From Pycnococcus provasolii (lineage: Eukaryota > Chlorophyta > Pseudoscourfieldiophyceae > Pseudoscourfieldiales > Pycnococcaceae), in assembly GCA_938743325.2 (NCBI GenBank), contig OW568870.1, forward strand, positions 1-64,000: DNA of 64,000 bases, in the 5' to 3' direction. The position numbers and the translations under genes were made by a program. How positions within the stretch are numbered: position 1 is the stretch's first letter; every line of letters starts with the position of its first letter. Positions 1-64,000 of the stretch are shown one piece after another. The notes beneath the pieces are model-generated. The model saw only the letters and a list, made by a program, of their open reading frames with translations. It was not told the origin of the DNA and did no database searches.

Positions 1-274
1 CTAACCCTAACCCTAACCCTAACCCTAACCCTAACCCTAACCCTAACCCTAACCCTAACCCTAACCCTAACCCTAACCCTAACCCTAACCCTAACCCTAA
101 CCCTAACCCTAACCCTAACCCTAACCCTAACCCTAACCCTAACCCTAACCCTAACCCTAACCCTAACCCTAACCCTAACCCTAACCCTAACCCTAACCCT
201 AACCCTAACCCTAACCCTAACCCTAACCCTAACCCTAACCCTAACCCTAACCCTAACCCTAACCCTAACCCTAA
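1..274. repeat. Telomere, CCCTAA tandem array
   Basis: Uninterrupted CCCTAA hexamers run from base 1. The C-rich strand reads 5' to 3' away from the chromosome end, so this is a left telomere whose G strand is TTAGGG, rather than the TTTAGGG of land plants. The array shows that the window starts at a physical chromosome end or at the assembled limit of one. Confidence 0.99.
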
Positions 275-299
275 TTGTAACCCTAATTGTAACCCTAAT
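275..299. repeat. Degenerate telomere variant units
   Basis: Three CCCTAATTGTAA-like units follow the perfect array. They are canonical CCCTAA alternating with TTGTAA and mark the proximal edge of the telomere before unique subtelomeric sequence begins at the words GCCAGGCTGG. Confidence 0.85.
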
Positions 300-1165
300 T
301 GCCAGGCTGGCAGTTTGACACACATGTTGAAAAAAAAAATTTGCCTCCGGTATGCGCCCGACCGTCGGCCAGTGTTGTGCAGAACGAAGCCAATAACAAC
401 AGCTATTTTTTCGGCAGTTAGGTTTGATTCGAAGCACTCACTCGCGGCACGAGGTTGGTCAAATTGTTAATACTCTTAGTATTGGTATATATGAGAGTTG
501 TTACGGAATAGGAATGAACCTGTTACTCGAAGAGAGGGGAAAGGGGAGAGGGCACGAAGCTTGCGTTCCATGCTTCGTGCTATTCCATGCAACCTTTCTA
601 GAAGTCGAGGGAGATTCTCTTATCTCGTTCTAACCGTCTCTAAACCAATTAAACCTCATCTCTAGAGATCTCTTGCTCCATATGGAAGGAAGTTCCCATG
701 TGTCTAGACGTCTCCACTTCTAGACACAAGAACCTTATCTTGTCCTTCTCCTTAACCCCCAAACTTCGACAGGTGATGTGTCGTACTACAAACCCCTAAA
801 ACTCCAACACTTAGCGGAAGGTATTTGCTAATCGATCGCCCCACGACCGCCTCCACGCCGCCCGAGTCGCGCTCCCTCTTGCGCTGCCGCTCCAAGAACT
901 TCATGACCTTCTCATGCGCTGAGAGGAAGTTCCGCGATGAACTTGTCGGCGACTCCTTTCTGTGTCTTGCCGTTGTGTCGAATTTGTGCTTTCCGTTTTT
1001 CTCAATCTTTCGTGTCATAACTATCTATCTAGGTGTTCGTTTGACTCGATTTTTCGCTCGAACGGTAGCGCTTGAGGTGTTACGAGACACTATACATACA
1101 GTTGTTAGCATCTTCAACCTCTACATAGTAATGGATAACTTTAAAGTTGTGAAAGAAGCGTAAAT
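300..1165. other. Subtelomeric sequence without a supported gene
   Basis: Small open frames exist here on both strands, but they overlap one another, have low complexity or no recognisable domain, and show no consistent codon bias. A 12-bp palindrome ATCTCTAGAGAT lies near 657-668. I see no RNA gene. Confidence 0.6.
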
Positions 1166-1167
1166 CC

Positions 1168-1440
1168 TTAACATACAATCCTTCCAAGATTCAGACTCTC
1201 GAATAACGACCAATCCAGGATGGACTTACGATCGGGTGAACCGGCATGGTCTGCATCGACGAAGACGCGTACGTTTGCAGGCGATGCAGTTCGGCCGTAC
1301 ACCAGCGGTCGATGGAGATGTGCACGTAGGTAACCAAGCGCGCGGGTTGCTGCGGCCAGATGGTGCTCAGTCGGGGCTGCCATGCAGGCACTACCGCGGT
1401 GACTGCGATCGACGACGAGGAGAGGCAGGTGGCCACAGCG
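1168..1440 (-). pseudogene. Ty1/Copia retrotransposon pol fragment (RT / RNase H), decayed
   Basis: Read on the minus strand, the segment has the hallmark Copia stretch after the reverse transcriptase: a PTEHHLAAATRALGYLRAHL-type block, then LVYG and FVDADHAGSPDRKS, which carries the first RNase H aspartates (DAD). The upstream part (SIAVTAVV, like the TRPDI..AV block) is in a different frame, so at least one frameshift separates them. The open part ends shortly after. This is a relic and cannot move by itself. GC content rises locally against the AT-rich flanks. The family call is fairly safe because of the ordered motifs. The extent is approximate. Confidence 0.7.
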
Positions 1441-1527
1441 CGCGCGGCAAACTCCCCCTCAAAAAACAAAAATAAAAAATAATTTCGCAAACTCCCAAGA
1501 ACTTAATAAAAGTAAATTGAATTTGTG

Positions 1528-1600
1528 AAACTTCCAAGAACTTCCAAGAACTTCCAAGAACTTCAAAGAACTTACAAGAACTTACAATAACTTCAAGTAA
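1528..1600. repeat. Short tandem repeat, 10-bp unit AACTTCCAAG
   Basis: Seven or so consecutive copies of AACTTCCAAG, the later ones degenerating to AACTTACAAG and AACTTCAAGT. Looser copies continue to about 1650. It lies just outside the 3' end of the methyltransferase gene and marks the left side of the AT-rich island. Confidence 0.85.
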
Positions 1601-1686
1601 AGTAACTTAAAGATAATGAAACTTCCAATAACTTACAATAATTTCAAATTTGCCTCTTTTGTTTACATTTTTGCCTTTTTTGCCTT

Positions 1687-2199
1687 TCAAACCTCATTCC
1701 CTATAGCGTCCCACCCGTCTACTTTTTGTCGTGCAAACAGTTCAATCTTATTTTGCGTGGGAAACATTCTTGTAATCCTGTCTCGTACTTCACTTGGTTT
1801 CGCAGAATGTCTTCCTCGTAACGAAGTTATAAACTGTCGTTCGTTCCTTGAACCTCTGGGTTGAGGAATCTTACCTTTCTTAAACACTAAACAAATTTCA
1901 ATTTGTGACATAGTATAATACGAAGGATTGACCTTCTGCTTGTCCCATACAAAGGCAATCGTTATATACTGAAATCCCCAAGCTTCCCCTAAAAGAATCG
2001 CTTCTTTCAGGTGAGGACTGGACGTCCACATGAACAATAGAGCATCTTTGTTTGTTTCAGGTAAATTGAATTTAAAAAGTTCTTGTTGTGTCATACAAGG
2101 ATAATGATACTTCGCTGAACCTGTTGTTTCTTTTCCGTTGTGTTGTATTCTACCCCTGTAGTCCCAAGGAGGGTCGCAATAGATAATGTCGTAACTCAT
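1687..2199 (-). CDS. MT-A70 family N6-adenine methyltransferase, virus/phage-like short form
   Basis: This 170-residue protein is likely to transfer a methyl group from S-adenosylmethionine to the N6 of adenine in DNA or RNA. The catalytic DPPW motif is near the start (residues 9-12, YCDPPWDYRG). It is followed by family blocks LLFMWTSSPHLKEAILLGEAWG, VWDK and, late, IELFAR..DGWDAIGNE, which is the classic MT-A70 ending. It is only the catalytic core. Cellular METTL3/METTL4 proteins are much longer, while this size is typical of phages, giant viruses and polinton-like viruses. It lies in an AT-rich stretch unlike the GC-rich host genes, next to a GIY-YIG nuclease, so acquisition from a DNA virus is likely. 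The start ATG is the only one before the DPPW motif. Confidence 0.88.
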   Translation of the reverse strand: MSYDIIYCDPPWDYRGRIQHNGKETTGSAKYHYPCMTQQELFKFNLPETNKDALLFMWTSSPHLKEAILLGEAWGFQYITIAFVWDKQKVNPSYYTMSQIEICLVFKKGKIPQPRGSRNERQFITSLRGRHSAKPSEVRDRITRMFPTQNKIELFARQKVDGWDAIGNEV

Positions 2200-2275
2200 A
2201 TGAAAATTACTTATTACGAAGATTTTTTCCCACCCAAATTTTTTTTTTGTTACTTTTTTTTACTTATTCGCCTTA

Positions 2276-2668
2276 TTATTCCCCTTCTTGGCTGTGGTGA
2301 ATCCTGGAGTGGATCGTCTGGCGATCAACAAAAGTGAATCCTTCGTCTTGCGACTCCTGCGACTGCGAATTCTCCTCTTCACCTGACTCACACCCACACC
2401 AGTTGCACGCTTCGTCAAGAAAGAACTTGTTGTCCTTTTCGCAGGAAATTTCGTGGTAGAACTCGTCTATCTTTTCAAAGAAACCGGGAGAGTATAGCTC
2501 TTCAGCTGTCTCACACTTGTTGAGCTTTTCAAAATTCTCTTGGGAGAGATCCTTTTTTAGCTTGTACAGATATACCCTAACCTGCTCGTCTTCTCCTTGT
2601 CCTTCTTTTTCCAAATAGACCAGGACATACTTCTTGCGATCCTTTAGCAGGTCTTCCACAGACGCCAT
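2276..2668 (-). CDS. Small acidic protein of unknown function in virus-like island
   Basis: I do not recognise this 130-residue protein. The start at MASVEDLL is chosen because the upstream in-frame extension reads through promoter-like sequence. It has a charged amphipathic N-terminal half (DRKKYVLVYLEKEGQGEDEQVRVYLYK), a CNWCGC cluster near residue 95 that could bind a metal, and a glutamate/serine-rich tail (SGEEENSQSQESQDEG). Codon use is AT-leaning like the neighbouring methyltransferase, with which it shares strand (about 75 bp apart). Both may come from the same element. Confidence 0.55.
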   Translation of the reverse strand: MASVEDLLKDRKKYVLVYLEKEGQGEDEQVRVYLYKLKKDLSQENFEKLNKCETAEELYSPGFFEKIDEFYHEISCEKDNKFFLDEACNWCGCESGEEENSQSQESQDEGFTFVDRQTIHSRIHHSQEGE

Positions 2669-2875
2669 GGCGGAATTCCAGAACAAAATTACAATTACCG
2701 AGTGAAAAGTGAAGTGAGGTGGGTCGGGTCGGGGGAGTGAGGTAGAGGCCACTTCCCCGAGACTGAATCAAGAGGACACCCTTGATGTCGATAATGACTC
2801 GACACCGTCAGCCACTACCTTTCCTCACCACTTCTCGTAAGTTTGGCTGATGCTTTTATCCCTTTCCATAGTAAA

Positions 2876-3133
2876 ATGACAGTGTTTAGTTGTGTCAAAA
2901 TATACCGAATCAGTTGTCCTCATAGTACAAAGGTCTACATCGGTAGTACGACCCAATGCCTCCAGAAGAGGCTGTCTCAACATAGGACAAACGGAGACTG
3001 TTCTTCCAAGCATATCCTTCAAGATGCAAGCATTTCCCTGTTAGAGGAGATTCTGGACTGTCCCATCGAGACACGAAAGGACAGGGAACGATACTGGCTT
3101 TCCCAATACGACTGTCTCAATGTGAAGAGGTGA
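2876..3133 (+). CDS. GIY-YIG endonuclease domain protein, short
   Basis: About 85 residues that match the minimal GIY-YIG nuclease fold: the first motif is KIYRI, followed by KVYIGSTTQCLQKRLSQH, which holds the YIG element and the conserved arginine region, and then a late glutamate in the RKDRERYWLSQYD helix. Stand-alone GIY-YIG proteins of this kind are frequent in giant viruses, virophages and polinton-like viruses, where they act as homing or recombination nucleases. There is no DNA-binding extension such as NUMOD. An upstream in-frame ATG at 2843 would add 11 residues. It faces away from the methyltransferase and acidic protein across about 200 bp. Confidence 0.78.
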   Translation: MTVFSCVKIYRISCPHSTKVYIGSTTQCLQKRLSQHRTNGDCSSKHILQDASISLLEEILDCPIETRKDRERYWLSQYDCLNVKR

Positions 3134-3140
3134 CCCTCTC

Positions 3141-3205
3141 CGACCCTTCCCCGGCCCAGTCGACCCCTCCTCCCGACCCTTCCCCCGACCAGTCGACCCC
3201 TCCCC
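3141..3205. repeat. C-rich 33-bp direct repeat, two copies
   Basis: Two copies of a CGACCCTTCCCC ... CAGTCGACCCCTCC block, 33 bp apart, lie in the 120 bp between the GIY-YIG stop and the next gene. It is strongly strand-biased (C on plus) and may belong to the promoter of the 3254 gene. Confidence 0.7.
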
Positions 3206-3253
3206 CTTCCCCCTTTCCTCTTTTCTTCTCACAAATTCAATTTACCTTCCGTC

Positions 3254-3787
3254 ATGGCAGACGACGCTCACATGGCAACTGACAGTCTTACTCGTACGAA
3301 TAGTCAGTTACTCCAGTCACAGCTTGAAGATGAACTCGTGGACTACGACGACGCGCACACACCGTCGGTCGACGGCGATCCGGAGTTTGTTCCTCCTGAA
3401 GAAGAAGAAGGAGACGACGACGAAGAAGAAGAACAGCCTCTTGCTGCCCCTGAAGTACCTGGCCTGCAAGATCTTCCAGCTGTAGCAGAACAAGAAGAAG
3501 AAGAAGAAGCTGTTGACTTTAACACCGTTTGCGCTGTTATGAAAAAGACTCGCACAGCTTTGGAAAATAATACAGCGGAGACGAACGAGTCCAACAAGGT
3601 GTTCCGGGAGTTCATGCTTCTTTGCAGCCTCTTCAACCAGCGGCTTGAACCATTTCACCAGCGCGTTTCCACTCAACGAGTAGCCGTCGAACGTGTCATC
3701 CGCGCCGAGGTCTTTAGCCACTTTGTCCCACGCAAACTTCTTGTTCGATGCCAGCCATGGGCGGTCAGCAGGTTCCAGGACGTCTAA
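3254..3787 (+). CDS. Acidic protein of unknown function, overlaps a minus-strand gene
   Basis: A 177-residue open frame with a good start context (GTCATGG). Residues 1-95 are acidic with poly-glutamate/aspartate blocks (EEEEGDDDEEEEQ and EQEEEEEA). Residues 95-130 are a plausible helix (FNTVCAVMKKTRTALENNTAETNESNKVFREF). From about 3600 onward the frame is the antisense of the Myb/SANT-like coding region on the minus strand, so the last 60 residues are doubtful. Either the two genes overlap tail to tail or the gene was truncated and now borrows a stop. No family is recognised. Confidence 0.45.
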   Translation: MADDAHMATDSLTRTNSQLLQSQLEDELVDYDDAHTPSVDGDPEFVPPEEEEGDDDEEEEQPLAAPEVPGLQDLPAVAEQEEEEEAVDFNTVCAVMKKTRTALENNTAETNESNKVFREFMLLCSLFNQRLEPFHQRVSTQRVAVERVIRAEVFSHFVPRKLLVRCQPWAVSRFQDV

Positions 3788-3976
3788 GAATCTCAAGGCA
3801 ACCACGTGTGCCTGCGGGTTCTTCTTCCACACGAAGTGTCCGACACTACCCTTGCCGCCGCCAGCAGAGGATGACGGTGGCTTCTCCGAAGAGTCGCCGT
3901 CGCCGCCATCCGAGCCCTCAGCCGCAGGAGCAGGCGCTTCGTCGTCGATGACATGGGCGACGGGAACGTCAGACAT
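3317..3976 (-). CDS. Myb/SANT-like domain protein, 3' part uncertain
   Basis: The first 130 residues look truly coding with host-like GC-rich codons: an acidic serine/glycine leader (SDGGDGDSSEKPPSSSAGGG), then HFVWKKNPQAHVVALRFLDV and a domain with spaced tryptophans and helices (NKKFAWDKVAKDLGADDTF, then SGNALVKWFKPLVEEAAKKH). This resembles the Myb/SANT-like DNA-binding domains found in transposon-linked proteins and plant trihelix-like factors. After about residue 134 the frame becomes the antisense of poly-glutamate codons (runs of F and S), so the real end or a splice site is probably near 3570-3600. Function as a DNA-binding protein is inference. Confidence 0.5.
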   Translation of the reverse strand: MSDVPVAHVIDDEAPAPAAEGSDGGDGDSSEKPPSSSAGGGKGSVGHFVWKKNPQAHVVALRFLDVLEPADRPWLASNKKFAWDKVAKDLGADDTFDGYSLSGNALVKWFKPLVEEAAKKHELPEHLVGLVRLRCIIFQSCASLFHNSANGVKVNSFFFFFLFCYSWKILQARYFRGSKRLFFFFVVVSFFFFRRNKLRIAVDRRCVRVVVVHEFIFKL

Positions 3977-4085
3977 GCGAGGCAGTGCGAGAGTTTGAAA
4001 TGTGAAATGTCGTCTGGGGGAAAAGGACGTGTCAGGGGAAGGGACGCGGCTGATTTTTTTATAACGGAGGAATACAACGGCAAGA

Positions 4086-4228
4086 AAGAGGTCCTACAAA
4101 GAGGAATTCCTCTTTGCACAAACAGAAAAAAAAGCACTTTCCCGAGCCCGGGGACCTCTTCCAGAAAGAGGTCCGGCCAGTTTCAGGGACGCTTGCAAGA
4201 GGTCCTCGAGGAAGAGGTCCGACCTCTT
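4086..4228. promoter_or_regulatory. Cluster of AAGAGGTCC inverted repeats in a divergent promoter
   Basis: The 9-mer AAGAGGTCC occurs at 4086, 4166, 4197 and 4212 on plus, and its complement GGACCTCTT at 4152, with a near copy GACCTCTT at 4221. Pairs make perfect arms: 4152-4160 with 4166-4174 (5-nt loop), and 4212-4219 with 4221-4228 (1-nt loop). A related perfect 20-bp palindrome spans 4097-4116 (CAAAGAGGAA then its complement). The cluster sits between the Myb-like gene and the TPR gene, which diverge. It could be a transcription-factor site array or a small hairpin element. Confidence 0.75.
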
Positions 4229-4316
4229 TGCACGTACACTCTAGTACAGTACTCTCTTTTCGTGTTTCTCGCCCCCTCTACACAAACTACACAAACTACA
4301 GCACATTTTTTTTACG

Positions 4317-7046
4317 ATGGCAGACATGTCCGGTGATGGCACTACTAACGAACCGATGCAAACCGACGATGAGCGCCAATGGTCAGACACCCTCTCGTCT
4401 ATGAATTTGCCGTCGCAAGACGACCTCGCGGCTCAAATTCACCAGACGATGGACGGTGTCGATGCCGCGGAAGCGCTCGCGACGATCGCGCAAGCGTACC
4501 AGACGTTCCTCACACTGGGAGAGGCGATCGAAAGCTCCAACCAGCACGCAGTCGCTGTGCCCGTGTACGAAAGGTGCCTGCAGCTCGCCATGGCAACCAC
4601 TCAGGTGCCAATGCAAAACATTGACGCCAGGCAAAGACCGCCGGACGGCTTCCTCGCCGAGGCGGCGTACAACCTCGGACTGTGCATCAAAAACTCGGAT
4701 GACTACGAAGCGTGCCTGCCGCACTTCCAAACGGCAGTACGCGAGCAGAAGAAGACCTTGCGCAGGGCGAAACAACACGCCGATCGACAAGCAGCCGAAA
4801 ACTCGCCAGAGTTGGAAGTATACTACCATGCGTTGCAGAGGTACCATGCGATGTTTAAGTCGTACGCGTCCTCCGCCGGACGCGGTAAGTACGTTCAGGT
4901 GGCACGGGTGCAAAGCCAACCGCACCCGGGCACGGATGCACTTGCGTGGAAAACTCGAGGAAACGCCTTCTACAAGATTAAGCAATGGCGCGACGCCGCG
5001 AGATGCTATTGGGAAGGATACGCTCACGCAAAAGATAGCGACAGTGCACTCGCATCCGTGCTGATGAGCAACACCGCTGCTTCGTACATGGTGATGTCGA
5101 ATGCCCGTGCCGCCATCATTGCTGCACAGCGCGCAGTTGATTTGGACGCCACGAATGCCAAGGCTTGGTATCGGTTGGGAGTGAACAATGGTGTTGAAGG
5201 TCACCATGAAACAGCCCGTGAGGCGCTCGAACGCGCCTTGCACTTGAAGCCAGGAGATGAGATGTTTTTGCAGGCGCTCAATGACCTGGACAAGATCACA
5301 GTAGTTGCTGCTGAAGCAAAAGATCGAAATGAAATGAAGGTCGTGGGCTTCACGAATGATGCTGAAGTGCGTCTCGATAAGCTCATCGAAATGCACGGGC
5401 GCGACGTCGCGTGTCCACCAGATAGCGAGGCGCGGTGCGTGCACGATATCTACGAATGTCTCGTTTCGATTTTGCGGCGCATGGAGCCATACGCACACGT
5501 GGGTTCCATGATCACTGAATCATACATGGAGCAGAAGGAGAGTATTGAATTCGAATATCACAGTCTGAATTGGGAGAATATAGCACGTACAGAGAGCGGC
5601 ACAGCAGAAGCTATACGCATTCCCGAGGAACTCGTGCCGCATACGATGGAGGCAATGGAGCTGGATTCACTCAAGTGCGAACCGGCGAGCTTTTTGGTCC
5701 AACTTTATGTGGTTCTGCCCATGCTCCGAAACATGAGCTTACAGCCGCACATCGATGGCACGCGCTATGGCATCAACAGCATGCTCAAAGTGTGTGCAGC
5801 CTGCTTCAACGGCGTGTGCGCGATCACGCAGATGCCCAACGTTTCCGAAGTCTCACCTGAAGGTGATGGTATCAAGATGCTAGTACCACCGGAGTCTGGC
5901 GGTGCGCCGACGTACCTGGCTATACCACTGATTGCAATCAGGGGTTTTTTCTGGGGCATGCTTGGACATGAATTTTTGAGCGACGAAGATCTCAGCAAGT
6001 GCGTCGAGATGATGGACAAATGGGCATCATACGTTATGAATCTGCCCAAGCATGTCCCGGGGATGAAGATGAATCTCATAAACGAGGTCAACGAAGGCCT
6101 GTTCGGCGCGGTCATGCTGTACTACCGGTCAATCATGCTCTTAATGCTAATAAAACGATCCGTTGCGAAGAACGCCGGAAATTGCAAGGAAAACGAGCGC
6201 ACATTGACAAAGGACTTCGAGCAGGAACGACGCGCGAGTTTGGCGCGTGCAGTGGAGATATTCGACAGGCCCGAGCTTCGTGCGCAAAAGGGAAATCTAA
6301 TTGGCCGTCTGGCAGCGCACGTGCACTACGACCTTGGTTACGCTTGCTACGAGCTGACGGACTACGAAGCTTCAGCTAGACACTATGGACGTGCTGCGGA
6401 ACTCGCACCCGCCGGCTCATACATAATCGGTCAAGCGCTTACTGAGCGTGCCGCAGCACTTGCCATATGCAGCGATAATACGATCAACGCCGGCGAGCTG
6501 CGAACACTGCTGGCATCCGCAACTGAGGCTTTCAAGGAGTCTGAGGTATTGCATCCTGGCTCCTACAAGAGTTGTGATCAGTCGCGCGTGCTCGTCGAGC
6601 GCATTCTTGCAAACGTGAAGGGTGAACCCGACGATCGCATCATTACTCGCAAGGAGGTATTCTGGTGGGGATTGAAGATTGACGTCGTCGAGATTGAGAG
6701 GCCAGAGGGCGTTGGCGAGGGTGTGAAGTTTGGTAGCATTTTCAGGCATGGTGAAAAGGAACGTGGCACGCTCACGGCAGAGGACGTGGCAGCCGCCGAG
6801 AGTGATGGGAGTGCGACGAGCATCGACGGGGTGTCTGTGTTTAGTCCCATCTTGACGGACGTAGAGGAGGAGGAGACGAATTCGCGCGTGGCTGAGAAGG
6901 TGGCGCTTTCTACTTCAATGCAGACTCTTTTCGATGGAATTACGGAGGATCGCGTCTCGTATCTGAGCGGCAACTTCCTGGGTCGACCTCTGGCGTCGTG
7001 CGGTGACGGCGGCAAACTGTCAGGGTTGAAAACAAATTCGATGTAA
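4317..7046 (+). CDS. TPR-repeat protein, 909 aa, function unknown
   Basis: An intronless 909-residue protein. TPR units are visible at about residues 45-140 (TFLTLGEAIESSNQHAVAVPVYERCLQLA and a second AAYNLGLCIKNSDDYEACLPHFQTAV), at 205-320 (WKTRGNAFYKIKQWRDAARCYWEGYA, ASYMVMSNARAAIIAAQRAVDLD, AWYRLGVNNGVEGHHETAREALERALHLKP) and again near 660-700 (HYDLGYACYELTDYEASARHYGRAAELAP). The middle is a long alpha-rich region with no recognised domain. There is no signal or transit peptide. The tail is polar and acidic. A scaffold role is inferred from the TPRs. The stop is only 3 bp from the end of the convergent gene that follows. Confidence 0.85.
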   Translation: MADMSGDGTTNEPMQTDDERQWSDTLSSMNLPSQDDLAAQIHQTMDGVDAAEALATIAQAYQTFLTLGEAIESSNQHAVAVPVYERCLQLAMATTQVPMQNIDARQRPPDGFLAEAAYNLGLCIKNSDDYEACLPHFQTAVREQKKTLRRAKQHADRQAAENSPELEVYYHALQRYHAMFKSYASSAGRGKYVQVARVQSQPHPGTDALAWKTRGNAFYKIKQWRDAARCYWEGYAHAKDSDSALASVLMSNTAASYMVMSNARAAIIAAQRAVDLDATNAKAWYRLGVNNGVEGHHETAREALERALHLKPGDEMFLQALNDLDKITVVAAEAKDRNEMKVVGFTNDAEVRLDKLIEMHGRDVACPPDSEARCVHDIYECLVSILRRMEPYAHVGSMITESYMEQKESIEFEYHSLNWENIARTESGTAEAIRIPEELVPHTMEAMELDSLKCEPASFLVQLYVVLPMLRNMSLQPHIDGTRYGINSMLKVCAACFNGVCAITQMPNVSEVSPEGDGIKMLVPPESGGAPTYLAIPLIAIRGFFWGMLGHEFLSDEDLSKCVEMMDKWASYVMNLPKHVPGMKMNLINEVNEGLFGAVMLYYRSIMLLMLIKRSVAKNAGNCKENERTLTKDFEQERRASLARAVEIFDRPELRAQKGNLIGRLAAHVHYDLGYACYELTDYEASARHYGRAAELAPAGSYIIGQALTERAAALAICSDNTINAGELRTLLASATEAFKESEVLHPGSYKSCDQSRVLVERILANVKGEPDDRIITRKEVFWWGLKIDVVEIERPEGVGEGVKFGSIFRHGEKERGTLTAEDVAAAESDGSATSIDGVSVFSPILTDVEEEETNSRVAEKVALSTSMQTLFDGITEDRVSYLSGNFLGRPLASCGDGGKLSGLKTNSM

Positions 7047-7049
7047 ATT

Positions 7050-8840
7050 TTAACACGTGACGACACGGCTCTTAAAATAATTTCGCGTCTCCGCAAACGT
7101 CTCGAAGGTATCACATGCGTGCTTTGGCGCCGTGCGAGGCCTCTGCGCCATAAAGGTTGCGACGTCCGCCTTGGCGCCGCGTCGCGCTGCACGCGCCTCT
7201 TTCGCAGCTGCGCGCCGAATCTCACGAGGCTTGGCAAGAATTCCATCTGCATCGTGTTCAATATACTCACGAAGGCTCGACCCGCGATCGACGTAGTTCA
7301 GCGCAAACACGTCGGTGTTTAGCGTTGACGTCACGCCCAAGCTCCTCATCAGCGCACCTCTCGCCTGCGTCGCCACCTCATTACGCCGATGAGCCTGCTG
7401 CATGCCCCCCGTGGTACGTGGCCTGCGCTCGCCGCGCTTAAGGAACGCCGCGTAGTGCATGAACGAGCGGCTTCCGGTGGCAACAACAGATTCCACCGCC
7501 ACTTCGCGCAGCTTTTCCGCCGCCTCGGCGTCGAGCTTGTTGTTCGCCACCTCGCGCTCAAGCTTGAGAGCATTTTCCACCGCATGTCGCGCTTCTCTCC
7601 TCGCAGCGTCGCGAAAGCTGATGTCCGTGCCTCCAGAGCCGCTCGCGAGGCTGTTCCCACGGTCTCCCCGCCTCCGGCTCCCGTCCAGTCCTTCGTAGTA
7701 CGCGTATGCTTCGTCCGTTTCGCAGAAAGACACGAACCGGCGCACCGCAGAAAGTTCGTGGATGGCGGCGTGAATCTTGCCGCTCAGCTTTTCCTCCGCC
7801 ACGGTTGACGCGAGCAGTGCCGCACGTCCAAGCGCCTCGACAAACTCGTCGTACGTCATCTCCTCCTCATGGTCATCCGCGCTGAGGCCTGAGTTCGATG
7901 CGCGAAACACACCCACCATGGCAAATTTCGGAAGCAGGTGCGGGACGATGTCAAAGTTGAGCGCGAACATCAGAAACTCGTCAAGATTGATGGTGCGGTT
8001 CGTTCGGCTGATTGACTCCCACGTAGCTCCCTCACGCATCGCCTCGCTGATGGTGTCAAGAGCAGCATAGTGAGTAAAGACGCCCTTGAGCGTGTTGCGG
8101 TGCAGCTTAAACTCCGCGAACACCTCAGAGGTGTTCAGACCCTTGACGATGTCCGGGTGTCGGTTGTCCGCAAATCCGTACTTGAGAATGTGGTCGTGTA
8201 CGACTTGACCGACCGCTGACATCTTGGAATCAGCCTCCGCGTCCTTCATCGTTCCCTGCGACGCTGCGGGAAACTTCACAGCGCCCACCTCGCGCAGTGC
8301 GCTCAAGAACTCGTCAAAGTTCAGGCGTCGGTCGCTCTTTCGCGTCGCACCAGCACCTGGTGCGCCAGCATCCTGGTGCGTAAGGATGATGTCTGCCTCG
8401 GCATAACCAAATCCTGAGTCCAACAGCTTGCAGTCGCGGCACAGCTGATGAAACCCGCTCGGTCCCATCTGTTCTCCAAACGCACTTCGCAAGTTGCAGT
8501 ACACCGCGAACACCTTGCGAAGCTGTCTTCGCAAACTTTGCGAGAACCCCTTAACGAGCGTGTCAGCCACCTCGGTCGTTCCAGGCTTTGCCGCCACCGC
8601 TGGCGTTTGCTCAGGCACCTGATCCACAAGCGTTCCAAATCGAACAACGGTTGGCGTCGCGGGCGCCGTCAACCCGAACGCGGCTGGCGCTGTGGTCACC
8701 GCGCGCTTGTTCTCGACATTTTTGCGGAATACGACAAACGGCTCCTTTCCTGACCTTAACAGCTTCAGCCTGACAGCAGAAGGTGACCCAAGCTCAAGGT
8801 ACGACAGAAGGGCTGCCACCTTCTCGTGCGTCGTGTTCAT
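7050..8840 (-). CDS. EF-hand-like repeat protein, possibly cilium-associated
   Basis: A 596-residue protein. The start is set at MNTTHEKVAALLSYLELG because the 35 codons upstream have no ATG. Residues about 95-330 hold repeated helix-loop-helix modules of a p25-alpha/EF-hand-like type: LRRQLRKVFAVYCNL..GFHQLCRDCKLLDSG, RLNFDEFLSALREVG, LKGVFTHYAALD, INLDEFLMFALNFDIVP and MTYDEFVEALGRAALL. The calcium loops are poorly conserved, so binding is doubtful. The C-terminal third is basic, alanine/arginine-rich and disordered. Modules of this style are common in algal flagellar proteins, and a FAM161 ciliary gene lies 1.4 kb away, but the cilium role is inference. Confidence 0.7.
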   Translation of the reverse strand: MNTTHEKVAALLSYLELGSPSAVRLKLLRSGKEPFVVFRKNVENKRAVTTAPAAFGLTAPATPTVVRFGTLVDQVPEQTPAVAAKPGTTEVADTLVKGFSQSLRRQLRKVFAVYCNLRSAFGEQMGPSGFHQLCRDCKLLDSGFGYAEADIILTHQDAGAPGAGATRKSDRRLNFDEFLSALREVGAVKFPAASQGTMKDAEADSKMSAVGQVVHDHILKYGFADNRHPDIVKGLNTSEVFAEFKLHRNTLKGVFTHYAALDTISEAMREGATWESISRTNRTINLDEFLMFALNFDIVPHLLPKFAMVGVFRASNSGLSADDHEEEMTYDEFVEALGRAALLASTVAEEKLSGKIHAAIHELSAVRRFVSFCETDEAYAYYEGLDGSRRRGDRGNSLASGSGGTDISFRDAARREARHAVENALKLEREVANNKLDAEAAEKLREVAVESVVATGSRSFMHYAAFLKRGERRPRTTGGMQQAHRRNEVATQARGALMRSLGVTSTLNTDVFALNYVDRGSSLREYIEHDADGILAKPREIRRAAAKEARAARRGAKADVATFMAQRPRTAPKHACDTFETFAETRNYFKSRVVTC

Positions 8841-9430
8841 GACACAGGATCTTTGTTGCTGCGGCGGAGTAGAGAACAGTGTTGATGGAGATGCTGGCCG
8901 AGCGGTGGTGACCTGTGGCCGTTCGTTTCGTCTTGTCGTCTGCACGAACCAGGAGGCCAGACTTGGGGAACCAGGCGGAGGAGCCAGGACTCCTTCCTGG
9001 ACCTGGGGGACCGTTTACCGACCCGCTGTGCCGGAGCCGGGAGGGTGCAAAGCCTTCGCGATTTCTTCCATTTTGTTCCCATCCCCGAACAGGTTCCCCG
9101 GACTAAAAACTTTTAGGTCCTCGAAGCCGAAACCCCGGGTACCTTTTTGCCTCCCCGATTCTGTGCCCCGAACGAAGTCCTCGCCCCCGCCTCGGGCCCT
9201 ACGCACGCCCCCTGGTCCCACTCAAGCGAACAGAAACAAGAGAGGAGGAGGACCCGTCATGGCGAGGCCAGTCGTACCGACCAGACAGTCCACAGTGCTC
9301 GTCTCTTCTCTTCTCTTCAGCACGCCATGCTCAGGGATACATTCCCAGCACGATACGTCGGCTTCACGACGAGCAAAGCATCTACGCTCAGACGTCTGTG
9401 CAAACACACAGCAGTCTCAGCTCATACAAC
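8841..9430. other. Divergent intergenic region, GC-rich promoter
   Basis: About 590 bp between two head-to-head genes. It contains clustered GGAACCAGG/GGAGCCAGG words, CCCCGAAC and GAAACCCCGG motifs like those of other promoters here, and no convincing open frame or RNA gene. Confidence 0.5.
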
Positions 9431-10030
9431 ATGGAGCGCTCGCCGTCCAGGTGCGACGATAACGCACAAAGTCACGCGGAAACAGCAACTGACCACAAAA
9501 GTGCCAGCGGTCTCTATGTTGTGTGCGAAATGGAGGAAGTGTGCAAGCAGGAAAGTCCCGCAGCTGCGCGAGCACGTTCAACGATTGCCGCGAGACTGCG
9601 AATGGCAACCAATACCAGTCGACTCAGCGCGTCTTTGAGTGAAGTCAGCCAAGCAGTCATCGATGAATCGAGAGGTGGATCGACTTCCGCACCAACAACA
9701 GAACGTTTGACGGCAGAGGAAGATATGTGCACCAAAGGCAACAACACGTTTCGGCCGACGACACTCAAGACAAAGGTATACCCTGCAGCCTTGCGAATCA
9801 CAACATCAAGTGGAGATATATCGCCCCGCCGACGTGCCATCACCTGTTCCAATGACGCATCCGTTTCGCTGCTATCCATTGCAGCCACAAGCCTTTCGAT
9901 TGCCGCGTCCATCTCTGCAGGTCATGACACTGTCGCGCGTTTCATGTGCATATGTGCGGCATTCCTTTCTCTTGTGATTGGGTGTGCATCAGCGAAAAGG
10001 GCATTCAGCGCGTTTCATGAGGCGGTGTAG
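9431..10030 (+). CDS. Small predicted tail-anchored membrane protein, unknown
   Basis: A 199-residue frame starting at MERSPSRCDDNAQSH. It is polar and serine/threonine/alanine-rich with no recognised domain until the end, where a single hydrophobic segment (FMCICAAFLSLVIGCASA, about residues 173-190) is followed by KRAFSAFHEAV. That is the layout of a tail-anchored protein. A minus-strand frame at 9514-9912 overlaps almost entirely. I prefer the plus strand because of the coherent membrane tail and the following AT-rich 3' region, but coding status is not certain. Confidence 0.45.
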   Translation: MERSPSRCDDNAQSHAETATDHKSASGLYVVCEMEEVCKQESPAAARARSTIAARLRMATNTSRLSASLSEVSQAVIDESRGGSTSAPTTERLTAEEDMCTKGNNTFRPTTLKTKVYPAALRITTSSGDISPRRRAITCSNDASVSLLSIAATSLSIAASISAGHDTVARFMCICAAFLSLVIGCASAKRAFSAFHEAV

Positions 10031-10208
10031 TTTTTTAAAAGAAGGGTTTGGGAAGTCCACTTACTCTGATGATTGTAACTTTGTTTGTTGTTTCATAAAG
10101 TCTGCTCTGTTTCACTGTCATCCACTCAACACTTGTTCACACTTACTAAATATAACAAAGCGCGGAAGAAAAAAACGTTGATTTGAGTTACTATGGGTAC
10201 CAGCCTAA

Positions 10209-12779
10209 TCACTTGTTATCCTCGACATACTTCAAAGCCCCCACATCTTCGAGCACCTCGCGAACCAACGCCTCTCCCTCCTTTGCCGCTTGGTTCCTTA
10301 GCGCATCCATGTGCTGGTACGGTGCGTATTCTTCCCACGACGATCCCTTGCCAGCCGCACTATATGTGCCAGCCGCCGTATCGCCCATAAAGTCGTCGCC
10401 CGGTCCGCGCCGACGAGCGAGCTCGTTCATCATCTTCTCCGTCAGCTTTTTCCGACGTCGAACCAAAGCTTTCTCCTCATCCTGCGCACGTTTCTCGCGC
10501 TCCTCCGTCGAGTCAAATTTTCCGGCGCGGCGCTGCCTTTCAACCGTCTTCACGCGAAGCCGGGCTGCGTGATTCATGTTCGTCTCGTACTCCTGCTGGC
10601 GTGCGAGCTTCGTCGTGTCATCCTCTTTCGGTGGTGGCGTCGGAAGCACCTTCGAGCGTGCACCCACGGTGTACGGGAAGCGCAGCTCCGCGAGGTTCGG
10701 GTCGTCGTAGGGGCGATTTGCCGGCTTCCCAAACTCAGCCTCGTACGCAGACTGCTTCGACTCAAACAGCCGCGAGCCACCCTGCGGGAACTCCTCCGGC
10801 TGAGTAATTTGAATGCGAGATCGCCGCTCGAGGTCCTTGAGCGCCATGCGCTCGTGAACGCGCTTCCAGTCCGGCGGGTCACGCGCCTTAAATGCGCGCA
10901 CGAATGTCTGCGGCCTCGAAGAATCTGATCGCGCCTTGCGCGCGGCGATCCGCTCCTCCATCTTCGAGCCAGGCGCCGCAGTCGACGACGCATCTCCGCT
11001 GCTCGCGCCGTCGCCAACGGCGGCGGCAGCAACCCTGCGTGCCTCATACGCCTCTCGCCGACGCTGCTGCACCGTCTGTCGCTCCTCCTCGCGCCTCATC
11101 TGCTTATCCCACAGATTCCCGTGCGTCGTTGATGGCGGATCCTTTGCCTTGAACGAACGCTGGAAGCGCTTCGCGCGCTCGTCAGCCGCTTTCTCCGAAA
11201 TGTGCTTGCGCTCCTCAATCTTTTCCATATCCCTCGCCCAGAATGTAAACGTCTTCTCGCCCGCGAGCAGCGTCGCCTGTGCCTTCTCCTTGTTCTTCAG
11301 GCTGCGCATGTACCGCTCGTACTCGAGACGCTCGTAGCGATTGCGGTCGCGGCTCGAATAGGGAACATCGTTCGCTATAAAGCGCTTCGAAAGTTCCGCT
11401 TCCTCCGCCATGCGCTTCAGAACAAGGTCCTGCTCCATCTTCACCTGTGAGATGGTCTTCTTCTTTGGCCGATCGACGAAGCTGAAGGGTTTCTTCATGC
11501 GAATGCGGCGGTTGCCGCTCGCGTCGTAGTAGACGCCCGAGCTCTGCTCACCCTCGCTGCCGTATCCCGCGGGAATCGCGCCGGAATCGCCGAGCTCCAT
11601 GCGCGCCTGAACCGCAAGGCCCCTTGCAGCCTCGATGCCCGTCGCCGCCTCCGCGGCAATTCGGTCGAACGTCGCGTCGCGCTCTCGACTCGATCGCGTC
11701 GCGTGCGTTCGCGCGTCGCGCCTTCCAGTGCGATACTCGTCCATCCACTCATTCTGCTCTTCCCATCCTGCATTGCGCTCCCTCTCCTCGGCCGCGGCCG
11801 CGGCCGCCTCCGCCTCCGCCGCATGCTGCTTAGCAAGGGCCTTTCGTTGCAGTGCCGCAATCCTGCTCTCCTCGTCGTAGTCCTCCTCATCCTCCACCGC
11901 GGGACCTCCCATCTCCAACTGCCTCTCGTAAACGGCATTCAGCTTGTTCAGGTACGCGTCATATCGCTCTCGCTCATAACGAGCATGTGCGACGGCGTCC
12001 TGCGCCTCCTGCGCGAGCGCTTCCCTCGCCACCTCCTCCGCGCTCGGGCCGCTAGAAGCTAAGTGGTCAGCGAGCGACGCTTCCTCCGTAGCCTGCGCAG
12101 ACGTCGACGGTGCACTGCTGCCACTGTTCTCCGCAAGGTGGTCGGCAAGCGCGGGTCCAGTTGAACGTTCGCCGGCATCCGCCGACGAGCGCAGATGGGC
12201 CGCGGACTGCTCAAGGCTTGCAATGCGTGCACCCAGGCTCTGCCCGCTAGCACCATTTGAACTCGTTCCGTCGAAACTTGACGTGAGCGTGTTCACGACG
12301 CGCTCGAGTCGGTCGACGTACTCGCTCGCGTCCCCACCACGCGGACGCCCCGCGTCGTAGGAAGCGGAGAGCGGCCTCGCGCGCGCTCCACCAGCTCCTC
12401 GCGCGCGCCTCGAAACTGTCGCCGTCGCAGGCCGCCTAGCCCCGTGCGCCGACGCCGGCCTGAGTGTTCCCGTGGAAGCCCTCAGCGCCCGGCTATTCGC
12501 AAGCGCCTCCTCCGCGTGCCTAAGCGCCTCATCCTGCTCCGACGTTCTCAGGTAGTGCTCGTCCGCGCGCGCCGGGTGCGCGTCGTCGAAGCTGAACGTC
12601 TGCGTGCGCACAGGCGCAATGCCGGGCGGAGGGGGCGGTTGCACAGCCGCCGCCGCGGCCGCCTCCTTCTGCCTCGCCGCGCGCGCTGCGATTCGCTGCT
12701 CCATGCGGCTACCAGGTACCTCGCCGGCCGCTTGGTCGCTGAAGCTGACCACGGCCGGTGCTGTTGCGCGCGAGTCCAT
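10209..12779 (-). CDS. FAM161 family (UPF0564) centrosomal/ciliary protein
   Basis: An 856-residue, highly charged alpha-helical protein. The start is set at MDSRATAPAVVSF; an upstream in-frame extension lies in promoter DNA. The N-terminal half is disordered and coiled (EEAAAAAAVQPPPPP, many alanine/arginine/glutamate runs). The conserved FAM161 core starts near PFSFVDRPKKKTISQVKMEQD, continues through FTFWARDMEKIEERK, the repeated FxRxFKAKDPP / FVRAFKARDPPDW motif, and PQGGSRLFESKQSAYEAE. FAM161 proteins bind microtubules at centrioles and connecting cilia. The related FKA(K/R)DPP blocks look like an internal duplication. Expected location is the basal body or axoneme. The role in this organism is inferred from the family. 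Confidence 0.8.
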   Translation of the reverse strand: MDSRATAPAVVSFSDQAAGEVPGSRMEQRIAARAARQKEAAAAAAVQPPPPPGIAPVRTQTFSFDDAHPARADEHYLRTSEQDEALRHAEEALANSRALRASTGTLRPASAHGARRPATATVSRRARGAGGARARPLSASYDAGRPRGGDASEYVDRLERVVNTLTSSFDGTSSNGASGQSLGARIASLEQSAAHLRSSADAGERSTGPALADHLAENSGSSAPSTSAQATEEASLADHLASSGPSAEEVAREALAQEAQDAVAHARYERERYDAYLNKLNAVYERQLEMGGPAVEDEEDYDEESRIAALQRKALAKQHAAEAEAAAAAAEERERNAGWEEQNEWMDEYRTGRRDARTHATRSSRERDATFDRIAAEAATGIEAARGLAVQARMELGDSGAIPAGYGSEGEQSSGVYYDASGNRRIRMKKPFSFVDRPKKKTISQVKMEQDLVLKRMAEEAELSKRFIANDVPYSSRDRNRYERLEYERYMRSLKNKEKAQATLLAGEKTFTFWARDMEKIEERKHISEKAADERAKRFQRSFKAKDPPSTTHGNLWDKQMRREEERQTVQQRRREAYEARRVAAAAVGDGASSGDASSTAAPGSKMEERIAARKARSDSSRPQTFVRAFKARDPPDWKRVHERMALKDLERRSRIQITQPEEFPQGGSRLFESKQSAYEAEFGKPANRPYDDPNLAELRFPYTVGARSKVLPTPPPKEDDTTKLARQQEYETNMNHAARLRVKTVERQRRAGKFDSTEEREKRAQDEEKALVRRRKKLTEKMMNELARRRGPGDDFMGDTAAGTYSAAGKGSSWEEYAPYQHMDALRNQAAKEGEALVREVLEDVGALKYVEDNK

Positions 12780-13280
12780 GTTGTTCGTGGCGCAGTTGCG
12801 TTGTGGTAGAGTGTGTAGTGCTGCGTGTGGGGAGGGGCAGAGGCTGCGAGGGGGGGGAAGGGAGAGAGAAAAAGGGCGTGGGTTTGACTCCGACGACGGG
12901 GTTTGACCTCGCCCAACCTGTGCGGCGAAGGGGTCGAGGTCCTCGGCCAAAGCTGCCTTGTGACGACGACTCAAGGTGGACAGGTGGTGGTGCATTACAT
13001 CGAGCCCACACAACGGGGGACGGAGGGACCCCAACGGTCGATTTGAATGCGGGAAAGTGGGGGTTTGAGAAACCCTCCATGCATGGATTATTCGGGTTTT
13101 GTATTTCGCTTTTCCTCCTTGGATTTCCCGCCCAACCAAGCCTCCTTCAAACTTCCCCTCCCCTCAACCTCCCCCCTCCCCTCCTCTCTCCATCAGTCCC
13201 CCCCTGAACCTACGCCAGCACAAAACGCGCCACTGCAACACTCCTCCCACGCCGCACCGCAACGCGCGATACAAACGAAC

Positions 13281-14597
13281 ATGGCCGCAGTCGCAGCAGA
13301 ACGACCCGCGGACGCGAACAACGCCGAGACTCACCCAACCACGAACACGCCGGCGGGCGTCGCAGCAAAACTGCGCACGGGAACCATTCTCAGGCAGGAG
13401 GGATCCAGCGATGCCATCGTGCACGCCGCCTTCTGTCAGTGTGACGCCTCGACCGGTGGCGCGAACCTCTTCGCAACCGTGGGCGGGAACAAGGCGACGG
13501 TGTACGATGACAGGCACTTTGGGAGGCACCTCGGACTCGTCATGCAGTACGAGAACGTACAGACGGAGTACACGAAGGGAGGCGAGCTCGACCTCTGCTG
13601 CTGGATACCCACGCCGGCATCGGCGACGGACGCGCCTCTGGGAGATCACAGACTCGCCGTAACGGGGCCGAAGGACAAGTCGATACAGGTCATATCGCTC
13701 GTCGAGACGAGAGTAGTGTCCCTGCTCGAAAACACTGAAAAACGTGTCGTGCACATGCAGGGAATCAACGCGGCGCCTGACGTGCTGTTCGCGTGCCTCA
13801 GCAGCGGCGAGCTGAAGGCGTACGACATCAACACCGAGTCGTGTATCATGCAGTGCCCCAAGGCGGGTGTGGAGACATTCGGCGTCTGGGCGCCACTCTC
13901 TGAAGATGGAAAGCTTGAGCACGAACCAGTCATGCTCGTTGCGCCTAGCAAGGGTGGGCTTTTCGTCTGGAAACTTGCAGAGAGTCTGCCATTCGTCAAG
14001 GGCCAGAGCGACAAGAGCGGCGCGGTGGGCAGCAAGCGTAAGCAACGCACAGATGAGGCTGCAAACACGAGCGAGGAGCCGAAGACATTCTCCGATGGAC
14101 TGCCGGCTGAGCACATGACGGAAGTGGAGTTCCAGAGTACCGACGGAGCTCAAATCAAATCGCAGGCATTCTCCGTCGTGCACCCGCTCAACGCCACGAG
14201 CTTTCTTACCCTCGACGACAAAGGGAGAAAGGCTATCGTTTGGGATTGGCTGCTTGCGGATGAAAATCCGTCGGGCTCCGCTTATCTCTCGCGTGTCGCG
14301 CGAATGCGCTACGCGCCCATCAACGCATCCGTCCCTCGCATATCGGGTGGTACTGATGCCTCTACACGCTGGGGATACTCCACGACAAGCGATGGGAACC
14401 TGCTTTGCTCTGCCTTCAATTCCACCGCGTATGTGCATGATCTAACCACCGGCGAACGGGCGATGACTCTACAGCACCCTACCGAGCGACTTGGCAAGTT
14501 GCCGAACTGTTTTGTCTCCTTGATTGCTGACGACGCGCGAAGCGTCATCTGCAGCGCTGGTCCTGGAATCCTCTTCCGCCACGAGGCTTGGGACTAA
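13281..14597 (+). CDS. WD40 protein, EED/LRWD1-like
   Basis: A 438-residue protein; the start is MAAVAAERPADANN (ATG 13281), since the upstream in-frame stretch is proline/serine-rich promoter sequence. After a disordered 50-residue leader, IVHAAFCQ...LFATVGGNKATVYDDRH resembles the first blade of EED (Polycomb group) and LRWD1/ORCA propellers. Further blades are suggested by LAVTGPKDKSIQVISL, VLFACLSSGELKAYDIN, FLTLDDKGRKAIVWDW and LLCSAFNSTAYVHDLTTG. A histone-mark reader or origin-recognition role would follow if the EED/LRWD1 match holds. A generic WD40 protein is the fallback. It is divergent from the FAM161 gene across 500 bp. Its 3' flank carries a dispersed repeat. Confidence 0.65.
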   Translation: MAAVAAERPADANNAETHPTTNTPAGVAAKLRTGTILRQEGSSDAIVHAAFCQCDASTGGANLFATVGGNKATVYDDRHFGRHLGLVMQYENVQTEYTKGGELDLCCWIPTPASATDAPLGDHRLAVTGPKDKSIQVISLVETRVVSLLENTEKRVVHMQGINAAPDVLFACLSSGELKAYDINTESCIMQCPKAGVETFGVWAPLSEDGKLEHEPVMLVAPSKGGLFVWKLAESLPFVKGQSDKSGAVGSKRKQRTDEAANTSEEPKTFSDGLPAEHMTEVEFQSTDGAQIKSQAFSVVHPLNATSFLTLDDKGRKAIVWDWLLADENPSGSAYLSRVARMRYAPINASVPRISGGTDASTRWGYSTTSDGNLLCSAFNSTAYVHDLTTGERAMTLQHPTERLGKLPNCFVSLIADDARSVICSAGPGILFRHEAWD

Positions 14598-14604
14598 GGT
14601 TGCC

Positions 14605-14668
14605 CAGTAACAACAATGGAGTTGACTTCATCCAACGTTCATCCATTCACACGCCATTCGCATTCACC
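14605..14668 (+). repeat. 3'-flank dispersed element, copy 1 (diverged)
   Basis: Shares the order AGTAAnnA..G..TTGACT..TCCA.CG.TC.TCCATTCACAC.CCATTC.C.TTCACC with the elements at 50724 and 54278. It begins within 10 bp of the stop codon of the WD40 gene and lies on the sense strand, as in the other copies. Confidence 0.6.
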
Positions 14669-14832
14669 ACCCAACCCCCGGTGAGAGCTCCGCTTGCGCT
14701 TTTTGTCTTTGTGGTTGTCGCCATCTACTACAGTACTTACTCTATCTCGAGTCTCGGGAGGGAGTTCATATAATATTTGCGAATGTTTTTTGTTTAAAAA
14801 AAAAGAGAAGATGAATGAGCAATCTTATGATC

Positions 14833-16797
14833 TCAACGATCGTGACTCGGGCGCCAAAAAAGCCTTATAGGCGTGCATGAGAGATCGATCGACTCGCGAA
14901 GCTGATTTTCCATGTACTGCCTGTATTCGCGCGTGATTCTCGACGGATCTGAGCAGAAGAAAACAAACGTGGGTGGGCGTGTTGCCGCCTGCGTGGCATA
15001 GTAGATGCGAGGTCTTTTCGCCAAACCACCTGCGGGCGGCTGCTTGCGACGCAGCGCATCCTGCAGTACCTCGTTCAAGACGGCGGTCGACACGCGCTTG
15101 CGGTGCTGCTTAAAAGCACGCTCCACCGCCGCGAAAAGCGTGGGCACACGAGCGCCACTCTTCGCATCGGTGTACACCTGTGCCGCATACTGCACAGGTC
15201 GAAGTTTCGTGCGAAGTCCCTCCTCGTATCGGATCATCGTGTTTGTCTCCTTGAAGAGCGTGTCCCACTTGTTCACGCAGAGAACCACTGCGCGGCCGCT
15301 ATTTGAAATAATATCGGCAATCTTGAAGTCCTGCTCCGTGGGACCTTGCAACGCGTCGAGCACGAGCACCGCAACGTCACTGCGGCGCATCGCGAAGAGG
15401 CTCTTGCCCACGCTCATCGCCTCCATTTCGAGTCCCATCTTCGAAACCTTCTGCCTTCGACGCATGCCCGCGGTGTCGACGAAGACAACCTTGCGATGTG
15501 GCTCCTCAGGGCTGACCACCTCGACGTCCACGGCATCGCGTGTCGTTCCCGCCATGTCGCTGACAACGAGACGCTCTTCGCCAAGAACTTGGTTCAGCAG
15601 GCTCGACTTTCCAACGTTCGGGCGACCGATGATGCACACGCGGCAATCCTCCTCGTCTCCCGACAGACTCTCCGCGTCATGCGTGATTCCGTCGATGCTA
15701 GTCACCACGTCGTCGAGAAGGTCGGCGACGCCAGTTCCGGAAATTGCGGACATCGCGTACACATTTTCGAGACCGTGACCAAGCTCGTAGAATTCCGCCG
15801 TCATCATCTCCGCCGACGTCTTCGTCGATTCGCATTTGTTGCACGAAACGAAGCAGGGCTTGTTCGGATGCGTCCTACGCAGCCAGGTGTACATCTCCGC
15901 GTCGCTTTCGGTGAGCCCAGCCTGCCCATCGGTGACGAGAATGATGGAATCGGCATCACGAATTGCCGCCACGCTCTGAGTTTCCACAAGCAGCGGCACG
16001 TTTGCCTCGCGCATCATCTCCCGCTCACGACGCTGTGCCTTTTTTAGCGCCGCCTCCCAGTCGCGTTCCTCTCTCACGACGGTCTCGTTTGCCGAAGTTG
16101 GCTGCCCGAGTGCCCTGGCGACATCCGCCTGGAAAGCGCGAGCAGCCTCCTCCACGCCACCTGTGTCAACAAGCATGAACTCCCTGCCGTTGTGTGTAGC
16201 ACGACGAAACAGTCGGTCTCGTGTCACGCCTGGGTAGTCGCTGACGACGGCGTGCGGTGCGCCGCAGATGCGATTAAATATTGCTGACTTGCCTACGTTG
16301 GGACGACCGACGAGCGCAACGCGCGGCAGAGCGCCATCTGGAATAGCCACGCCGGACGCTGTGCCGTAGAATGACGCTGTATCTGCATCGCTCGTGCGAA
16401 ATGTCGAGTTTTCGTCGTCGACGTCGTCGTCGTCGTCTTGTACCAAGTCGTACTGTATGGTTCCGTCGTCGTCTTCGGGGAATAGAATCAAGTCGTCGTC
16501 GTCGTCGTCACCGTCGTCTTCCAAGAAAAAACCCAAGTCTTCGTCAGACGTACTGTCAGTCTTTTTGCGCTCGTCAACGCCAGCTGCTGACGACGTGCCG
16601 CTGAACGTCGCCGCCGAAAGCATCTCCAGGTCATCCGCCCACTCCGGCTCTGCCGAAGAGGAGGGCCTCGAGCCGCCCTTCGCAGCGGCGGCGTGCACCA
16701 CCATCACCGTGGAAGTGCGTGACGTTGAGCCGCGAAGACGACGCGTCTTGGCGAGACAGCTGCGACGTGGCGTGGAGAGCTGTGCAAGCGCCGCCAT
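14833..16797 (-). CDS. EngA: Der/EngA double-domain GTPase, plastid-targeted
   Basis: A 654-residue essential ribosome-assembly GTPase. Two tandem Era-like G domains are clear: the first has GRPNVGKSAIFN, DTGG and NKCE; the second has GRPNVGKSSLLN, DTAG and NKWD. A C-terminal KH-like domain follows (RPRIYYATQAATRPPTFVFFCSDP). Bacterial Der is about 450-500 residues. The excess is a serine/arginine transit-peptide-like leader (MAALAQLSTPRRSCLAKTRRLR) and a 100-residue acidic linker with long aspartate runs. The first G domain also holds an insert (VREERDWEAALKKAQRRE). Role: maturation of the 50S subunit of plastid ribosomes. It shares a short bidirectional promoter with the gene at 17027. Confidence 0.95.
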   Translation of the reverse strand: MAALAQLSTPRRSCLAKTRRLRGSTSRTSTVMVVHAAAAKGGSRPSSSAEPEWADDLEMLSAATFSGTSSAAGVDERKKTDSTSDEDLGFFLEDDGDDDDDDLILFPEDDDGTIQYDLVQDDDDDVDDENSTFRTSDADTASFYGTASGVAIPDGALPRVALVGRPNVGKSAIFNRICGAPHAVVSDYPGVTRDRLFRRATHNGREFMLVDTGGVEEAARAFQADVARALGQPTSANETVVREERDWEAALKKAQRREREMMREANVPLLVETQSVAAIRDADSIILVTDGQAGLTESDAEMYTWLRRTHPNKPCFVSCNKCESTKTSAEMMTAEFYELGHGLENVYAMSAISGTGVADLLDDVVTSIDGITHDAESLSGDEEDCRVCIIGRPNVGKSSLLNQVLGEERLVVSDMAGTTRDAVDVEVVSPEEPHRKVVFVDTAGMRRRQKVSKMGLEMEAMSVGKSLFAMRRSDVAVLVLDALQGPTEQDFKIADIISNSGRAVVLCVNKWDTLFKETNTMIRYEEGLRTKLRPVQYAAQVYTDAKSGARVPTLFAAVERAFKQHRKRVSTAVLNEVLQDALRRKQPPAGGLAKRPRIYYATQAATRPPTFVFFCSDPSRITREYRQYMENQLRESIDLSCTPIRLFWRPSHDR

Positions 16798-16937
16798 GAG
16801 TACAAGTCGGAGTGGTTTGGTTTGGTCAGGAGTCGGGCCCGAGGGGGCGAGGGGAGAAGGAGAAGGGGAGAAGAAGGGAAAAAGGGAGGGAGAAGAAGGG
16901 GAAAAGGGGAAACCACCACCCAGAGTGGATAGGGGTC

Positions 16938-16956
16938 ACTAACCCTAACCCTAACT
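16938..16956. promoter_or_regulatory. Telo-box-like element between Der and plastid gene
   Basis: Two and a half tandem CTAACC units (ACTAACCCTAACCCTAACT) in the 229-bp divergent promoter between starts at 16797 and 17027. The same motif type recurs in most promoters of the window. Confidence 0.7.
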
Positions 16957-17026
16957 CAACGCCTCCTCCGCCACAAACTCCCTCTGCCCATCGGGAGCCT
17001 GCTCCACTCCCAACGCACGGAACCTC

Positions 17027-17911
17027 ATGCGCGTCGCGTGTCGGCACCGGCCGGCGAGCAAGCCGGTGGGAAGGAGAAGACTCAGATCGCCACTCGTCAA
17101 CGCTTCCACGGATGTCGTGGGAAAAAAAACGTCCAATAAGTTGCCAGCCATCTCTCCCGCGAAGGACGACGACTATGCCGACCGGATCTGCAGACTTGTT
17201 CACGACGCCTTCAAAACGACGTGCATTCCCGGAATCCGAAACGCGCTCGAAACAGCGCCAGCACAAACCTTACCACCGCCGAAGGCTTGGCCTGTTTGGA
17301 ATGAAGAGGCTATTGCGACACTGACAGCGACGCCGCAATGTCCAGGCATTGCAAGACCAGTCTCTCTCGTGATTGCGGCTTCCGTTCCAACTTTGCTTGG
17401 TTGGTATGGATACTACAAGTTCTCCATCGAGGAGGAACTCTACGAAGCTGAAATAAGGAAGCCTGGAGGACGTGCGACTGGTTTTGGAGGATACGGGACT
17501 TTGCTTCCGTTCGTGTACAGTGTGATATTGAGTGTCGCTTGCCGCTTAGCAGACCATCCAACTGCAAGCGACTACTTCTTTGAAGTCGGCGGTGCCTGGA
17601 TCTTGGCGACGCAGGTCAACTTGTATGTTAGAGTGAATGAGCTTTGCAAGGAAGCATTTCCAGATGAGTCGCCGCCTCTCCACTCGTGGTGGGCTGTGCT
17701 TCCGCCTCCGATGGACGTCGTCGTGGGACTGCGGCAAGTGCACTATCTGGCTCGCTACAGCGCATACGTCCGTGGCGAACAGTTGGATGATGATGTGGTT
17801 GCCGAGGAATATTTCCCTTTCATTGCAAGCGAGCGTTTCACACTAGCTGAATTTGTGCGCGAGCCGAAACGTTGGTTCGCATTCACGAAAGACTGGGACA
17901 ACTGGTGGTGA
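17027..17911 (+). CDS. Predicted organelle membrane protein, unknown family
   Basis: A 294-residue protein with an arginine-rich, acid-poor leader (MRVACRHRPASKPVGRRRLRSPLVNAS) that looks like a plastid or mitochondrial transit peptide. The mature part has hydrophobic segments (VSLVIAASVPTLLGWYGYY, FGGYGTLLPFVYSVILSVACRL, YFFEVGGAWILATQVNLYV) and an aromatic C-terminus ending in WDNWW. The block WYGYYKFSIEEELYEAEI is likely to be the conserved signature, but I cannot name the family. It is divergent from the plastid Der gene, which supports, but does not prove, a plastid location. Confidence 0.7.
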   Translation: MRVACRHRPASKPVGRRRLRSPLVNASTDVVGKKTSNKLPAISPAKDDDYADRICRLVHDAFKTTCIPGIRNALETAPAQTLPPPKAWPVWNEEAIATLTATPQCPGIARPVSLVIAASVPTLLGWYGYYKFSIEEELYEAEIRKPGGRATGFGGYGTLLPFVYSVILSVACRLADHPTASDYFFEVGGAWILATQVNLYVRVNELCKEAFPDESPPLHSWWAVLPPPMDVVVGLRQVHYLARYSAYVRGEQLDDDVVAEEYFPFIASERFTLAEFVREPKRWFAFTKDWDNWW

Positions 17912-18005
17912 CCAAAAGAAGTTGTGCAAGAAAAATGTGCAGTGTTACCAACCACAACGAAGAATGTTGAATCCAAAACATTTTGTATAAGCGTCGTACG
18001 TTATA

Positions 18006-18992
18006 TCACTTCTTGTCGATGTAGTCCGCCTTCACCTTACGGCCGAGGTGCCACGCGGAGCTTCCAAACAGCGCGATATTGACTGAGCAAAGCACGTAGT
18101 TGACCGGCGTGACGAGCAGCGAGTAGCGCATGAAGAAGAGGCCGGTGAGGGTCAGCGCAGAGTACTGCGGCAGAGAGATCTTGTCCGTCGGTCGGTTCAG
18201 GTCCATCATGCTCGCGCCGGAGATGAGCCACTTGCTCATGGGTGCCCAGAAGTGGACGGTGAAAGGGCCAGCGGGCGAGGCGGCAAACGAGCTGACGGGG
18301 CCGAGGCCGGCGTTCGACAGGGCGTTTCTCAAAGTAGGCCCAGCCATGACGAGCGCGCCAAGCGCCGCGAGCGCTCCAGCAGACTTCGTTCCCATCTCCT
18401 TCACCTCAGCCTCTTGCCCGTTGTTCCACTTGTACTCCATGGCGCGGCGCAGTTGGTTCAGCTGGGCGCCGACGTTGCTGACGTGACAGACGCAAAGTGC
18501 CAGGTTGCGCGGCTCGACGATCCAAGCCCACCTCGCAAAGAGCGAAGAGTAGACGATCAGAACACCCGTCATGTTGAGAGAGATGAGCTCCGGCCCTGCG
18601 TTGAAGGCATCGTAGATGGCGGATCCCGTCATGCCCCAAGCCGCGGCTGCGCCCGCACCTCCCCAGAACTTGGCAGACGTCCACCACGACTCCGCCGCCT
18701 TTGGCGCCGCCTCCTTGGCTGCCGTCGCGGTCGACGTCGCTGCCTCCGCGCTAAAGGCTCGTCGCACCGAAGACTGGCCCGCACTAGCCGCAAAGCCACG
18801 CAGCGTGCAAACTGCCGTCGTCGTCGTCGTCGATGGCGTTGCTCGCGCAAGAGAGGCTGCAGACTTGATTGCTGCCGCGGCAAACGACTGTGGTGCCGTG
18901 ACGGGCATCGCCGCCGCGCCAACTCGCACGGCGACGAGCGCCGTCGGCGCGTATCTCGCCGCGGCGGTGGTTAGGTTCTTGACAGCGAGCAT
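18006..18992 (-). CDS. Mitochondrial pyruvate carrier, MPC1-MPC2 tandem fusion
   Basis: A 328-residue protein made of a mitochondrial presequence (residues 1 to about 85, alanine/serine/threonine/arginine-rich) and two MPC domains. Residues 108-188 are MPC1-like: AKFWGG...WGMTGSAIYDAF, PELISLNMTG, YSSLFARWAWIVEPRNLALCVCH.SN..AQLNQLRR. Residues 246-318 are MPC2-like: VHFWAPMSKWLISGASMMDL, RPTDKISLPQ, TGLFFMRYSLLVTPVNYVL..VN. The linker is alanine-rich. In animals, fungi and plants these are separate proteins that form a heterodimer importing pyruvate across the inner membrane. Here one chain would provide both halves. The gene is head to head with an Mpv17 gene whose presequence is nearly the same. 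Confidence 0.9.
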   Translation of the reverse strand: MLAVKNLTTAAARYAPTALVAVRVGAAAMPVTAPQSFAAAAIKSAASLARATPSTTTTTAVCTLRGFAASAGQSSVRRAFSAEAATSTATAAKEAAPKAAESWWTSAKFWGGAGAAAAWGMTGSAIYDAFNAGPELISLNMTGVLIVYSSLFARWAWIVEPRNLALCVCHVSNVGAQLNQLRRAMEYKWNNGQEAEVKEMGTKSAGALAALGALVMAGPTLRNALSNAGLGPVSSFAASPAGPFTVHFWAPMSKWLISGASMMDLNRPTDKISLPQYSALTLTGLFFMRYSLLVTPVNYVLCSVNIALFGSSAWHLGRKVKADYIDKK

Positions 18993-19402
18993 GATCGTGT
19001 GAAAGATGCTGCACGTATTTGTGTGCTGATGCTGGTGAGCGCGTTCGGTTGATGGGTTTTGAAGGGTCCACCTCGCGGCGTAGACCTCTCGCTTCCACAG
19101 GCAGACAGGACCGGGTCGGGGAGTTATTATGTGAAGGATTTGGGCCGTTCACGGATCAACGAATGCTGGGGTTCAGAATTGGGGATTAACCCTAGGCTGT
19201 TGAATTGGTTTCTCGCCCTCGGGCAGGCCACAGGATAGGCCATCTGGGGCAGGCTGGGGCAAAAGCTCAAATCCAAAAAAAACCGGGCACGCATCCGGGG
19301 AAATCTGAATCATATGTGAGGTGGACAAAAAGTCGCACTCGGATTAACACAAAAACCCGGGACAGATTCACCGTATCACAAACGCACACCGGCAAAACGA
19401 TC

Positions 19403-20377
19403 ATGCTCGTCAGGAACGTTACCACCGCGGCGGCGAGATACGCGCCGACGGCGCTCGCTGCTGCAGCCCGCACGATGCCTGCGACACCCTCAGCCACGTT
19501 AGCTCCGGCAGCCATGAAACTTGCTTCGTCGCTCACACGAACGACGCCGTCGACGGGGGCAGCGGCGGCTTGCACGTTACGCGGCTTTGCGGCAAGTGCG
19601 GTCCAGGTCGCCACACGACGAGCGGTGTCATCGCCCGTTAGAGAAGCAGCGCGCTCGTTCACAACCGCCGCCACGTCAACGACACGGAAGACGGCACAAC
19701 GGACGACGGCATTGGTGCGCACAAAGGCAACGGAGGCGGCGGCGGAGGCGGCTGCCAAGCAAGCGGCGGAGGCAGCGGCGGTGGAAAATCTGTCGTTTGC
19801 ACAGAGGTACCCCTTCGCGACGAACATCATCATCGCCACGTTCAAGACGAGCGCCGCGGACCTCATCGCACAGTGCGTCGTTGAGCAGAAGTCAATCACG
19901 GAAGTCGACTGGAAGCGCAACATGGTCTTCGTCGTGTTTGGCGCCACGTACCTGGGAGGCGTGCAGTACTGGATTCAGGTGAACATGTACAAGCGATGGT
20001 TTCCTACCATGCAGCGGTTCGCCAACCACCCCACGATGGCAGACAAACTGAAGGATGTCGCTGGTCAAATTGACGTCGTGAAGCAGATCGCCTTTGACGT
20101 CGTGATCCACCTGCCGTTCATGTACCTGCCCACATTCATGGTGGTGAAGGAGTTTGTACAGGGAAAGACGTGGAATCCTGTTGACTGGGTCAAGGATGCC
20201 AGCGCGAAGTACATCAAAAACTTCGCGACGGACGTCAAGACAATGACCATGGTATGGTTACCCGCTGACATCGTCATCTTCTCCGTCCCGCTTTACCTGC
20301 GTTTGCCCGTTCGCCACGTGGTGAGTCTCGCGTGGACCGCGTACCTGAGTTTTCTTCGCGGCGCCGCAAACAAGTGA
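19403..20377 (+). CDS. Mpv17/PMP22 family inner-membrane protein, mitochondrial
   Basis: A 324-residue protein; the start is ATG 19403 (MLVRNVTTAAARYAPTAL). Residues 1-130 are a long alanine/threonine/arginine-rich presequence. The Mpv17/PMP22 domain fills the rest: RYPFATNIIIATFKTSAADLIAQ, VFVVFGATYLGGVQYWIQVNMYKRWFP, KQIAFDVVIHLPFMYLPTFMVVKEF and the closing WLPADIVIFSVPLYLRLPVRHVVSLAWTAYLS. These proteins form channels in organelle membranes. The end is atypical, since the usual WPxxQxxNF is replaced by WLPADIVIFSVP. The first 80 residues and the DNA around the start match the divergent MPC gene, so the targeting region was duplicated or converted between the two. Confidence 0.88.
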   Translation: MLVRNVTTAAARYAPTALAAAARTMPATPSATLAPAAMKLASSLTRTTPSTGAAAACTLRGFAASAVQVATRRAVSSPVREAARSFTTAATSTTRKTAQRTTALVRTKATEAAAEAAAKQAAEAAAVENLSFAQRYPFATNIIIATFKTSAADLIAQCVVEQKSITEVDWKRNMVFVVFGATYLGGVQYWIQVNMYKRWFPTMQRFANHPTMADKLKDVAGQIDVVKQIAFDVVIHLPFMYLPTFMVVKEFVQGKTWNPVDWVKDASAKYIKNFATDVKTMTMVWLPADIVIFSVPLYLRLPVRHVVSLAWTAYLSFLRGAANK

Positions 20378-20446
20378 TGTTTTGGATGAGACGACGCTGC
20401 TACTCATCAGATTGCTCGTGCAGTAACTTTGGTTTTGTCATCTTCG

Positions 20447-20470
20447 TAACCCCTAAACCCAACCCCTAAC
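20447..20470. promoter_or_regulatory. Telo-box-like double element upstream of NOG1-like gene
   Basis: AACCCCTAAACCC followed by AACCCCTAAC about 75 bp before the start at 20543. Confidence 0.6.
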
Positions 20471-20542
20471 TTGCCCCTTTCAAAATAGAAGGCGGTCCAC
20501 CAAGGTCCACCCCCCTTTATCCACAACCCATCACTCCAGCGG

Positions 20543-21946
20543 ATGGCGGCTCTCGTGGCGAGACCTTGGGGCGGTGGCGCGCTGGCTCGCAGGTGGTGCT
20601 ACTACGGCGCCTTGTGCCGGTCCTCCGCGTCGACAACGAAACGATGCGCGACGTCCGAGGCGGAACCGACGCCACGCGCACGACACCTCGACGAAGAAAA
20701 CAACGACAACGCCAAGTGGTCAACCTCGTCGCACGAGCGGGGTGCCCTGCAGCACCTTCCTGCCATTGGCGTACCGGACGAATTGCTGCGCTCCGCACAG
20801 AAGAAGGCAAACAAGGTTCGTGCGAACAGGCAAAAGCACACGAACGCAGCCTCCTTGGCGCGAGCAAGGGCGGTACTGCAACTGGAAACATACCGGCAGG
20901 CGCTTACGACGCCCATCACGGGTTACCTGCGCCTCTTCCCGAAGAGTCTCACGCAGCTCCACCCGTTCGAGAGAAAGCTCGTGCAGCTCACGCTGCTCGA
21001 GTCAGGGCGCACGTACGAAGCCATCCTTGCGGATGTGTTGAAATTCCGACGCCGCGTATCGTCCGTGGGAAAGGGTGCCGCCGCACGTGTGAACAAGGGG
21101 TTGGCAGAGTACAAGGGCGTCAAGGGAGCGATGCGCGCGCTCGAAGAGGGCGAGAAGGAACTCACGGCAGTGTACATGAATGGCTGCTACGCTCTCGACG
21201 AGTTGCGCGTGATGTCCAAGACACTGAGAAGGCTTCCCGTCGTGGACTTTGACGTGCCCACCGTGGCGCTCGCGGGTGCGCCGAATACGGGCAAGAGCTC
21301 CATCGTGCGCGCACTGAGCAGTGGCACGCCTGAAGTGAACGCGTACCCCTTCACCACAAAGGGTGTGGTGATGGGCCACGTTTTCGTAGACAGCAAAAGG
21401 CACCAAGTAACGGACACGCCGGGAATCTTGCCTCGTGCAAACCACGAGCGAAATGCCATGGAGCTACTGACATTTGCGGCGCTTGCGCACATGCCGACCG
21501 CCGTGGTGTTCGTGACTGACCTCACGGAAGAGTGCGGATGTTCGCTCGAAGAGCAGGCGGCTGTTCGAAAGGAGCTGCGACTGCGCTTTCCTAACAAGCC
21601 GTGGATCGACGTCGCTTCCAAGGCGGATCGTGTCGACGCCAAGGCGTGGTGCGAGAGCGACGAGGAGTTTGGAAATTTCCTACGTGATCTTACACACGAG
21701 GTACCGCTCCGTGCGTCTTTGCATGAAAATCCTCTGGGAGACGACGACGATGACGATGACGACGGTGAAGGCGAAGGCGAAGACGAGGCGACGTTGCTCA
21801 CGGAGGATCCGTCGTCCGAGCTGCTGGAAGTTGCTGCTAGCGTTCCAAAACCAATACGCGTGAGCGCTGTCACAGGTGATGGCGTGGACACACTCCTTGA
21901 AGCAATCACCGAATTGCTGCGTGATCGTCGTCAACACCTCTTTTAG
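20543..21946 (+). CDS. NOG1/Obg-like GTPase, predicted organellar
   Basis: A 467-residue protein of the NOG1 family (ribosome biogenesis GTPase). The N-terminal NOG1 helical domain is recognisable (LTQLHPFERKLVQLTLLES, TYEAILADVLKFRRRV, GKGAAARVNKGLAEYKG). The G domain follows with GAPNTGKSS (G1), PFTTKG (G2), DTPGILPR (G3) and SKAD in place of NKxD (G4). It is shorter than nucleolar NOG1 (about 650) and lacks its basic C-terminal extension. The leader (arginine/alanine/serine-rich, with RWCYYGALCRSSAS) suggests import into mitochondria or plastid. An aspartate/glutamate run (DDDDDDDDGEGEGED) is inserted after G4. Likely role: organelle large-subunit assembly. Confidence 0.85.
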   Translation: MAALVARPWGGGALARRWCYYGALCRSSASTTKRCATSEAEPTPRARHLDEENNDNAKWSTSSHERGALQHLPAIGVPDELLRSAQKKANKVRANRQKHTNAASLARARAVLQLETYRQALTTPITGYLRLFPKSLTQLHPFERKLVQLTLLESGRTYEAILADVLKFRRRVSSVGKGAAARVNKGLAEYKGVKGAMRALEEGEKELTAVYMNGCYALDELRVMSKTLRRLPVVDFDVPTVALAGAPNTGKSSIVRALSSGTPEVNAYPFTTKGVVMGHVFVDSKRHQVTDTPGILPRANHERNAMELLTFAALAHMPTAVVFVTDLTEECGCSLEEQAAVRKELRLRFPNKPWIDVASKADRVDAKAWCESDEEFGNFLRDLTHEVPLRASLHENPLGDDDDDDDDGEGEGEDEATLLTEDPSSELLEVAASVPKPIRVSAVTGDGVDTLLEAITELLRDRRQHLF

Positions 21947-21983
21947 AAAGGAAGAAGATGTTAATGTTAATTTTACATTAGTA

Positions 21984-22044
21984 TTATTTCTCGTCGTCTG
22001 TGTCGCCGTCGTCTGTGTCGTCTGCGTCGGTGCTTGCGTCCGTT

Positions 22045-22081
<37 letters not shown>

Positions 22082-22688
22082 CGCGTCGTCGAAAGTTCGA
22101 TAGACGATTCTGGAAGAACTCAACCACTACCACGAGCACCGCGAGTGTCGCAGGAATGGCATAGAGGAACATAATCGGTCGAGCTGCAAGGCGGAGCTGC
22201 TTGCCAACCACGTCAGTCGTAAGGATTCCAAACACAACAAGGCTCCATACGACAAAATATAAGCTCAGCGTCGTGTAGTCTGGCGCACGCCCACGCGCAA
22301 TGGAAGCGGCATCCTCCTCATCCTCCGCCCGCCTCTGCTCTGCTCGCCGTGCCTGTCTTGCTTCTCTCCTAGTCGCGCTCAGCGTGTCTATACGCGAGCG
22401 AAGCACGTCCGCATCGGAAGGTCCAAGGCGGAAGCGCACGTGCTTGTCGTCGTTGCCCGCGGAGTTCTGCCACTGGCTGCGCGCCGGATGTTCCCCCCTT
22501 CTCGCGATTTCGTTCGGCATGAGTGCAGACTGTGTAGGCTCGCGTCCAGACGCTCGGCTTACAAGGCCGGACGCCTGTGAGCCTGCCGCACTTGCACCCT
22601 TCTCCGACCTAACTGCACTCCAGGATCGCTTTCCGTGCAGCCATCGCGACACGTCTGGGTCGGCGAGCGCGCGGCCCTCGCCCTGCAT
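21984..22688 (-). CDS. Two-helix membrane protein with acidic tail, unknown
   Basis: A 234-residue protein from ATG 22688 (MQGEGRALADPDVSRW). Residues 1-130 are polar with a charged coiled stretch (LSATRREARQARRAEQRRAEDEEDA). Two hydrophobic helices follow (TLSLYFVVWSLVVFGILTT and RPIMFLYAIPATLAVLVVVVEFF). The C-terminus is a poly-aspartate run and a threonine/aspartate-rich tail coded by GTC repeats on the plus strand. The orientation suggests both ends are cytosolic. No family is recognised. It is convergent with the NOG1-like gene, 37 bp apart. Confidence 0.65.
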
Positions 22689-22938
22689 CGTGTCGTTGAT
22701 GGGCCGCCTGCAAGTCGATTTTGTGCACAAAATGCGTGCGTGCGTGCGACAGTAACCTCGGTGTTCGGACTTCAGGAGGGGGGCGGGGGTGAGTCCGGCC
22801 CGACCTTGTCCACCTCTTGAGCCTATTTCGACAACGGCTGCTTGCAAGTTTCTACCTTAAAAAACTACCCTGCTGCTTTAGGGGTTTCGACACACGTTTC
22901 ATGTCGGCCAAAGCTCGACCTTCTTGATGAATGAAGTA

Positions 22939-23340
22939 TTACAAGGGCACAGACGACGCGAAAGTTGTAAAAGCCCTGTTGTGCTGCGCCGGCGACAAGC
23001 GTTCAGCGTCTGTTCGGCGCTTTTTAAGCAGTTCGCGAAACGCTTCGCTGCTCACGCTTCCGCCTTCCACCGCGTGCCTGACAACCACGGTCGGGCGAGG
23101 CGCCTTCGCCTCCTTCTCCGCCGCAAGTCTTGCCTCACGCTCGTGGCTGATCTCGCAGTCGACGAGGAAGCGCACCTTCTCGATGCTCTTTCGAATTGTG
23201 ACGTTGTTTGGCAGGTGCACCGTCTGTCCAATCTTGCCTTTCAGTCCTAGCGCGATGCACGTGCGTCTGTGAGTCCAGTGCTTTCGAATGAATGAGCGTC
23301 GCAGTGTCACGAAGAGCGACGACTTCACAGTCTCGTTCAT
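22939..23340 (-). CDS. Ribosomal protein uL30, mitochondrial type
   Basis: A 133-residue protein from ATG 23340 (MNETVKSSLFVTLRRSF). The L30 fold is clear: FVTLRRSFIRKHWTHRRTCIALGL, then GKIGQTVHLPNNVTIRKSIEKVRFLVDCEI, which corresponds to the bacterial L30 core of about 60 residues. A lysine/arginine-rich C-terminal extension follows, as is usual in mitochondrial uL30m. There is no long transit peptide, as in many uL30m proteins where the core starts at once. Upstream in-frame codons to 23625 are G-rich promoter sequence and were not used. Plastid genomes and nuclei of green algae normally lack plastid uL30, so mitochondria are the likelier site. Confidence 0.8.
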   Translation of the reverse strand: MNETVKSSLFVTLRRSFIRKHWTHRRTCIALGLKGKIGQTVHLPNNVTIRKSIEKVRFLVDCEISHEREARLAAEKEAKAPRPTVVVRHAVEGGSVSSEAFRELLKKRRTDAERLSPAQHNRAFTTFASSVPL

Positions 23341-23675
23341 TGCTACAAGTGCGTGGCTACCAGTGTTGACGTTTGAAGTGGTTAGCGTGGGCGCCGCCTC
23401 TGCGTGGTGAGTGGTTCGCCGCCGCGGAAGGGGAATGGAGGGGAAGGGAGGGGAGGGGGAGGGACGGCAGAGGGCAGAAGAGGGAGGGGGATTTGTCTCG
23501 CAATCCGACGACCTTTCTCTTCGAATAATAACCAAAGGTTTAGGGCTTTGCCAGCTCAATGCATCGCCCGAAACCCCGACCAAACTTTGCCCCTCCTTGC
23601 CGCTCGCGTTTTGAATCGCGGCCACGGGGCCGACAGTCGACAGACGTTCTCGCGCTCACCTCGAGCAGCACGCGA

Positions 23676-24914
23676 ATGCCCACGCCGACGGACAGACGCG
23701 CAGCTTTCCCGTACACATTTGCGGCCGCGGAAGCCAGCAGCTACGCGATGCGTCGCAAACCACCACCACCACACGCCTCGTCGTCCGTGCGCCTCAAAAC
23801 CCCGCCGACGTTCTTGCACCACGAAGTTGACGCGTCGTCGTCGTCGACGTCGTCGCTCGACGCTTGGGCGTCTGGCGACTCCGACGACTCCGAGTCGGAA
23901 CGAGACCAGGCGCCGCACAGGCGTGTGCCGCCAGGCATGGCTGACGGCGACTTTACGTGGAAACGTGCTTCGCCCAGCTCGATTTCCCCGAGGCTTGCGG
24001 CGAAACTGGACAGGCTGAAGCGGCCAACGTCTTCATCGGCGGCAAAGATTAGGGAGAGGAAAAAGACGACGACGGCAACAACAGAGTCTGCGGCAAAAGT
24101 CGCTGCAGGGAAGCCGCGGTCGACTCACAGTCAGAACAAGCAGCAGACTATGGCTGCTGCACCCGCGCAGCAGCAAAGGCCGCCACCGCAGTTCACGCCC
24201 GCAGAGCGTCGTCGGGCGACGGGCACCTTGAACCACTCGAGCGGTGCGGACGCTCGCACCGATGTCCCTGTCAGTCCTGATGACATTGCAAGGCCGTCTC
24301 CCGCAGAAAAGCAGCTCGCCGCTGCGCTTGCAAGGCTGTCGTCCGTAGACGACGACTTTGCCGTCGATGCACCGCCACGTTCCGCCGTGACTCTGAGAGC
24401 ACCTTCACTCGATCAGGAAGAAGAGGAGCTTACAAGACGCGAGCAAGAGCTGCGAGCAGCCCTTGCTGACGTTGGCCGTGCGCGTGCGCGACTTGCATTC
24501 GAGGAAGACTCGTCGCGCCTTTCCGCCGCGGCGGAGGAGGAGCTCGTGGATGAGGAGCGTGTCATCGCGAAACGATGCGACGATGCGGTGGCTGCGCTCG
24601 TCGTCGAGCGCGCGCGGTGGGGCGAGCAATTCAAGCACTTTCGAAGTCGTGTGCACGATGGTATGGCTAAGCTACAGGCGGCGCTTGATGCCGCTGCTGA
24701 GAAGGAGAGCAGCCTGGAGCAAGCATACACCGAAATGGAAGAAGAGTTACGCGCGGAATGCGGCCGCGAGCGCTCGGAGGCGCGCAGAAGAGCGGAGGAG
24801 CGTCTCGAGCGAAGACTCGCAGAAGCGGCGCGTGCTATGGGCAACGGCGTTGGTCTTGCTGAGGCAAGCGCGGCAATCACCGTTGCGCCAGAATTCTTGC
24901 GAGGACAACTGTAA
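23676..24914 (+). CDS. Coiled-coil protein, unknown
   Basis: A 412-residue protein from ATG 23676 (MPTPTDRRAAFPYTF); an in-frame ATG at 23559 would add 39 residues of arginine/proline-rich sequence. Residues 1-240 are disordered and basic or proline-rich. From about 245 a long coiled coil begins (EEEELTRREQELRAALADVGRARARLAFEED, then ELVDEERVIAKRCDDAVAALVVERARW and a final AEERLERRLAEAARA). No domain is recognised. A cytoskeletal or basal-body role would be a guess. Confidence 0.6.
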   Translation: MPTPTDRRAAFPYTFAAAEASSYAMRRKPPPPHASSSVRLKTPPTFLHHEVDASSSSTSSLDAWASGDSDDSESERDQAPHRRVPPGMADGDFTWKRASPSSISPRLAAKLDRLKRPTSSSAAKIRERKKTTTATTESAAKVAAGKPRSTHSQNKQQTMAAAPAQQQRPPPQFTPAERRRATGTLNHSSGADARTDVPVSPDDIARPSPAEKQLAAALARLSSVDDDFAVDAPPRSAVTLRAPSLDQEEEELTRREQELRAALADVGRARARLAFEEDSSRLSAAAEEELVDEERVIAKRCDDAVAALVVERARWGEQFKHFRSRVHDGMAKLQAALDAAAEKESSLEQAYTEMEEELRAECGRERSEARRRAEERLERRLAEAARAMGNGVGLAEASAAITVAPEFLRGQL

Positions 24915-25013
24915 ATTTAAAACAGACCATGATTGTTAAGGAACAGGGGGCGAAGGCGAAGGTGAAGGATGTACACACATCATGCATACCTTATCAGTAT
25001 CAGTTTTATCAGT

Positions 25014-25379
25014 TTACATGTGCGTGGGTGGCAATCTCACGCCAGGGGTGGACGAAACGCCGGGAAGTGGCGTCGCATTCTTCACGCTCGCAACGTCGTC
25101 AATGTGCGCGCGTGGTGGTGGTGGTGCAAACCGCCGCTGACTCCAAAGCTTCGCCGCAAGACGCGCATCGTGCGCCGTCAGGTCGCCACTCTTCCGCCCG
25201 GCATGCTCGGCGTACAGCGCGGCATCCTGAACCACCTCGCTCGTGTATCTGTAAACAAACTCGAGCAGCTGGTGCACAACGCGCGGCTCGTACGTCTCCA
25301 CGCCCATGCTTTGCAGCACGTGCCTCACCGCCGCGGCGTCCCGAGGCTCTGGTTCCGCTGGTGTCGAGTGCTCCGCCAT
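25014..25379 (-). CDS. TAF9: TAF9, histone-fold subunit of TFIID/SAGA
   Basis: A 121-residue protein that matches the TAF9 core: VRHVLQSMGVETYEPRVVHQLLEFVYRYTSEVVQDAALYAEHAG for the histone-fold helices, then LTAHDARLAAKLWSQRRFAPPPPRAHIDDVASVKNATPLP and a GVRLPP ending. The last three blocks are diagnostic of TAF9. It pairs with TAF6 in TFIID and SAGA. It is shorter than animal TAF9 (264 residues) but close to the compact plant and protist forms. It is divergent from eIF2B-beta across 248 bp, a bidirectional promoter with an AACCCCTAA motif. Confidence 0.93.
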   Translation of the reverse strand: MAEHSTPAEPEPRDAAAVRHVLQSMGVETYEPRVVHQLLEFVYRYTSEVVQDAALYAEHAGRKSGDLTAHDARLAAKLWSQRRFAPPPPRAHIDDVASVKNATPLPGVSSTPGVRLPPTHM

Positions 25380-25502
25380 TGTGCAGTCGGAGGGGAGGGT
25401 GAGCGAGGAATAATAATGACGACGGAGGGCAGACCGCAGAGGGGGTGGAGGAAAGGGAAGGGAGACCTCCAGTGACCAGTGGGCGACGGAATGGGGGCGG
25501 GC

Positions 25503-25523
25503 AAACCCCTAATTCTGAACCCC
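25503..25523. promoter_or_regulatory. Telo-box-like element between TAF9 and eIF2B-beta
   Basis: AAACCCCTAATTCTGAACCCC in the 248-bp bidirectional promoter, roughly midway between the two starts. Confidence 0.6.
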
Positions 25524-25627
25524 GCCTTTTTCCCCCCTTTTCCCCGGGCACCCGGGAAGAGGAGAGGAGAGGGAAGTCCAAGTCGCCGCCACCACCTCCA
25601 CCTGGACCGACCTGCGCTCTGGATACC

Positions 25628-26911
25628 ATGGACGTCGTTGCGTCGGCGCAGGCGGCGGAGGCTGGCGGGCCCGCAGCAGCCGTGGAGCCCGCGTCTACAT
25701 CGGCGGACTCTGTTGACCCCGCAGGCGCACCGATGTCGTCGACAACGACGACGCGCGTGCCAGCACGCCTGCCCTCCTCCTTGGATGCACGCATCGGCGA
25801 GTTCTGCACGATGCTCAGACGGGGGCAGATTCCAGAAAGCGCGGCGATCTGTGCGCGGAAGACGGCGGAGCTGCTGCGCAGTGTCGTCAGCACGTGCAAG
25901 AGCCACGACCCTGACGCTGTCGCGGAGCTCGTGGTTCGCGTTGGCGAGCGTATCGCAGACTCGCGGCCAAGCCAGCTAGCGATTTACAACGTCATGCGGC
26001 GCGTCGTGAAGAGCATACGCGACGAGAGCGCACGCATCAGCGCCGGCTTCGGTGACGACGACGACGAGAACGACGGTCACCACGACCACCACGGGAGCAG
26101 CGCCCGGAGAGGTGCGGCGGGAAACACACATCTGCTCGACCTCGCGGCGCCGCTTCCCCGGCGTGGGGGAGAGCGGCAGGCTAGCGTTTCGGGCGCTGAC
26201 GCGAACAAGTGGAAGAAGGACGTGGCGGACGACATTGGACTCTTCCTTGATGACCTCGATGAGTGCAAAATGAAGGTTGCCGAAGCGGCGCCCGAGCTTA
26301 TCCGCGACCACGAGAGCGTTCTCGCGGTACCCGGAGGTGGCCAGCTCGCAACCGCGACAGCGTTCTTCAACGAGGCTGCCAAGCGGCGAGGCAACCGCTT
26401 CGACGTGGCTGTGCTCGAGGGCTCGCCAGAATGCCGTGGTCACGCGATGGCGCGCATGCTGGCTGACGGAAACGTGCCCACGACGCTTGCGCCAGATGCG
26501 GCAGCCTTCGCGCTTGCCGGTCGCGTCGACAAAGTAGTTCTCGTCGCGGATGCTGTCCTGGCAGACGGATCGGTGCTGACGAGCTCTGGTGGGCGCGCGG
26601 TTGCGATGGCGGCTCACAAGAATGGCGTTCCCGTAGTTGTGCTTGCCGGCGTGCACAAGGTAACGCCGCTGTACGCGCAGGATGCCCGTGTGGTTCGGGC
26701 ACTCGACGAAGAGCACGCGCCGTCCAACGCCCTCGGCTTGGAGTGGACGGGCACCTGCGAGGCTGGCGGCGCGAGCTTGAGCGTAATAGCGCCTCGACTC
26801 GACGTCGTGGAGGTTGCCTTGGTTGACATCTTGGTGACTGACCAGGGCACGCACGCGCCGTTCTACGCGCACCGCCTCGTGTCGGACCTGTATGGCGTGG
26901 AAATGATGTGA
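25628..26911 (+). CDS. EIF2B2: Translation initiation factor eIF2B subunit beta
   Basis: A 427-residue member of the eIF2B alpha/beta/delta regulatory family, part of the guanine nucleotide exchange factor for eIF2. The N-terminal helical domain has NVMRRVVKSIRDESARI. The Rossmann-like C-terminal domain contains DVAVLEGSPECRGHAMARML, GRVDKVVLVADAVLADGSVLTSSGG and ends with LVTDQGTHAPFYAHRLVSDLYG, which matches the beta-subunit ending (I.N.G..APSYIYRLMSELY) better than alpha or delta. An acidic/histidine insert (DDDDENDGHHDHHG) separates the two parts. The start ATG at 25628 follows a GC-rich promoter. Confidence 0.9.
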   Translation: MDVVASAQAAEAGGPAAAVEPASTSADSVDPAGAPMSSTTTTRVPARLPSSLDARIGEFCTMLRRGQIPESAAICARKTAELLRSVVSTCKSHDPDAVAELVVRVGERIADSRPSQLAIYNVMRRVVKSIRDESARISAGFGDDDDENDGHHDHHGSSARRGAAGNTHLLDLAAPLPRRGGERQASVSGADANKWKKDVADDIGLFLDDLDECKMKVAEAAPELIRDHESVLAVPGGGQLATATAFFNEAAKRRGNRFDVAVLEGSPECRGHAMARMLADGNVPTTLAPDAAAFALAGRVDKVVLVADAVLADGSVLTSSGGRAVAMAAHKNGVPVVVLAGVHKVTPLYAQDARVVRALDEEHAPSNALGLEWTGTCEAGGASLSVIAPRLDVVEVALVDILVTDQGTHAPFYAHRLVSDLYGVEMM

Positions 26912-26952
26912 AACAACAGGACTTACAAAAGAAAAAGAAAATTTGGTCTTCC

Positions 26953-27408
26953 CTACTCCGTGGCACATTCTACCGTGTACATGCGTGCGATGGAGTTGTA
27001 GCCTCTAACGTCGCCAGCGCGCAGGAGGTTTCCGGCGTCGCAGTTGAGCGGCGAGTCAGGCTCAGCATGTGCCATGAGCGCTGCGACGGCTCGGCACACG
27101 CTCTGCAGCGTCCAAGCAGGACTCCATTGCGTCTTGAGTATGTCGAGGCACACTTCTCCCGTTTTGAAGTGCACGTTGGGGTGGAAGATGCGCGTGCGAA
27201 ATGTCACCGTGGGAGCCGCAAGCGGGTACGTGTCCGGGACGCGCAGCAGCAGGTGGAATCGCCCGCCTGCGTACGGCGTGTCGCTCGGTCCAGTGAGCGC
27301 GCACGTCCACGTGAACAGGTTATCGTCGCGCGGCGCGAGTACGAGCGAGGCGTCCTTGTCGCGCGATATTTCCTTGAGCTCCTTGGATAACCGAAGGCGC
27401 GCTGCCAT
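26953..27408 (-). CDS. PEX4: Ubiquitin-conjugating enzyme E2, PEX4 type
   Basis: A 151-residue E2 enzyme. The active-site region HPNVHFKTGEVCLDILKTQWSPAWTL holds the catalytic cysteine in GEVCLDIL, and the following VCRAVAALMAHAEPDSPLNCD and GNLLRAGDVRGYNSIARMYT match plant peroxin-4 closely. PEX4 monoubiquitinates the PEX5 receptor at the peroxisome for recycling. The start is the ATG at 27408 (MAARLRLSKELKEI); a longer frame begins with a non-ATG codon. It is convergent with eIF2B-beta, 41 bp apart. Confidence 0.9.
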   Translation of the reverse strand: MAARLRLSKELKEISRDKDASLVLAPRDDNLFTWTCALTGPSDTPYAGGRFHLLLRVPDTYPLAAPTVTFRTRIFHPNVHFKTGEVCLDILKTQWSPAWTLQSVCRAVAALMAHAEPDSPLNCDAGNLLRAGDVRGYNSIARMYTVECATE

Positions 27409-27783
27409 ATTGGGAGTGATAGCCACCTGTGATAGCCCCTCGTTTATCCTCGGCGCGTTGGCGAGGGGGATAAGCAGATGAGGGAGCGAGGACCTGCGAG
27501 GAGGCAGCGAAAAGCAAACCCCGAAACTCGTCCGGGTTTTGGGTTGGTTGTTTTCCTCCGGGGGATTTTATCCCAGTCATACCATGGCAGATACCCAGGC
27601 TTACTACCGTACATACCGGGTAAGTTTACTGTAAGTACTGTACGAAGTTACGAACCCGTCCGCAAGTCGGCGTCCCAGATCCGACGACTCGAGTCAACCT
27701 CACGCCTATTCCTAATACTTTTTAGGCGCCATACCACGCCGCTTTCAGCTCGCACGCGGCGGGCGGAGAGACGAACGGGAGCA

Positions 27784-29442
27784 ATGCCCACGGAGACGGT
27801 GAGCTATGAGGAGTTCGCGTTCGGTCTTCAGCAAGCGTATGGGCAGAGACTCAAAGAAAACAAACGAAACACTACTGCAAGACGCAACCAACCAAAACCA
27901 GACCTTCTCGAAAAGCTAGCTCGCGTCAACGCATACCTCGACGGCGACTTTGAAAGAGACGTGGACGAGGAGGAGTCTATAGGCGACGCCATAGCAGAGG
28001 CGGAGGCAAGCGTAAGAAGAGCGCTACTGACTTCAGCGGAGGCACCACGCGTGACAACGACGGCGCTGGCTGACGAAAGATTGCCTGACGAACAGCAAGA
28101 GACACGGAAGTTGGCGGCTGCGGCTGTGACGTTGCAAGCTGCGGTGCGCGGCCGACTCGCGCGCGTCGAGGCGAGCCACGTGCGTGCCGAGCTGGAAAAT
28201 ATCCGGGCACACCAGGCATTTGCCCGTAATGTGGCAGCTACAAATCTGCAGGCTGCGGTGCGCGGCCGACTCGCGCGCAACGAGGCGAGCATCCTGCGCG
28301 CGGAGATTGCGACGCTCAAGGCTCGCGAGTGCGCGGCGGTGACGGTCCAGGCTGCGGTGCGCGGTCGACTCGCGCGCGTCGAGGCGAACCACATGCGCGC
28401 GGAGACCGCGATGCTCAAGGCTCTCAGATCCGCGGCTGCTGTGACGATCCAGAGCACGTTCCGGGGTCATCTTATTCGTATGAAGACCAAGTCTATCCGC
28501 AAGACGAATGCTCTCAAGGAAGCTGCGTGTGTGCGCATCCAAGCAGCATTCCGCGGCTTGCTTGACCGCCGAAAGGTTAAAATGGAACATGCGGCGGCAG
28601 TACGCCTTCAGTCTGCTGTGCGAGGATTCCATGTGCGTGCAGAGTTCACCGCACTTCGTTCTTCACGTGCGAAGACGGCGCAAGCCAGCACCTTGTTGCA
28701 AAGTGCCGCGCGTGGTTTCTTGGTGCGCCGCTTGCTGACACGACAGAGAAACGCCGCTCACCAAATCCAGGCGCGCGTGCGCGGTCATGTGGCTCGATTC
28801 GAAGTGGCACGCATGCGTGCCGAGATCGCAGGGCTTCGCGAGACGTCTGCGATTTCGATCCAGGCAGCGGTGCGCAGACGCAAGGCCCAACTCGAGGCGG
28901 CACGCATGCGCGCCGAGCTCGCAGGGTTGCGCGAGACGTCGGCAGTCTCGATCCAGGCGGCGATGCGCGGTCGACTTGCGCGGTTGGAGTTAAGTCGAAT
29001 GCGGCAAGCTGAGGCTGCAGCTGCAAGGAAAAGTGCTGCTGTGCAGTTGGCTGTTCGCTCTCGGCTACCTCGCGTCGAGGCGAGTCGTGCGCCTCCTCCC
29101 GTTGAACGTGCCGTGGGTGTCGTGCGTGAGTTGGCGGCAATCCGTGTGCCACGCATGGCTTCACGATCTGCTGCACCACGCGGCAGAAACGCTACTAGCA
29201 CTGCTCAGCCGCAACTTAGGTTGCGTCCGCCTACGGCTGCGCGCTTCGATGCCGTGCCGGCGGCACAGTGGGCGCCGCATTGGAACGCGCGCGTAACTAG
29301 CGCCCGAACTCGATCGGGCCTACCGCGCGTGGTTGCTCGAGCTTACGAGCGAGCTGTACATGTACAACACCAGCAAGAGCTCATGGTTGGCTCGGTGGCT
29401 CTTGGTGCGCGCATTCACTCCGCGCGCGGCCGCACTTTGTGA
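27784..29442 (+). CDS. IQ-motif array protein (calmodulin-binding)
   Basis: A 552-residue basic protein. From about residue 115 it carries ten IQ motifs plus one worn copy, spaced 23 to 35 residues: VTLQAAVRGRLARVEA, TNLQAAVRGRLARNEA, VTVQAAVRGRLARVEA, VTIQSTFRGHLIRMKT, VRIQAAFRGLLDRRKV, VRLQSAVRGFHVRAEF, TLLQSAARGFLVRRLL, HQIQARVRGHVARFEV, ISIQAAVRRRKAQLEA, VSIQAAMRGRLARLEL. Each should bind calmodulin or a related light chain. Several repeats are almost the same in DNA, pointing to recent tandem growth. There is no motor or calponin domain, so it is not a full myosin or ASPM. The upstream 600 bp holds the start regions of this gene only. Confidence 0.85.
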   Translation: MPTETVSYEEFAFGLQQAYGQRLKENKRNTTARRNQPKPDLLEKLARVNAYLDGDFERDVDEEESIGDAIAEAEASVRRALLTSAEAPRVTTTALADERLPDEQQETRKLAAAAVTLQAAVRGRLARVEASHVRAELENIRAHQAFARNVAATNLQAAVRGRLARNEASILRAEIATLKARECAAVTVQAAVRGRLARVEANHMRAETAMLKALRSAAAVTIQSTFRGHLIRMKTKSIRKTNALKEAACVRIQAAFRGLLDRRKVKMEHAAAVRLQSAVRGFHVRAEFTALRSSRAKTAQASTLLQSAARGFLVRRLLTRQRNAAHQIQARVRGHVARFEVARMRAEIAGLRETSAISIQAAVRRRKAQLEAARMRAELAGLRETSAVSIQAAMRGRLARLELSRMRQAEAAAARKSAAVQLAVRSRLPRVEASRAPPPVERAVGVVRELAAIRVPRMASRSAAPRGRNATSTAQPQLRLRPPTAARFDAVPAAQWAPHWNARVTSARTRSGLPRVVARAYERAVHVQHQQELMVGSVALGARIHSARGRTL

Positions 29443-29511
29443 CGGCAGTGTATATGTGTAACATATCGAATTTGAGACAAAAAGAAATCAGGAGAATCTT
29501 CTCGTCGTTAC

Positions 29512-30745
29512 TTAATTGTTACTTTGAGGCTTCGGCTTCTTGTGCTCCGGTAACAGCGGGAACAGCCTATGTGCAGTCGCGAACAAACTCCTTGTTTGAA
29601 CGTACACCGTGCCTGGCCCTGTGAAGCGGCACACGAGTGCCTCGCCCGTCGCAAAGCTGTTGAAGAGCCTTCCCATGAATCCACCCTCCTGGCTTGCGAG
29701 GCCGATGTTGTACTGCATGAAGCCGCTCCACGCGACGAGCGCGCCGTTATCTACGACACGCACCTCGCCGGGCTGTAGGTCGTAACGCGCAATGGATCCG
29801 TAGCTGTTGAGCACAAGCCGGCCCGACCCAAACGCCTCCTGGATGATAAATCCTTCGCCGCTCGCCAGTCCTTGGCAGCATCCCTGCAAAGCGTACTTGA
29901 TCTCGATCGACTTGTCGCACGCGAGAAAGCTCCCCTTCTGGATCTTATACGACTGCTGTCCGTCCATGTGAAGCACCATCACGTCACCGGGTATGGGAGG
30001 GCCGAGCAGCACGTCACCCTGGCCAGCCTCGACGTCGTATGTGCTCAGGAAGAAGCTTTCGCCGAGACAGCAGCAGCGGCAGCATGCCTGCCCGCAACCG
30101 CCGTCCATGCTCGTCTTGATGATGACGTTGGGCGACATGGATATCATGGCACCGCCCTCAGACTTAATGCCGTCACCAGGCACCATAAGCCCCTGCGCTG
30201 CGGCGAATGCACCCTGCTCAATCACGCTGTACTTTCCCGTGGGGTCGAACGTCGTGTAGAGGTCCGGTGCCGTGCCCGCGCTTGCCTGCATCGCCTGAGG
30301 TGCAGCTTGCATTTGCATTTGAGGCGGCATTTGAGGCGGCATTTGAGGCGGCATGGGGTTCATCTGCGGCGGCGGTGGCGGTGCACCACCCGCGTTGACG
30401 ATCATCATCTGCCCGCCAACGATGCCCTCAGGCACCTGGACCGTCATCATCTGTCCCTCCATTGGACTTCCTGTTCCAGGCGGAACCTGCACCTGTTTCG
30501 TGTGTTGGCAAGGCGTTAGAGAACGGAGGGTTTTTCCCTTATCTCGCTGAAGGCGCAAAAGCAAAGCAAATAAAACGAGCAAACGCGAACCCCAGCACGC
30601 GCGCCGAAGCCACCGCTCCTTCTCCGGCCACCACCACCGCGCGCCGGCTCGTTGCTCGCCGTCGGTCGTCTTGCTTCTTCCTTACCTGGAACATCTGGCC
30701 GGGCACCAGGCCCTCAGGCACCTGCACCTGAAACTGTCCGCTCAT
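29512..30745 (-). CDS. AIM24 family protein, two exons
   Basis: Exon 1 is 30745-30686 (MSGQFQVQVPEGLVPGQMFQ) and exon 2 is 30492-29512. The 193-bp intron has a GTAAGG donor, a CTAAC branch-like site and a CAACACACGAAACAG 3' end. The 346-residue product starts with three VPxGxxxGQMM-type motifs in tandem, a methionine/glutamine/proline linker (PPQMPPQMPPQMQMQ), and then an AIM24/DUF124 beta-sandwich (YSVIEQGAFAAAQGLMVPGDGI, GDVLLGPPIPGDVMVLHMD, GRLVLNSYGSIARYDLQPGEVRVVDNGALVAWSGFMQYNI, CRFTGPGTVYVQTRS). A CGQACCRCCCLGES cysteine cluster interrupts it, as in many protist homologues. In yeast Aim24 is mitochondrial. No presequence is seen here. Confidence 0.85.
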
Positions 30746-31453
30746 GAAGCTCTCTGTTTGCGTGGCGCCCAGCGGCAATCACCTCCCAGCGTGCCCAGGG
30801 TTCGCTTGCGACGTGCTAAAAGGTTTACGAGTTGGGGAGGGGGGCGAGGGTGAGGGTTTTCTCGCGCACCTCTGCTGTGCACCACCGGCGCGTTGCTTGC
30901 TGCTTTCGCCTGGTTCCTCGCCGGACTGACAACTGAGGCCGTGTAGTGCACTGTGCCACTGTGCACTTGTGCAGTCGGGACCCTCCCCCTCGATCCAACA
31001 GCCGGGGCCCTTGGGAGTTGAGTTGGGACAAGGGTCGGACATCGGAGAACGAAGGCCCGCGACGAGAACGAAGGTCCCGCCTGAGAGCTGAGCCCTGGTA
31101 CACCGGTCCGCTAGAGCTTTAGAGCTTTCGCCTGGATCCGCCTCCCCGGAACCCCTTTGAGGCTGCGAGGCGCAATAACAGGTCGTGCGTTCCCTCCGCG
31201 GGTGGTCAATCCCTTACTCGATTGTTAAGGGCGACTTTCTCCCCCTCGGCCCGCCCGACCGACTTCCCCTGTCGTCTCGTGTCGTGTCGTCTGCAACCAC
31301 AGGTCAGGTGGCGGACCTAAGGTGGAGGGGAGGGGTCAGAATCAGTCAACACCGAGGGCGAGCCACGCTGAATTAAGGTCGTCACCCAGCGTCGCGTCGC
31401 TGACCCGCCACGCACACGTACACATTGCACACACACGTTCGGATTGTTCCAAG
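30746..31453. other. Divergent intergenic region
   Basis: About 700 bp between the AIM24 start and the MGCGAS gene start. It is GC-rich with GGAACCCCTTTGAGG near 31149 and a TCGTGTCGTGTCGTCTG run near 31275. I see no RNA gene or supported open frame. Confidence 0.5.
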
Positions 31454-33378
31454 ATGGGGTGCGGTGCGTCAACGTCGAATAAAGTTTCGCCTGATGGCTC
31501 TGCTCTACAAGCCAGAAGGCCCAAAGGGGTCAGCGAGACGGCGGCCAAGGTCGTCAACCTCGAGGTGCTACTCACCGTCGCAGCAGCCAGCAGCGAGTCG
31601 CACGCTGTTCAGCAGTACGTCATCACAACGAAACTAATGCGGAGAGCTTGCACTGTGCAATGTTACTGACACACGCACGCACAATCACACACACACACAC
31701 TTCAAATGCACACTTTCACTACAGAGCACTTGAGACGTACCAGGAGTGGGAAGATGGTATCCCGCCAAAGGCGCTTGCACGGCTGCAGGATATGGCCACG
31801 GCGGTCGAAATGACGGCTAAGCAGCATGAGAAGATGCGAACCACACGTGCACTTCAGCGGGAAGCAACAGCGCATGCCGTCGAAGAGCTTCGCGCGGCTC
31901 TAGACGCGGTCGAAAGTGTGCGCTCTGCTGGGGGTGGGGTGGCCACACCCACCTCGTCGCTTGCACCTGCGAACTCGCTAGTACCGCTGGTGAAGGAAGC
32001 GAGCGGCGACGCGAAGGATATCTATGAAAGCGTATCACTTCCGCCCGTTCTGCCGCCCGGTGCAAAACGTCCGCCACGTCTTGACCCCTTGAGCGTGGAT
32101 GCAGGTGAGAGTGCTCCGATGCCTACATCCATGCACCAGGCACTTCTCGAGCGCGAGGCGAACGAGGGTGCGCGCAACCTGAGCATGGGAACGACAAAGG
32201 GCATTGAGTGGGCCGTTACGAAACTTAAGGATGCAGTGGCGCTCGTCGAAACCCTTAAAGACCAGCTCGAACGCAAGCGGCAGAAAAAACGCATGTACGC
32301 CGTGCGCGCTTTATCCGCGGAGGTGGCCGTTGCAAAATTGTCCGCGCTCGACACGCTGAGCGCGTCGAAAGCGGCGCGTGCTGCGGGGAGAGAGATTGAC
32401 TGGGACCCCTTGGCGAGGAAAAGCGCCGTAGCGGTGGCCCGTGCCGAGAATGAAGAGGACGATCAGGATCTCATCCGTGCCCTGAAGCGACAGGTGGCAT
32501 GTCTGCAGACTTCGCTGTGCCTTCGCGACAACGCGTTGCGCGCTCTTGCCGATAGTGAGGTGAGGCGCGACGTGCTGGACAGGGTGGGGGCGACGCCGTC
32601 TAGCGGTGACAAGGATGGCAGCGACGGCAAGGCGTTTGCGGCTCCTACAGCAACTTCGCCCACGGACCTCAAGGCTGTGACCAAGGCGGTCGTCAAGGGC
32701 GTGACGGAGGAGGAAAGCGAGGTGCAGGCTCTTGCTGCAGAGCTCATGGCTGAGCGGAGCTTCTCCGAGGCGCAGAGTCGAATGATGGCGGGAGGAAATC
32801 TGATCAACTTTGACAGGAACATCGTCGATGAGGCGAATCGACCAGATCGCGCGAATGTCGGGTGTGAGGCGATTTCCGAGGAGATTGACCACGAACTTCG
32901 GATATTGGGAGAGATTTCGGCTATCACGGCAGAACGCGAGCATTTGCAAGAGGTGCTCAAGGCTAAGATGGCAAAGGACGAGGCTGGTGAATACGCCGCG
33001 GACTGGGACGTTGTGGATGAGTACTTGGAAGATATCATTGATGACGTCGTGGAAGAAACCAGAAAGGAGGAAATGGAAGAGGAAATCGCGAAGACGGAGA
33101 ACTTCGACGTGGACTACAGCATGCTTTGCGAAGACGATCTACATCTGCAGCACTCGCCAACGAAAAGAGGCTCCGTCATGGCGATGACGGATGCCATGTT
33201 CGACATCCACGACCATGTGTCGCCACGGCACAAATCCTACGAGTCTCTCCAGGCCGATGCAAGATCGGCAGCCGGCATGAAGCTGCTCACGACGTACAGA
33301 CGGGTGGTAATGGTCAACGAAGCCCTTCAACAAATGCGCAGGCGTGAAGCAGTTGAGCAGTATCAGGCTACATTCTAA
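31454..33378 (+). CDS. N-myristoylation-signal coiled-coil protein, two exons
   Basis: Exon 1 is 31454-31614 and exon 2 is 31725-33378. The 110-bp intron has a GTACGT donor, TACTGAC branch-like site and a CA-rich tail ending in ACTACAG. Joining restores a CAA codon and leads into ALETYQEWEDGIPP. The 604-residue product begins MGCGASTSNK: glycine 2, cysteine 3 and serine 6 fit dual myristoylation and palmitoylation for membrane anchoring. The rest is alpha-helical with coiled coils (AVEMTAKQHEKMRTTRALQREATAHAVEELRAAL, KLKDAVALVETLKDQLERKRQKKRM, and an acidic EEETRKEEMEEEIAKTE stretch). No enzyme domain is recognised. The D-lactate dehydrogenase gene at 51200 starts with the same six residues. 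Confidence 0.8.
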
Positions 33379-33712
33379 GAAGAGAGAAGTAAGTAACAAA
33401 ATTTCTACTTGTCTATCTACGTATGTTGGTAGATCTACAGTGCAAGGTCGAGTGTCACCAAAACCTGAGGTTGCCCACCACCATCGCGCACAAGGACCTT
33501 GAGGCAAACCCATTTACCAGCCTACGATGGATCCCGGTGTTGTTTGTCGACACACAATTCCGCCGCTGGAGCGCGCCGCAGCACGTCGCCGCGCGCACGA
33601 AGTGGCGCCACCACACTACTCCTCGACGACGCGCATGGTGCGACGGCTTATCTAGCAGACGGGCGTAGGACTCTTGGAAACCGAGGCGGAGATGGACGTA
33701 TTTCACGTGTCT

Positions 33713-34246
33713 TTACACCTGTATGCTCGGCGTGCTCGGCGGGTATACGAACGGACGCACCATGAGAACGGCGTGTGGCGGATCTATGCGCTTGTAGTAG
33801 TTTTCTATGACGCGCTGCTTGACGAATCCGTACTTTTCGTAGAACTTCACCGCCTCCTCGTTGCTCGTTTGCACGTGCAGGTACGCATCCTTGATGTTTT
33901 CGTCCCCCCACGCCTCCGCCGCCGCCAGGCACTTTGCGATGAGCTTTCCCCCGATTCCCCTATTTCTGTACGGTGCGAGCACGCAGACGGATCCGATGTA
34001 GAGTCGCGCGCCCTGTTCGCCCTCCCCCTCGCTCTTCGACGCCTTTTCGACGCGCGTCGCCACAGCTCCTACGAGAAGGTCGTCGAGGTGCGCGAGAACG
34101 GTAGAGTCGGAGGAGGACTTGACGCAGTCGTCGTAGAAGGAGTTTGGGAACCGCACGGGCAGCACAGCCGCGTTGAGTATGCGCAGTTGCTCGAGTCTCT
34201 TGTAGTGCAGCGGCTCCAGGCTGACGTCGAGGTCGGCGGCGTCCAT
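33713..34246 (-). CDS. NAA50: N-alpha-acetyltransferase 50 (NatE catalytic subunit)
   Basis: A 177-residue GNAT enzyme. It resembles NAA50: LNAAVLPVRFPNSFYDD (the substrate-binding loop with P-V-x-F/Y), LYIGSVCVLAPYRNRGIGGKLI (acetyl-CoA-binding R/Q-x-x-G-x-G/A loop), DAYLHVQTSNEEAVKFYEKYGF and ENYYKRIDPPHAVLM. NAA50 acetylates N-termini starting with Met next to hydrophobic residues and works with NAA10/NAA15. The start is the first in-frame ATG before the domain (MDAADLDVSLEPLHY). It is divergent from the thioredoxin fusion gene across 359 bp. Confidence 0.92.
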   Translation of the reverse strand: MDAADLDVSLEPLHYKRLEQLRILNAAVLPVRFPNSFYDDCVKSSSDSTVLAHLDDLLVGAVATRVEKASKSEGEGEQGARLYIGSVCVLAPYRNRGIGGKLIAKCLAAAEAWGDENIKDAYLHVQTSNEEAVKFYEKYGFVKQRVIENYYKRIDPPHAVLMVRPFVYPPSTPSIQV

Positions 34247-34364
34247 TTCGCGCGACGTGAGAGAACCAAGGTAAAGTAAAGGGGAGGGAGGAGGCGAGAA
34301 AAGGGGAAGGCGGAAAGTCCAAAGGGGAAAGGCGCGACCCAGACGGGATGGATGGCGGGAGCCC

Positions 34365-34377
34365 CAAACCCTAACTA
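34365..34377. promoter_or_regulatory. Telo-box-like element, NAA50 / thioredoxin-fusion promoter
   Basis: CAAACCCTAACTA in the 359-bp divergent promoter. Confidence 0.55.
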
Positions 34378-34605
34378 ACATGTAATTCGGGGTTCGCAGG
34401 AGGAGGGCTAACATGTTGATCCAGCGTTGTGTTCTTGACCTCTTGTTTCGTCTCCGAGTAGATTCTTCTTCTTCGGGGCCCCTTGCAGCCGTCCCGCCAA
34501 CATCCCACTCACCCCCTCGCCTCCCCGCACCACCACCACCACCACCACGCGGCAGCAGATCACTACACACGCGCGCGGGGGTGAGAGAAATAAATAGATA
34601 AAGGC

Positions 34606-36972
34606 ATGATGCTACTCCAGCGCGTCACGCGCACGCAACGCAGACCACGCACGTCCACCTCGCGGCCTCGCACCTCGCAGCGATCAAGACGGTGCGCCAC
34701 GACCACGGCGGAGCAAACGACGGAGCAAACGTGGAAGATCAAGTACCTCTACGACGGCGCTTGTCCGGTGTGCAGGGCGCTCAAAAAAACGCTCGAGGAA
34801 AGGAAGGGATCGGAACAGATCGCTTTCGTCGACATATCCTCGCCCAGGTACGACCCGGCGGAGAACGCTGACGTGACGTTCGACGACGCGATGGCCACGA
34901 TACACGTCGTCGAACGCGAAGGAAACGCAATCACGACGGGACTCGACGCGCTGCAGAAGCTCTTCGACGTCGTCGGACTCGGGTGGGCGTTCAAGCTCGC
35001 GCAAATACCGCCGTTCGGCGCGATTGCGGCACTCCTGTACAAGCTCGTGTCAAAAAACAGAAACGCGCTCGGCAGCTCGGGGGAGGCGCTCGGCAGCTTG
35101 CTCGCGGTGGGGCGAGCGTCGCTCGAGCTGCGGGGAGAGAAGGCAACCTGCGCAGAGGACGAAGAGTGCCGCGACGTGAGCGCAATGGACGACATAGCGC
35201 CAAGCTCGGAGGAAGGTCCGTCGAAGTCGGCGGAGGTGGAAATCACGCGCTCGACGTCGGAAGACGGCGACATGCAACAAGGCAACGGCGCGCCGGAGCA
35301 ACAGCTCGGAAGCAGGCCGGAAGTGCTTGCAGCGTACACGCAGAGCTCGGGCGTGCTTCGCGGCGCTATCGTGGACACGCGCACGGGTGAGTTACGCGGC
35401 TCGGTGGAAGAGGTGGCGATGGACGACGAAGGTCGCGAGTGCCTGGATCTGAACGTCTATGCGAATGGCCTCAGAACGCTCGTCCAGGAAACGAAATGGC
35501 CCGGCGACATCGCGATTGCACTGCCTGGACTTCTCGGCCGTGGCGAGGCGATGCGTGAGGCACCCGGAGCCCCACCCGTGGACCTGGGGGCGCGAACGAC
35601 ATTCCGCGAGCTCGAGTCGACGGAGAGCGCGTCCCCGCTGGTGCAGCGCCGCGAGCGCGCGGAGACGGAGGAGTGGCTGCGTAGAGCCGTCGGTCGCGAC
35701 GTTGTCGTGCTCACTTCCGCTGAGGCACATGCCTACGGGCACGCGGAAGAGGCATACGAACGAAGCATGGAGCGTTTATGTCAGCCCGAGCGGGAGGCGT
35801 CATCTGAGCAAGAGAACCGTGGCGAGATTGATGATGTCTCTGTCTCATCAAGCATTCGCACCGAGAAACGGATACGGTCGCCGCTGTGCGTGACGGTGAC
35901 GGCCACAACCGAAGCCATTCACGTTGCCATCTTTCGCGATGGCGTGACAATGCGCACGGCGGACTTGCGCGGTGCATCGCTTGGCTTCTGGAACCTGCCG
36001 GTTTGGTCATCGTCGCCTCGCCCGAGCAAGGACACGCCCGCAGAGGATGATGCGTGGAAAAGGTGGGCGGAGCGCGTGCAGCACTACCTCGAGCGCATTG
36101 ACGCCACCATTCTCGAGCAGGGATTTCTGGTGGACGAATACATGATTGCAGGAAGCGCGACGGAGACCTTCAAGCTTTGGGCGAAGCACATTCCTAAGAG
36201 CGCGCTCTCCGCGCCTCTTCTCGAGGGACCGTCGCCAAGATACGATGGCCTTCGGGGCACAGGCATCGGTGGTGGCTTCCAGTACCGCTACAGGGACGAT
36301 GTGGCTTTGGTTCGGTCCGCGATTGGCGAGGCGCTCGGTGAGGCGCCGCAGCTCGTGCCAATTGATGAGCTGCGTGGCCTGTTCGACCGCTTCTGCGATG
36401 AAGGCGAGTCGGACATGGGCCTGGAGGAGTTTGTTCGGCTCGTGCGTGCCCTTGGTGTGCGAATGCCCGACGACGAAATCAGGGAGCTCGTCAGCGACGT
36501 TGACAGCATGTGCCTTGACCGTGTGACGTTCGACGAATTTCAGCAATGGTGGCTCACGGTAATTGGCCAGGCTGCGGAGGTGCTGCACACCGAGGATGCC
36601 TTTGACCAGGTTCTACGCGAGGAATCCACCGGGAACCGCGTCGTTATCCTGATGGTTGGATTCACGACGTGCAAGCCTTGCAAGAAGTTCCTGCCCTTCT
36701 TCGAGAAGTGGGCGGCGGACAACGAGCGCGTCGCTCGCTGCGTGCGTGTGTACGCCAACGAGAATGGGAGCACGGTGCATTTGGCAAGAGATCGGCTGAA
36801 GATTCGGTCGACGCCAACATTCTTCATCTTCAAGGACGGAGACCGGATTGTGCACACTCACACCGGCATTTCCGAGGAGAAGTTTGCCGACGGCGTGGAT
36901 GAGGCGCTGGGCCTGATTCCCGAGGGATCGTACGCCGAGAAGTGGCAGGCGCCCACGAGCACGATTGGTTGA
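34606..36972 (+). CDS. DCC domain / ROK-like / EF-hand-like / thioredoxin fusion protein
   Basis: An intronless 788-residue protein with an arginine/threonine-rich leader (1-40) fit for plastid or mitochondrial import. Residues 46-150 are a DCC (DUF393) thiol oxidoreductase domain with YLYDGACPVCRAL (cysteines 53 and 56). Residues about 246-560 resemble a polyphosphate-glucokinase-type ROK/actin-fold domain: GVLRGAIVDTRTGEL, GDIAIALPGLLGRG, and DEYMIAGSATETFKLWAKHIP. The catalytic NDAD is replaced by TSAE and the GTG phosphate loop is lost, so it is probably an inactive kinase fold. Residues 586-650 are two worn EF-hands. Residues 665-770 are a thioredoxin domain with CKPC (689-692) and the cis-proline motif STPTFF. 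Expected role: redox control with a built-in sensor. Function is inference. Confidence 0.85.
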   Translation: MMLLQRVTRTQRRPRTSTSRPRTSQRSRRCATTTAEQTTEQTWKIKYLYDGACPVCRALKKTLEERKGSEQIAFVDISSPRYDPAENADVTFDDAMATIHVVEREGNAITTGLDALQKLFDVVGLGWAFKLAQIPPFGAIAALLYKLVSKNRNALGSSGEALGSLLAVGRASLELRGEKATCAEDEECRDVSAMDDIAPSSEEGPSKSAEVEITRSTSEDGDMQQGNGAPEQQLGSRPEVLAAYTQSSGVLRGAIVDTRTGELRGSVEEVAMDDEGRECLDLNVYANGLRTLVQETKWPGDIAIALPGLLGRGEAMREAPGAPPVDLGARTTFRELESTESASPLVQRRERAETEEWLRRAVGRDVVVLTSAEAHAYGHAEEAYERSMERLCQPEREASSEQENRGEIDDVSVSSSIRTEKRIRSPLCVTVTATTEAIHVAIFRDGVTMRTADLRGASLGFWNLPVWSSSPRPSKDTPAEDDAWKRWAERVQHYLERIDATILEQGFLVDEYMIAGSATETFKLWAKHIPKSALSAPLLEGPSPRYDGLRGTGIGGGFQYRYRDDVALVRSAIGEALGEAPQLVPIDELRGLFDRFCDEGESDMGLEEFVRLVRALGVRMPDDEIRELVSDVDSMCLDRVTFDEFQQWWLTVIGQAAEVLHTEDAFDQVLREESTGNRVVILMVGFTTCKPCKKFLPFFEKWAADNERVARCVRVYANENGSTVHLARDRLKIRSTPTFFIFKDGDRIVHTHTGISEEKFADGVDEALGLIPEGSYAEKWQAPTSTIG

Positions 36973-37178
36973 TTTGTCTTTTTGGTGCCATGCGTTCGTT
37001 GTGTTTTCACTTGGCAAGATGAGCGTGATGTGTGATGAGTTCGAGGTCTATCATTCCAACCCAGGAATAGTTTGTGTTTCGATGTAGTTTTCTTTTACTT
37101 TTGTTTATCGTATGGCATCGCGTCGAGTGCATGTTGAAGTGCCAGGCTGTCACATGTGACGTGAGATCAGGTGTAGGA

Positions 37179-37230
37179 TAGGGTTAGGGTTAGGGTTAGG
37201 GTTAGGGTTCGGATTAGGGTTTGGGTTCGG
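37179..37230. promoter_or_regulatory. Interstitial telomere-like array, TAGGGT
   Basis: Four perfect TTAGGG units then three variants (TTCGGA, TTAGGG, TTTGGG) about 100 bp before the start of the histone-fold gene. It is on the opposite strand orientation to the chromosome-end array. Confidence 0.8.
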
Positions 37231-37324
37231 TTTTCCCTCCCCGGTCTGCCCTCCCTCCTTCCCTTCCCTTCAGTCTTCCATCCCTTCCCGCCAAACCCGG
37301 TCGTCTCCTCGCCGACGTCGTGCC

Positions 37325-37907
37325 ATGGCGTCGCCGCCCACCCCCGGCCTCCCGCTGCCTCCGAACGCCATCAAGGCCTTCCTGGCGCCCCCGCTCGTTC
37401 CCGCGATGGCACCTGCGCCCCCTGCACGACCACCACCACCTGCCGCGGGCTCCTCAGACTCAGCTACGCTCATACCGCTCGCAGCCATCAAGCGCCTGAT
37501 CGCCGGCGAGACGGGCGAGAACAAGATGGGCGCAGACGCGCTTCACTTGATACACAAGGCGTCTGAGCTGTTCGTGGAGAAACTCGCTGCGGCATCAGTG
37601 AAGAAGTCGGACGGCGAGACCATTGGATACGACGCGGTCGGTACGTCGCATGACTCTCGTCGTGTCTACATTTTGAATTTGGTGTTGCCATTCCCAACTA
37701 ACACGGCCACTTCCACATACACACACACTCACACGCCCTCACTCACTCAACTGGTCCGTAGCTGCGGCGGTGGATGACGAAGATCAGGGTGAGTTTGCTT
37801 TTTTGAGCGACCTTGTTCCACCGACGACGACGTTTGAAGCGTACCTTGCTCAACAACAACAGCTGCAGCAGGAGCAGCAGCAGGAGGCGATGAACGAGGA
37901 GGCGTGA
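37325..37907 (+). CDS. Histone-fold protein, POLE4/CHRAC1 (NF-YC-like), two exons
   Basis: Exon 1 is 37325-37640 and exon 2 is 37762-37907, joined across a 121-bp intron with a GTACGT donor, a CTAAC branch-like site and a CA-rich 3' end. The 153-residue product has a proline-rich leader, then the histone fold ATLIPLAAIKRLIAGETGENKMGADALHLIHKASELFVEKLAAAS. After the junction it reads AAVDDEDQGEFAFLSDLVPPTTTFEAYLAQ and a glutamine/glutamate tail. The arrangement fits the small histone-fold subunit of DNA polymerase epsilon (POLE4/Dpb3) or CHRAC1. I cannot separate these two by eye. A single-exon reading ends in a low-complexity CA tract and is less likely. Confidence 0.8.
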
Positions 37908-38001
37908 ACGCCGACGATGACGGCCATCGCGCTATTTGTAAACATGCACGTACCAACCAAACACTGGTAGACTAAATATATATGAAGGTGAATAAAGTTG
38001 A

Positions 38002-38697
38002 CTACAGCAAAAGAGCTCCAGCGGCCGTCACGGAAAGAAAAGCGACCATTCCAGGAGAGTTCCTCGCGGTGCTGCTCGTAGTATTCCCCTCAAACACCAC
38101 CTTGGGTTGCACAAGCGTCGTCGCAGATGTGAACGGGTTTCCACGATAAATGGTGAGCTTTTCCGTCTCGATCTTCACACCTAAGCTTGAGAGAGCGTCG
38201 GCAATCATCTTCGAGGTGAGCACCTTGTTAAGCTCTGCCGTTTTCGCATCCAACTCGCTCTTCGTCCCCAGGAGTTCTTTCACAGCCTTGCCATCGACAA
38301 GCTCGGTAACGGCGAATCGCAGTCTTGCCCCTTTGTTTGTGTCAGTCGCCGTTGCGTTGCGCACGGCATAGTTTGGCAACGAGCGAGACATGGCCATCGT
38401 GAAGGCCTCGGCGACAAAGTTGCTCTCCTTGAGTCCAGTCACCTCGAGGTCGACACTGGTTATGTTCCAGCGGTACAGGAGTTTCACCACTGGCTTTGGA
38501 TTAACGGCGGGCACGTCTCCCCCTGAACCTGGCATCGCCGGCAAGGTTGTGTTCGGCGCGCCGGCTCCTGGTAAGCTTATGTCGACAGAACCGAAGTCGA
38601 GAGCGAGCTTGGTCGTGGTTGAAGTCGTGCTTGCGTGCGCGACCGCGAAGCACGTGGCGACGAGCAGCGCGCTGCTCAGCACACGTGACGCGCGCAT
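38002..38697 (-). CDS. Secreted, probably GPI-anchored surface protein, unknown
   Basis: A 231-residue protein from ATG 38697. MRASRVLSSALLVATCFAVAHAS is a clean signal peptide with a cleavage site at AHA-S. The C-terminus (SSTARNSPGMVAFLSVTAAGALLL) ends in a hydrophobic stretch without a basic tail, as in GPI-attachment signals, with a serine/asparagine omega-site region. N-glycosylation sequons occur in the mature part (NTT, NIT, NAT, NTT). The middle part (NFVAEAFTMAMSRSLPNY, KSELDAKTAELNKVLTSKMIADALSSLGV) is not recognised. Location: outside of the plasma membrane by inference. Confidence 0.7.
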   Translation of the reverse strand: MRASRVLSSALLVATCFAVAHASTTSTTTKLALDFGSVDISLPGAGAPNTTLPAMPGSGGDVPAVNPKPVVKLLYRWNITSVDLEVTGLKESNFVAEAFTMAMSRSLPNYAVRNATATDTNKGARLRFAVTELVDGKAVKELLGTKSELDAKTAELNKVLTSKMIADALSSLGVKIETEKLTIYRGNPFTSATTLVQPKVVFEGNTTSSTARNSPGMVAFLSVTAAGALLL

Positions 38698-38763
38698 GGG
38701 CTCGTAGCGAAGTACTGCCTGGGATATCACTATATCAGCCTTGCCTTAAGGCGGGAACGCCAT

Positions 38764-38795
38764 AAAACCCCGAATAATCGAACCCCGAATAATCC
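38764..38795. promoter_or_regulatory. Direct repeat ACCCCGAATAATC in a divergent promoter
   Basis: Two copies of the 13-mer ACCCCGAATAATC, 16 bp apart, lie between the GPI-type gene and the ankyrin gene (140 bp promoter). A related ACCCCGAATATCC occurs at 57330 in another divergent promoter. Confidence 0.65.
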
Positions 38796-38836
38796 GCCCC
38801 TCGCCCCGCCCATTCGCAGAAACGCCTAAAGGCTTT

Positions 38837-39799
38837 ATGGCGCCCTCCCCTTTCGTGAGCGCGGCGACGGGGCACCTCGCGCACGTGCTGCTGTGCGTTG
38901 ACGACGGAACGCTGGACTCCGTCGACGAACCCGAGCGCAGGAAGGGGGACACGCTAACGCACAGAGCAGCCGGCGCTGGGCACGCTCACGTCGTCGCGGC
39001 GCTCCTCGAACGCAACGCGAACGCAACAAAGAAGAACGATGCGGGGGAAACGCCACTACACGCCGCCGCCGCCGTGGGGTCAATCGAGTGCGTGCGCTTG
39101 CTCCTCGCGGTGAGGGGTGTTAGCGCACTCGCGCGTGATAATCTCGGACGCATGCCGCTGCACGCAGCGGCGGCGAACGGGCACGCACGGGTGGTTGACG
39201 AATTCGTTCGCGCCCATCAAGGACCTGATGGCGCTATCGCCGTGCCGCGCGCGGACAACGTGAGGTACGTTGACGAGCGTGACATTATTGGCATGACGCC
39301 ATTGCACCACGCTTGTAGACACGGCCACGCTTCCGCCGCGGCGACGCTGCTCGAGGCAAGCGCGGACACGCGCACGCGCGCACGTGGGGGCGCGTCGCCG
39401 CTGCACGACGCGTGCCGCTACGCGCACCACGAGCTTGTGCGAGCGCTAATGGCGCACGAGGCGTTCACACGCGCGCAAAGGCTCATGGAGGCGATGATGA
39501 GTGGGGGAGACGCGGAGACGCCGCAGGCACTCGAGCCTCTCGTGGATGCCGTGGATGATAAGGGTATGACGCCTGAAATGATCGCGAGTGCTCTGCAGGA
39601 TGCGCGCGCTAGGCGGCGGACGCTTGCCGCTCTTCACGGCGATGAGGACGATGACGTCGACGAAACGCCGCAAGAAATTATGGTGGCACCCGCAGTTGTT
39701 CTTTCAGATGCAGATATTTTGAGACGAGACGACGAGAAACGTGCGGCATTGAAAGAGTGGAAGCCATTTGCGGCACCATCAGCTAATTTCCTTCCTTGA
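38837..39799 (+). CDS. Ankyrin-repeat protein
   Basis: A 320-residue intronless protein with about five ankyrin repeats: GDTLTHRAAGAGHAHVVAALLERNAN, GETPLHAAAAVGSIECVRLLLAV, GRMPLHAAAANGHARVVDEFVRA, GMTPLHHACRHGHASAAATLLEAS and GASPLHDACRYAHHELVRALMAH. A sixth worn unit is GMTPEMIASAL. The C-terminus is acidic and helical. There is no catalytic domain, signal or transit peptide. A protein-binding adaptor is the only safe statement. Confidence 0.85.
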   Translation: MAPSPFVSAATGHLAHVLLCVDDGTLDSVDEPERRKGDTLTHRAAGAGHAHVVAALLERNANATKKNDAGETPLHAAAAVGSIECVRLLLAVRGVSALARDNLGRMPLHAAAANGHARVVDEFVRAHQGPDGAIAVPRADNVRYVDERDIIGMTPLHHACRHGHASAAATLLEASADTRTRARGGASPLHDACRYAHHELVRALMAHEAFTRAQRLMEAMMSGGDAETPQALEPLVDAVDDKGMTPEMIASALQDARARRRTLAALHGDEDDDVDETPQEIMVAPAVVLSDADILRRDDEKRAALKEWKPFAAPSANFLP

Positions 39800-39935
39800 T
39801 CCATTCCTATCATCATTGTTGTTATACTTTTGTAATGCAAGCGCTACATTTTTAATGTTTGAATGGTGGTTATTTTTACACAAAACTTGAAGAATGGTGT
39901 TTCAATGCTACGGTTCTAATCAAACTAAGCTAACA

Positions 39936-41456
39936 TCACAGCTTGCTGTCGGTGATCATCGTTGACTTACTAGCTTGGTACGTCTTCGTGATGCGATGCG
40001 CATGGTATCGTCGCAAGCCTTCGAGGTACAAGAGGAGCTCGCCATAGTCTTGCGGAACGACGCGTGGCACCACCGGCGACCACTCGAAGTGCGTGTAGAA
40101 GGCACAGCACGCCTCCCACGTCGCCGGGTGCACGCCATGCCGCACCATGCCCACCTCGACGCGTACCACCATGTCTGGCCCGTCGGTGAATATAATCACC
40201 CCGCGGTACTGCACGAGCGCGCCGGCAGGAACAGGCTGCAGGAAGAAAACGTCATCCACAGCCTCGAGGCGTGCCCATGCCGTGCTGCCAAGGTACTGCG
40301 CGGTGGTCATGTACGCCACCTCCACCGCCGTTCGCGCGAGGCTTCCGCCGAAGAGCGTGCCGTGCACGTTCATCTCGTTCGGCCAAACGAACTGTGTAGT
40401 TTCGAGGCGGCTGCTCGCCATAGCGCGCTCGCCTTGCATGATTGGCGCGTGCAGGAGACCGTCGGCACCCGCCGGACGGCGTCGACGCAGCCGCCGCCAA
40501 AGACTGTGCGCATCCTGCAGCGTGTTGATGGGCGGTGACTTGCGAGTGGCGGACTCGAAAGCCGTCTGCCGCGATTCCGCGCGTCGCGTTGCGCGAAGAG
40601 CTGCGCCATCAGCAATGTCCGAGGGTGCCTGCACGGGCGGTGACTTGATTGGCCGACCACCTCGTCCGAGGCTAACCATGGTGAAGTACATGTGCGCCAC
40701 AATTCCCGTATCCGGCTGCTCGACGTCGCACACCACCTCCATACTCGTCTTGCCCACGCGCGTGACGTAGGCAGTCAGTAGCAGGTCCTTGCTTGCGACA
40801 AAGTCGCCACCAGCGCCCGCGAGGTTCAGGCTGTCAATAGACGCGGTGGCGACGGACAGCTGGTTCGGGTCCTCGCTGTGCACGTACCCACCCTGGCAGT
40901 GTCGGTATCCCGCATCCGCCGCCAGCCCGTCCGCAAGCTCGAGTATGCGTCCGACGCGAGCGGACTTTTCGATATCCTGAAACGCGAGCCGGAAGCTCAG
41001 GTTGGTGGACAGCGGCACGAGAACACGCACCCAGCTGTCGTACGGGCTCCTCGGCGACATTCCCGCCTCCGCACCTCGCCGGCCTGCCGCCTGGGTCACG
41101 ACGAGTCCGTCCGGCGCGTGCCTCGGTCCCACCTGAAACACGGTGTGCCACGTGAACCCGATTGCGGCGCTCACGTCCTCCGCGCTTGTGGTTTGCACGA
41201 CGTCCGCGGGCACTGGAAGCGGGACGTGCGGCACGGGTGCCGACTGCGCCGCGCTAGCTTGCGAGGAGCTCATCAGCGGAACCTCCTGCTGCGCGGCGGT
41301 TCCCGACGCGAGCTGCCTGCGCAGGTTGTCTGAGGCTGTCTTAACGTCGTTGTTTTCGTTCGTCGCGTTTGTCGTCGGCGCAACTCCGCCTGCGTACCTG
41401 AGCAGCCCGGACGGCCGCTGCTTCGAGGTAGGTGGTCGAGCGTTTTCGGAGGGCAT
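39936..41456 (-). CDS. Acyl-CoA thioesterase, ACOT9-like double hotdog
   Basis: A 506-residue protein. Two hotdog domains are visible. The first has SWVRVLVPLSTNLSFRLAFQD, GRILELADGLAADAGYRHCQ and LLTAYVTRVGKTSMEVVCDVEQ. The second has QFVWPNEMNVHGTLFGGSLARTAVEVAYMTTAQYLG, AVDDVFFLQPVPAGALVQYRGVIIF and PQDYGELLLYLEGLRRYH, the last being a diagnostic ending of ACOT9. These enzymes hydrolyse acyl-CoA to free fatty acid and CoA, mostly in mitochondria. The N-terminal 100 residues are low-complexity and not a clear presequence. The SRLETTQFVWPNEMNVHGT block holds the active-site asparagine-histidine region. Confidence 0.85.
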   Translation of the reverse strand: MPSENARPPTSKQRPSGLLRYAGGVAPTTNATNENNDVKTASDNLRRQLASGTAAQQEVPLMSSSQASAAQSAPVPHVPLPVPADVVQTTSAEDVSAAIGFTWHTVFQVGPRHAPDGLVVTQAAGRRGAEAGMSPRSPYDSWVRVLVPLSTNLSFRLAFQDIEKSARVGRILELADGLAADAGYRHCQGGYVHSEDPNQLSVATASIDSLNLAGAGGDFVASKDLLLTAYVTRVGKTSMEVVCDVEQPDTGIVAHMYFTMVSLGRGGRPIKSPPVQAPSDIADGAALRATRRAESRQTAFESATRKSPPINTLQDAHSLWRRLRRRRPAGADGLLHAPIMQGERAMASSRLETTQFVWPNEMNVHGTLFGGSLARTAVEVAYMTTAQYLGSTAWARLEAVDDVFFLQPVPAGALVQYRGVIIFTDGPDMVVRVEVGMVRHGVHPATWEACCAFYTHFEWSPVVPRVVPQDYGELLLYLEGLRRYHAHRITKTYQASKSTMITDSKL

Positions 41457-42112
41457 GGTTCTTTTTGCGGTGTGGCGTCTGAGGTGGCGGAGGGGAAAGG
41501 GGAGGGGGGAAAGGGGGAGGGGAGGAGGTGTACCCTACCACTGCTCTCCTGCGAAGATACGCTCCCGGAATGCAAGGCTCAACCTTGAGGGCCTGAGGGG
41601 AGGGGAAATCCGGATATCTGCATTGTGCAATTCGCTTCATTCCTTCGCCTTCGCCTTCGCCAATTCCTTTTCGCTCTTCCGGACCCGCCTTTGAACGAGT
41701 TCGCTCAGACCATCATCTTTCTCTGGAAGTTCACTTCAAAGTTCACCTTCCATTCCCCTTCTGCTGTCCCCTTCTGAGTTCCCTTAGTTTCGATCGCATA
41801 CCTTATGACAGCTTTGCATCGCACGGCTGGTGGGCCCCGCGATCGACCAACGCCCCTTCCGAACCCGGGAAAAGAACTGTCGATGGCTTCGTTGCAGGGC
41901 GCCAGTTGTCGAAGGAAGAGCTTCCCGTTCAAGCGTTTTCGTTTTCGCTTTTGCGAACATCATGCATTCATGCAACGCAACAGGACAGCCCCACCCTCAC
42001 ACTCCTGCACATACAGTACTTTTTAGTTGAACGGCCCCGCGCGACCCCACGCCCTGCCCTGCCGCACACAAGAGAGCGAGAGATCTCACCGCACCGTTCG
42101 CTCAAGGTCGTC
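41457..42112. other. Divergent intergenic region
   Basis: About 655 bp between head-to-head genes, with purine-rich tracts (41490-41530), a CTTCGC triplet run near 41645 and no supported gene. Small frames here have no domain. Confidence 0.5.
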
Positions 42113-43204
42113 ATGTCCGCCAACACCACCACAAGCACGCAAGGAAAGGTGGCTAGTGCAGCACGAGGAGACAGTCCCTCGTCGGTGCTCGCACTGTCAT
42201 CCGCGGCATCCACGCCGTCCAGCGCGTGGGGAAGTAGCCTGCTTGGCTGGCTGACGGATGTCGTCGGGCTCGGAACGCCGTCCAACGCACAGACACAAGC
42301 TCGGTATCAGGCACACGCACAGAGCTACTCCAACACAAGCACTCCCCGCCGACCCGCGCCGCCGTCGCTCGCGGTGCCACCGCCACCCGTGATCTTGCAC
42401 CCGCACCCTCCGCGGCCCGGCGCGCGCGATGACGCTTGCCTCCCGTCGCCGACGGGCGACGGCAACATCCGGCCACAGGGCAAACCTGGCCATCGACGCA
42501 GCGCGACGGAGGGGGCCGAAGCTCTCGGCTTGATGATGGAGATACAGCTGGACGACCGCGCTCTCATCGCAAGTCTCAAGGAGCAGCTTGAGGCGGCATG
42601 CAGCGCTGCTGCTAATGCGGAGCACAGGTGCGCCGACGCGGTGCTCCGCGCGGACCTTGCCAAGGCGGCGGCGGAGAAGGAGAGGTACAGGCGCGTCAAG
42701 TCGGAGAAGAGCCTTGAACAGCTGCAGAGCATGCTCGAGTCGTCGAGCCGACGCGAGATGAGGCTTGCCAAGGAGCGTGAGCAGCTTATGCAGGACTCCA
42801 TGATGCTGGGAGCGGCGTCGACGCGACTGGTGGAGGCGGAGGCTACGCTGCGACGCGGTGCCGAGAAGCGCGACCGGTTGGAGCGTGAGAATGCGATTTT
42901 GCGAAGTGTGCTTCGAGGCGAGGATGTGCACACAGCCCTGTCGGCCTTCGAGCGAGGCGAGGAGGATGCGCTGCACGGCGGTGCGACAACGAGTGCCAAA
43001 GCGCAAGGCGATGTGCGTTCGAGCGAGGAGGCGCATCCAACGTGCTTGCCATCGTGGCGTGCAGCCGCACCAGCACCAGCTGCCCTGTCTAAGGTTGCGT
43101 CCGCGCCCGTGCTTACGTACCTGCAGGGTGCCGACCCGCTCGCCGCAAAGCTGAATGGCTTGCGAAAGCTCAAGGCTCCCTCGGCCACTGGCGACGACGC
43201 ATGA
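42113..43204 (+). CDS. Coiled-coil protein, unknown
   Basis: A 363-residue protein from ATG 42113 (MSANTTTSTQGKVAS). An in-frame extension to 41906 was rejected as promoter. Residues 1-145 are disordered and proline-rich, with a hydrophobic patch (SSLLGWLTDVVGLG). A coiled coil follows from about 145 to 275 (ALIASLKEQLEAACSAAANAEHRCADAVLRADLAKAAAEKERYRRVKSEKSLEQLQSMLE ... DRLERENAILRSVLRG). The tail includes KVASAPVLTYLQGADPLAAKLNGLRKLK. No family is recognised. Confidence 0.65.
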   Translation: MSANTTTSTQGKVASAARGDSPSSVLALSSAASTPSSAWGSSLLGWLTDVVGLGTPSNAQTQARYQAHAQSYSNTSTPRRPAPPSLAVPPPPVILHPHPPRPGARDDACLPSPTGDGNIRPQGKPGHRRSATEGAEALGLMMEIQLDDRALIASLKEQLEAACSAAANAEHRCADAVLRADLAKAAAEKERYRRVKSEKSLEQLQSMLESSSRREMRLAKEREQLMQDSMMLGAASTRLVEAEATLRRGAEKRDRLERENAILRSVLRGEDVHTALSAFERGEEDALHGGATTSAKAQGDVRSSEEAHPTCLPSWRAAAPAPAALSKVASAPVLTYLQGADPLAAKLNGLRKLKAPSATGDDA

Positions 43205-43435
43205 GTCGACAACGTGACTTGAGGTACTCGAGGAGAAACGGCGGCTGAACCACAGTTGACGTTTCAAACGTTACCACCTAGATCGGAAGTATGTATTAAA
43301 AAAGCGATAAATAAATAAAGATATTTTTCTTAATTTCGTTTTTAAGAGGTTTTCAACCGTAGCTGGTTCTGTACACAGTGCGCGAGGCGGACGTTCGCTT
43401 CCGTCGCCGCGAGCAGGGAGGGGGTGGGGGGTCGC

Positions 43436-44047
43436 CTATGAGTTCGCCGACCTCCCGCCCTTGCCATCCTGGCTCATCTTACCGCCAGTTTTGTACTTGC
43501 TGGTCCCCCATCCCTTCTTCCGTTCTTTCCGCCTTTTGCTCGGCCACAGCATTTCTGGATAGTAGCGTTGGAGATAGTAGACGCGCCCACCAATGGCTCC
43601 GAAGAAGAGCAGGAACGGAAGAAACACGATCGTGAGCTGGCTTGCCAACGAAGCTTTTGGCGGTTTTGCCAGAGCCTTATTAGATTCCAGCTCCCTCTCC
43701 AGTAGTTTATCTTGCCTTACTCTGTTAAGGTAGTCGTGCATGTTCGCATCCACTCCATTATCGGGTACCCTTGGATCGTTCCACTGGGTCTCTCCCGTCC
43801 TCTTGTTGTGGTAATAGCGCAGGCCCTCCTTGCCTTCTCGGTATGTGGTCCATTCATCCCCCTCGAACTCGAAATCCCCAAGGCGCGCTCTGTGAGCTTC
43901 CTCTCCGCTCATCTGCGCCGCTGCCGCCTGCGCCTGGGCGGTTACGCGCGCCGCCTGCGCCACCTCGTCGTACTGGGGCGTGAAAGCGAGTGAGGTGGAG
44001 GCGCAGGCGCACAGGCCGAGCAGCACGAGCACGTGGCGGGGCGGCAT
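43436..44047 (-). CDS. Signal-peptide, WW-domain, single-pass membrane protein
   Basis: A 203-residue protein. Residues 1-21 (MPPRHVLVLLGLCACASTSLA) are a signal peptide. Residues about 66-93 are a WW domain with both tryptophans and the closing proline (WTTYREGKEGLRYYHNKRTGETQWNDP). A helix follows, then one membrane segment (ASLASQLTIVFLPFLLFFGAIGGRVYYL, residues 133-160), and a lysine-rich tail (KRRKERKKGWGTSKYKTGGKMSQDGKGG). By topology the WW domain is on the lumenal or outer side, which is unusual for this proline-binding fold. The 5' leader contains a 30-bp CT/AG dinucleotide run. Confidence 0.75.
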   Translation of the reverse strand: MPPRHVLVLLGLCACASTSLAFTPQYDEVAQAARVTAQAQAAAAQMSGEEAHRARLGDFEFEGDEWTTYREGKEGLRYYHNKRTGETQWNDPRVPDNGVDANMHDYLNRVRQDKLLERELESNKALAKPPKASLASQLTIVFLPFLLFFGAIGGRVYYLQRYYPEMLWPSKRRKERKKGWGTSKYKTGGKMSQDGKGGRSANS

Positions 44048-44060
44048 CGGCAGAGACGCA

Positions 44061-44095
<35 letters not shown>

Positions 44096-44139
44096 CTCGG
44101 CGGAGGCTGCGGGAAAGAGCGAGAACGAAAGACTGGAGG

Positions 44140-44172
44140 ACCCTAACCCTAGCCCTAGCCCAAACCCTAACC
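44140..44172. promoter_or_regulatory. Telomere-like array between WW-protein and MED18-like genes
   Basis: ACCCTAACCCTAGCCCTAG followed by CCCAAACCCTAACC within the 197-bp divergent promoter. Confidence 0.75.
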
Positions 44173-44244
44173 AGAGGCCCTTCCCCTCCCCTCCTTCCTT
44201 CCCCCCCTCTTCTCTTCTTCCCTCGCACTTGCCTCTTGGCCATC

Positions 44245-45069
44245 ATGACCCCCACCGCGGACGCGCCAGGTGGTGGGTCGTCCGCGTCCAAGCTCGAGCT
44301 GCGGTGCGTCGCACCCGCGCTGCCGAACGCAACGGCGGACACACTGTGCCACCTGCTGCGAGCCGCGGGGGGCGCAGGCGTGCGGTGGTACGAGCGAGGG
44401 TACACGTACGCGCGAGGAACGACGGCGGCGGCGGCGGCGCAGCCCGTGATCCTGCGAACGCGCGTGCGGCTCACGCGCGAGGACGTGCCCGTGCACGAGA
44501 ACGCCACCGAGTGGACTGTGCTGCACGGACTCGAGGTGAACCCGCAGCTCAAGGCGTTCCCCAAAACGTGGCCGTGCGCCGTCTACAACGACGCGCGGAC
44601 GTGGGTCGACGCCACAGAGCCCGTGATTCCAGCGGACACCCGGGCGAACACGGTTTCGCACCTGCCGAACAACGCCGCGCAGGCTCTCGTCGCGCTCGGA
44701 CTCCATCCAGCCGCGTCGTTCATGCGCCGTGGCACCGTCTACCACATTGATGCGGATGCCATCGCCGCGCCGCTTCTGGACGCGGCTGCGACGGGAGCTG
44801 CCGCCGCGGCGGCGGCCAAGGCGCCGCTGCCGCCTGTGGAGGTGTGCGTGTGGGACTCGCCGACAAACGCGCCGGACGCAACGACGTGTGTTGACATGGT
44901 GCTTCGCTGCGGCGATGACTCGTACCGCCGTGCAGGCGAAGCGCTGGAGAAAATGGCTGAGCGGCTCGAGCGCGCCCTACGGCTACCGGCACCAACCGCC
45001 AAGGTGAAGCGTGAGTGGCTGCGTCCTCCAGACCAAAGTCAGATGCGCAAGTACACTTTGAAGAGATGA
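44245..45069 (+). CDS. Mediator subunit 18-like protein
   Basis: A 274-residue protein from ATG 44245 (MTPTADAPGGGSS). The layout suggests MED18: an early beta region (LELRCVAPALPNATADTLCHLLRAAG, then VRWYERGYTYARG), a central block, and the segment QALVALGLHPAASFMRRGTVYHID, which is like the MED18 signature of leucine-rich helix, two aromatics or small residues, then R-G-x-x-Y/F. The late part (VEVCVWDSP, CVDMVLRCGDDSYRRAGEALEKMAERLERAL) fits its final strands and helix. MED18 is a head-module subunit of Mediator. The match is by eye and weak. An unknown protein is the alternative. Confidence 0.5.
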   Translation: MTPTADAPGGGSSASKLELRCVAPALPNATADTLCHLLRAAGGAGVRWYERGYTYARGTTAAAAAQPVILRTRVRLTREDVPVHENATEWTVLHGLEVNPQLKAFPKTWPCAVYNDARTWVDATEPVIPADTRANTVSHLPNNAAQALVALGLHPAASFMRRGTVYHIDADAIAAPLLDAAATGAAAAAAAKAPLPPVEVCVWDSPTNAPDATTCVDMVLRCGDDSYRRAGEALEKMAERLERALRLPAPTAKVKREWLRPPDQSQMRKYTLKR

Positions 45070-45223
45070 GTGAACAGACGTTACGGACACTCTTCTCCTG
45101 CTCCTGTGTGATTTTTTACTATTAGTACTAGTTTATCTCAAAAAAAAAAGAAAAAAGAAAACGAATTTACACCACGGCAACTGGAGCTACCATAGTCTAG
45201 TTGGTGCTTCTTCCTATCGTAGA

Positions 45224-45988
45224 CTATCCACCGCTCGCGACGAGCGCAAGCAAGCTGGATTGCTGGTCCTTTGAGAGTTTGGAGAATGCTGATCGCACAC
45301 CCCCAACAAGCGACTCCGAAGTCACAGACGAGGACGGAGTCACAGACGAGGACGGCGGAGGAGGTCCATACTTAATGTTCAGGCCATTATTGCCGCTGTC
45401 GTTGCCGCTGCTCTCACGATCTGTGCTAAATGGATTCTCCTCGTCTGCATCTTTTGGTGGCTGCGCACGCATTACGGCTGGTCCACTGCCACCTAGAATG
45501 CGGCCATCTGCGCCCACTTTCACCTTGTATTGCGCGTACCCCCCGGTCGAGGCATCACGGCTACCACTACTGCTACTACCGCCACTGTTGTCGTCGTAAT
45601 ATTCGTCATCGTATTCTTCGTAATCTTCGTAATCTTCGGTAGACGAAGAACTTCCGGCACCGTTATTACCTGACATGAGTTGCTGGAAAGACGACGACGG
45701 GTCGTCGTTGTCTTCATCATCATCATCATCTTCATCGTAATCGCTGTCGTAATCGTAATCGTCAACTTGTTGAAGATGTCGACGACTAGTAGAGATTCCG
45801 GCGATATCTACGCGAGAGGCGGGGAGGAAGCGGAGAAGGCCTCTGAACATCCGGTGCCAGAGACTGGTGCCCTGCTGAGTTCGACGTGTGCCTGTCGGCG
45901 CCGAATGCAGAATCCACATGGCGTCATTCTCCGTGCTGTCGAGTTGAAGCAGATTTCTCCTCCTCAGCATGTAGTCATGTTCGCCATG

Positions 45989-46022
<34 letters not shown>

Positions 46023-46267
46023 AGTAAGTCGTCGTCGTAGTTGTAGTAGTATTCGTCGCCATCTTCGTCCTCGTCGTCATACATTATATTTTTCCACGTG
46101 GATTTCATCTCCAGCAGCATGCGCCTACTCCTACTAAGATCTACTGCGGTGCGCACGGTCGATTGCACATCTCGTCCATTGCTATTTCCACCACGAGAGG
46201 CGAAAGTCGTGGAGAACAAGAGCATCGGCAGCAGCAGCAGCAGCAGCAGCAGCGGGCGGGCAGCCAT
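45224..46267 (-). CDS. Secreted Asp/Tyr-rich acidic protein
   Basis: A 347-residue protein from ATG 46267 with a strong signal peptide (MAARPLLLLLLLLPMLLFSTTFAS). The mature protein is extremely acidic. Three RR-leucine motifs (RSRRMLLEM, LRRRNLLQL, TSRRHLQQV) are each followed within 30 residues by aspartate/tyrosine stretches (DDEDEDGDEYYYNYDDD, DYDYDSDYDEDDDDD, DYEDYEEYDDEYYDD). The C-terminal third is serine/glycine/proline-rich. It could bind calcium or coat mineral or polysaccharide, or be a precursor cut at the dibasic sites. No family is recognised. On the plus strand the runs read as GTC/ATC repeats. Confidence 0.7.
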
Positions 46268-46609
46268 ATTATTTTTGTGATATGGAAATTTGCGAGAAGA
46301 TTGGTAGGAAGCTGCTGTGTGACTCTTTTGTTTTGAACGGCACCTCGGAATTTGAGAAACCCGGGGGGCCAAGCAAGAATTCGGGGATCAAATCCACTCG
46401 AAATTTCTTTCTATTTCTCTCTGTAAGGGGAAATGAGTTGCTGATGTAGTTTGTTTGTTTGTTGTTCTTGTCAAGGCGACACGACGCGTGCGGTTACAAT
46501 TTGAAAAACAAGAACTGCAACTCCAAATGCCGTTAATGGCCTTTTCCCACGAACATCCCACACGACTTCACGCCGTCTGAAAAAAAAAAAGACAGCGACG
46601 AATGAATGC
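46268..46609. other. Intergenic region, AT-richer
   Basis: 342 bp between two same-strand genes, holding the promoter of the acidic secreted protein and the 3' flank of the Lhc gene. GAAACCCGGGGGGCC near 46356 resembles other promoter motifs. No gene is seen. Confidence 0.5.
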
Positions 46610-47231
46610 TTACGAGAAGATGTTCACGCCGTTTTTGATGTGCTCGCCGAGGCAGACAAGCGGGCCCTTGCCCGTGTAGTACGTCTGCGCTGCAATGCCA
46701 AGAATGGCAACCATGGCGAGACGGCCGTTCGCGATCTCCTTCTTTTGGAGCTCGAGGAACTTTTTCTCATCCTTTGCGAAGTTCATGGGGTCAAACCACT
46801 TGCCGCCGGGGTATCCCACGCCCTTCTCGCCAACCGTGTAGTTGCCGAAGATGGGGTCCTCGTTGACGCTTCCCGGGTACTGGATGTCAATCCAGCGGCG
46901 GTACTCCGCCCACGACATGAAAAGCAGCTGCGAGGTGAAGAGCGTGAAGGCGTCCGTGAAGTATGACTCCTTGCCCGCGTCAGCCCACATGGGCAGTCCG
47001 AGCAGGTCCGGCACGCACGTGCCGACAACTCCGAGCATGGCCCAGCGGCAGTGCTGCAGCTCCGCCTGACGGTTCCACGCGAGTCCCTTGTCCCACGATC
47101 CGAGGCTGAGCGGGTCGAAGCCGTAGTCGCACGGCATGCTTCCGTCCAGGTGGGCAGGCGGCGTCTGGCCCGGGTAGAACACAGGGCGGTCCGTCGCGCG
47201 CATCGACACGTTGCGAGGGGTTGCTATATAG

Positions 47232-47278
<47 letters not shown>

Positions 47279-47627
47279 GCTTGTGTGTGAGCGCTGGTTG
47301 CCACCTGTATTTTCAAGCAAGAAGAACCTCCGATCTCCACCCGACCACGCCAACCAAGGCAACATCGTCACCAGTAAAGGTGAACGTCGTGGAAGCGGTG
47401 CACGCCTTGCTTAGGCATGAGCTTGGCGACGTCCTTTCTGATCACAAACACGTGCGGGTAACTACACCACCCCAAGACAAGAAAGCAAGTGCACCATACG
47501 ACAACAACTCTCTCAATATCTCTTTCTCCGCGGACGTTGACTGCTAAATAAGAAAAGAGCTCTTTTCTTGACGTGACGTACCCTTGAGCGCACGCACACT
47601 CCTGACACTGTTGCTGAGCGACATCAT
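46610..47627 (-). CDS. Chlorophyll a/b-binding protein, Lhca-type, two exons
   Basis: Exon 1 is 47627-47582 (MMSLSNSVRSVRALK) and exon 2 is 47223-46610. The 358-bp intron has a GTACGT donor, and its 3' end is a (CA)n microsatellite followed by TATATAG. Joining gives ALKATPRNVSMRATDRP, a typical transit-peptide end and mature start. The 219-residue product has the three-helix antenna fold: helix B AELQHCRWAMLGVVGT (E..HCRWAM), a middle helix near FTSQLLFMSWAEYRRW, and helix A KKEIANGRLAMVAILG (E..NGRLAM). The N-terminal FYPGQTPPAHLDGSMPCDYGFDPLSLG is typical of photosystem I antenna (Lhca) proteins. It acts in the thylakoid membrane. A single-exon reading would start inside the CA repeat and lack a transit peptide. 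Confidence 0.9.
47234..47276. repeat. (TG/CA)n microsatellite in Lhca intron
   Basis: About 20 TG dinucleotides on plus, CA on the transcribed strand, located 10 bp from the 3' splice site. It replaces the usual pyrimidine tract. Confidence 0.9.
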
Positions 47628-47786
47628 CGTGCCTGTTCTGTAGTCAATGGCTGCTGCCGGAGGGCTCCGAGGGGACGGGGCGGGGCAGTTTTCGTTGCAG
47701 CAAGCGGAGCGATATCCAGAGGGGTGAAAAAGATGAGGTTAGATTTCATTGCGGGGACCCCGGTTCGGTAACATCCCTTTTTTTTT

Positions 47787-49081
47787 CTATCTCATCTCTT
47801 CTGGTCCTAGGACGGATCCCTCAAAGAGTAGGGAAACCGCACCATTTCCCCCGGACAGCCCGTGGACTTGGGCATTTACGAATTGGGGGTTGGCATGACG
47901 CTTGCACTTCGAACCCCTAACTCGCAAGGGCTCCCCATCGTCGCTGGCGTGCTTCTTGAGCCACGTCTTCATGGTCTGAATCTGGTGATTTTGTGTCGCC
48001 ATGATAGAACGCAACAAATCTTCCACTTCAGAATCGTAGCCCTTGGCCTTTGTTGCGTGCTTCATGGCGATTCGCGACATCTGCACGGCGTTCTCATGGT
48101 GCGGAATCATCTGCTGCATGAAGACTGCGAGCGGGTTGTCTGCCACTTCCTTGACGCGCATCATGTAGTTCATCTTGCAGTTGATAGCTTGCATGCAATT
48201 GCTAAAGTCGGAGCCGGTGCAGTCGCACAGGAAATCCTGCTTGCTGCAGAACTCGTCCTGCTTGCTGTGGTACGGGTCCACGTCGAACGTGCCGCACTTG
48301 TTGTCAAAGGCAGCGCTCGGCGTTCCATATTAAGTATCCCCGAGATCGTCGGCGCCAGCCAACTTGAGCGTGTTGTGGGACTCGTTCGCGTCGGTTACTT
48401 CCATGTAACCGCTCATACCCGCGTGGATATGACAAAAGTAGAAGAACGTCTTCGTCTTGCTGTTTGCTGGGATGGTTATTTTGACGCCGTATCCGGCGTC
48501 TCCGCCTGCTTCGACCCACTGGTCCTGCGGGCGCTGGAAGAGCGGCTCGTACACGTCCAGACCACTGACCTTGCCTTCGTTCCAGTTATCGATGCTTTCG
48601 TACACGCCGTTGATGCCGTACAGCGGCGCCTCCTTTACGCCCGCCCCAGGATCGCATGCGAATTTCGCGGTTGAGCAGTCGTCCGGTGTTGGCTCCTCCA
48701 GTTCGGGCACTTCGGGTTCCGGTCCGAAACCGTGCGCGCCGTCTGGGTAGTACGCGAGGCCAAGAAGGTGCATCCAATTGTTCTTATCCTTCTGCAGCAA
48801 CGTGTACGTGACGCCCTTCTTGATGAGAAGCTTCGGCGAGACGCCTGAGCGGTTCTCCACCTCGTACTGCCCCCACTCGCCCTCGTAGGGGTTGACTTTA
48901 AATACGAATTCGTTCTTCGCGTTCGGTGAACAGTTCTGGTTGCGCACATCAAAGGTGTCCCCGCCTCATTTCCAAGCACGCGATCAGCGGCGCTAACATC
49001 GCACACGCACAGCAAGAGGCCGACGAAGGAACCGAACAAAAGGATGGAACAAAACTGCTTCGTCGCCAACAACATCGGCAT
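47787..49081 (-). CDS. Cupredoxin-DUF305 copper protein, interrupted reading frame
   Basis: Three pieces on the minus strand. A signal peptide (MPMLLATKQFCSILLFGSFVGLLLCVC...SAADRV) starts at 49081. A cupredoxin domain (48947-48333) has WMHLLGL and the type-1 copper motif FYFCHIHAGMSGYM (Cys, His, Met ligands). A DUF305 domain (to 47787) has MIPHHENAVQMSRIA and MATQNHQIQTMKTWL, the His/Met copper-binding signature. The signal peptide runs in a different frame from the cupredoxin, changing near 48958-48970. A single TAA at 48330-48332 separates cupredoxin and DUF305, which are otherwise in one frame (DT stop YGTPSAAF). The cause could be a pseudogene, sequencing errors, a short intron at the first break, or readthrough. 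Expected role if intact: secreted or lumenal copper binding or transfer. Confidence 0.7.
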
Positions 49082-49300
49082 AAATATCCAAAATGTATTC
49101 CGAATGAATATCCGCAATATTCATTCATTTCGAGAGGGCAACACCAACTAAGCTTACCTTCAATCAAGTGACAAATCAATCCCGCACGTGATGTGATGTA
49201 TGGCACGTGGGCACCGCACCGGCCGTCCACGTGGCCCTTTCTTTTTTTCGCTGCGAGCGAAAAGACACCCGTGGGGTGGGAAGGAAAGAGGGTTCGCGAA

Positions 49301-49324
49301 GTTAGGGGTTAGGGTTAGGGTTAG
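49301..49324. promoter_or_regulatory. Telomere-like array upstream of NSUN gene
   Basis: GTTAGGGGTTAGGGTTAGGGTTAG, about 105 bp before the start at 49429 and just before the 24-nt poly-C run. Confidence 0.75.
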
Positions 49325-49350
49325 CTAAGGCTAGGGGAAGGGACCCCTTT

Positions 49351-49374
49351 CCCCCCCCCCCCCCCCCCCCCCCC
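49351..49374. repeat. Poly-C run of 24 nt
   Basis: An uninterrupted run of 24 C bases in the 5' region of the NSUN gene, 55 bp before the start codon. The length is likely to vary or be uncertain in assembly. Confidence 0.95.
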
Positions 49375-49428
49375 AAACGTGAGCTTCTCATCGTCTCCAG
49401 CCGCCATTCTTCTCTCGTCCTTTTTCCG

Positions 49429-50700
49429 ATGCCGCAGAAGCATGCCGCGAAGAAGCACAGCAGGGCGGCAGTGACGCCCAAAGAAGCTCTCGAGCCAACA
49501 TCCTCGCCGTTCGACGAGTACTTCGAAACCGTGTTCGGATTTGACAGGTGGCACGCGTCGCTGAAACCCGCCATGGCTGCGCCGCCAAGACACGCGTCCA
49601 TGCGCATGCCGTACACGGAAGACGGGTCCGACGAAGTCGTGTGCGCGGCAACGACGGCAACGCCTGCAAAAACGCACGTCAGAAGACAGCTCATCGAAAC
49701 CGCATCCACGAACGCAAAGGATATCATGGAAGCGCTCTTCGACGCGTACGTGCTTGACGTCGCGAGCATCGTGTGCGCGTGCGCACTCGGCGCACAGCCT
49801 GGAGAAAAAGTCTTGGACATGTGCTCTGCCCCGGGAGGAAAGGCGCTTGCGCTCGCGACTGACATGTTCCCGTGGCAGCGGTGGGTTGAGACGGACGTCG
49901 CCAACGACACCGCTGCCGCCTCCGACGACGACGACGACGTCAGCAGCAGCCCACGTGGGAGTGTCGCACATGAATCTGACGTCGTTGACGACGAGCTCGG
50001 GCCGGCGGCACCTCTTGCAGTCAAGCAGCCATTCACGAGCGAGTCGCATCTCACCTGTTCCGAGGCGTCCGCGGAACGACGCCAGCGGCTCGCGCGAACG
50101 CTCAGGGAGCATCTGCCGTCGCGTCTCTTCCAGTGGCGCAACATCCGCGTGGCCAACGACGTCACGGATGGCGCGGAGTGGGCACACAAGGCGCCTAGCA
50201 TCTTCCATCGCGTTCTACTCGACGCGCCATGTACGAGTGAACGACACCTCGTGCGGCAGGCGGCAAGCCGCGGCGGCGGCGGTGGCGGTCTGATGCACGT
50301 CGACTGGTCCGTTGCTCGGTGCCGTCGCGATGCCGAGAGGCAGGTGAAGTTGCTCATGGCTGCGCTGCGTGCCGTGCGCGTGGGAGGCGTTGTCGTGTAC
50401 GCAACGTGCTCCATCAGTCCCGCGGAGAACGACGCCGTCGTGCGCAAGGTTCTAATGCGCTGCGCCACAGACGGCGAGGTGGAGGTTTGCGAGGATGCGG
50501 GACTCGGCGCGGCGGGCACCCTCGACAAAGATCTGCCCGAGGTGGCAACACGCGAGCAGGTGTGCGCCTGGATGGCGTCGCGATGCGAGACGACGCCGTG
50601 CGGCGGCCGTATCGCGCTTCCCGATCGTTGCGACGGCTTTGGGCCTCTCTTCTGGTGCCGGCTGCTGAAGATCAAGCCGATCGTCGAGCAGCGATCATGA
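49429..50700 (+). CDS. NSUN-family RNA cytosine-5 methyltransferase, NSUN4/NSUN3-like
   Basis: A 423-residue enzyme. The SAM-binding motif is VLDMCSAPGGKALALA. The two catalytic cysteines are in LLDAPCTSERH (motif IV) and YATCSISPAENDAVV (motif VI). FDEYFETVFGFDRWHASLKPAM at the N-terminus and the lack of a PUA domain point to the mitochondrial NSUN3/NSUN4 type, which methylates mitochondrial tRNA or rRNA. The leader is short and lysine/histidine-rich rather than a clear presequence. An acidic insert (AAASDDDDDVSSSPRG) sits between motifs I and IV. The 3' flank holds a dispersed repeat. Confidence 0.88.
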   Translation: MPQKHAAKKHSRAAVTPKEALEPTSSPFDEYFETVFGFDRWHASLKPAMAAPPRHASMRMPYTEDGSDEVVCAATTATPAKTHVRRQLIETASTNAKDIMEALFDAYVLDVASIVCACALGAQPGEKVLDMCSAPGGKALALATDMFPWQRWVETDVANDTAAASDDDDDVSSSPRGSVAHESDVVDDELGPAAPLAVKQPFTSESHLTCSEASAERRQRLARTLREHLPSRLFQWRNIRVANDVTDGAEWAHKAPSIFHRVLLDAPCTSERHLVRQAASRGGGGGGLMHVDWSVARCRRDAERQVKLLMAALRAVRVGGVVVYATCSISPAENDAVVRKVLMRCATDGEVEVCEDAGLGAAGTLDKDLPEVATREQVCAWMASRCETTPCGGRIALPDRCDGFGPLFWCRLLKIKPIVEQRS

Positions 50701-50723
50701 TTGTCCTGAGATCCCTCCTCATT

Positions 50724-50793
50724 CAGTAATAAAGTGTATGTACTTGACTCTGTCCAGCGGTCGTCCATTCACACCATTCACTTTCACCATTCA
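50724..50793 (+). repeat. 3'-flank dispersed element, copy 2
   Basis: CAGTAATAAAGTGTATGTAC, TTGACTCTGTCCAGCGGTCG and TCCATTCACACCATTCACTT in order, ending in TCACCATTCA. It begins 24 bp after the NSUN stop. It matches copy 3 at 54278 over about 67 bp with few differences. Confidence 0.85.
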
Positions 50794-51199
50794 GGCCTTT
50801 CACAGGTGCCATTCACTGCGCGTTTTTGTACATGGCGCATGTGATTTCGAAGGTTGTATCACTTTATTTATCAGGGCGCTTTCGTTGGCGTAGTGAGGTC
50901 TCCGGTTGCGACTTGCATCCCGCAGGTTTGTGACACTTCGGTCACACGATAGTCCCGTAAACCGCCAGCCTGTCTCTGACCGGTCAGGAGGTGGTCAGAT
51001 GCCCCGTTAGAACAAAAAGGGTGATGATGCGTGAACAGACCTTGCATCACCGCGGGGATGTGTCTTCGCGATCCACCTTATTAGACTAGTTTCACACCTT
51101 GCAGTGCACGAGTGTCACCCCGACCGGTGTAGTGGTAGCCCTCTCCTCTCCTTTCCCTCCCTCCCGTCGGACTGTGGCCACCTTGCAGCTCTCGTCTTC
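50794..51199. other. Intergenic region upstream of D-lactate dehydrogenase
   Basis: About 400 bp without a supported gene. A hairpin-prone TGTGACACTTCGGTCACA lies near 50931-50948 and a CTGACCGGTCAG palindrome near 50975-50986. A TGATGATG resembling a C box near 51021 has no matching D box downstream. Confidence 0.55.
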
Positions 51200-52594
51200 A
51201 TGGGGTGCGGCGCGTCGAAAGCTTCCGACGGTGGCCTGCCACCTAGTCGCACGAATGCGACCACGCTGCGTGCCATGCACACACAGCTCTCGGCGGAGCA
51301 CAAACGAGGAGCCGCGGTGAGCGAGCAGGCGGAGGATGCACCGGCACCCGAGGCTGCACCGGAGGCTGCACCGGAGGCGCCCGCCCCCGCAGCCGAGGAA
51401 GCGCCTGCAGAAGCCACGCCGGTGCCAGTCACGGGCGACGTGGTCCGCGTCGTCGTGTACTCGAGCAGAGAATACGAGGTGGAGCTCTTCGAAAATACGG
51501 CGGCAGAGTTCAAGCAAAAAGGCATCAACGTGGTGCTCGACCTCATCGAGGCCCCGCTGAATGTTCGCACCGCGTCGTTTGCAAAGGAGGCAACCGCCGT
51601 GTGCGCTTTCGTCAACGACGACGTCGGCACCGAGACAATACAGTTCCTGCGCAACAACACTTCAGTTCGAATCATCCTCATGCGCTGTGCCGGCTTCAAC
51701 AACGTCGACCTGGCCGCCGCGGGGCGGTGTGAAATCGCCGTCGTGCGCGTGCCCGAATACTCGCCGTACGCCGTGGCGGAGCACAGCGTCGCGCTGGCTA
51801 TGTCGCTAAACCGCAAGATTCACCGCGCGTACACGCGCAACCGCGACTTAAACTTCAGCTTGGTTGGCTTGCTTGGCTTCGACATGCGTGGAAAGACGGT
51901 GGGCATCGTTGGGACGGGCAAGATTGGCATCGCCGCCGCGAACATCTACCTTGGATTTGGATGCAAGGTTGTGGCGCAGAGCCGAAGCGCACGCCCGGAG
52001 CTCGTGGAGAAGGGTGTCGAGTACATGAGCATCGAGGAGCTTTGCAAGGTGTCGGACATAATCTCGCTCCACGCTCCCCTCACCAAGGGCACGAAGTACT
52101 GCATCAACCGAGAGACTATTTCGGTGATGAAGGACGGTGTGATGATCATCAACACGAGCCGCGGCGCGCTGTTGGAGACGTCCGCGGCACTCGAGGCTAT
52201 CAAGAGCGGCAAGATTGGTGCGCTGGGCCTCGACGTATACGAGAACGAGTCGGACATTTTCTTCAACGACCACACGGGCGAGATCCTCGAAGACGACGTG
52301 TTCACGCGTCTCGTCAACTACCCAAATGTGCTGGTGACTGGGCACCAGGGCTTTTTGACGCGCGAGGCGATCAGCTCCATCTGTGCGCAGACGCTGGGCA
52401 ACTTGCAAGAATTTGTGACGGCGAAAGAGTCCGGCACCGCCTTCGCTGACCTGAAGCTGAAGAACGGCATCGTCGCGACTGACGTCGAGATCGCGGAGGA
52501 CAGGACGAAGATGGCGAGCAGAGCGTGGGGTGCTCTGAAGCGGTTGCAGACGTTACGCATGTACTACGACAGCCATCCCGACGACACGTGGTGA
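51200..52594 (+). CDS. D-lactate dehydrogenase with N-myristoylation signal
   Basis: A 464-residue member of the D-2-hydroxyacid dehydrogenase family, closest by eye to fermentative LdhA (pyruvate + NADH to D-lactate). The NAD-binding motif is GKTVGIVGTGKIGIAA. Catalytic residues are in INTSRGALLE (Arg), LGLDVYENESD (Glu) and VTGHQGFLT (His). FFNDHTGEILEDDVFTRL is an LdhA-type block. LdhA is about 330 residues; the extra 110 at the N-terminus begin MGCGASKAS (glycine 2, cysteine 3, serine 6: myristoyl plus palmitoyl signal) and continue as an alanine/proline/glutamate linker. This suggests membrane tethering. The start is ATG 51200, since upstream codons are promoter. Confidence 0.92.
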   Translation: MGCGASKASDGGLPPSRTNATTLRAMHTQLSAEHKRGAAVSEQAEDAPAPEAAPEAAPEAPAPAAEEAPAEATPVPVTGDVVRVVVYSSREYEVELFENTAAEFKQKGINVVLDLIEAPLNVRTASFAKEATAVCAFVNDDVGTETIQFLRNNTSVRIILMRCAGFNNVDLAAAGRCEIAVVRVPEYSPYAVAEHSVALAMSLNRKIHRAYTRNRDLNFSLVGLLGFDMRGKTVGIVGTGKIGIAAANIYLGFGCKVVAQSRSARPELVEKGVEYMSIEELCKVSDIISLHAPLTKGTKYCINRETISVMKDGVMIINTSRGALLETSAALEAIKSGKIGALGLDVYENESDIFFNDHTGEILEDDVFTRLVNYPNVLVTGHQGFLTREAISSICAQTLGNLQEFVTAKESGTAFADLKLKNGIVATDVEIAEDRTKMASRAWGALKRLQTLRMYYDSHPDDTW

Positions 52595-52672
52595 GGGCAA
52601 CCTACCGAGTAAACAAACGCCTTAAGACCGTGACACGCTCCCCCCACTCCCACGATGCTCATGGGAGGGCGC

Positions 52673-52700
52673 GGAACCCCTAAACGGAACCCCTAAACGG
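52673..52700. promoter_or_regulatory. Direct repeat GAACCCCTAAACG upstream of MATE gene
   Basis: Two abutting copies of GAACCCCTAAACG, about 75 bp before the MATE start, an example of the AACCCCTAA promoter motif. Confidence 0.7.
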
Positions 52701-52772
52701 AAGGCACGCTCCCTAGCTCTCCCTACCAGACAGACAACGTCCCCCTCTCAGCCACTTCTCAGCCACACATAC

Positions 52773-54269
52773 ATGACGGCATGGCCGCAGGAAATCGGCG
52801 CGCAGCTCGCGGGCGCGCTGCCGCTCCTGCTCTTCAACGTCTCGCAGTTCGCGCTCAACCTCGCGTCCATGGCGGCGGTGGGGCAGCTTGGAGACCTCGA
52901 GCTAGCGGGGGCCTCGCTGGCAATCTCCTTCAGCAACGTCAGCGGCCTGTCGCTCGTGATTGGCGTGTCGTTCGCCCTGGAGACGCTGGTCAGCCAGTCG
53001 AACGGCGCAAAGAGGTACGCAGATTGCGGTGTCCATCTCCAGCGATCCTTCGTCACGTGCTTTGCCATCATGGTGCTTGTCTCAACCTTTTGGCTCCTGG
53101 GTCCTCGCATATTCTTGGCCCTTGGACAGCCTGCGAAGGTTAGCGAGTTGGCTGGAATCTACCTCGTCTGGCTGATGCCTGCTGTGTGGGGTCAAGCCAT
53201 CAGCAACTCCATTCAGCGATTTCTCCAGGCACAAGGGGACTTCACGCCTCTGCTCGTACTTAGCATGCCGCTTTTTGCTATCCAGCTTGCACTTCTCTAC
53301 GTTCTCGCCAAGCCAAGTGCCATGGGCTACAAAGGTGCCGCCATGGCTTCGAACATAACCAGCTGGGTAGGCGCTCTCGCCCTTGCCGCGTACGTCATCG
53401 TGTGTGAGTCAAGAAGACCAGACGAGACAGAACGACGGTGGGGCGGATTTACGAAAGCCGCGCTCGACCTGCGGGAGCTATGCAATTTTGTGAAGATTGC
53501 ATTCTTCTCAATGTTAATGATTATCGTTGAATGGTGGGCATTCGAGGTGCAAATCCTTCTCAGCGGCTTGCTTCCCAACTCTGAAGGTGGTGAGACAACA
53601 GCGGCATCCGCAATCTGCTTTAGCACGGTCGCGGCGCTCTTCACAGCCGCGCTTGGACTCAGCTCGACAAGCTCGTCAAGGGTGGGAAATGCGCTCGGCG
53701 AAGGAGATGCTTCGCTTGCTTACTTTCGTGCAAAAGTCACATTGGCGATAACTGCGTGCTACCAGCTCTTCGTTTTTCCACTTCTCATGCGATATGGACG
53801 CAACTGGGCTTCCGTCTTCTCGTCTGGATCGTCTGACTCGGAGGTTCTCGAGCATGTCAGCCGCATTTTGCCCGTGGTTGGCCTGGCGACCATTGGCGAC
53901 TGCTTTCAAGGGGTGCTCTCTGGCATCATTCGAGGATGTGGAAGGCAGGATGCGGGAAGTGCCATCAATGTCGTCTGCTATTATGTGATTGGCATACCCC
54001 TTGGTGCCACACTAGCATTTGGCGGTCACTTTGGTATTCTGGGACTTTGGATTGGCATCGCCGTTGGATGCAATACGCAGGCGATCAGCTTGGGTACTCT
54101 TGTCGCGCGAACAGATTGGGACAAGGAGGCACGCAAGGCTGTGGAAGGGATGTGCGCCTCAGCCGCAGTGGACGCGCCAAGCACGGAGCTTGGTGACGTC
54201 AAGGTTGACGGTGAGGAGGAGGACGACGACGAGGATGACAACGAATCTTCGCGGCTTCTCGGAGCATAG
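52773..54269 (+). CDS. MATE family multidrug/toxin efflux transporter
   Basis: A 498-residue polytopic membrane protein with twelve predicted helices in two repeated halves. Family blocks: ALPLLLFNVSQFALNLASMAAVGQLGDLELAGASLA, GVSFALETLVSQSNGAKRY, WLMPAVWGQAISNSIQRFLQAQGDF, YKGAAMASNITSW, FFSMLMIIVEWWAFEVQILLSGLLP, LSSTSSSRVGNALGEGDA and FQGVLSGIIRGCGRQDAGS. It resembles the plant DTX/TT12-type MATE proteins, which export organic cations or secondary metabolites in exchange for protons. The C-terminus is an acidic cytosolic tail (EEEDDDEDDNESSRLLGA). The 3' flank carries a copy of the dispersed element. Confidence 0.93.
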   Translation: MTAWPQEIGAQLAGALPLLLFNVSQFALNLASMAAVGQLGDLELAGASLAISFSNVSGLSLVIGVSFALETLVSQSNGAKRYADCGVHLQRSFVTCFAIMVLVSTFWLLGPRIFLALGQPAKVSELAGIYLVWLMPAVWGQAISNSIQRFLQAQGDFTPLLVLSMPLFAIQLALLYVLAKPSAMGYKGAAMASNITSWVGALALAAYVIVCESRRPDETERRWGGFTKAALDLRELCNFVKIAFFSMLMIIVEWWAFEVQILLSGLLPNSEGGETTAASAICFSTVAALFTAALGLSSTSSSRVGNALGEGDASLAYFRAKVTLAITACYQLFVFPLLMRYGRNWASVFSSGSSDSEVLEHVSRILPVVGLATIGDCFQGVLSGIIRGCGRQDAGSAINVVCYYVIGIPLGATLAFGGHFGILGLWIGIAVGCNTQAISLGTLVARTDWDKEARKAVEGMCASAAVDAPSTELGDVKVDGEEEDDDEDDNESSRLLGA

Positions 54270-54277
54270 CGATCGTA

Positions 54278-54344
54278 CAGTAATGAAGTGTACTTTACTC
54301 TGTCCAGCTGTCGTCCTTTCACACCATTCACTTTCACCATTCAC
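54278..54344 (+). repeat. 3'-flank dispersed element, copy 3
   Basis: CAGTAATGAAGTGTACTTTA, CTCTGTCCAGCTGTCGTCCT and TTCACACCATTCACTTTCAC in order. It begins 8 bp after the MATE stop and is nearly the same as the copy at 50724. Confidence 0.85.
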
Positions 54345-54384
54345 TTTACTAGATATACATGTTGTAGTTACTATAATCTTTTTT

Positions 54385-57210
54385 TCAGGTCTCCTCGCCG
54401 TTTTTCTTGGCGGCACGTTCCAACGCCACCTTTCTGAGAAGCTCGCGGCGCACACCGCCACGACGCTTGGCGGATGCAAGCGCAAGTGCCGCGGCAGCAG
54501 ACGGGGCTGCTGACGTGCTCTCCGCTCTCCTCTCTTCCGCCGCCGCCTTCGCAGCTGCATCCTGCCGCTGCTGCTCGTCATCCTCGAGACTTGACAGCTC
54601 GTCGCGACAAATGGAATTCAGCATCCACGCATCGTCACACGCCGCGCGAATCTTGTCAGCTAGGTAGGCGCGGCGTTCGTCATTCGAGGACAGCACATCC
54701 CACTCGTAGTATGGCACGCTCTCGAATGTCCATCCACTCCGCTCGAGGAGACGGTGCTTCAGCTGCGTAGCACCTCCGGGATGAGGCAACACCTCGCCAT
54801 CGCCTTGCCATGGGCAAACGAAATAGTGATGCGGACCATCCACCTCGATAGCAAGAGGCTTAAGGTCCCACGGCTTGCGCGGAAGCCACGGCGCGGTGGC
54901 GTCGTCATCTTGCGCCGCCGTGTCGCATTCCTCCTTCGCGCTGCCAGCAGCCTCGCATTGGCGCCAACGCAAGTACGACAGCCGTGTAGCGTCGGGCGTG
55001 GGCAGCAACGCAACGTCGATGGCGAATCCCGTGCTGACCTCGAAGCGCGCATCGCCCATCGCAAAGCGCTCCTCACGAACGAGCGAACGAGCACCAATGC
55101 CACCGCAATCCACCGTGGCGCCGCCGGGTGCTGCAAACTCGTGCACGACGCGCGCGCTCGACAGCTTGCCTTTGGTGGGCGCGCAGATGCGGCGCAGCGT
55201 GTCAATCACATTCGAATGCAGGCGCGAAAAGTGCAGGTACCCCGCCCCGTCTGCCCGGTCGCCGTCGCCGTCGCCGTCGCCACCGCCGACCCTCGCCCAC
55301 GCACAGTAGGCGGCATAACGCGCCCGGCCATCGTACCACAGGCTCTCGAGCGTGCTAGCCGTCGGCGCGAGCGCCGCCGCCGCCGCCACGCCGGGTGCCA
55401 CTCGTGCTGAGGTGTCGAGGCGAAGCGTTAGGTCGAGCTGGTAGACCATTGCAAGCTCGCTGCGGCTGAATGCGCCATCCGCATGCTCCGAAATTCGTTC
55501 GCGAAGCCACGCGAGCGCCTCCGGTGGCACGTCTGATGCGCCACCACATATCGCCAGGCTCCAAGCGAGCTGGGCCACCGCCGCGGCGTCTGGCACGTTC
55601 GACTCTGCAGCTGTCGCGGCGAGGTGCTCGAGGGTAGCGCGCGGTAGATTCGCGGTGGTATGACCCACTCGTGCGAGCGCGTGACACGCGGAGCACATTG
55701 CGGATGAGTGAGTTCTTCCCGCACCGCTGCCGCTCTCTAGCAGCAGCACGGCGGCGGCGTCGAGCGAGGAGGCGTGAGAATTCGAATACCATCCAAGCTC
55801 AGAGAGTCCGACGAGAGCCATGGTGATGTCCAGGAATGCTATTCGCAACTTCGGCGGAGGCGAGTCGGCGGCGGTGGGGGGAATCGTGCACGCTCTCTTG
55901 AGCACGTCCACGAGCGTGCGCCCCTGCCGCGCCGTTGGCGGTGCACGCGCACGGCCGCAGCACCACAGGATGCTCGCGGCGAGGCGAGGCGAAGGGCGTA
56001 TCTTCTCCGCGCCAAGAAGGCACACTGACGCAAGCATGCCACGCGCTTCGTCCTGCAGCACATCCGCAGGTTCGCCGTTCGACTCTGCCGTCTGCAGCCG
56101 CCGTGCCACGGCAAAAGCTAGCTGCGCGAGGCTCTTGCACGTCACCGCCTCATTTTTCCTCTCGACGCCGTGATTTCGCATTGCTCTTGTCGTCGTTCGC
56201 AGACTCGCGCAGAGTGCCTCGTTCGCGGTGTGCTTCGTTTCTCCCGACAGATACGGCGCAATGTCCGCGAGACTCACGACGAGCGTGCTCGCGTGATCGA
56301 GTACGAGAGGCTTTCTGACGAAATCGCACACGCGCACGACGTGCTCACAGACGGCACTTGCCAGCTGCGTCTCCTTTTGAGACCACGCGCCTCGAGCACG
56401 CCAAGAGACGAGCACGTTCAGCGCGGTTGAGCACATGCGCACATCCGCAATGCTCGGCGGCGCTTGACTTGTGCGCTCTTCGTCGAGCAGGCTTAGCAAC
56501 GCGCCGACGAGCGCGTCGTGCGCCGCCAGCGCCTCTCGACTTGATAGCTGCGACATGCGTGTTCCCTCGTACAGACTCCACATGAGGTTTGCCGCCTCGT
56601 TCGCGTCAAACAGAAGGAGTCCTCTAGCCATCCTTCGGTCGTGAGGCTTGCGTGCGACGGCAACGTCAGCCGCCCTACGTGCGACGTAGTTTGCGGCGAC
56701 GGGAAGGGGCATTGCTTTGGGCCCGCCTTTCGCAACGACTGCAGTATCCTCGAAGAGTTTTGGCAGTTTGGCCTGTGCCCAAGCGACGTTCACAATGCTC
56801 TGCGCGCTGACTTCGTCGCGTGCGCTAGACGCCATTCTGCCAAAGTGGTTCGCGAGCACGGCCAGGTTACGCGCATCTCGTTTGGCGGTCTGCGAACCCC
56901 TTCGACTTCTCCTTCTGGAAAGCGTGCGCTTGGCGTAGTGCGTGATGGCCGTGCTCACGTTGACTGCGTTGAGTGCGTCCTCCTGCGCGACTGCGAATTC
57001 CAGCAAGGTGGTCGCGTCGCCTTGCGCGACGATGGCGCGGTTCAGCGCGACGTGCAACGCCTCCGCCGACGGTTCGCTCTCCGTCGCCGCGACGCGCCTG
57101 GAACCAACTGCTGCCAAGTTGCGCGCACCTCTCCAGCCAAGCCTGCTCAAGTTCCTCGGCGCGCCCCCGTGGAGGCCGATGCGGGCCCGCGACGGCGCGT
57201 GGGCGGACAT
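54385..57210 (-). CDS. RAP-domain protein, predicted organellar RNA-binding (OPR-like)
   Basis: A 941-residue protein from ATG 57210; the leader (MSAHAPSRARIGLHGGAPRNLSRLGWRGARN) is rich in arginine and lacks acids, so it is likely to enter mitochondria or plastid. The body has repeated degenerate helical units of about 38 residues (SIVNVAWAQAKLPKL, EAANLMWSLYEG, KSLAQLAFAVARRLQ, ASILWCCGRARAP, AQLAWSLAICG), the OPR/FASTK-type pattern. The C-terminal RAP domain has LKPLAIEVDGPHHYFVCPWQG and LERSGWTFESVPYYEWDVL. Such proteins control stability or splicing of organelle transcripts. It is divergent from the kinase gene, sharing a 457-bp promoter. Confidence 0.88.
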   Translation of the reverse strand: MSAHAPSRARIGLHGGAPRNLSRLGWRGARNLAAVGSRRVAATESEPSAEALHVALNRAIVAQGDATTLLEFAVAQEDALNAVNVSTAITHYAKRTLSRRRSRRGSQTAKRDARNLAVLANHFGRMASSARDEVSAQSIVNVAWAQAKLPKLFEDTAVVAKGGPKAMPLPVAANYVARRAADVAVARKPHDRRMARGLLLFDANEAANLMWSLYEGTRMSQLSSREALAAHDALVGALLSLLDEERTSQAPPSIADVRMCSTALNVLVSWRARGAWSQKETQLASAVCEHVVRVCDFVRKPLVLDHASTLVVSLADIAPYLSGETKHTANEALCASLRTTTRAMRNHGVERKNEAVTCKSLAQLAFAVARRLQTAESNGEPADVLQDEARGMLASVCLLGAEKIRPSPRLAASILWCCGRARAPPTARQGRTLVDVLKRACTIPPTAADSPPPKLRIAFLDITMALVGLSELGWYSNSHASSLDAAAVLLLESGSGAGRTHSSAMCSACHALARVGHTTANLPRATLEHLAATAAESNVPDAAAVAQLAWSLAICGGASDVPPEALAWLRERISEHADGAFSRSELAMVYQLDLTLRLDTSARVAPGVAAAAALAPTASTLESLWYDGRARYAAYCAWARVGGGDGDGDGDRADGAGYLHFSRLHSNVIDTLRRICAPTKGKLSSARVVHEFAAPGGATVDCGGIGARSLVREERFAMGDARFEVSTGFAIDVALLPTPDATRLSYLRWRQCEAAGSAKEECDTAAQDDDATAPWLPRKPWDLKPLAIEVDGPHHYFVCPWQGDGEVLPHPGGATQLKHRLLERSGWTFESVPYYEWDVLSSNDERRAYLADKIRAACDDAWMLNSICRDELSSLEDDEQQRQDAAAKAAAEERRAESTSAAPSAAAALALASAKRRGGVRRELLRKVALERAAKKNGEET

Positions 57211-57297
57211 GGTTTGAGAAAGACAGCAGGGAAGGGAAGGGAAGGGAAGGGAAGGGGACGGCGGCGGGTGAGGGTCCAATCCAACGACGGAATAATT

Positions 57298-57342
57298 GGG
57301 GGTTAGGTTTGGGGGTTGGAGGCATGCCGAACCCCGAATATC
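57298..57342. promoter_or_regulatory. Telo-box-like and ACCCCGAATATCC elements, RAP / kinase promoter
   Basis: GGGGGTTAGGTTTGGGGGTT followed by CCGAACCCCGAATATCC in the divergent promoter between 57210 and 57668. Confidence 0.6.
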
Positions 57343-57667
57343 CGATCGCGCCCACAGATCGCTCTTCTTCTTCATATTCTCTCCTCCGTGACGCGTTGTT
57401 TCGTTTCCAAGGGTGTTGTTACAATTGTTCGGTACCTTTTTTCCTTTTCTCGCTCGAGTGTGTGACTCATTTCCTCCGTCCTCCGTGTCGCACGCCTGCT
57501 TTCTGTCTGCTTTCTGTCGCCTGCCTGCTTTCACTCTTGCGTGTCGTCGCTGTACTGTATCAGTCCTGCTTGCTTGCCTGCCTCATTCATTGCTCTCATC
57601 ATCATCATTGATCACTCGGACTGGACGTCGTCGTCCAGTTCATTCTTTCAGTTTTCAGTTTTCATTC

Positions 57668-60600
57668 ATGCCTCCTTCATCCGTATTCACAAACTTGAGG
57701 AAGAAGAAGACGAAAGGGGCAGCAGCAGCGTCAAGTAGTCCGTCAAACTCGGGGTCCACCACCAGAGATGATGATAGCGGCGACTCCTCTGCCGCTTACG
57801 AAGAATCCGAGGAGTCCGCCGGCGGGGATCGCCGACGACGGCACCACCATCAGCATCACACGGAGGAGGAGGGAGGCGCAGCACCGTCGACGCCGCGGTC
57901 GCGCGAAATGATTGTCACGCGCATGCAGATGGCGGCGGCGTCCAACGACGTACGAGAACTCAAGTCCATCCTCGCGAACGCCGCGGCGAAGCTCGGCGTG
58001 CACGCAGGAGACGCAAGCGCGCTCGATGGAAGGACGCCCCTGCATGCAGCCAGCGCGCACGGCGCGTACGACATCGTCGAGTTCCTGATTCGGGTCGAAA
58101 AGGTGTCGCTCAACGCACGCGACCTGTGGGGTGCGACGCCGCTGCAGGATGCAGTCAGGAATCGCAAGCCAGAAATCACCGCGCTACTCAACGACGCGGG
58201 TGCGAAAATCAGCGGCGAGGGAGGCGTGCTGCTTTCGCTCGACGAGTGGAGTCGACAACATGCCATGCACATGCTCGTGGAAGCGCAGTGGGAAATCGAC
58301 CCGTCGGAACTCAGGCTTGGACCATGCCTCGGCCAAGGCTCGTTCGGGAATGTCAACCTCGCGTGGTGGCGTGGCACCCAGGTGGCGGTGAAAACCATTC
58401 GAAGGTCGCTCGTCAATGAGGAGGATGCCATGGGCATATTCTGGGGAGAACTTGGCCTAATGTGCTCACTGCGTCACCCGAACATTGTCGCATTCCTAGG
58501 AGCGGTGACAAATGTTGGGCCAGCTGACAACCCGATGATCGTCTGTGAAGCTCTGCCGGGTGGCACGGTCGCAGATCTGCTCGAGGAACTCAGCGAAGTG
58601 GCGGCTGAGAAGATGCGAGCACGGCATGCGGGCATTGGACTTTGGAATATGTTTCGACGTGCGTATGAGGCGATGATTCCGTCAGATAGTGACGGTGACA
58701 GAGCTGGTGGCGGGGGAGGTGGAGTGCTGTACACCCCGCGATCGGCGCGCATGAGCGTGCGTGAAGCTGTCAAATATGCACTTGACACCGCACGTGGCAT
58801 GGCTTACCTGCACGGTAGAAGACCCGAGGCGATTATACATCGCGACTTGAAACCAGAAAATCTCCTACTCGACTTGAACGGGAACGTGAAGATCACAGAC
58901 TTTGGCCTTTCAAAGGTTGCGGTGGCGCTGCAACCACAGGTTGCGGTGGCCGCAGGTGCCGATGATGACAAATACCCTGCGACAACGTTGAGCGCTTTTG
59001 CACGAGCACCGAACAAAACGCTCGCCGGGGCGAGTCATGTCGACTTGGTGGAGCTTGGACTCGCCGCCATGGCTGATGATGATGACGACGACGACGACGA
59101 GGAGGAGGATGAAGAAGTGGAGCAGGAAAAGAAGTCGAAGAAGGCAAAGAAGAAGAAAGAGGAGGAGAAGACCAGCCGCATGAAATTCGGTAAGCCAATC
59201 AAGCCCGTCACACGACCAGGACGCATGTCAAGTGCGCATGGCCTCTTGACGCTCAAACGACATAGCTTGGAAACGCAGGGTGCTGCTGCAATCATCGGCA
59301 GTGCTGCACCATCGACGTCGGCATCTTCATATGATTACATCGACACGGCGGCAATGGCAGAAGTTCGTATGCGTGCCCTGATGGAAAGGGATCGGCGCCC
59401 AGGTGTGCGTAATCGCCTTGACAACATCCACGAAGAGTTTGGTGGCGGATTCAGTGCTCCGAGCACGGTGCGAGAGTACGATTATGATCCAGACGACGAT
59501 CATACCTTCCACGGAGGCGACAGCGCGAGGTGGTGGCTCAACGAAGGAAGGGGCTTCGACGACGGAGACAACGACGACGCACTACCACCAACGAAAACGC
59601 CGCTGGAAAGGAAGCATACGCTCGTCATCGCTGATATCAAGCCAGTGTCTGAGGGGATTATGGCAGCGGAGGAGGCGTATGAGGTGGGCACCTACCTTTA
59701 CATGGCACCAGAATTGTACCGACATGAGGCACGATACAGTTCCAAGGTACGTGATAGAAATAGATTCGTCATTTCGTCGTCACAACAACAAGTCAACAAC
59801 ACCAAACTTACCACCAACCTTCAATACAAACAAATAGGTGGATGTTTACTCTTACTCGATGATCCTCTTCGAACTTTTCGAGGGCCATCCTCCATTCCTG
59901 GACGAGTATCACGACACGGAGTCCATTGCAGCCGCGGCGGCGCTTGGATACCGCCCTCGCTTTCACCACACGCCACTTGCTCTACGCCGCCTCATCCGGC
60001 GCTGCTGGGACCCCGATCCACGCATGCGCCCACGATTTCGCGACCTGGCTTTGGAGTTGGAGGGAATCGCCACAGCCTTGGAGGAGGATCTCGACCGTGA
60101 CTTGCACGCCGAGCGTCAGTGGTACGTTGCCTGCAATTTTGTCGTATTCATCGTCATGGTGATCTTAGCGTGGCTTTCTCTCCTTCTGTCTGATCAGTAC
60201 GAGTTGGCGTGCGAAGACCTTTACTATCATAACAACCAACGTCATCGTCATCATCATACGGTCTTCGCGATGATCATGACGATGGTAGGAGGAGGGGTGA
60301 CGATGAGGGCAGACGGCAGCGGCGGTGGTGGTAAGGGTATCATCACCACAGGAGGAGGAGCCTCCGGCAATCGTACGCCTCCGCCTTTATTCGGCGGATC
60401 GAACATTGCATTTGGACGCGATGGTCTGCCCTTTGTCATACTTGCACCTATTCTTGCAGCCATAAGCTCGTTCATGTACCTCAGCCCACACGCTGCCGCC
60501 GAGCTGGAGCAGTGGGTGAACGAGACGAGAAGCTTGCGTAAGGCGGCATCGTACCTGGGCGTGGGAACTTTTTCGGGCACCTGGAATGCGATTCGTGCTT

Positions 60601-61484
60601 GCGTCGGATTAGCAGTGCCAGAAAATCAGCCAGTGCAGACTGCTCGAGAGGTGGTCGACGTGACGGCTAGCTACTACAGTGTCTTCGTGGAAGACAGCAG
60701 CGAAGCGCCGCCACCATCTTCAGCTGCTGCTGGCGTGGAGGCGGAGTCTTCGGCTCGCATCGTCGCCGCGGCGGCTGCCGGACACCAGCGCCCACCTCCT
60801 CAAGCTTTCTCCTCGGCGAATGGTTCGCTGTGGCTAGCATCCTGGGGACGCAAGTGCGGACGTTTGCTGACATGGTGCCTAGGCCTGCTTAATCGCCTCT
60901 CGACCGTCTCGCTAATCCTGATTGGATATGTGTTGTTCATTTCGTTGCACCGCCACCATGATCTGAACAATTTCTTCTACGCACCCACACCCGTGGAGGT
61001 TGAGGATGAAAAAAGTGCCGCGGGCATTTGCGTGAGCCCTTCTCGCACGCATGAGGCCAGTGCACTGTGCAGGTCCTTACACACGAAGTTTCGCATGTTC
61101 CAAGCAAGCCTTGCATCGATGGTAGTGCTTGGCGTGGTTCAGATTGGGCTTCTTGTGATTCACGCGATTCACTACAAGAAGCACCTTCGCGATGCGACGA
61201 GCGCTGCATCGCGCGCGCAGGATCGCGCGGATCGCATGAAGAACAAGGTGCACAACGCGCGCGGCAACGGTCCCATCTACCGCAATGCGAACGTGAATCG
61301 CATTCCTCCGGAGGAGCGCGCGGCGGCGGCGAACGGCGTTCCCAAGTGGATGACGTTTGCGGGCGGTCACGAGTCGGCACGCCTCGCGGACTTGCATGCG
61401 GATCCCACCGAGCAGTACCTTCTGCAAAGAGGGGAAAGCAGTGAAATGCACGAGAGTATGTTGTCGGTGGCGGCGTCTGGTTGA
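57668..61484 (+). CDS. Ankyrin / TKL-type protein kinase with C-terminal membrane helices, two exons
   Basis: Exon 1 is 57668-59746 and exon 2 is 59838-61484, joined in phase 0 across a 91-bp intron (GTACGT donor, CA-rich 3' end). The product has 1241 residues. Residues 81-180 are two to three ankyrin repeats (GRTPLHAASAHGAYDIVEFLI, GATPLQDAVRNRKPEITALL). The kinase domain has GQGSFGNV (222), catalytic Lys 242, HRDLKPEN (391) and DFG (411-413). The APE motif (MAPELYRH) comes only at 680-682, after an insert with acidic and lysine runs. VDVYSYSMILFELFEG and CWDPDPRMRP follow. Four hydrophobic helices lie near 788-812, 889-910, 1043-1066 and 1114-1138. It is like integrin-linked/ankyrin TKL kinases of plants, but membrane-anchored at the C-terminus. 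Confidence 0.88.
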
Positions 61485-61535
61485 CGACGGAAGTAAAAAG
61501 TAACAAGTGTGAATCGTGCGCCAAGATAAATAATA

Positions 61536-61549
61536 TTACATGTTGTTGT

Positions 61550-61587
<38 letters not shown>

Positions 61588-62135
61588 TTGTTTGCACGGC
61601 GAGTGTTGAACGGGAACAACCAAAGCACGTGCACGACGCCTGAGAAGTACACGAGCGCGACGAACGGCGCGGCATATCCGAACACGCCCCAGAAGGCTCC
61701 GCACCACGTCGCCCAACCTGCAAGCAGGAGAAACGCGCCAGCGGCGCACGCGCTTGGGTGCGTCTCGTTCCAGTTTTCGTTCGGCGCGGTCACAGCAAGG
61801 TACAACATGATCGCCGCCTGGAGTGCGATGATTGCGTAGAATCCGACGAGCGTCGTGTCGTCGACGCGCGCATCAGGCTCCCAGTGCAAGGCCAGAGCGT
61901 TTCTGCGCCCGTCTCCGAACCAAGCGGCTGCTCCCGCAACGGCGATCCACACGAACGTCTCGAGGAGACGCCGCGCCTTGGACCCGCGTTGTCTCGACTC
62001 CGCGTACGCGAGGAGCGCTTTGGTGGTTGTTTCGTCGAAGATCTGAGGCGGCGGCGGCGGCGGCGGCGGATGTCCAGTTGCAGGAGTTGCGTGAGCTGAC
62101 GTTGAGGTGGAGGCTGAGGCGGCACGTCTGTGCAT
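61536..62135 (-). CDS. TMEM128: TMEM128-like four-helix membrane protein
   Basis: A 199-residue protein from ATG 62135 (MHRRAASASTS). After a proline-run leader (PPPPPPPP) come four hydrophobic segments: LETFVWIAVAGAAAWFG, LVGFYAIIALQAAIMLYLAV, CAAGAFLLLAGWATWCGAFWGVFG and AAPFVALVYFSGVVHVLWLF. The order and the NWNETHPS/YP loop before helix 3 resemble TMEM128. The function of the family is poorly known, with an ER location expected. The C-terminus is asparagine-rich (NNSNSNSNSSSNNNNNN), coded by a GTT/GCT repeat on plus that probably varies in length. Confidence 0.7.
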
Positions 62136-62451
62136 CACCTGTGCGTCTGTGCACGGCTGAGGCAGCGCGCACGCGGGTGATGTTGAGTGTTGAGTGTGGA
62201 GTTTGGAGTGTTGGAGGCGGGAGCTTGCATGCAGGAGGCGCGAAGACGGGAGGGCGGGACGGGACGGGAGGAGGAACTTGACCACCTCAGTCGACGTCAA
62301 GCAAAGGTAAAAGCACGAGGAACCAGCAGTGCCCGGCCGGCCGCGAAGGTTAAGGGTAAAGAAAGAACCAATACCGGTTATTACAGGACACACATCAACT
62401 TCGAAGGCGGAGGGTTGGGTTGGGGGTTCCATCACAGAGGCATGAGGGAGC

Positions 62452-62477
62452 GATTAGGTTAGGACTTTGGGGTTTGC
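62452..62477. promoter_or_regulatory. Telo-box-like element, TMEM128 / AKR2-like promoter
   Basis: GATTAGGTTAGGACTTTGGGGTTTGC in the 450-bp divergent promoter; GGGTTGGGTTGGGGGTTCC lies 40 bp upstream of it. Confidence 0.5.
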
Positions 62478-62585
62478 GATGTGGTACAGTATTATGGATA
62501 GATTTTTAGATTGATCGGGGATTCGATTTTGCTTTTCGATTTTCACCTCCTCCCCCGAGCACACCGCACCCACAATATACGCACC

Positions 62586-63542
62586 ATGGCGGCGACCACA
62601 GCCCCTGCAGCGCGTCCCTGCTCCACCGCACGCCGAACCTCACCGCTCAGCCGCAGAAGCAGGAGGCCGCTGAGGAGTCCGCTCACCTGCCGCGCGGAAG
62701 CCGACAACCCGGCGGCGCTCCCTCCCGAGGAACTCGAGGCGAAGATGAAAGAGGCGATGGACGCGAATCCGGAGCTCAAACAGCAAATGGAGGCGATGGA
62801 GGAAGCCATGGAGCAAAACCCAGCGCTCAGGCAGCAGATGGCGCAGATGGCGGAACTCATGAAGCGCGACCCAGCTAAATTCCAGCAGGTTGTCATGGCA
62901 CAGCAGCAGCAGCAGAAGGAGATGCAGGAGATCCTGGCGAGCGACGAGTTCAAGCAAAAGGTGGAGGAACTCAAGGGCGACGCCGACCTCGTGCCGCTCT
63001 TCAAGGCGGTCGAGGAGCAGGGACAGGCGGGACTCCAGCAGTTCTGGGATGACGAGGCTGTTCTCCGCAAGTTTGGACGCATGATGATCGAGGTGCGCGA
63101 GATGCGCGCCGCGAACGGCACCGCCTCAGCTGCTGGAGCAGCGCCGGCAGGGCCGGCGGAGGTGAACAACCTGTTCGACGCCGCGAAGGAGGGCGACGTC
63201 GAGGCGCTCGAGGACTTTGTGGCGATTGGAAAGGACCTCAACGACCAGGATAGCGAGGGGCGCACGCCGCTGCACTACGCCGTGGCGTACGACAAGGCGA
63301 TCTCCGTCGACGCTCTCATCGAGGCGGGTGCGACCATCGACTCGCGAGACAACAAGCAGAACACGCCGCTGCACTACGCTTGCGGTTATGGAAGAGTGGA
63401 TATTGCCGAGGCGCTGCTGGATGCGGGTGCTGACCCGGCGGCTGTTCAGGAGGAATTTCAGACACCAAAGATGCTCGCGGAGAAGGATGAGCGCAATCCC
63501 ATTGCCAAAAATAGCAAGTTGATTGAAAGGTTGGCTGGCTAG
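62586..63542 (+). CDS. AKR2-like ankyrin protein with STI1-type region, plastid-targeted
   Basis: A 318-residue protein from ATG 62586. The first 35 residues (MAATTAPAARPCSTARRTSPLSRRSRRPLR) are a typical chloroplast transit peptide, ending near LTCRAEAD. Next is an STI1/methionine-rich helical region (EELEAKMKEAMDANPELKQQMEAMEEAMEQNPALRQQMAQMAELMKRDP). Two full ankyrin repeats (EGRTPLHYAVAYDKAISVDALIEAGA, QNTPLHYACGYGRVDIAEALLDAGAD) and partial flanking ones complete it. Arabidopsis AKR2 is a cytosolic chaperone for outer-envelope proteins and has no transit peptide, so this is a plastid-internal relative or analogue, perhaps linked to LHC protein handling. Confidence 0.82.
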   Translation: MAATTAPAARPCSTARRTSPLSRRSRRPLRSPLTCRAEADNPAALPPEELEAKMKEAMDANPELKQQMEAMEEAMEQNPALRQQMAQMAELMKRDPAKFQQVVMAQQQQQKEMQEILASDEFKQKVEELKGDADLVPLFKAVEEQGQAGLQQFWDDEAVLRKFGRMMIEVREMRAANGTASAAGAAPAGPAEVNNLFDAAKEGDVEALEDFVAIGKDLNDQDSEGRTPLHYAVAYDKAISVDALIEAGATIDSRDNKQNTPLHYACGYGRVDIAEALLDAGADPAAVQEEFQTPKMLAEKDERNPIAKNSKLIERLAG

Positions 63543-63739
63543 GAGGTGGTGTGCGTGTGTGTGTGTTTGACTTCAAAAGATAGAAGAAAAAAACAATTGA
63601 AATAGAAAAGATAAGGCTGCTTACTTTGTTCTATCAGCAGAAAAATTTCTTCGATCGTGTGTCAAAAACTACAAGCTAGATCATCAGTTATTATTATCCA
63701 AAAATACACATCACACAAGGCGGCACCTACTTTGCATAT

Positions 63740-64000
63740 TTAAGCAGCTTGCGTGGTGGGGCGCACGATGGGAATCGGCAGGGAGGGGGAAACAGTTGGC
63801 GGCGCCTTGATTTTGAGCACACTCAATGGGTCGGGCCCGGCGAGATGGGGTGGTGGTGGCGGTGCATTTGCGAGCGCAGCCAGAAGAGGCGTTGGCGCTT
63901 TGGGTGGGTAGACGGGTGAGTCGGGCTGGTTAGGTTGTTTGAGCACGAAGACTGAGCTAGCATCGGGGTGGTACGGCGAGATGAAGAGCTCCGCATCACT
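63740..64000 (-). CDS. C-terminal part of an unknown protein, runs off the window
   Basis: The last 86 codons of a minus-strand gene that enters from beyond base 64000, with no start inside the window. The visible part begins SDAELFISPYHPDASSVFVLKQP and continues as a proline-rich tail (PPPPPHLAGPDPLSV, PPTVSPSLPIPIVRP). It is convergent with the AKR2-like gene, with about 200 bp of AT-rich 3' flank between. No family can be named from this piece. Confidence 0.6.
   Translation of the reverse strand, partial: SDAELFISPYHPDASSVFVLKQPNQPDSPVYPPKAPTPLLAALANAPPPPPHLAGPDPLSVLKIKAPPTVSPSLPIPIVRPTTQAA

Follow-up and report, generated by a model that had tools for sequence, protein, structure and literature searches.

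A single frame joins four domains

The gene studied here occupies positions 34606 to 36972 of the forward strand of the window, i.e., of the whole stretch of 64,000 nucleotides that was analysed. It is a single unbroken frame of 788 codons, from the ATG at 34606 to the stop at 36972, devoid of internal stops and frameshifts. Its modules succeed each other in the order leader, DCC1-like domain (CPVC), middle domain of 340 residues, EF-hand pair, and thioredoxin (CKPC), as an earlier sequence-only reading of this DNA had described (Table 1). The third-position G+C content is coding-like in all segments (0.80 in the DCC domain, 0.76 in the linker, 0.71 in the middle domain, 0.73 in the EF-hand pair, and 0.77 in the thioredoxin). 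This composition, together with the Pfam and NCBIfam matches, led us to reject the hypothesis of a chance open frame. The leader contains 10 Arg, 11 Thr, and 4 Ser, and its earliest acidic residue is at position 36; it looks like an organelle transit peptide, from which we infer targeting.

Table 1. Features of the gene. Positions are those of the window, residues those of the encoded protein.
Feature	Residues	Positions	Strand	Basis
Leader	1-45	34606..34740	+	Sequence, composition
DCC1-like thiol-disulfide oxidoreductase domain	48-155	34747..35070	+	Pfam PF04134; genome search, same coordinates
CPVC, dithiol centre of the DCC domain	53-56	34762..34773	+	Sequence
CAEDEEC, shortly after the DCC domain	182-188	35149..35169	+	Alignment
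Acidic low-complexity linker	190-236	35173..35313	+	Sequence; coding-like codon-position composition
ROK/polyphosphate-glucokinase-like pseudokinase domain	236-575	35311..36330	+	NCBIfam PolPhglucPhase; hhalign
Worn phosphate-1 region VLAAYTQSSGVLRGAIVD (bacterial relative: VLGIDIGGTGIKGAPVD)	240-257	35323..35376	+	Alignment
TSAEA (bacterial relatives: NDADA)	370-374	35713..35727	+	Sequence, alignment
Worn phosphate-2 region CVTVTATTEAIHVAIFRDG (relatives: TLGTGIG)	428-446	35887..35943	+	hhalign
AWKRWAERVQHYL, kept counterpart of polyphosphate-glucokinase-type SWKKWGKRVDRYL	483-495	36052..36090	+	hmmsearch, hhalign, alignment
EF-hand-like pair; loops CDEGESDMGLEE (597-608) and DSMCLDRVTFDE (633-644)	586-649	36361..36552	+	Pfam EF-hand_7; sequence
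Calredoxin-type thioredoxin domain	660-768	36583..36909	+	Pfam Thioredoxin; PDB match 5e37; tree
CKPC, thioredoxin active site	689-692	36670..36681	+	Sequence
NEN, aligned with calredoxin Asn267-Ala268-Asn269 (link to the calcium domain)	718-720	36757..36765	+	Alignment

The N-terminal domain matches the DCC1-like model over its full length, well above the cut-off (E 2.8e-19, 70.8 bits versus 27.8), and has the expected CxxC, which places it among the DCC1-like thiol-disulfide oxidoreductases (PF04134), as first proposed. The genome has five DCC matches, including this one. The other four also have a CxxC at the position of CPVC in the alignment (CPLC, CPMC, CALC, and CMLC), but they lie in separate short frames of 188 to 275 aa, whereas the window domain is fused to further domains. 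With a stand-alone DCC protein encoded on contig C40 it shares 35% identity. Another DCC protein, of 205 aa (contig C2, L005/L013), has a shortened domain followed by CEDEEC, similar to the CAEDEEC found at the same place in the window protein; these motifs are perhaps a second cysteine pair or a metal site.

The surroundings of the gene provide some context on the genome. A GNAT acetyltransferase gene (33713-34570, reverse strand) lies head to head with the window gene, and the upstream region they share is at most short. A frame of 654 aa at 27478-29442 (forward strand) has many IQ calmodulin-binding motifs (E 3.1e-36) and overlies DNA repeats of approximately 99 and 93 bases. The gene at 46610-47371 (reverse strand) encodes a light-harvesting protein, whose best PDB matches are the LHCI chains of 9vfj, followed by Lhca2-type chlorophyll a-b binding proteins; these matches indicate that the plastid is of the green type. 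Contig C31 has 12 light-harvesting matches of equal score and model range, on both strands and in two clusters (133072-142609 and 360395-366434). Judging from these matches, the array arose by recent multiplication or was homogenized by gene conversion.

At the beginning of the window lies a (CCCTAA)n telomere (positions 1-298), whose 6-base unit differs from the 7-base unit CCCTAAA reported for Mantoniella tinhauana, of the Mamiellophyceae (PMC11106453). The alga therefore probably lies outside the Mamiellophyceae, or departs from them in this respect. A short TTAGGG array of about eight copies is found at 37179-37227, approximately 200 bases downstream of the gene. Runs of four TTAGGG copies occur 1909 times in the forward and 1897 times in the reverse orientation across the genome (0 in the control read backward), and many of those on contig C1 are distant from the contig ends. 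Short interstitial telomere-like arrays thus seem scattered across the genome.

The thioredoxin domain belongs with calredoxin

The C-terminal domain matches the Pfam Thioredoxin model above its cut-off (residues 661-764, E 2.9e-8) and has the CKPC active site, in agreement with the initial description. The best PDB match of the window protein is 5e37, the calredoxin (CRX) of Chlamydomonas reinhardtii (E 1e-8). We inferred a tree of 36 rows that includes 30 other thioredoxin domains of the same genome (which has 55 model matches), the four domains of interest, 5e37, and TrxA of E. coli; six short fragments, one duplicate, and 14 of the 55 matches were left out. The four domains of interest are those of the window gene and of genes on contigs C14, C8, and C16, which we call by their contigs. 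They form one group with 5e37 with moderate support (94/86), within which the placement of the window copy is weak (83/52).

Residues of functional relevance in calredoxin are consistent with this grouping. Thr236, Asn267, and Asn269 are reported to be part of a network between the disulfide and the Ca2+ site (PMC4911631). The counterparts of Thr236, Lys242, Asn267, and Asn269 are T, K, N, and N in the window copy, and that of Lys263 is Arg; Lys242 says little, as it is common among thioredoxins. Thr236, Asn267, and Asn269 are all kept in the window copy, C14, C16, and 5e37 (in C14 the counterpart of Thr236 was read directly from the frame, since the cut domain lacks the position). C8 has none of the three. 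They occur together in none of the 36 other thioredoxin rows, and both Asn occur in only one.

The EF-hands of calredoxin are directly followed by its thioredoxin, as in the window protein. Hence, the association of an EF-hand pair with a thioredoxin, presented by the sequence-only reading as part of an unfamiliar architecture, is a described one, because the thioredoxin is of the calredoxin type. The two proteins differ in other respects. Calredoxin has four Ca2+-binding EF-hands (PMC4911631) and neither a DCC nor a kinase-like domain, whereas the window protein has both of these domains and a single worn pair in place of the four canonical EF-hands. The last EF-hand ligand is separated from the first thioredoxin Cys by about 45 residues in the window protein versus about 70 in 5e37, and the calredoxin interface may therefore differ.

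Two other genes share the core of the protein

We searched the genome (32.3 Mb, 46 contigs) for further copies. The search with the window protein identified seven places, C14 and C16 among them, while C8 was found with the polyphosphate-glucokinase model. The frames of C14 (717 aa) and C8 (851 aa) encode a leader, a kinase-like domain, an EF-hand region, and a thioredoxin, and lack the DCC domain. The BLASTP alignment of C14 and C8 covers the middle domain (30% identity, E 2e-29). That of the window protein with C14 is restricted to the EF-hands and the thioredoxin (31%, E 1e-22), and that with C8 to the thioredoxin (E 3e-5). C16 is a separate gene for a calredoxin-like protein of 374 aa with four EF-hands (E 2.9e-55 to 5e37).

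The core made of pseudokinase, EF-hands, and thioredoxin is thus present in three genes of the genome, and the addition of the DCC domain is found in the window copy only. The association of these parts exceeds what is expected by chance, because the composition is coding-like throughout and two other loci repeat the order of the middle domain, EF-hands, and thioredoxin. These sister genes led us to reject a one-off fusion of unrelated parts. With two more genes sharing it and a calredoxin-like gene beside them, the core is no lone curiosity, a point that the earlier description of a single gene had missed.

The middle domain probably derives from a polyphosphate-glucokinase-type protein

The kinship of the middle domain was assessed with profiles. 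The NCBIfam model PolPhglucPhase matches residues 251-315 (E 3e-5) with 23.9 bits, far below its cut-off of 250 bits. It matches the other two genes as well (E 0.039 and 2.3e-4), and no further ROK-type NCBIfam model was listed for any of the three. For comparison, the canonical ROK protein encoded on contig C41 matched 11 NCBIfam models, fructokinase first, and its gene is the only one above the cut-off in a search of the genome with the ROK model. The window locus is absent from the matches of the genome searches with the ROK and PolPhglucPhase models, and the Pfam search of the window protein gave no ROK match. Of the profile searches suggested for each segment, those of the DCC and thioredoxin domains were thus above the cut-offs, that of EF-hand_7 was below, and that of ROK was negative in Pfam. 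The middle segment has no match among the PDB sequences.

We then built a profile of bacterial relatives from 199 bacterial genomes, 17 of which had a match at E <=1e-20, and used 16 of these 17 proteins (L089 was left out). Local comparison with hhalign gave a probability of 98.9% over 214 columns for the window copy, C14, and C8 together, and of 96.9% and 97.3% for C14 and C8 alone. The window copy alone obtained 28.0% (score 32.9, 192 columns), which exceeds all 30 shuffles of its middle segment (at most 0.5%, score at most 18.2). Under another setting the values were 99.5% for the three genes, 77.0% for the window copy, and 0.1-0.2% for decoys. In the ROK tree, the window copy is near C14 and C8 with a support of only 22/33 and on a very long branch. 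When the entire protein was modelled from its sequence alone, the mean pLDDT was low (37.1) and the fold gained no support; the order of strands and helices in this model would suit an ASKHA half, which counts for little at such values. Given the hhalign probabilities (96.9-98.9% versus 28.0%), the homology to ROK proteins is firm for the family and weaker for the window copy, for which it builds on colinear weak matches and the shared architecture. The proposed likeness to ROK and polyphosphate glucokinases therefore holds at these two levels. We found no relative in viral contigs with the alignment of the three genes (56 pattern stretches) or with the bacterial polyphosphate-glucokinase-type proteins (78 stretches), nor in prokaryote genomes with the middle domains of C14 and C8 (36 stretches), and phage records gave no match.

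Relative to polyphosphate glucokinase (ROK; NCBIfam NF045942), the three genes together are colinear over the whole middle domain, including a W-K-x-W stretch in the window copy, but the catalytic Asp and the phosphate loops are lost. The bacterial motifs GGTGxK, NDADAAG, TLGTGIG, and GGG correspond to RSHSVK, HTEAAGY, TIGAALG, and TGG in C14, and to RTHSVK, HSEAAAY, TLGRGLG, and TGC in C8. In the window copy they correspond to QSSGVLR, TSAEAHAYG, a stretch that lacks the motif's glycines, and AGS, with an exact registration that varies between alignments; notably, the phosphate-2 stretch CVTVTATTEAIHVAIFRDG is registered differently by MAFFT and hhalign. The catalytic Asp of NDADA is Ser in the TSAEA of the window copy, Thr in C14, and Ser in C8. 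An Asp of the connect-1 motif is believed to be essential (PMC4252912), and we read it as the Asp of NDAD. Because each of the three has a replaced catalytic Asp and worn phosphate loops, we regard these genes as a family of pseudokinases. The loss of catalytic residues noted from the sequence is thereby extended to the sisters, and an active glucokinase is rejected for the window protein by the loss of the Asp in the alignment. In the stretch AWKRWAERVQHYL/SWKKWGKRVDRYL, the two Trp and the first Lys are invariant across five aligned rows.

Most calcium ligands are lost in the window copy

The EF-hands had been described as worn, and the Pfam match agrees (EF-hand_7, residues 605-649, E 2e-4, 22.1 bits, below the cut-off of 30). 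Canonical loops have Asp at position 1 and acidic residues at 3, 5, and 12. At these positions the window protein has C-E-E-E in the first loop and D-M-L-E in the second, and neither is canonical. The first loop is canonical in C14 (DINGDGLLSREE) and near-canonical in C8 (DADGDGGVSAGD), whereas a Cys replaces the first Asp in CDEGESDMGLEE. As for the second loop, it is worn in every one of the three genes. The alignment does not assign their EF-hand pairs to either the first or the second pair of calredoxin. The window copy is thus the only one of the three to have lost the Ca2+ ligands of the first EF-hand, and also the only one with a DCC domain; we conjecture that the loss and the gain are connected. 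Because both loops lack most canonical ligands, a calcium input to this copy is doubtful. Of the regulator initially proposed to link redox, carbohydrate or nucleotide state, and calcium, the two CxxC centres are confirmed, and calcium control of this copy is in doubt.

A probable elaborated calredoxin and its alternatives

These analyses establish the domain order, the homology of the parts, and the loss of the catalytic residues, and they show that the thioredoxin is a member of the calredoxin group. The explanation we favour, with a probability of around 0.6, is that the gene encodes an elaborated calredoxin, made of a pseudokinase of the polyphosphate-glucokinase type of ROK proteins, a pair of EF-hands, and a thioredoxin of the calredoxin type, to which a DCC domain was added at the N-terminus. 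We found no description of this four-part architecture, or of ROK-EF-thioredoxin or DCC-EF-thioredoxin proteins, in the papers searched, with a eukaryote comparison confined to the same genome, which is consistent with the earlier supposition that it is new.

Given its descent from calredoxin, the protein would be expected to reduce dithiols in the plastid, and its likeliest role, judged from its sequence, would be that of a plastid dithiol regulator whose pseudokinase offers a platform for docking or sensing. The leader suggests that the protein would enter the plastid, and it would be insufficient by itself if the plastid were secondary. Deprived of the calcium domain, the thioredoxin of calredoxin shows no activity, and its reduction of PRX1 depends on Ca2+ (PMC4911631); calredoxin is also reported to restrain or control NTRC (PMC10602609). 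By analogy, the thioredoxin of the window protein would reduce disulfides of clients such as 2-Cys peroxiredoxin or those linked to NTRC. The dead kinase would no longer phosphorylate and might, as a platform for docking or ligand sensing, pick the clients or determine how the two dithiol centres are placed relative to each other. Electrons may pass between the DCC domain and the thioredoxin, or both may act on a shared client. Since the EF-hand loops lost most Ca2+ ligands, the window copy would be gated by thiols or not at all, and C14 and C8 may still respond to Ca2+. A broader scenario, which we regard as speculative, is that an ancestral fusion between a polyphosphate-glucokinase-type enzyme and calredoxin gave rise to pseudokinase redox regulators that couple the control of peroxiredoxin and NTRC to the plastid's energy or carbohydrate status, and that in the window copy the calcium input was lost and the DCC domain, a second dithiol centre, replaced calcium gating by gating through thiols.

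The chief rival is a mainly structural role, since redox activity is dispensable in the pairing of TRX z with FLN1. In plant plastids, TRX z and FLN1/FLN2 also pair a thioredoxin with a sugar-kinase-like pseudoenzyme, and redox-inactive variants of TRX z and FLN1 are reported to restore the growth of Arabidopsis mutants (PMC4036507). The thioredoxin and pseudokinase of the window protein could likewise be building parts of a plastid complex, with a minor redox activity, and the loss of both kinase motifs and EF-hand ligands does suggest that several activities were lost. Yet both CxxC centres and the calredoxin-type residues of the thioredoxin are intact. Furthermore, TRX z and the FLN proteins are separate chains and the latter are of the pfkB type (PMC3409070), whereas the window protein is a single chain of the ROK type, which makes this a functional analogy devoid of kinship. 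We therefore consider a structural role improbable, if worth keeping in mind. Slightly less probable still is a sensing role, in line with the sensor suggested by the sequence-only reading. The middle domain would still bind a ligand such as glucose, a sugar phosphate, or polyphosphate and inform the thioredoxin of the state of carbohydrate or phosphate. LPGLL...G and AWKRWAERVQHYL match stretches kept in the bacterial relatives, and a phosphate-3 motif predicted to bind polyphosphate has been described, as have two Trp proposed as essential in the polyphosphate glucokinase of M. tuberculosis (PMC4252912); the kept AWKRWAERVQHYL stretch may be this motif. Nevertheless, each of the three genes shows wear of its own kind in the phosphate-1, catalytic, and phosphate-2 motifs, which rather suggests a relaxed pocket. 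Finally, the absence of the DCC domain from C14 and C8 and the separate location of the four other DCC matches could be taken to mean that this domain and the remainder are distinct genes, or that the linker hides a spliced or misassembled junction. Given the 788 codons without stop or frameshift and the coding-like composition of the linker, this is very improbable.

Implications for plastid thiol control

Calredoxin is described as connecting plastid Ca2+ with the redox control of thiols. An elaborated calredoxin of the kind we favour would work like it but fall outside its definition by four EF-hands, and also outside that of a ROK kinase. Calredoxins are reported from the green algal lineage and some Dinophyceae (PMC10602609). 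Three relatives with a dead kinase would mean that the link between Ca2+ and thiols was elaborated by gene fusion, and, considering TRX z and the FLN proteins, that the pairing of a sugar-kinase pseudoenzyme with a thioredoxin arose more than once in plastids. The three sisters, with and without intact EF-hand loops and with and without a DCC domain, provide a natural comparison of the role of each input.
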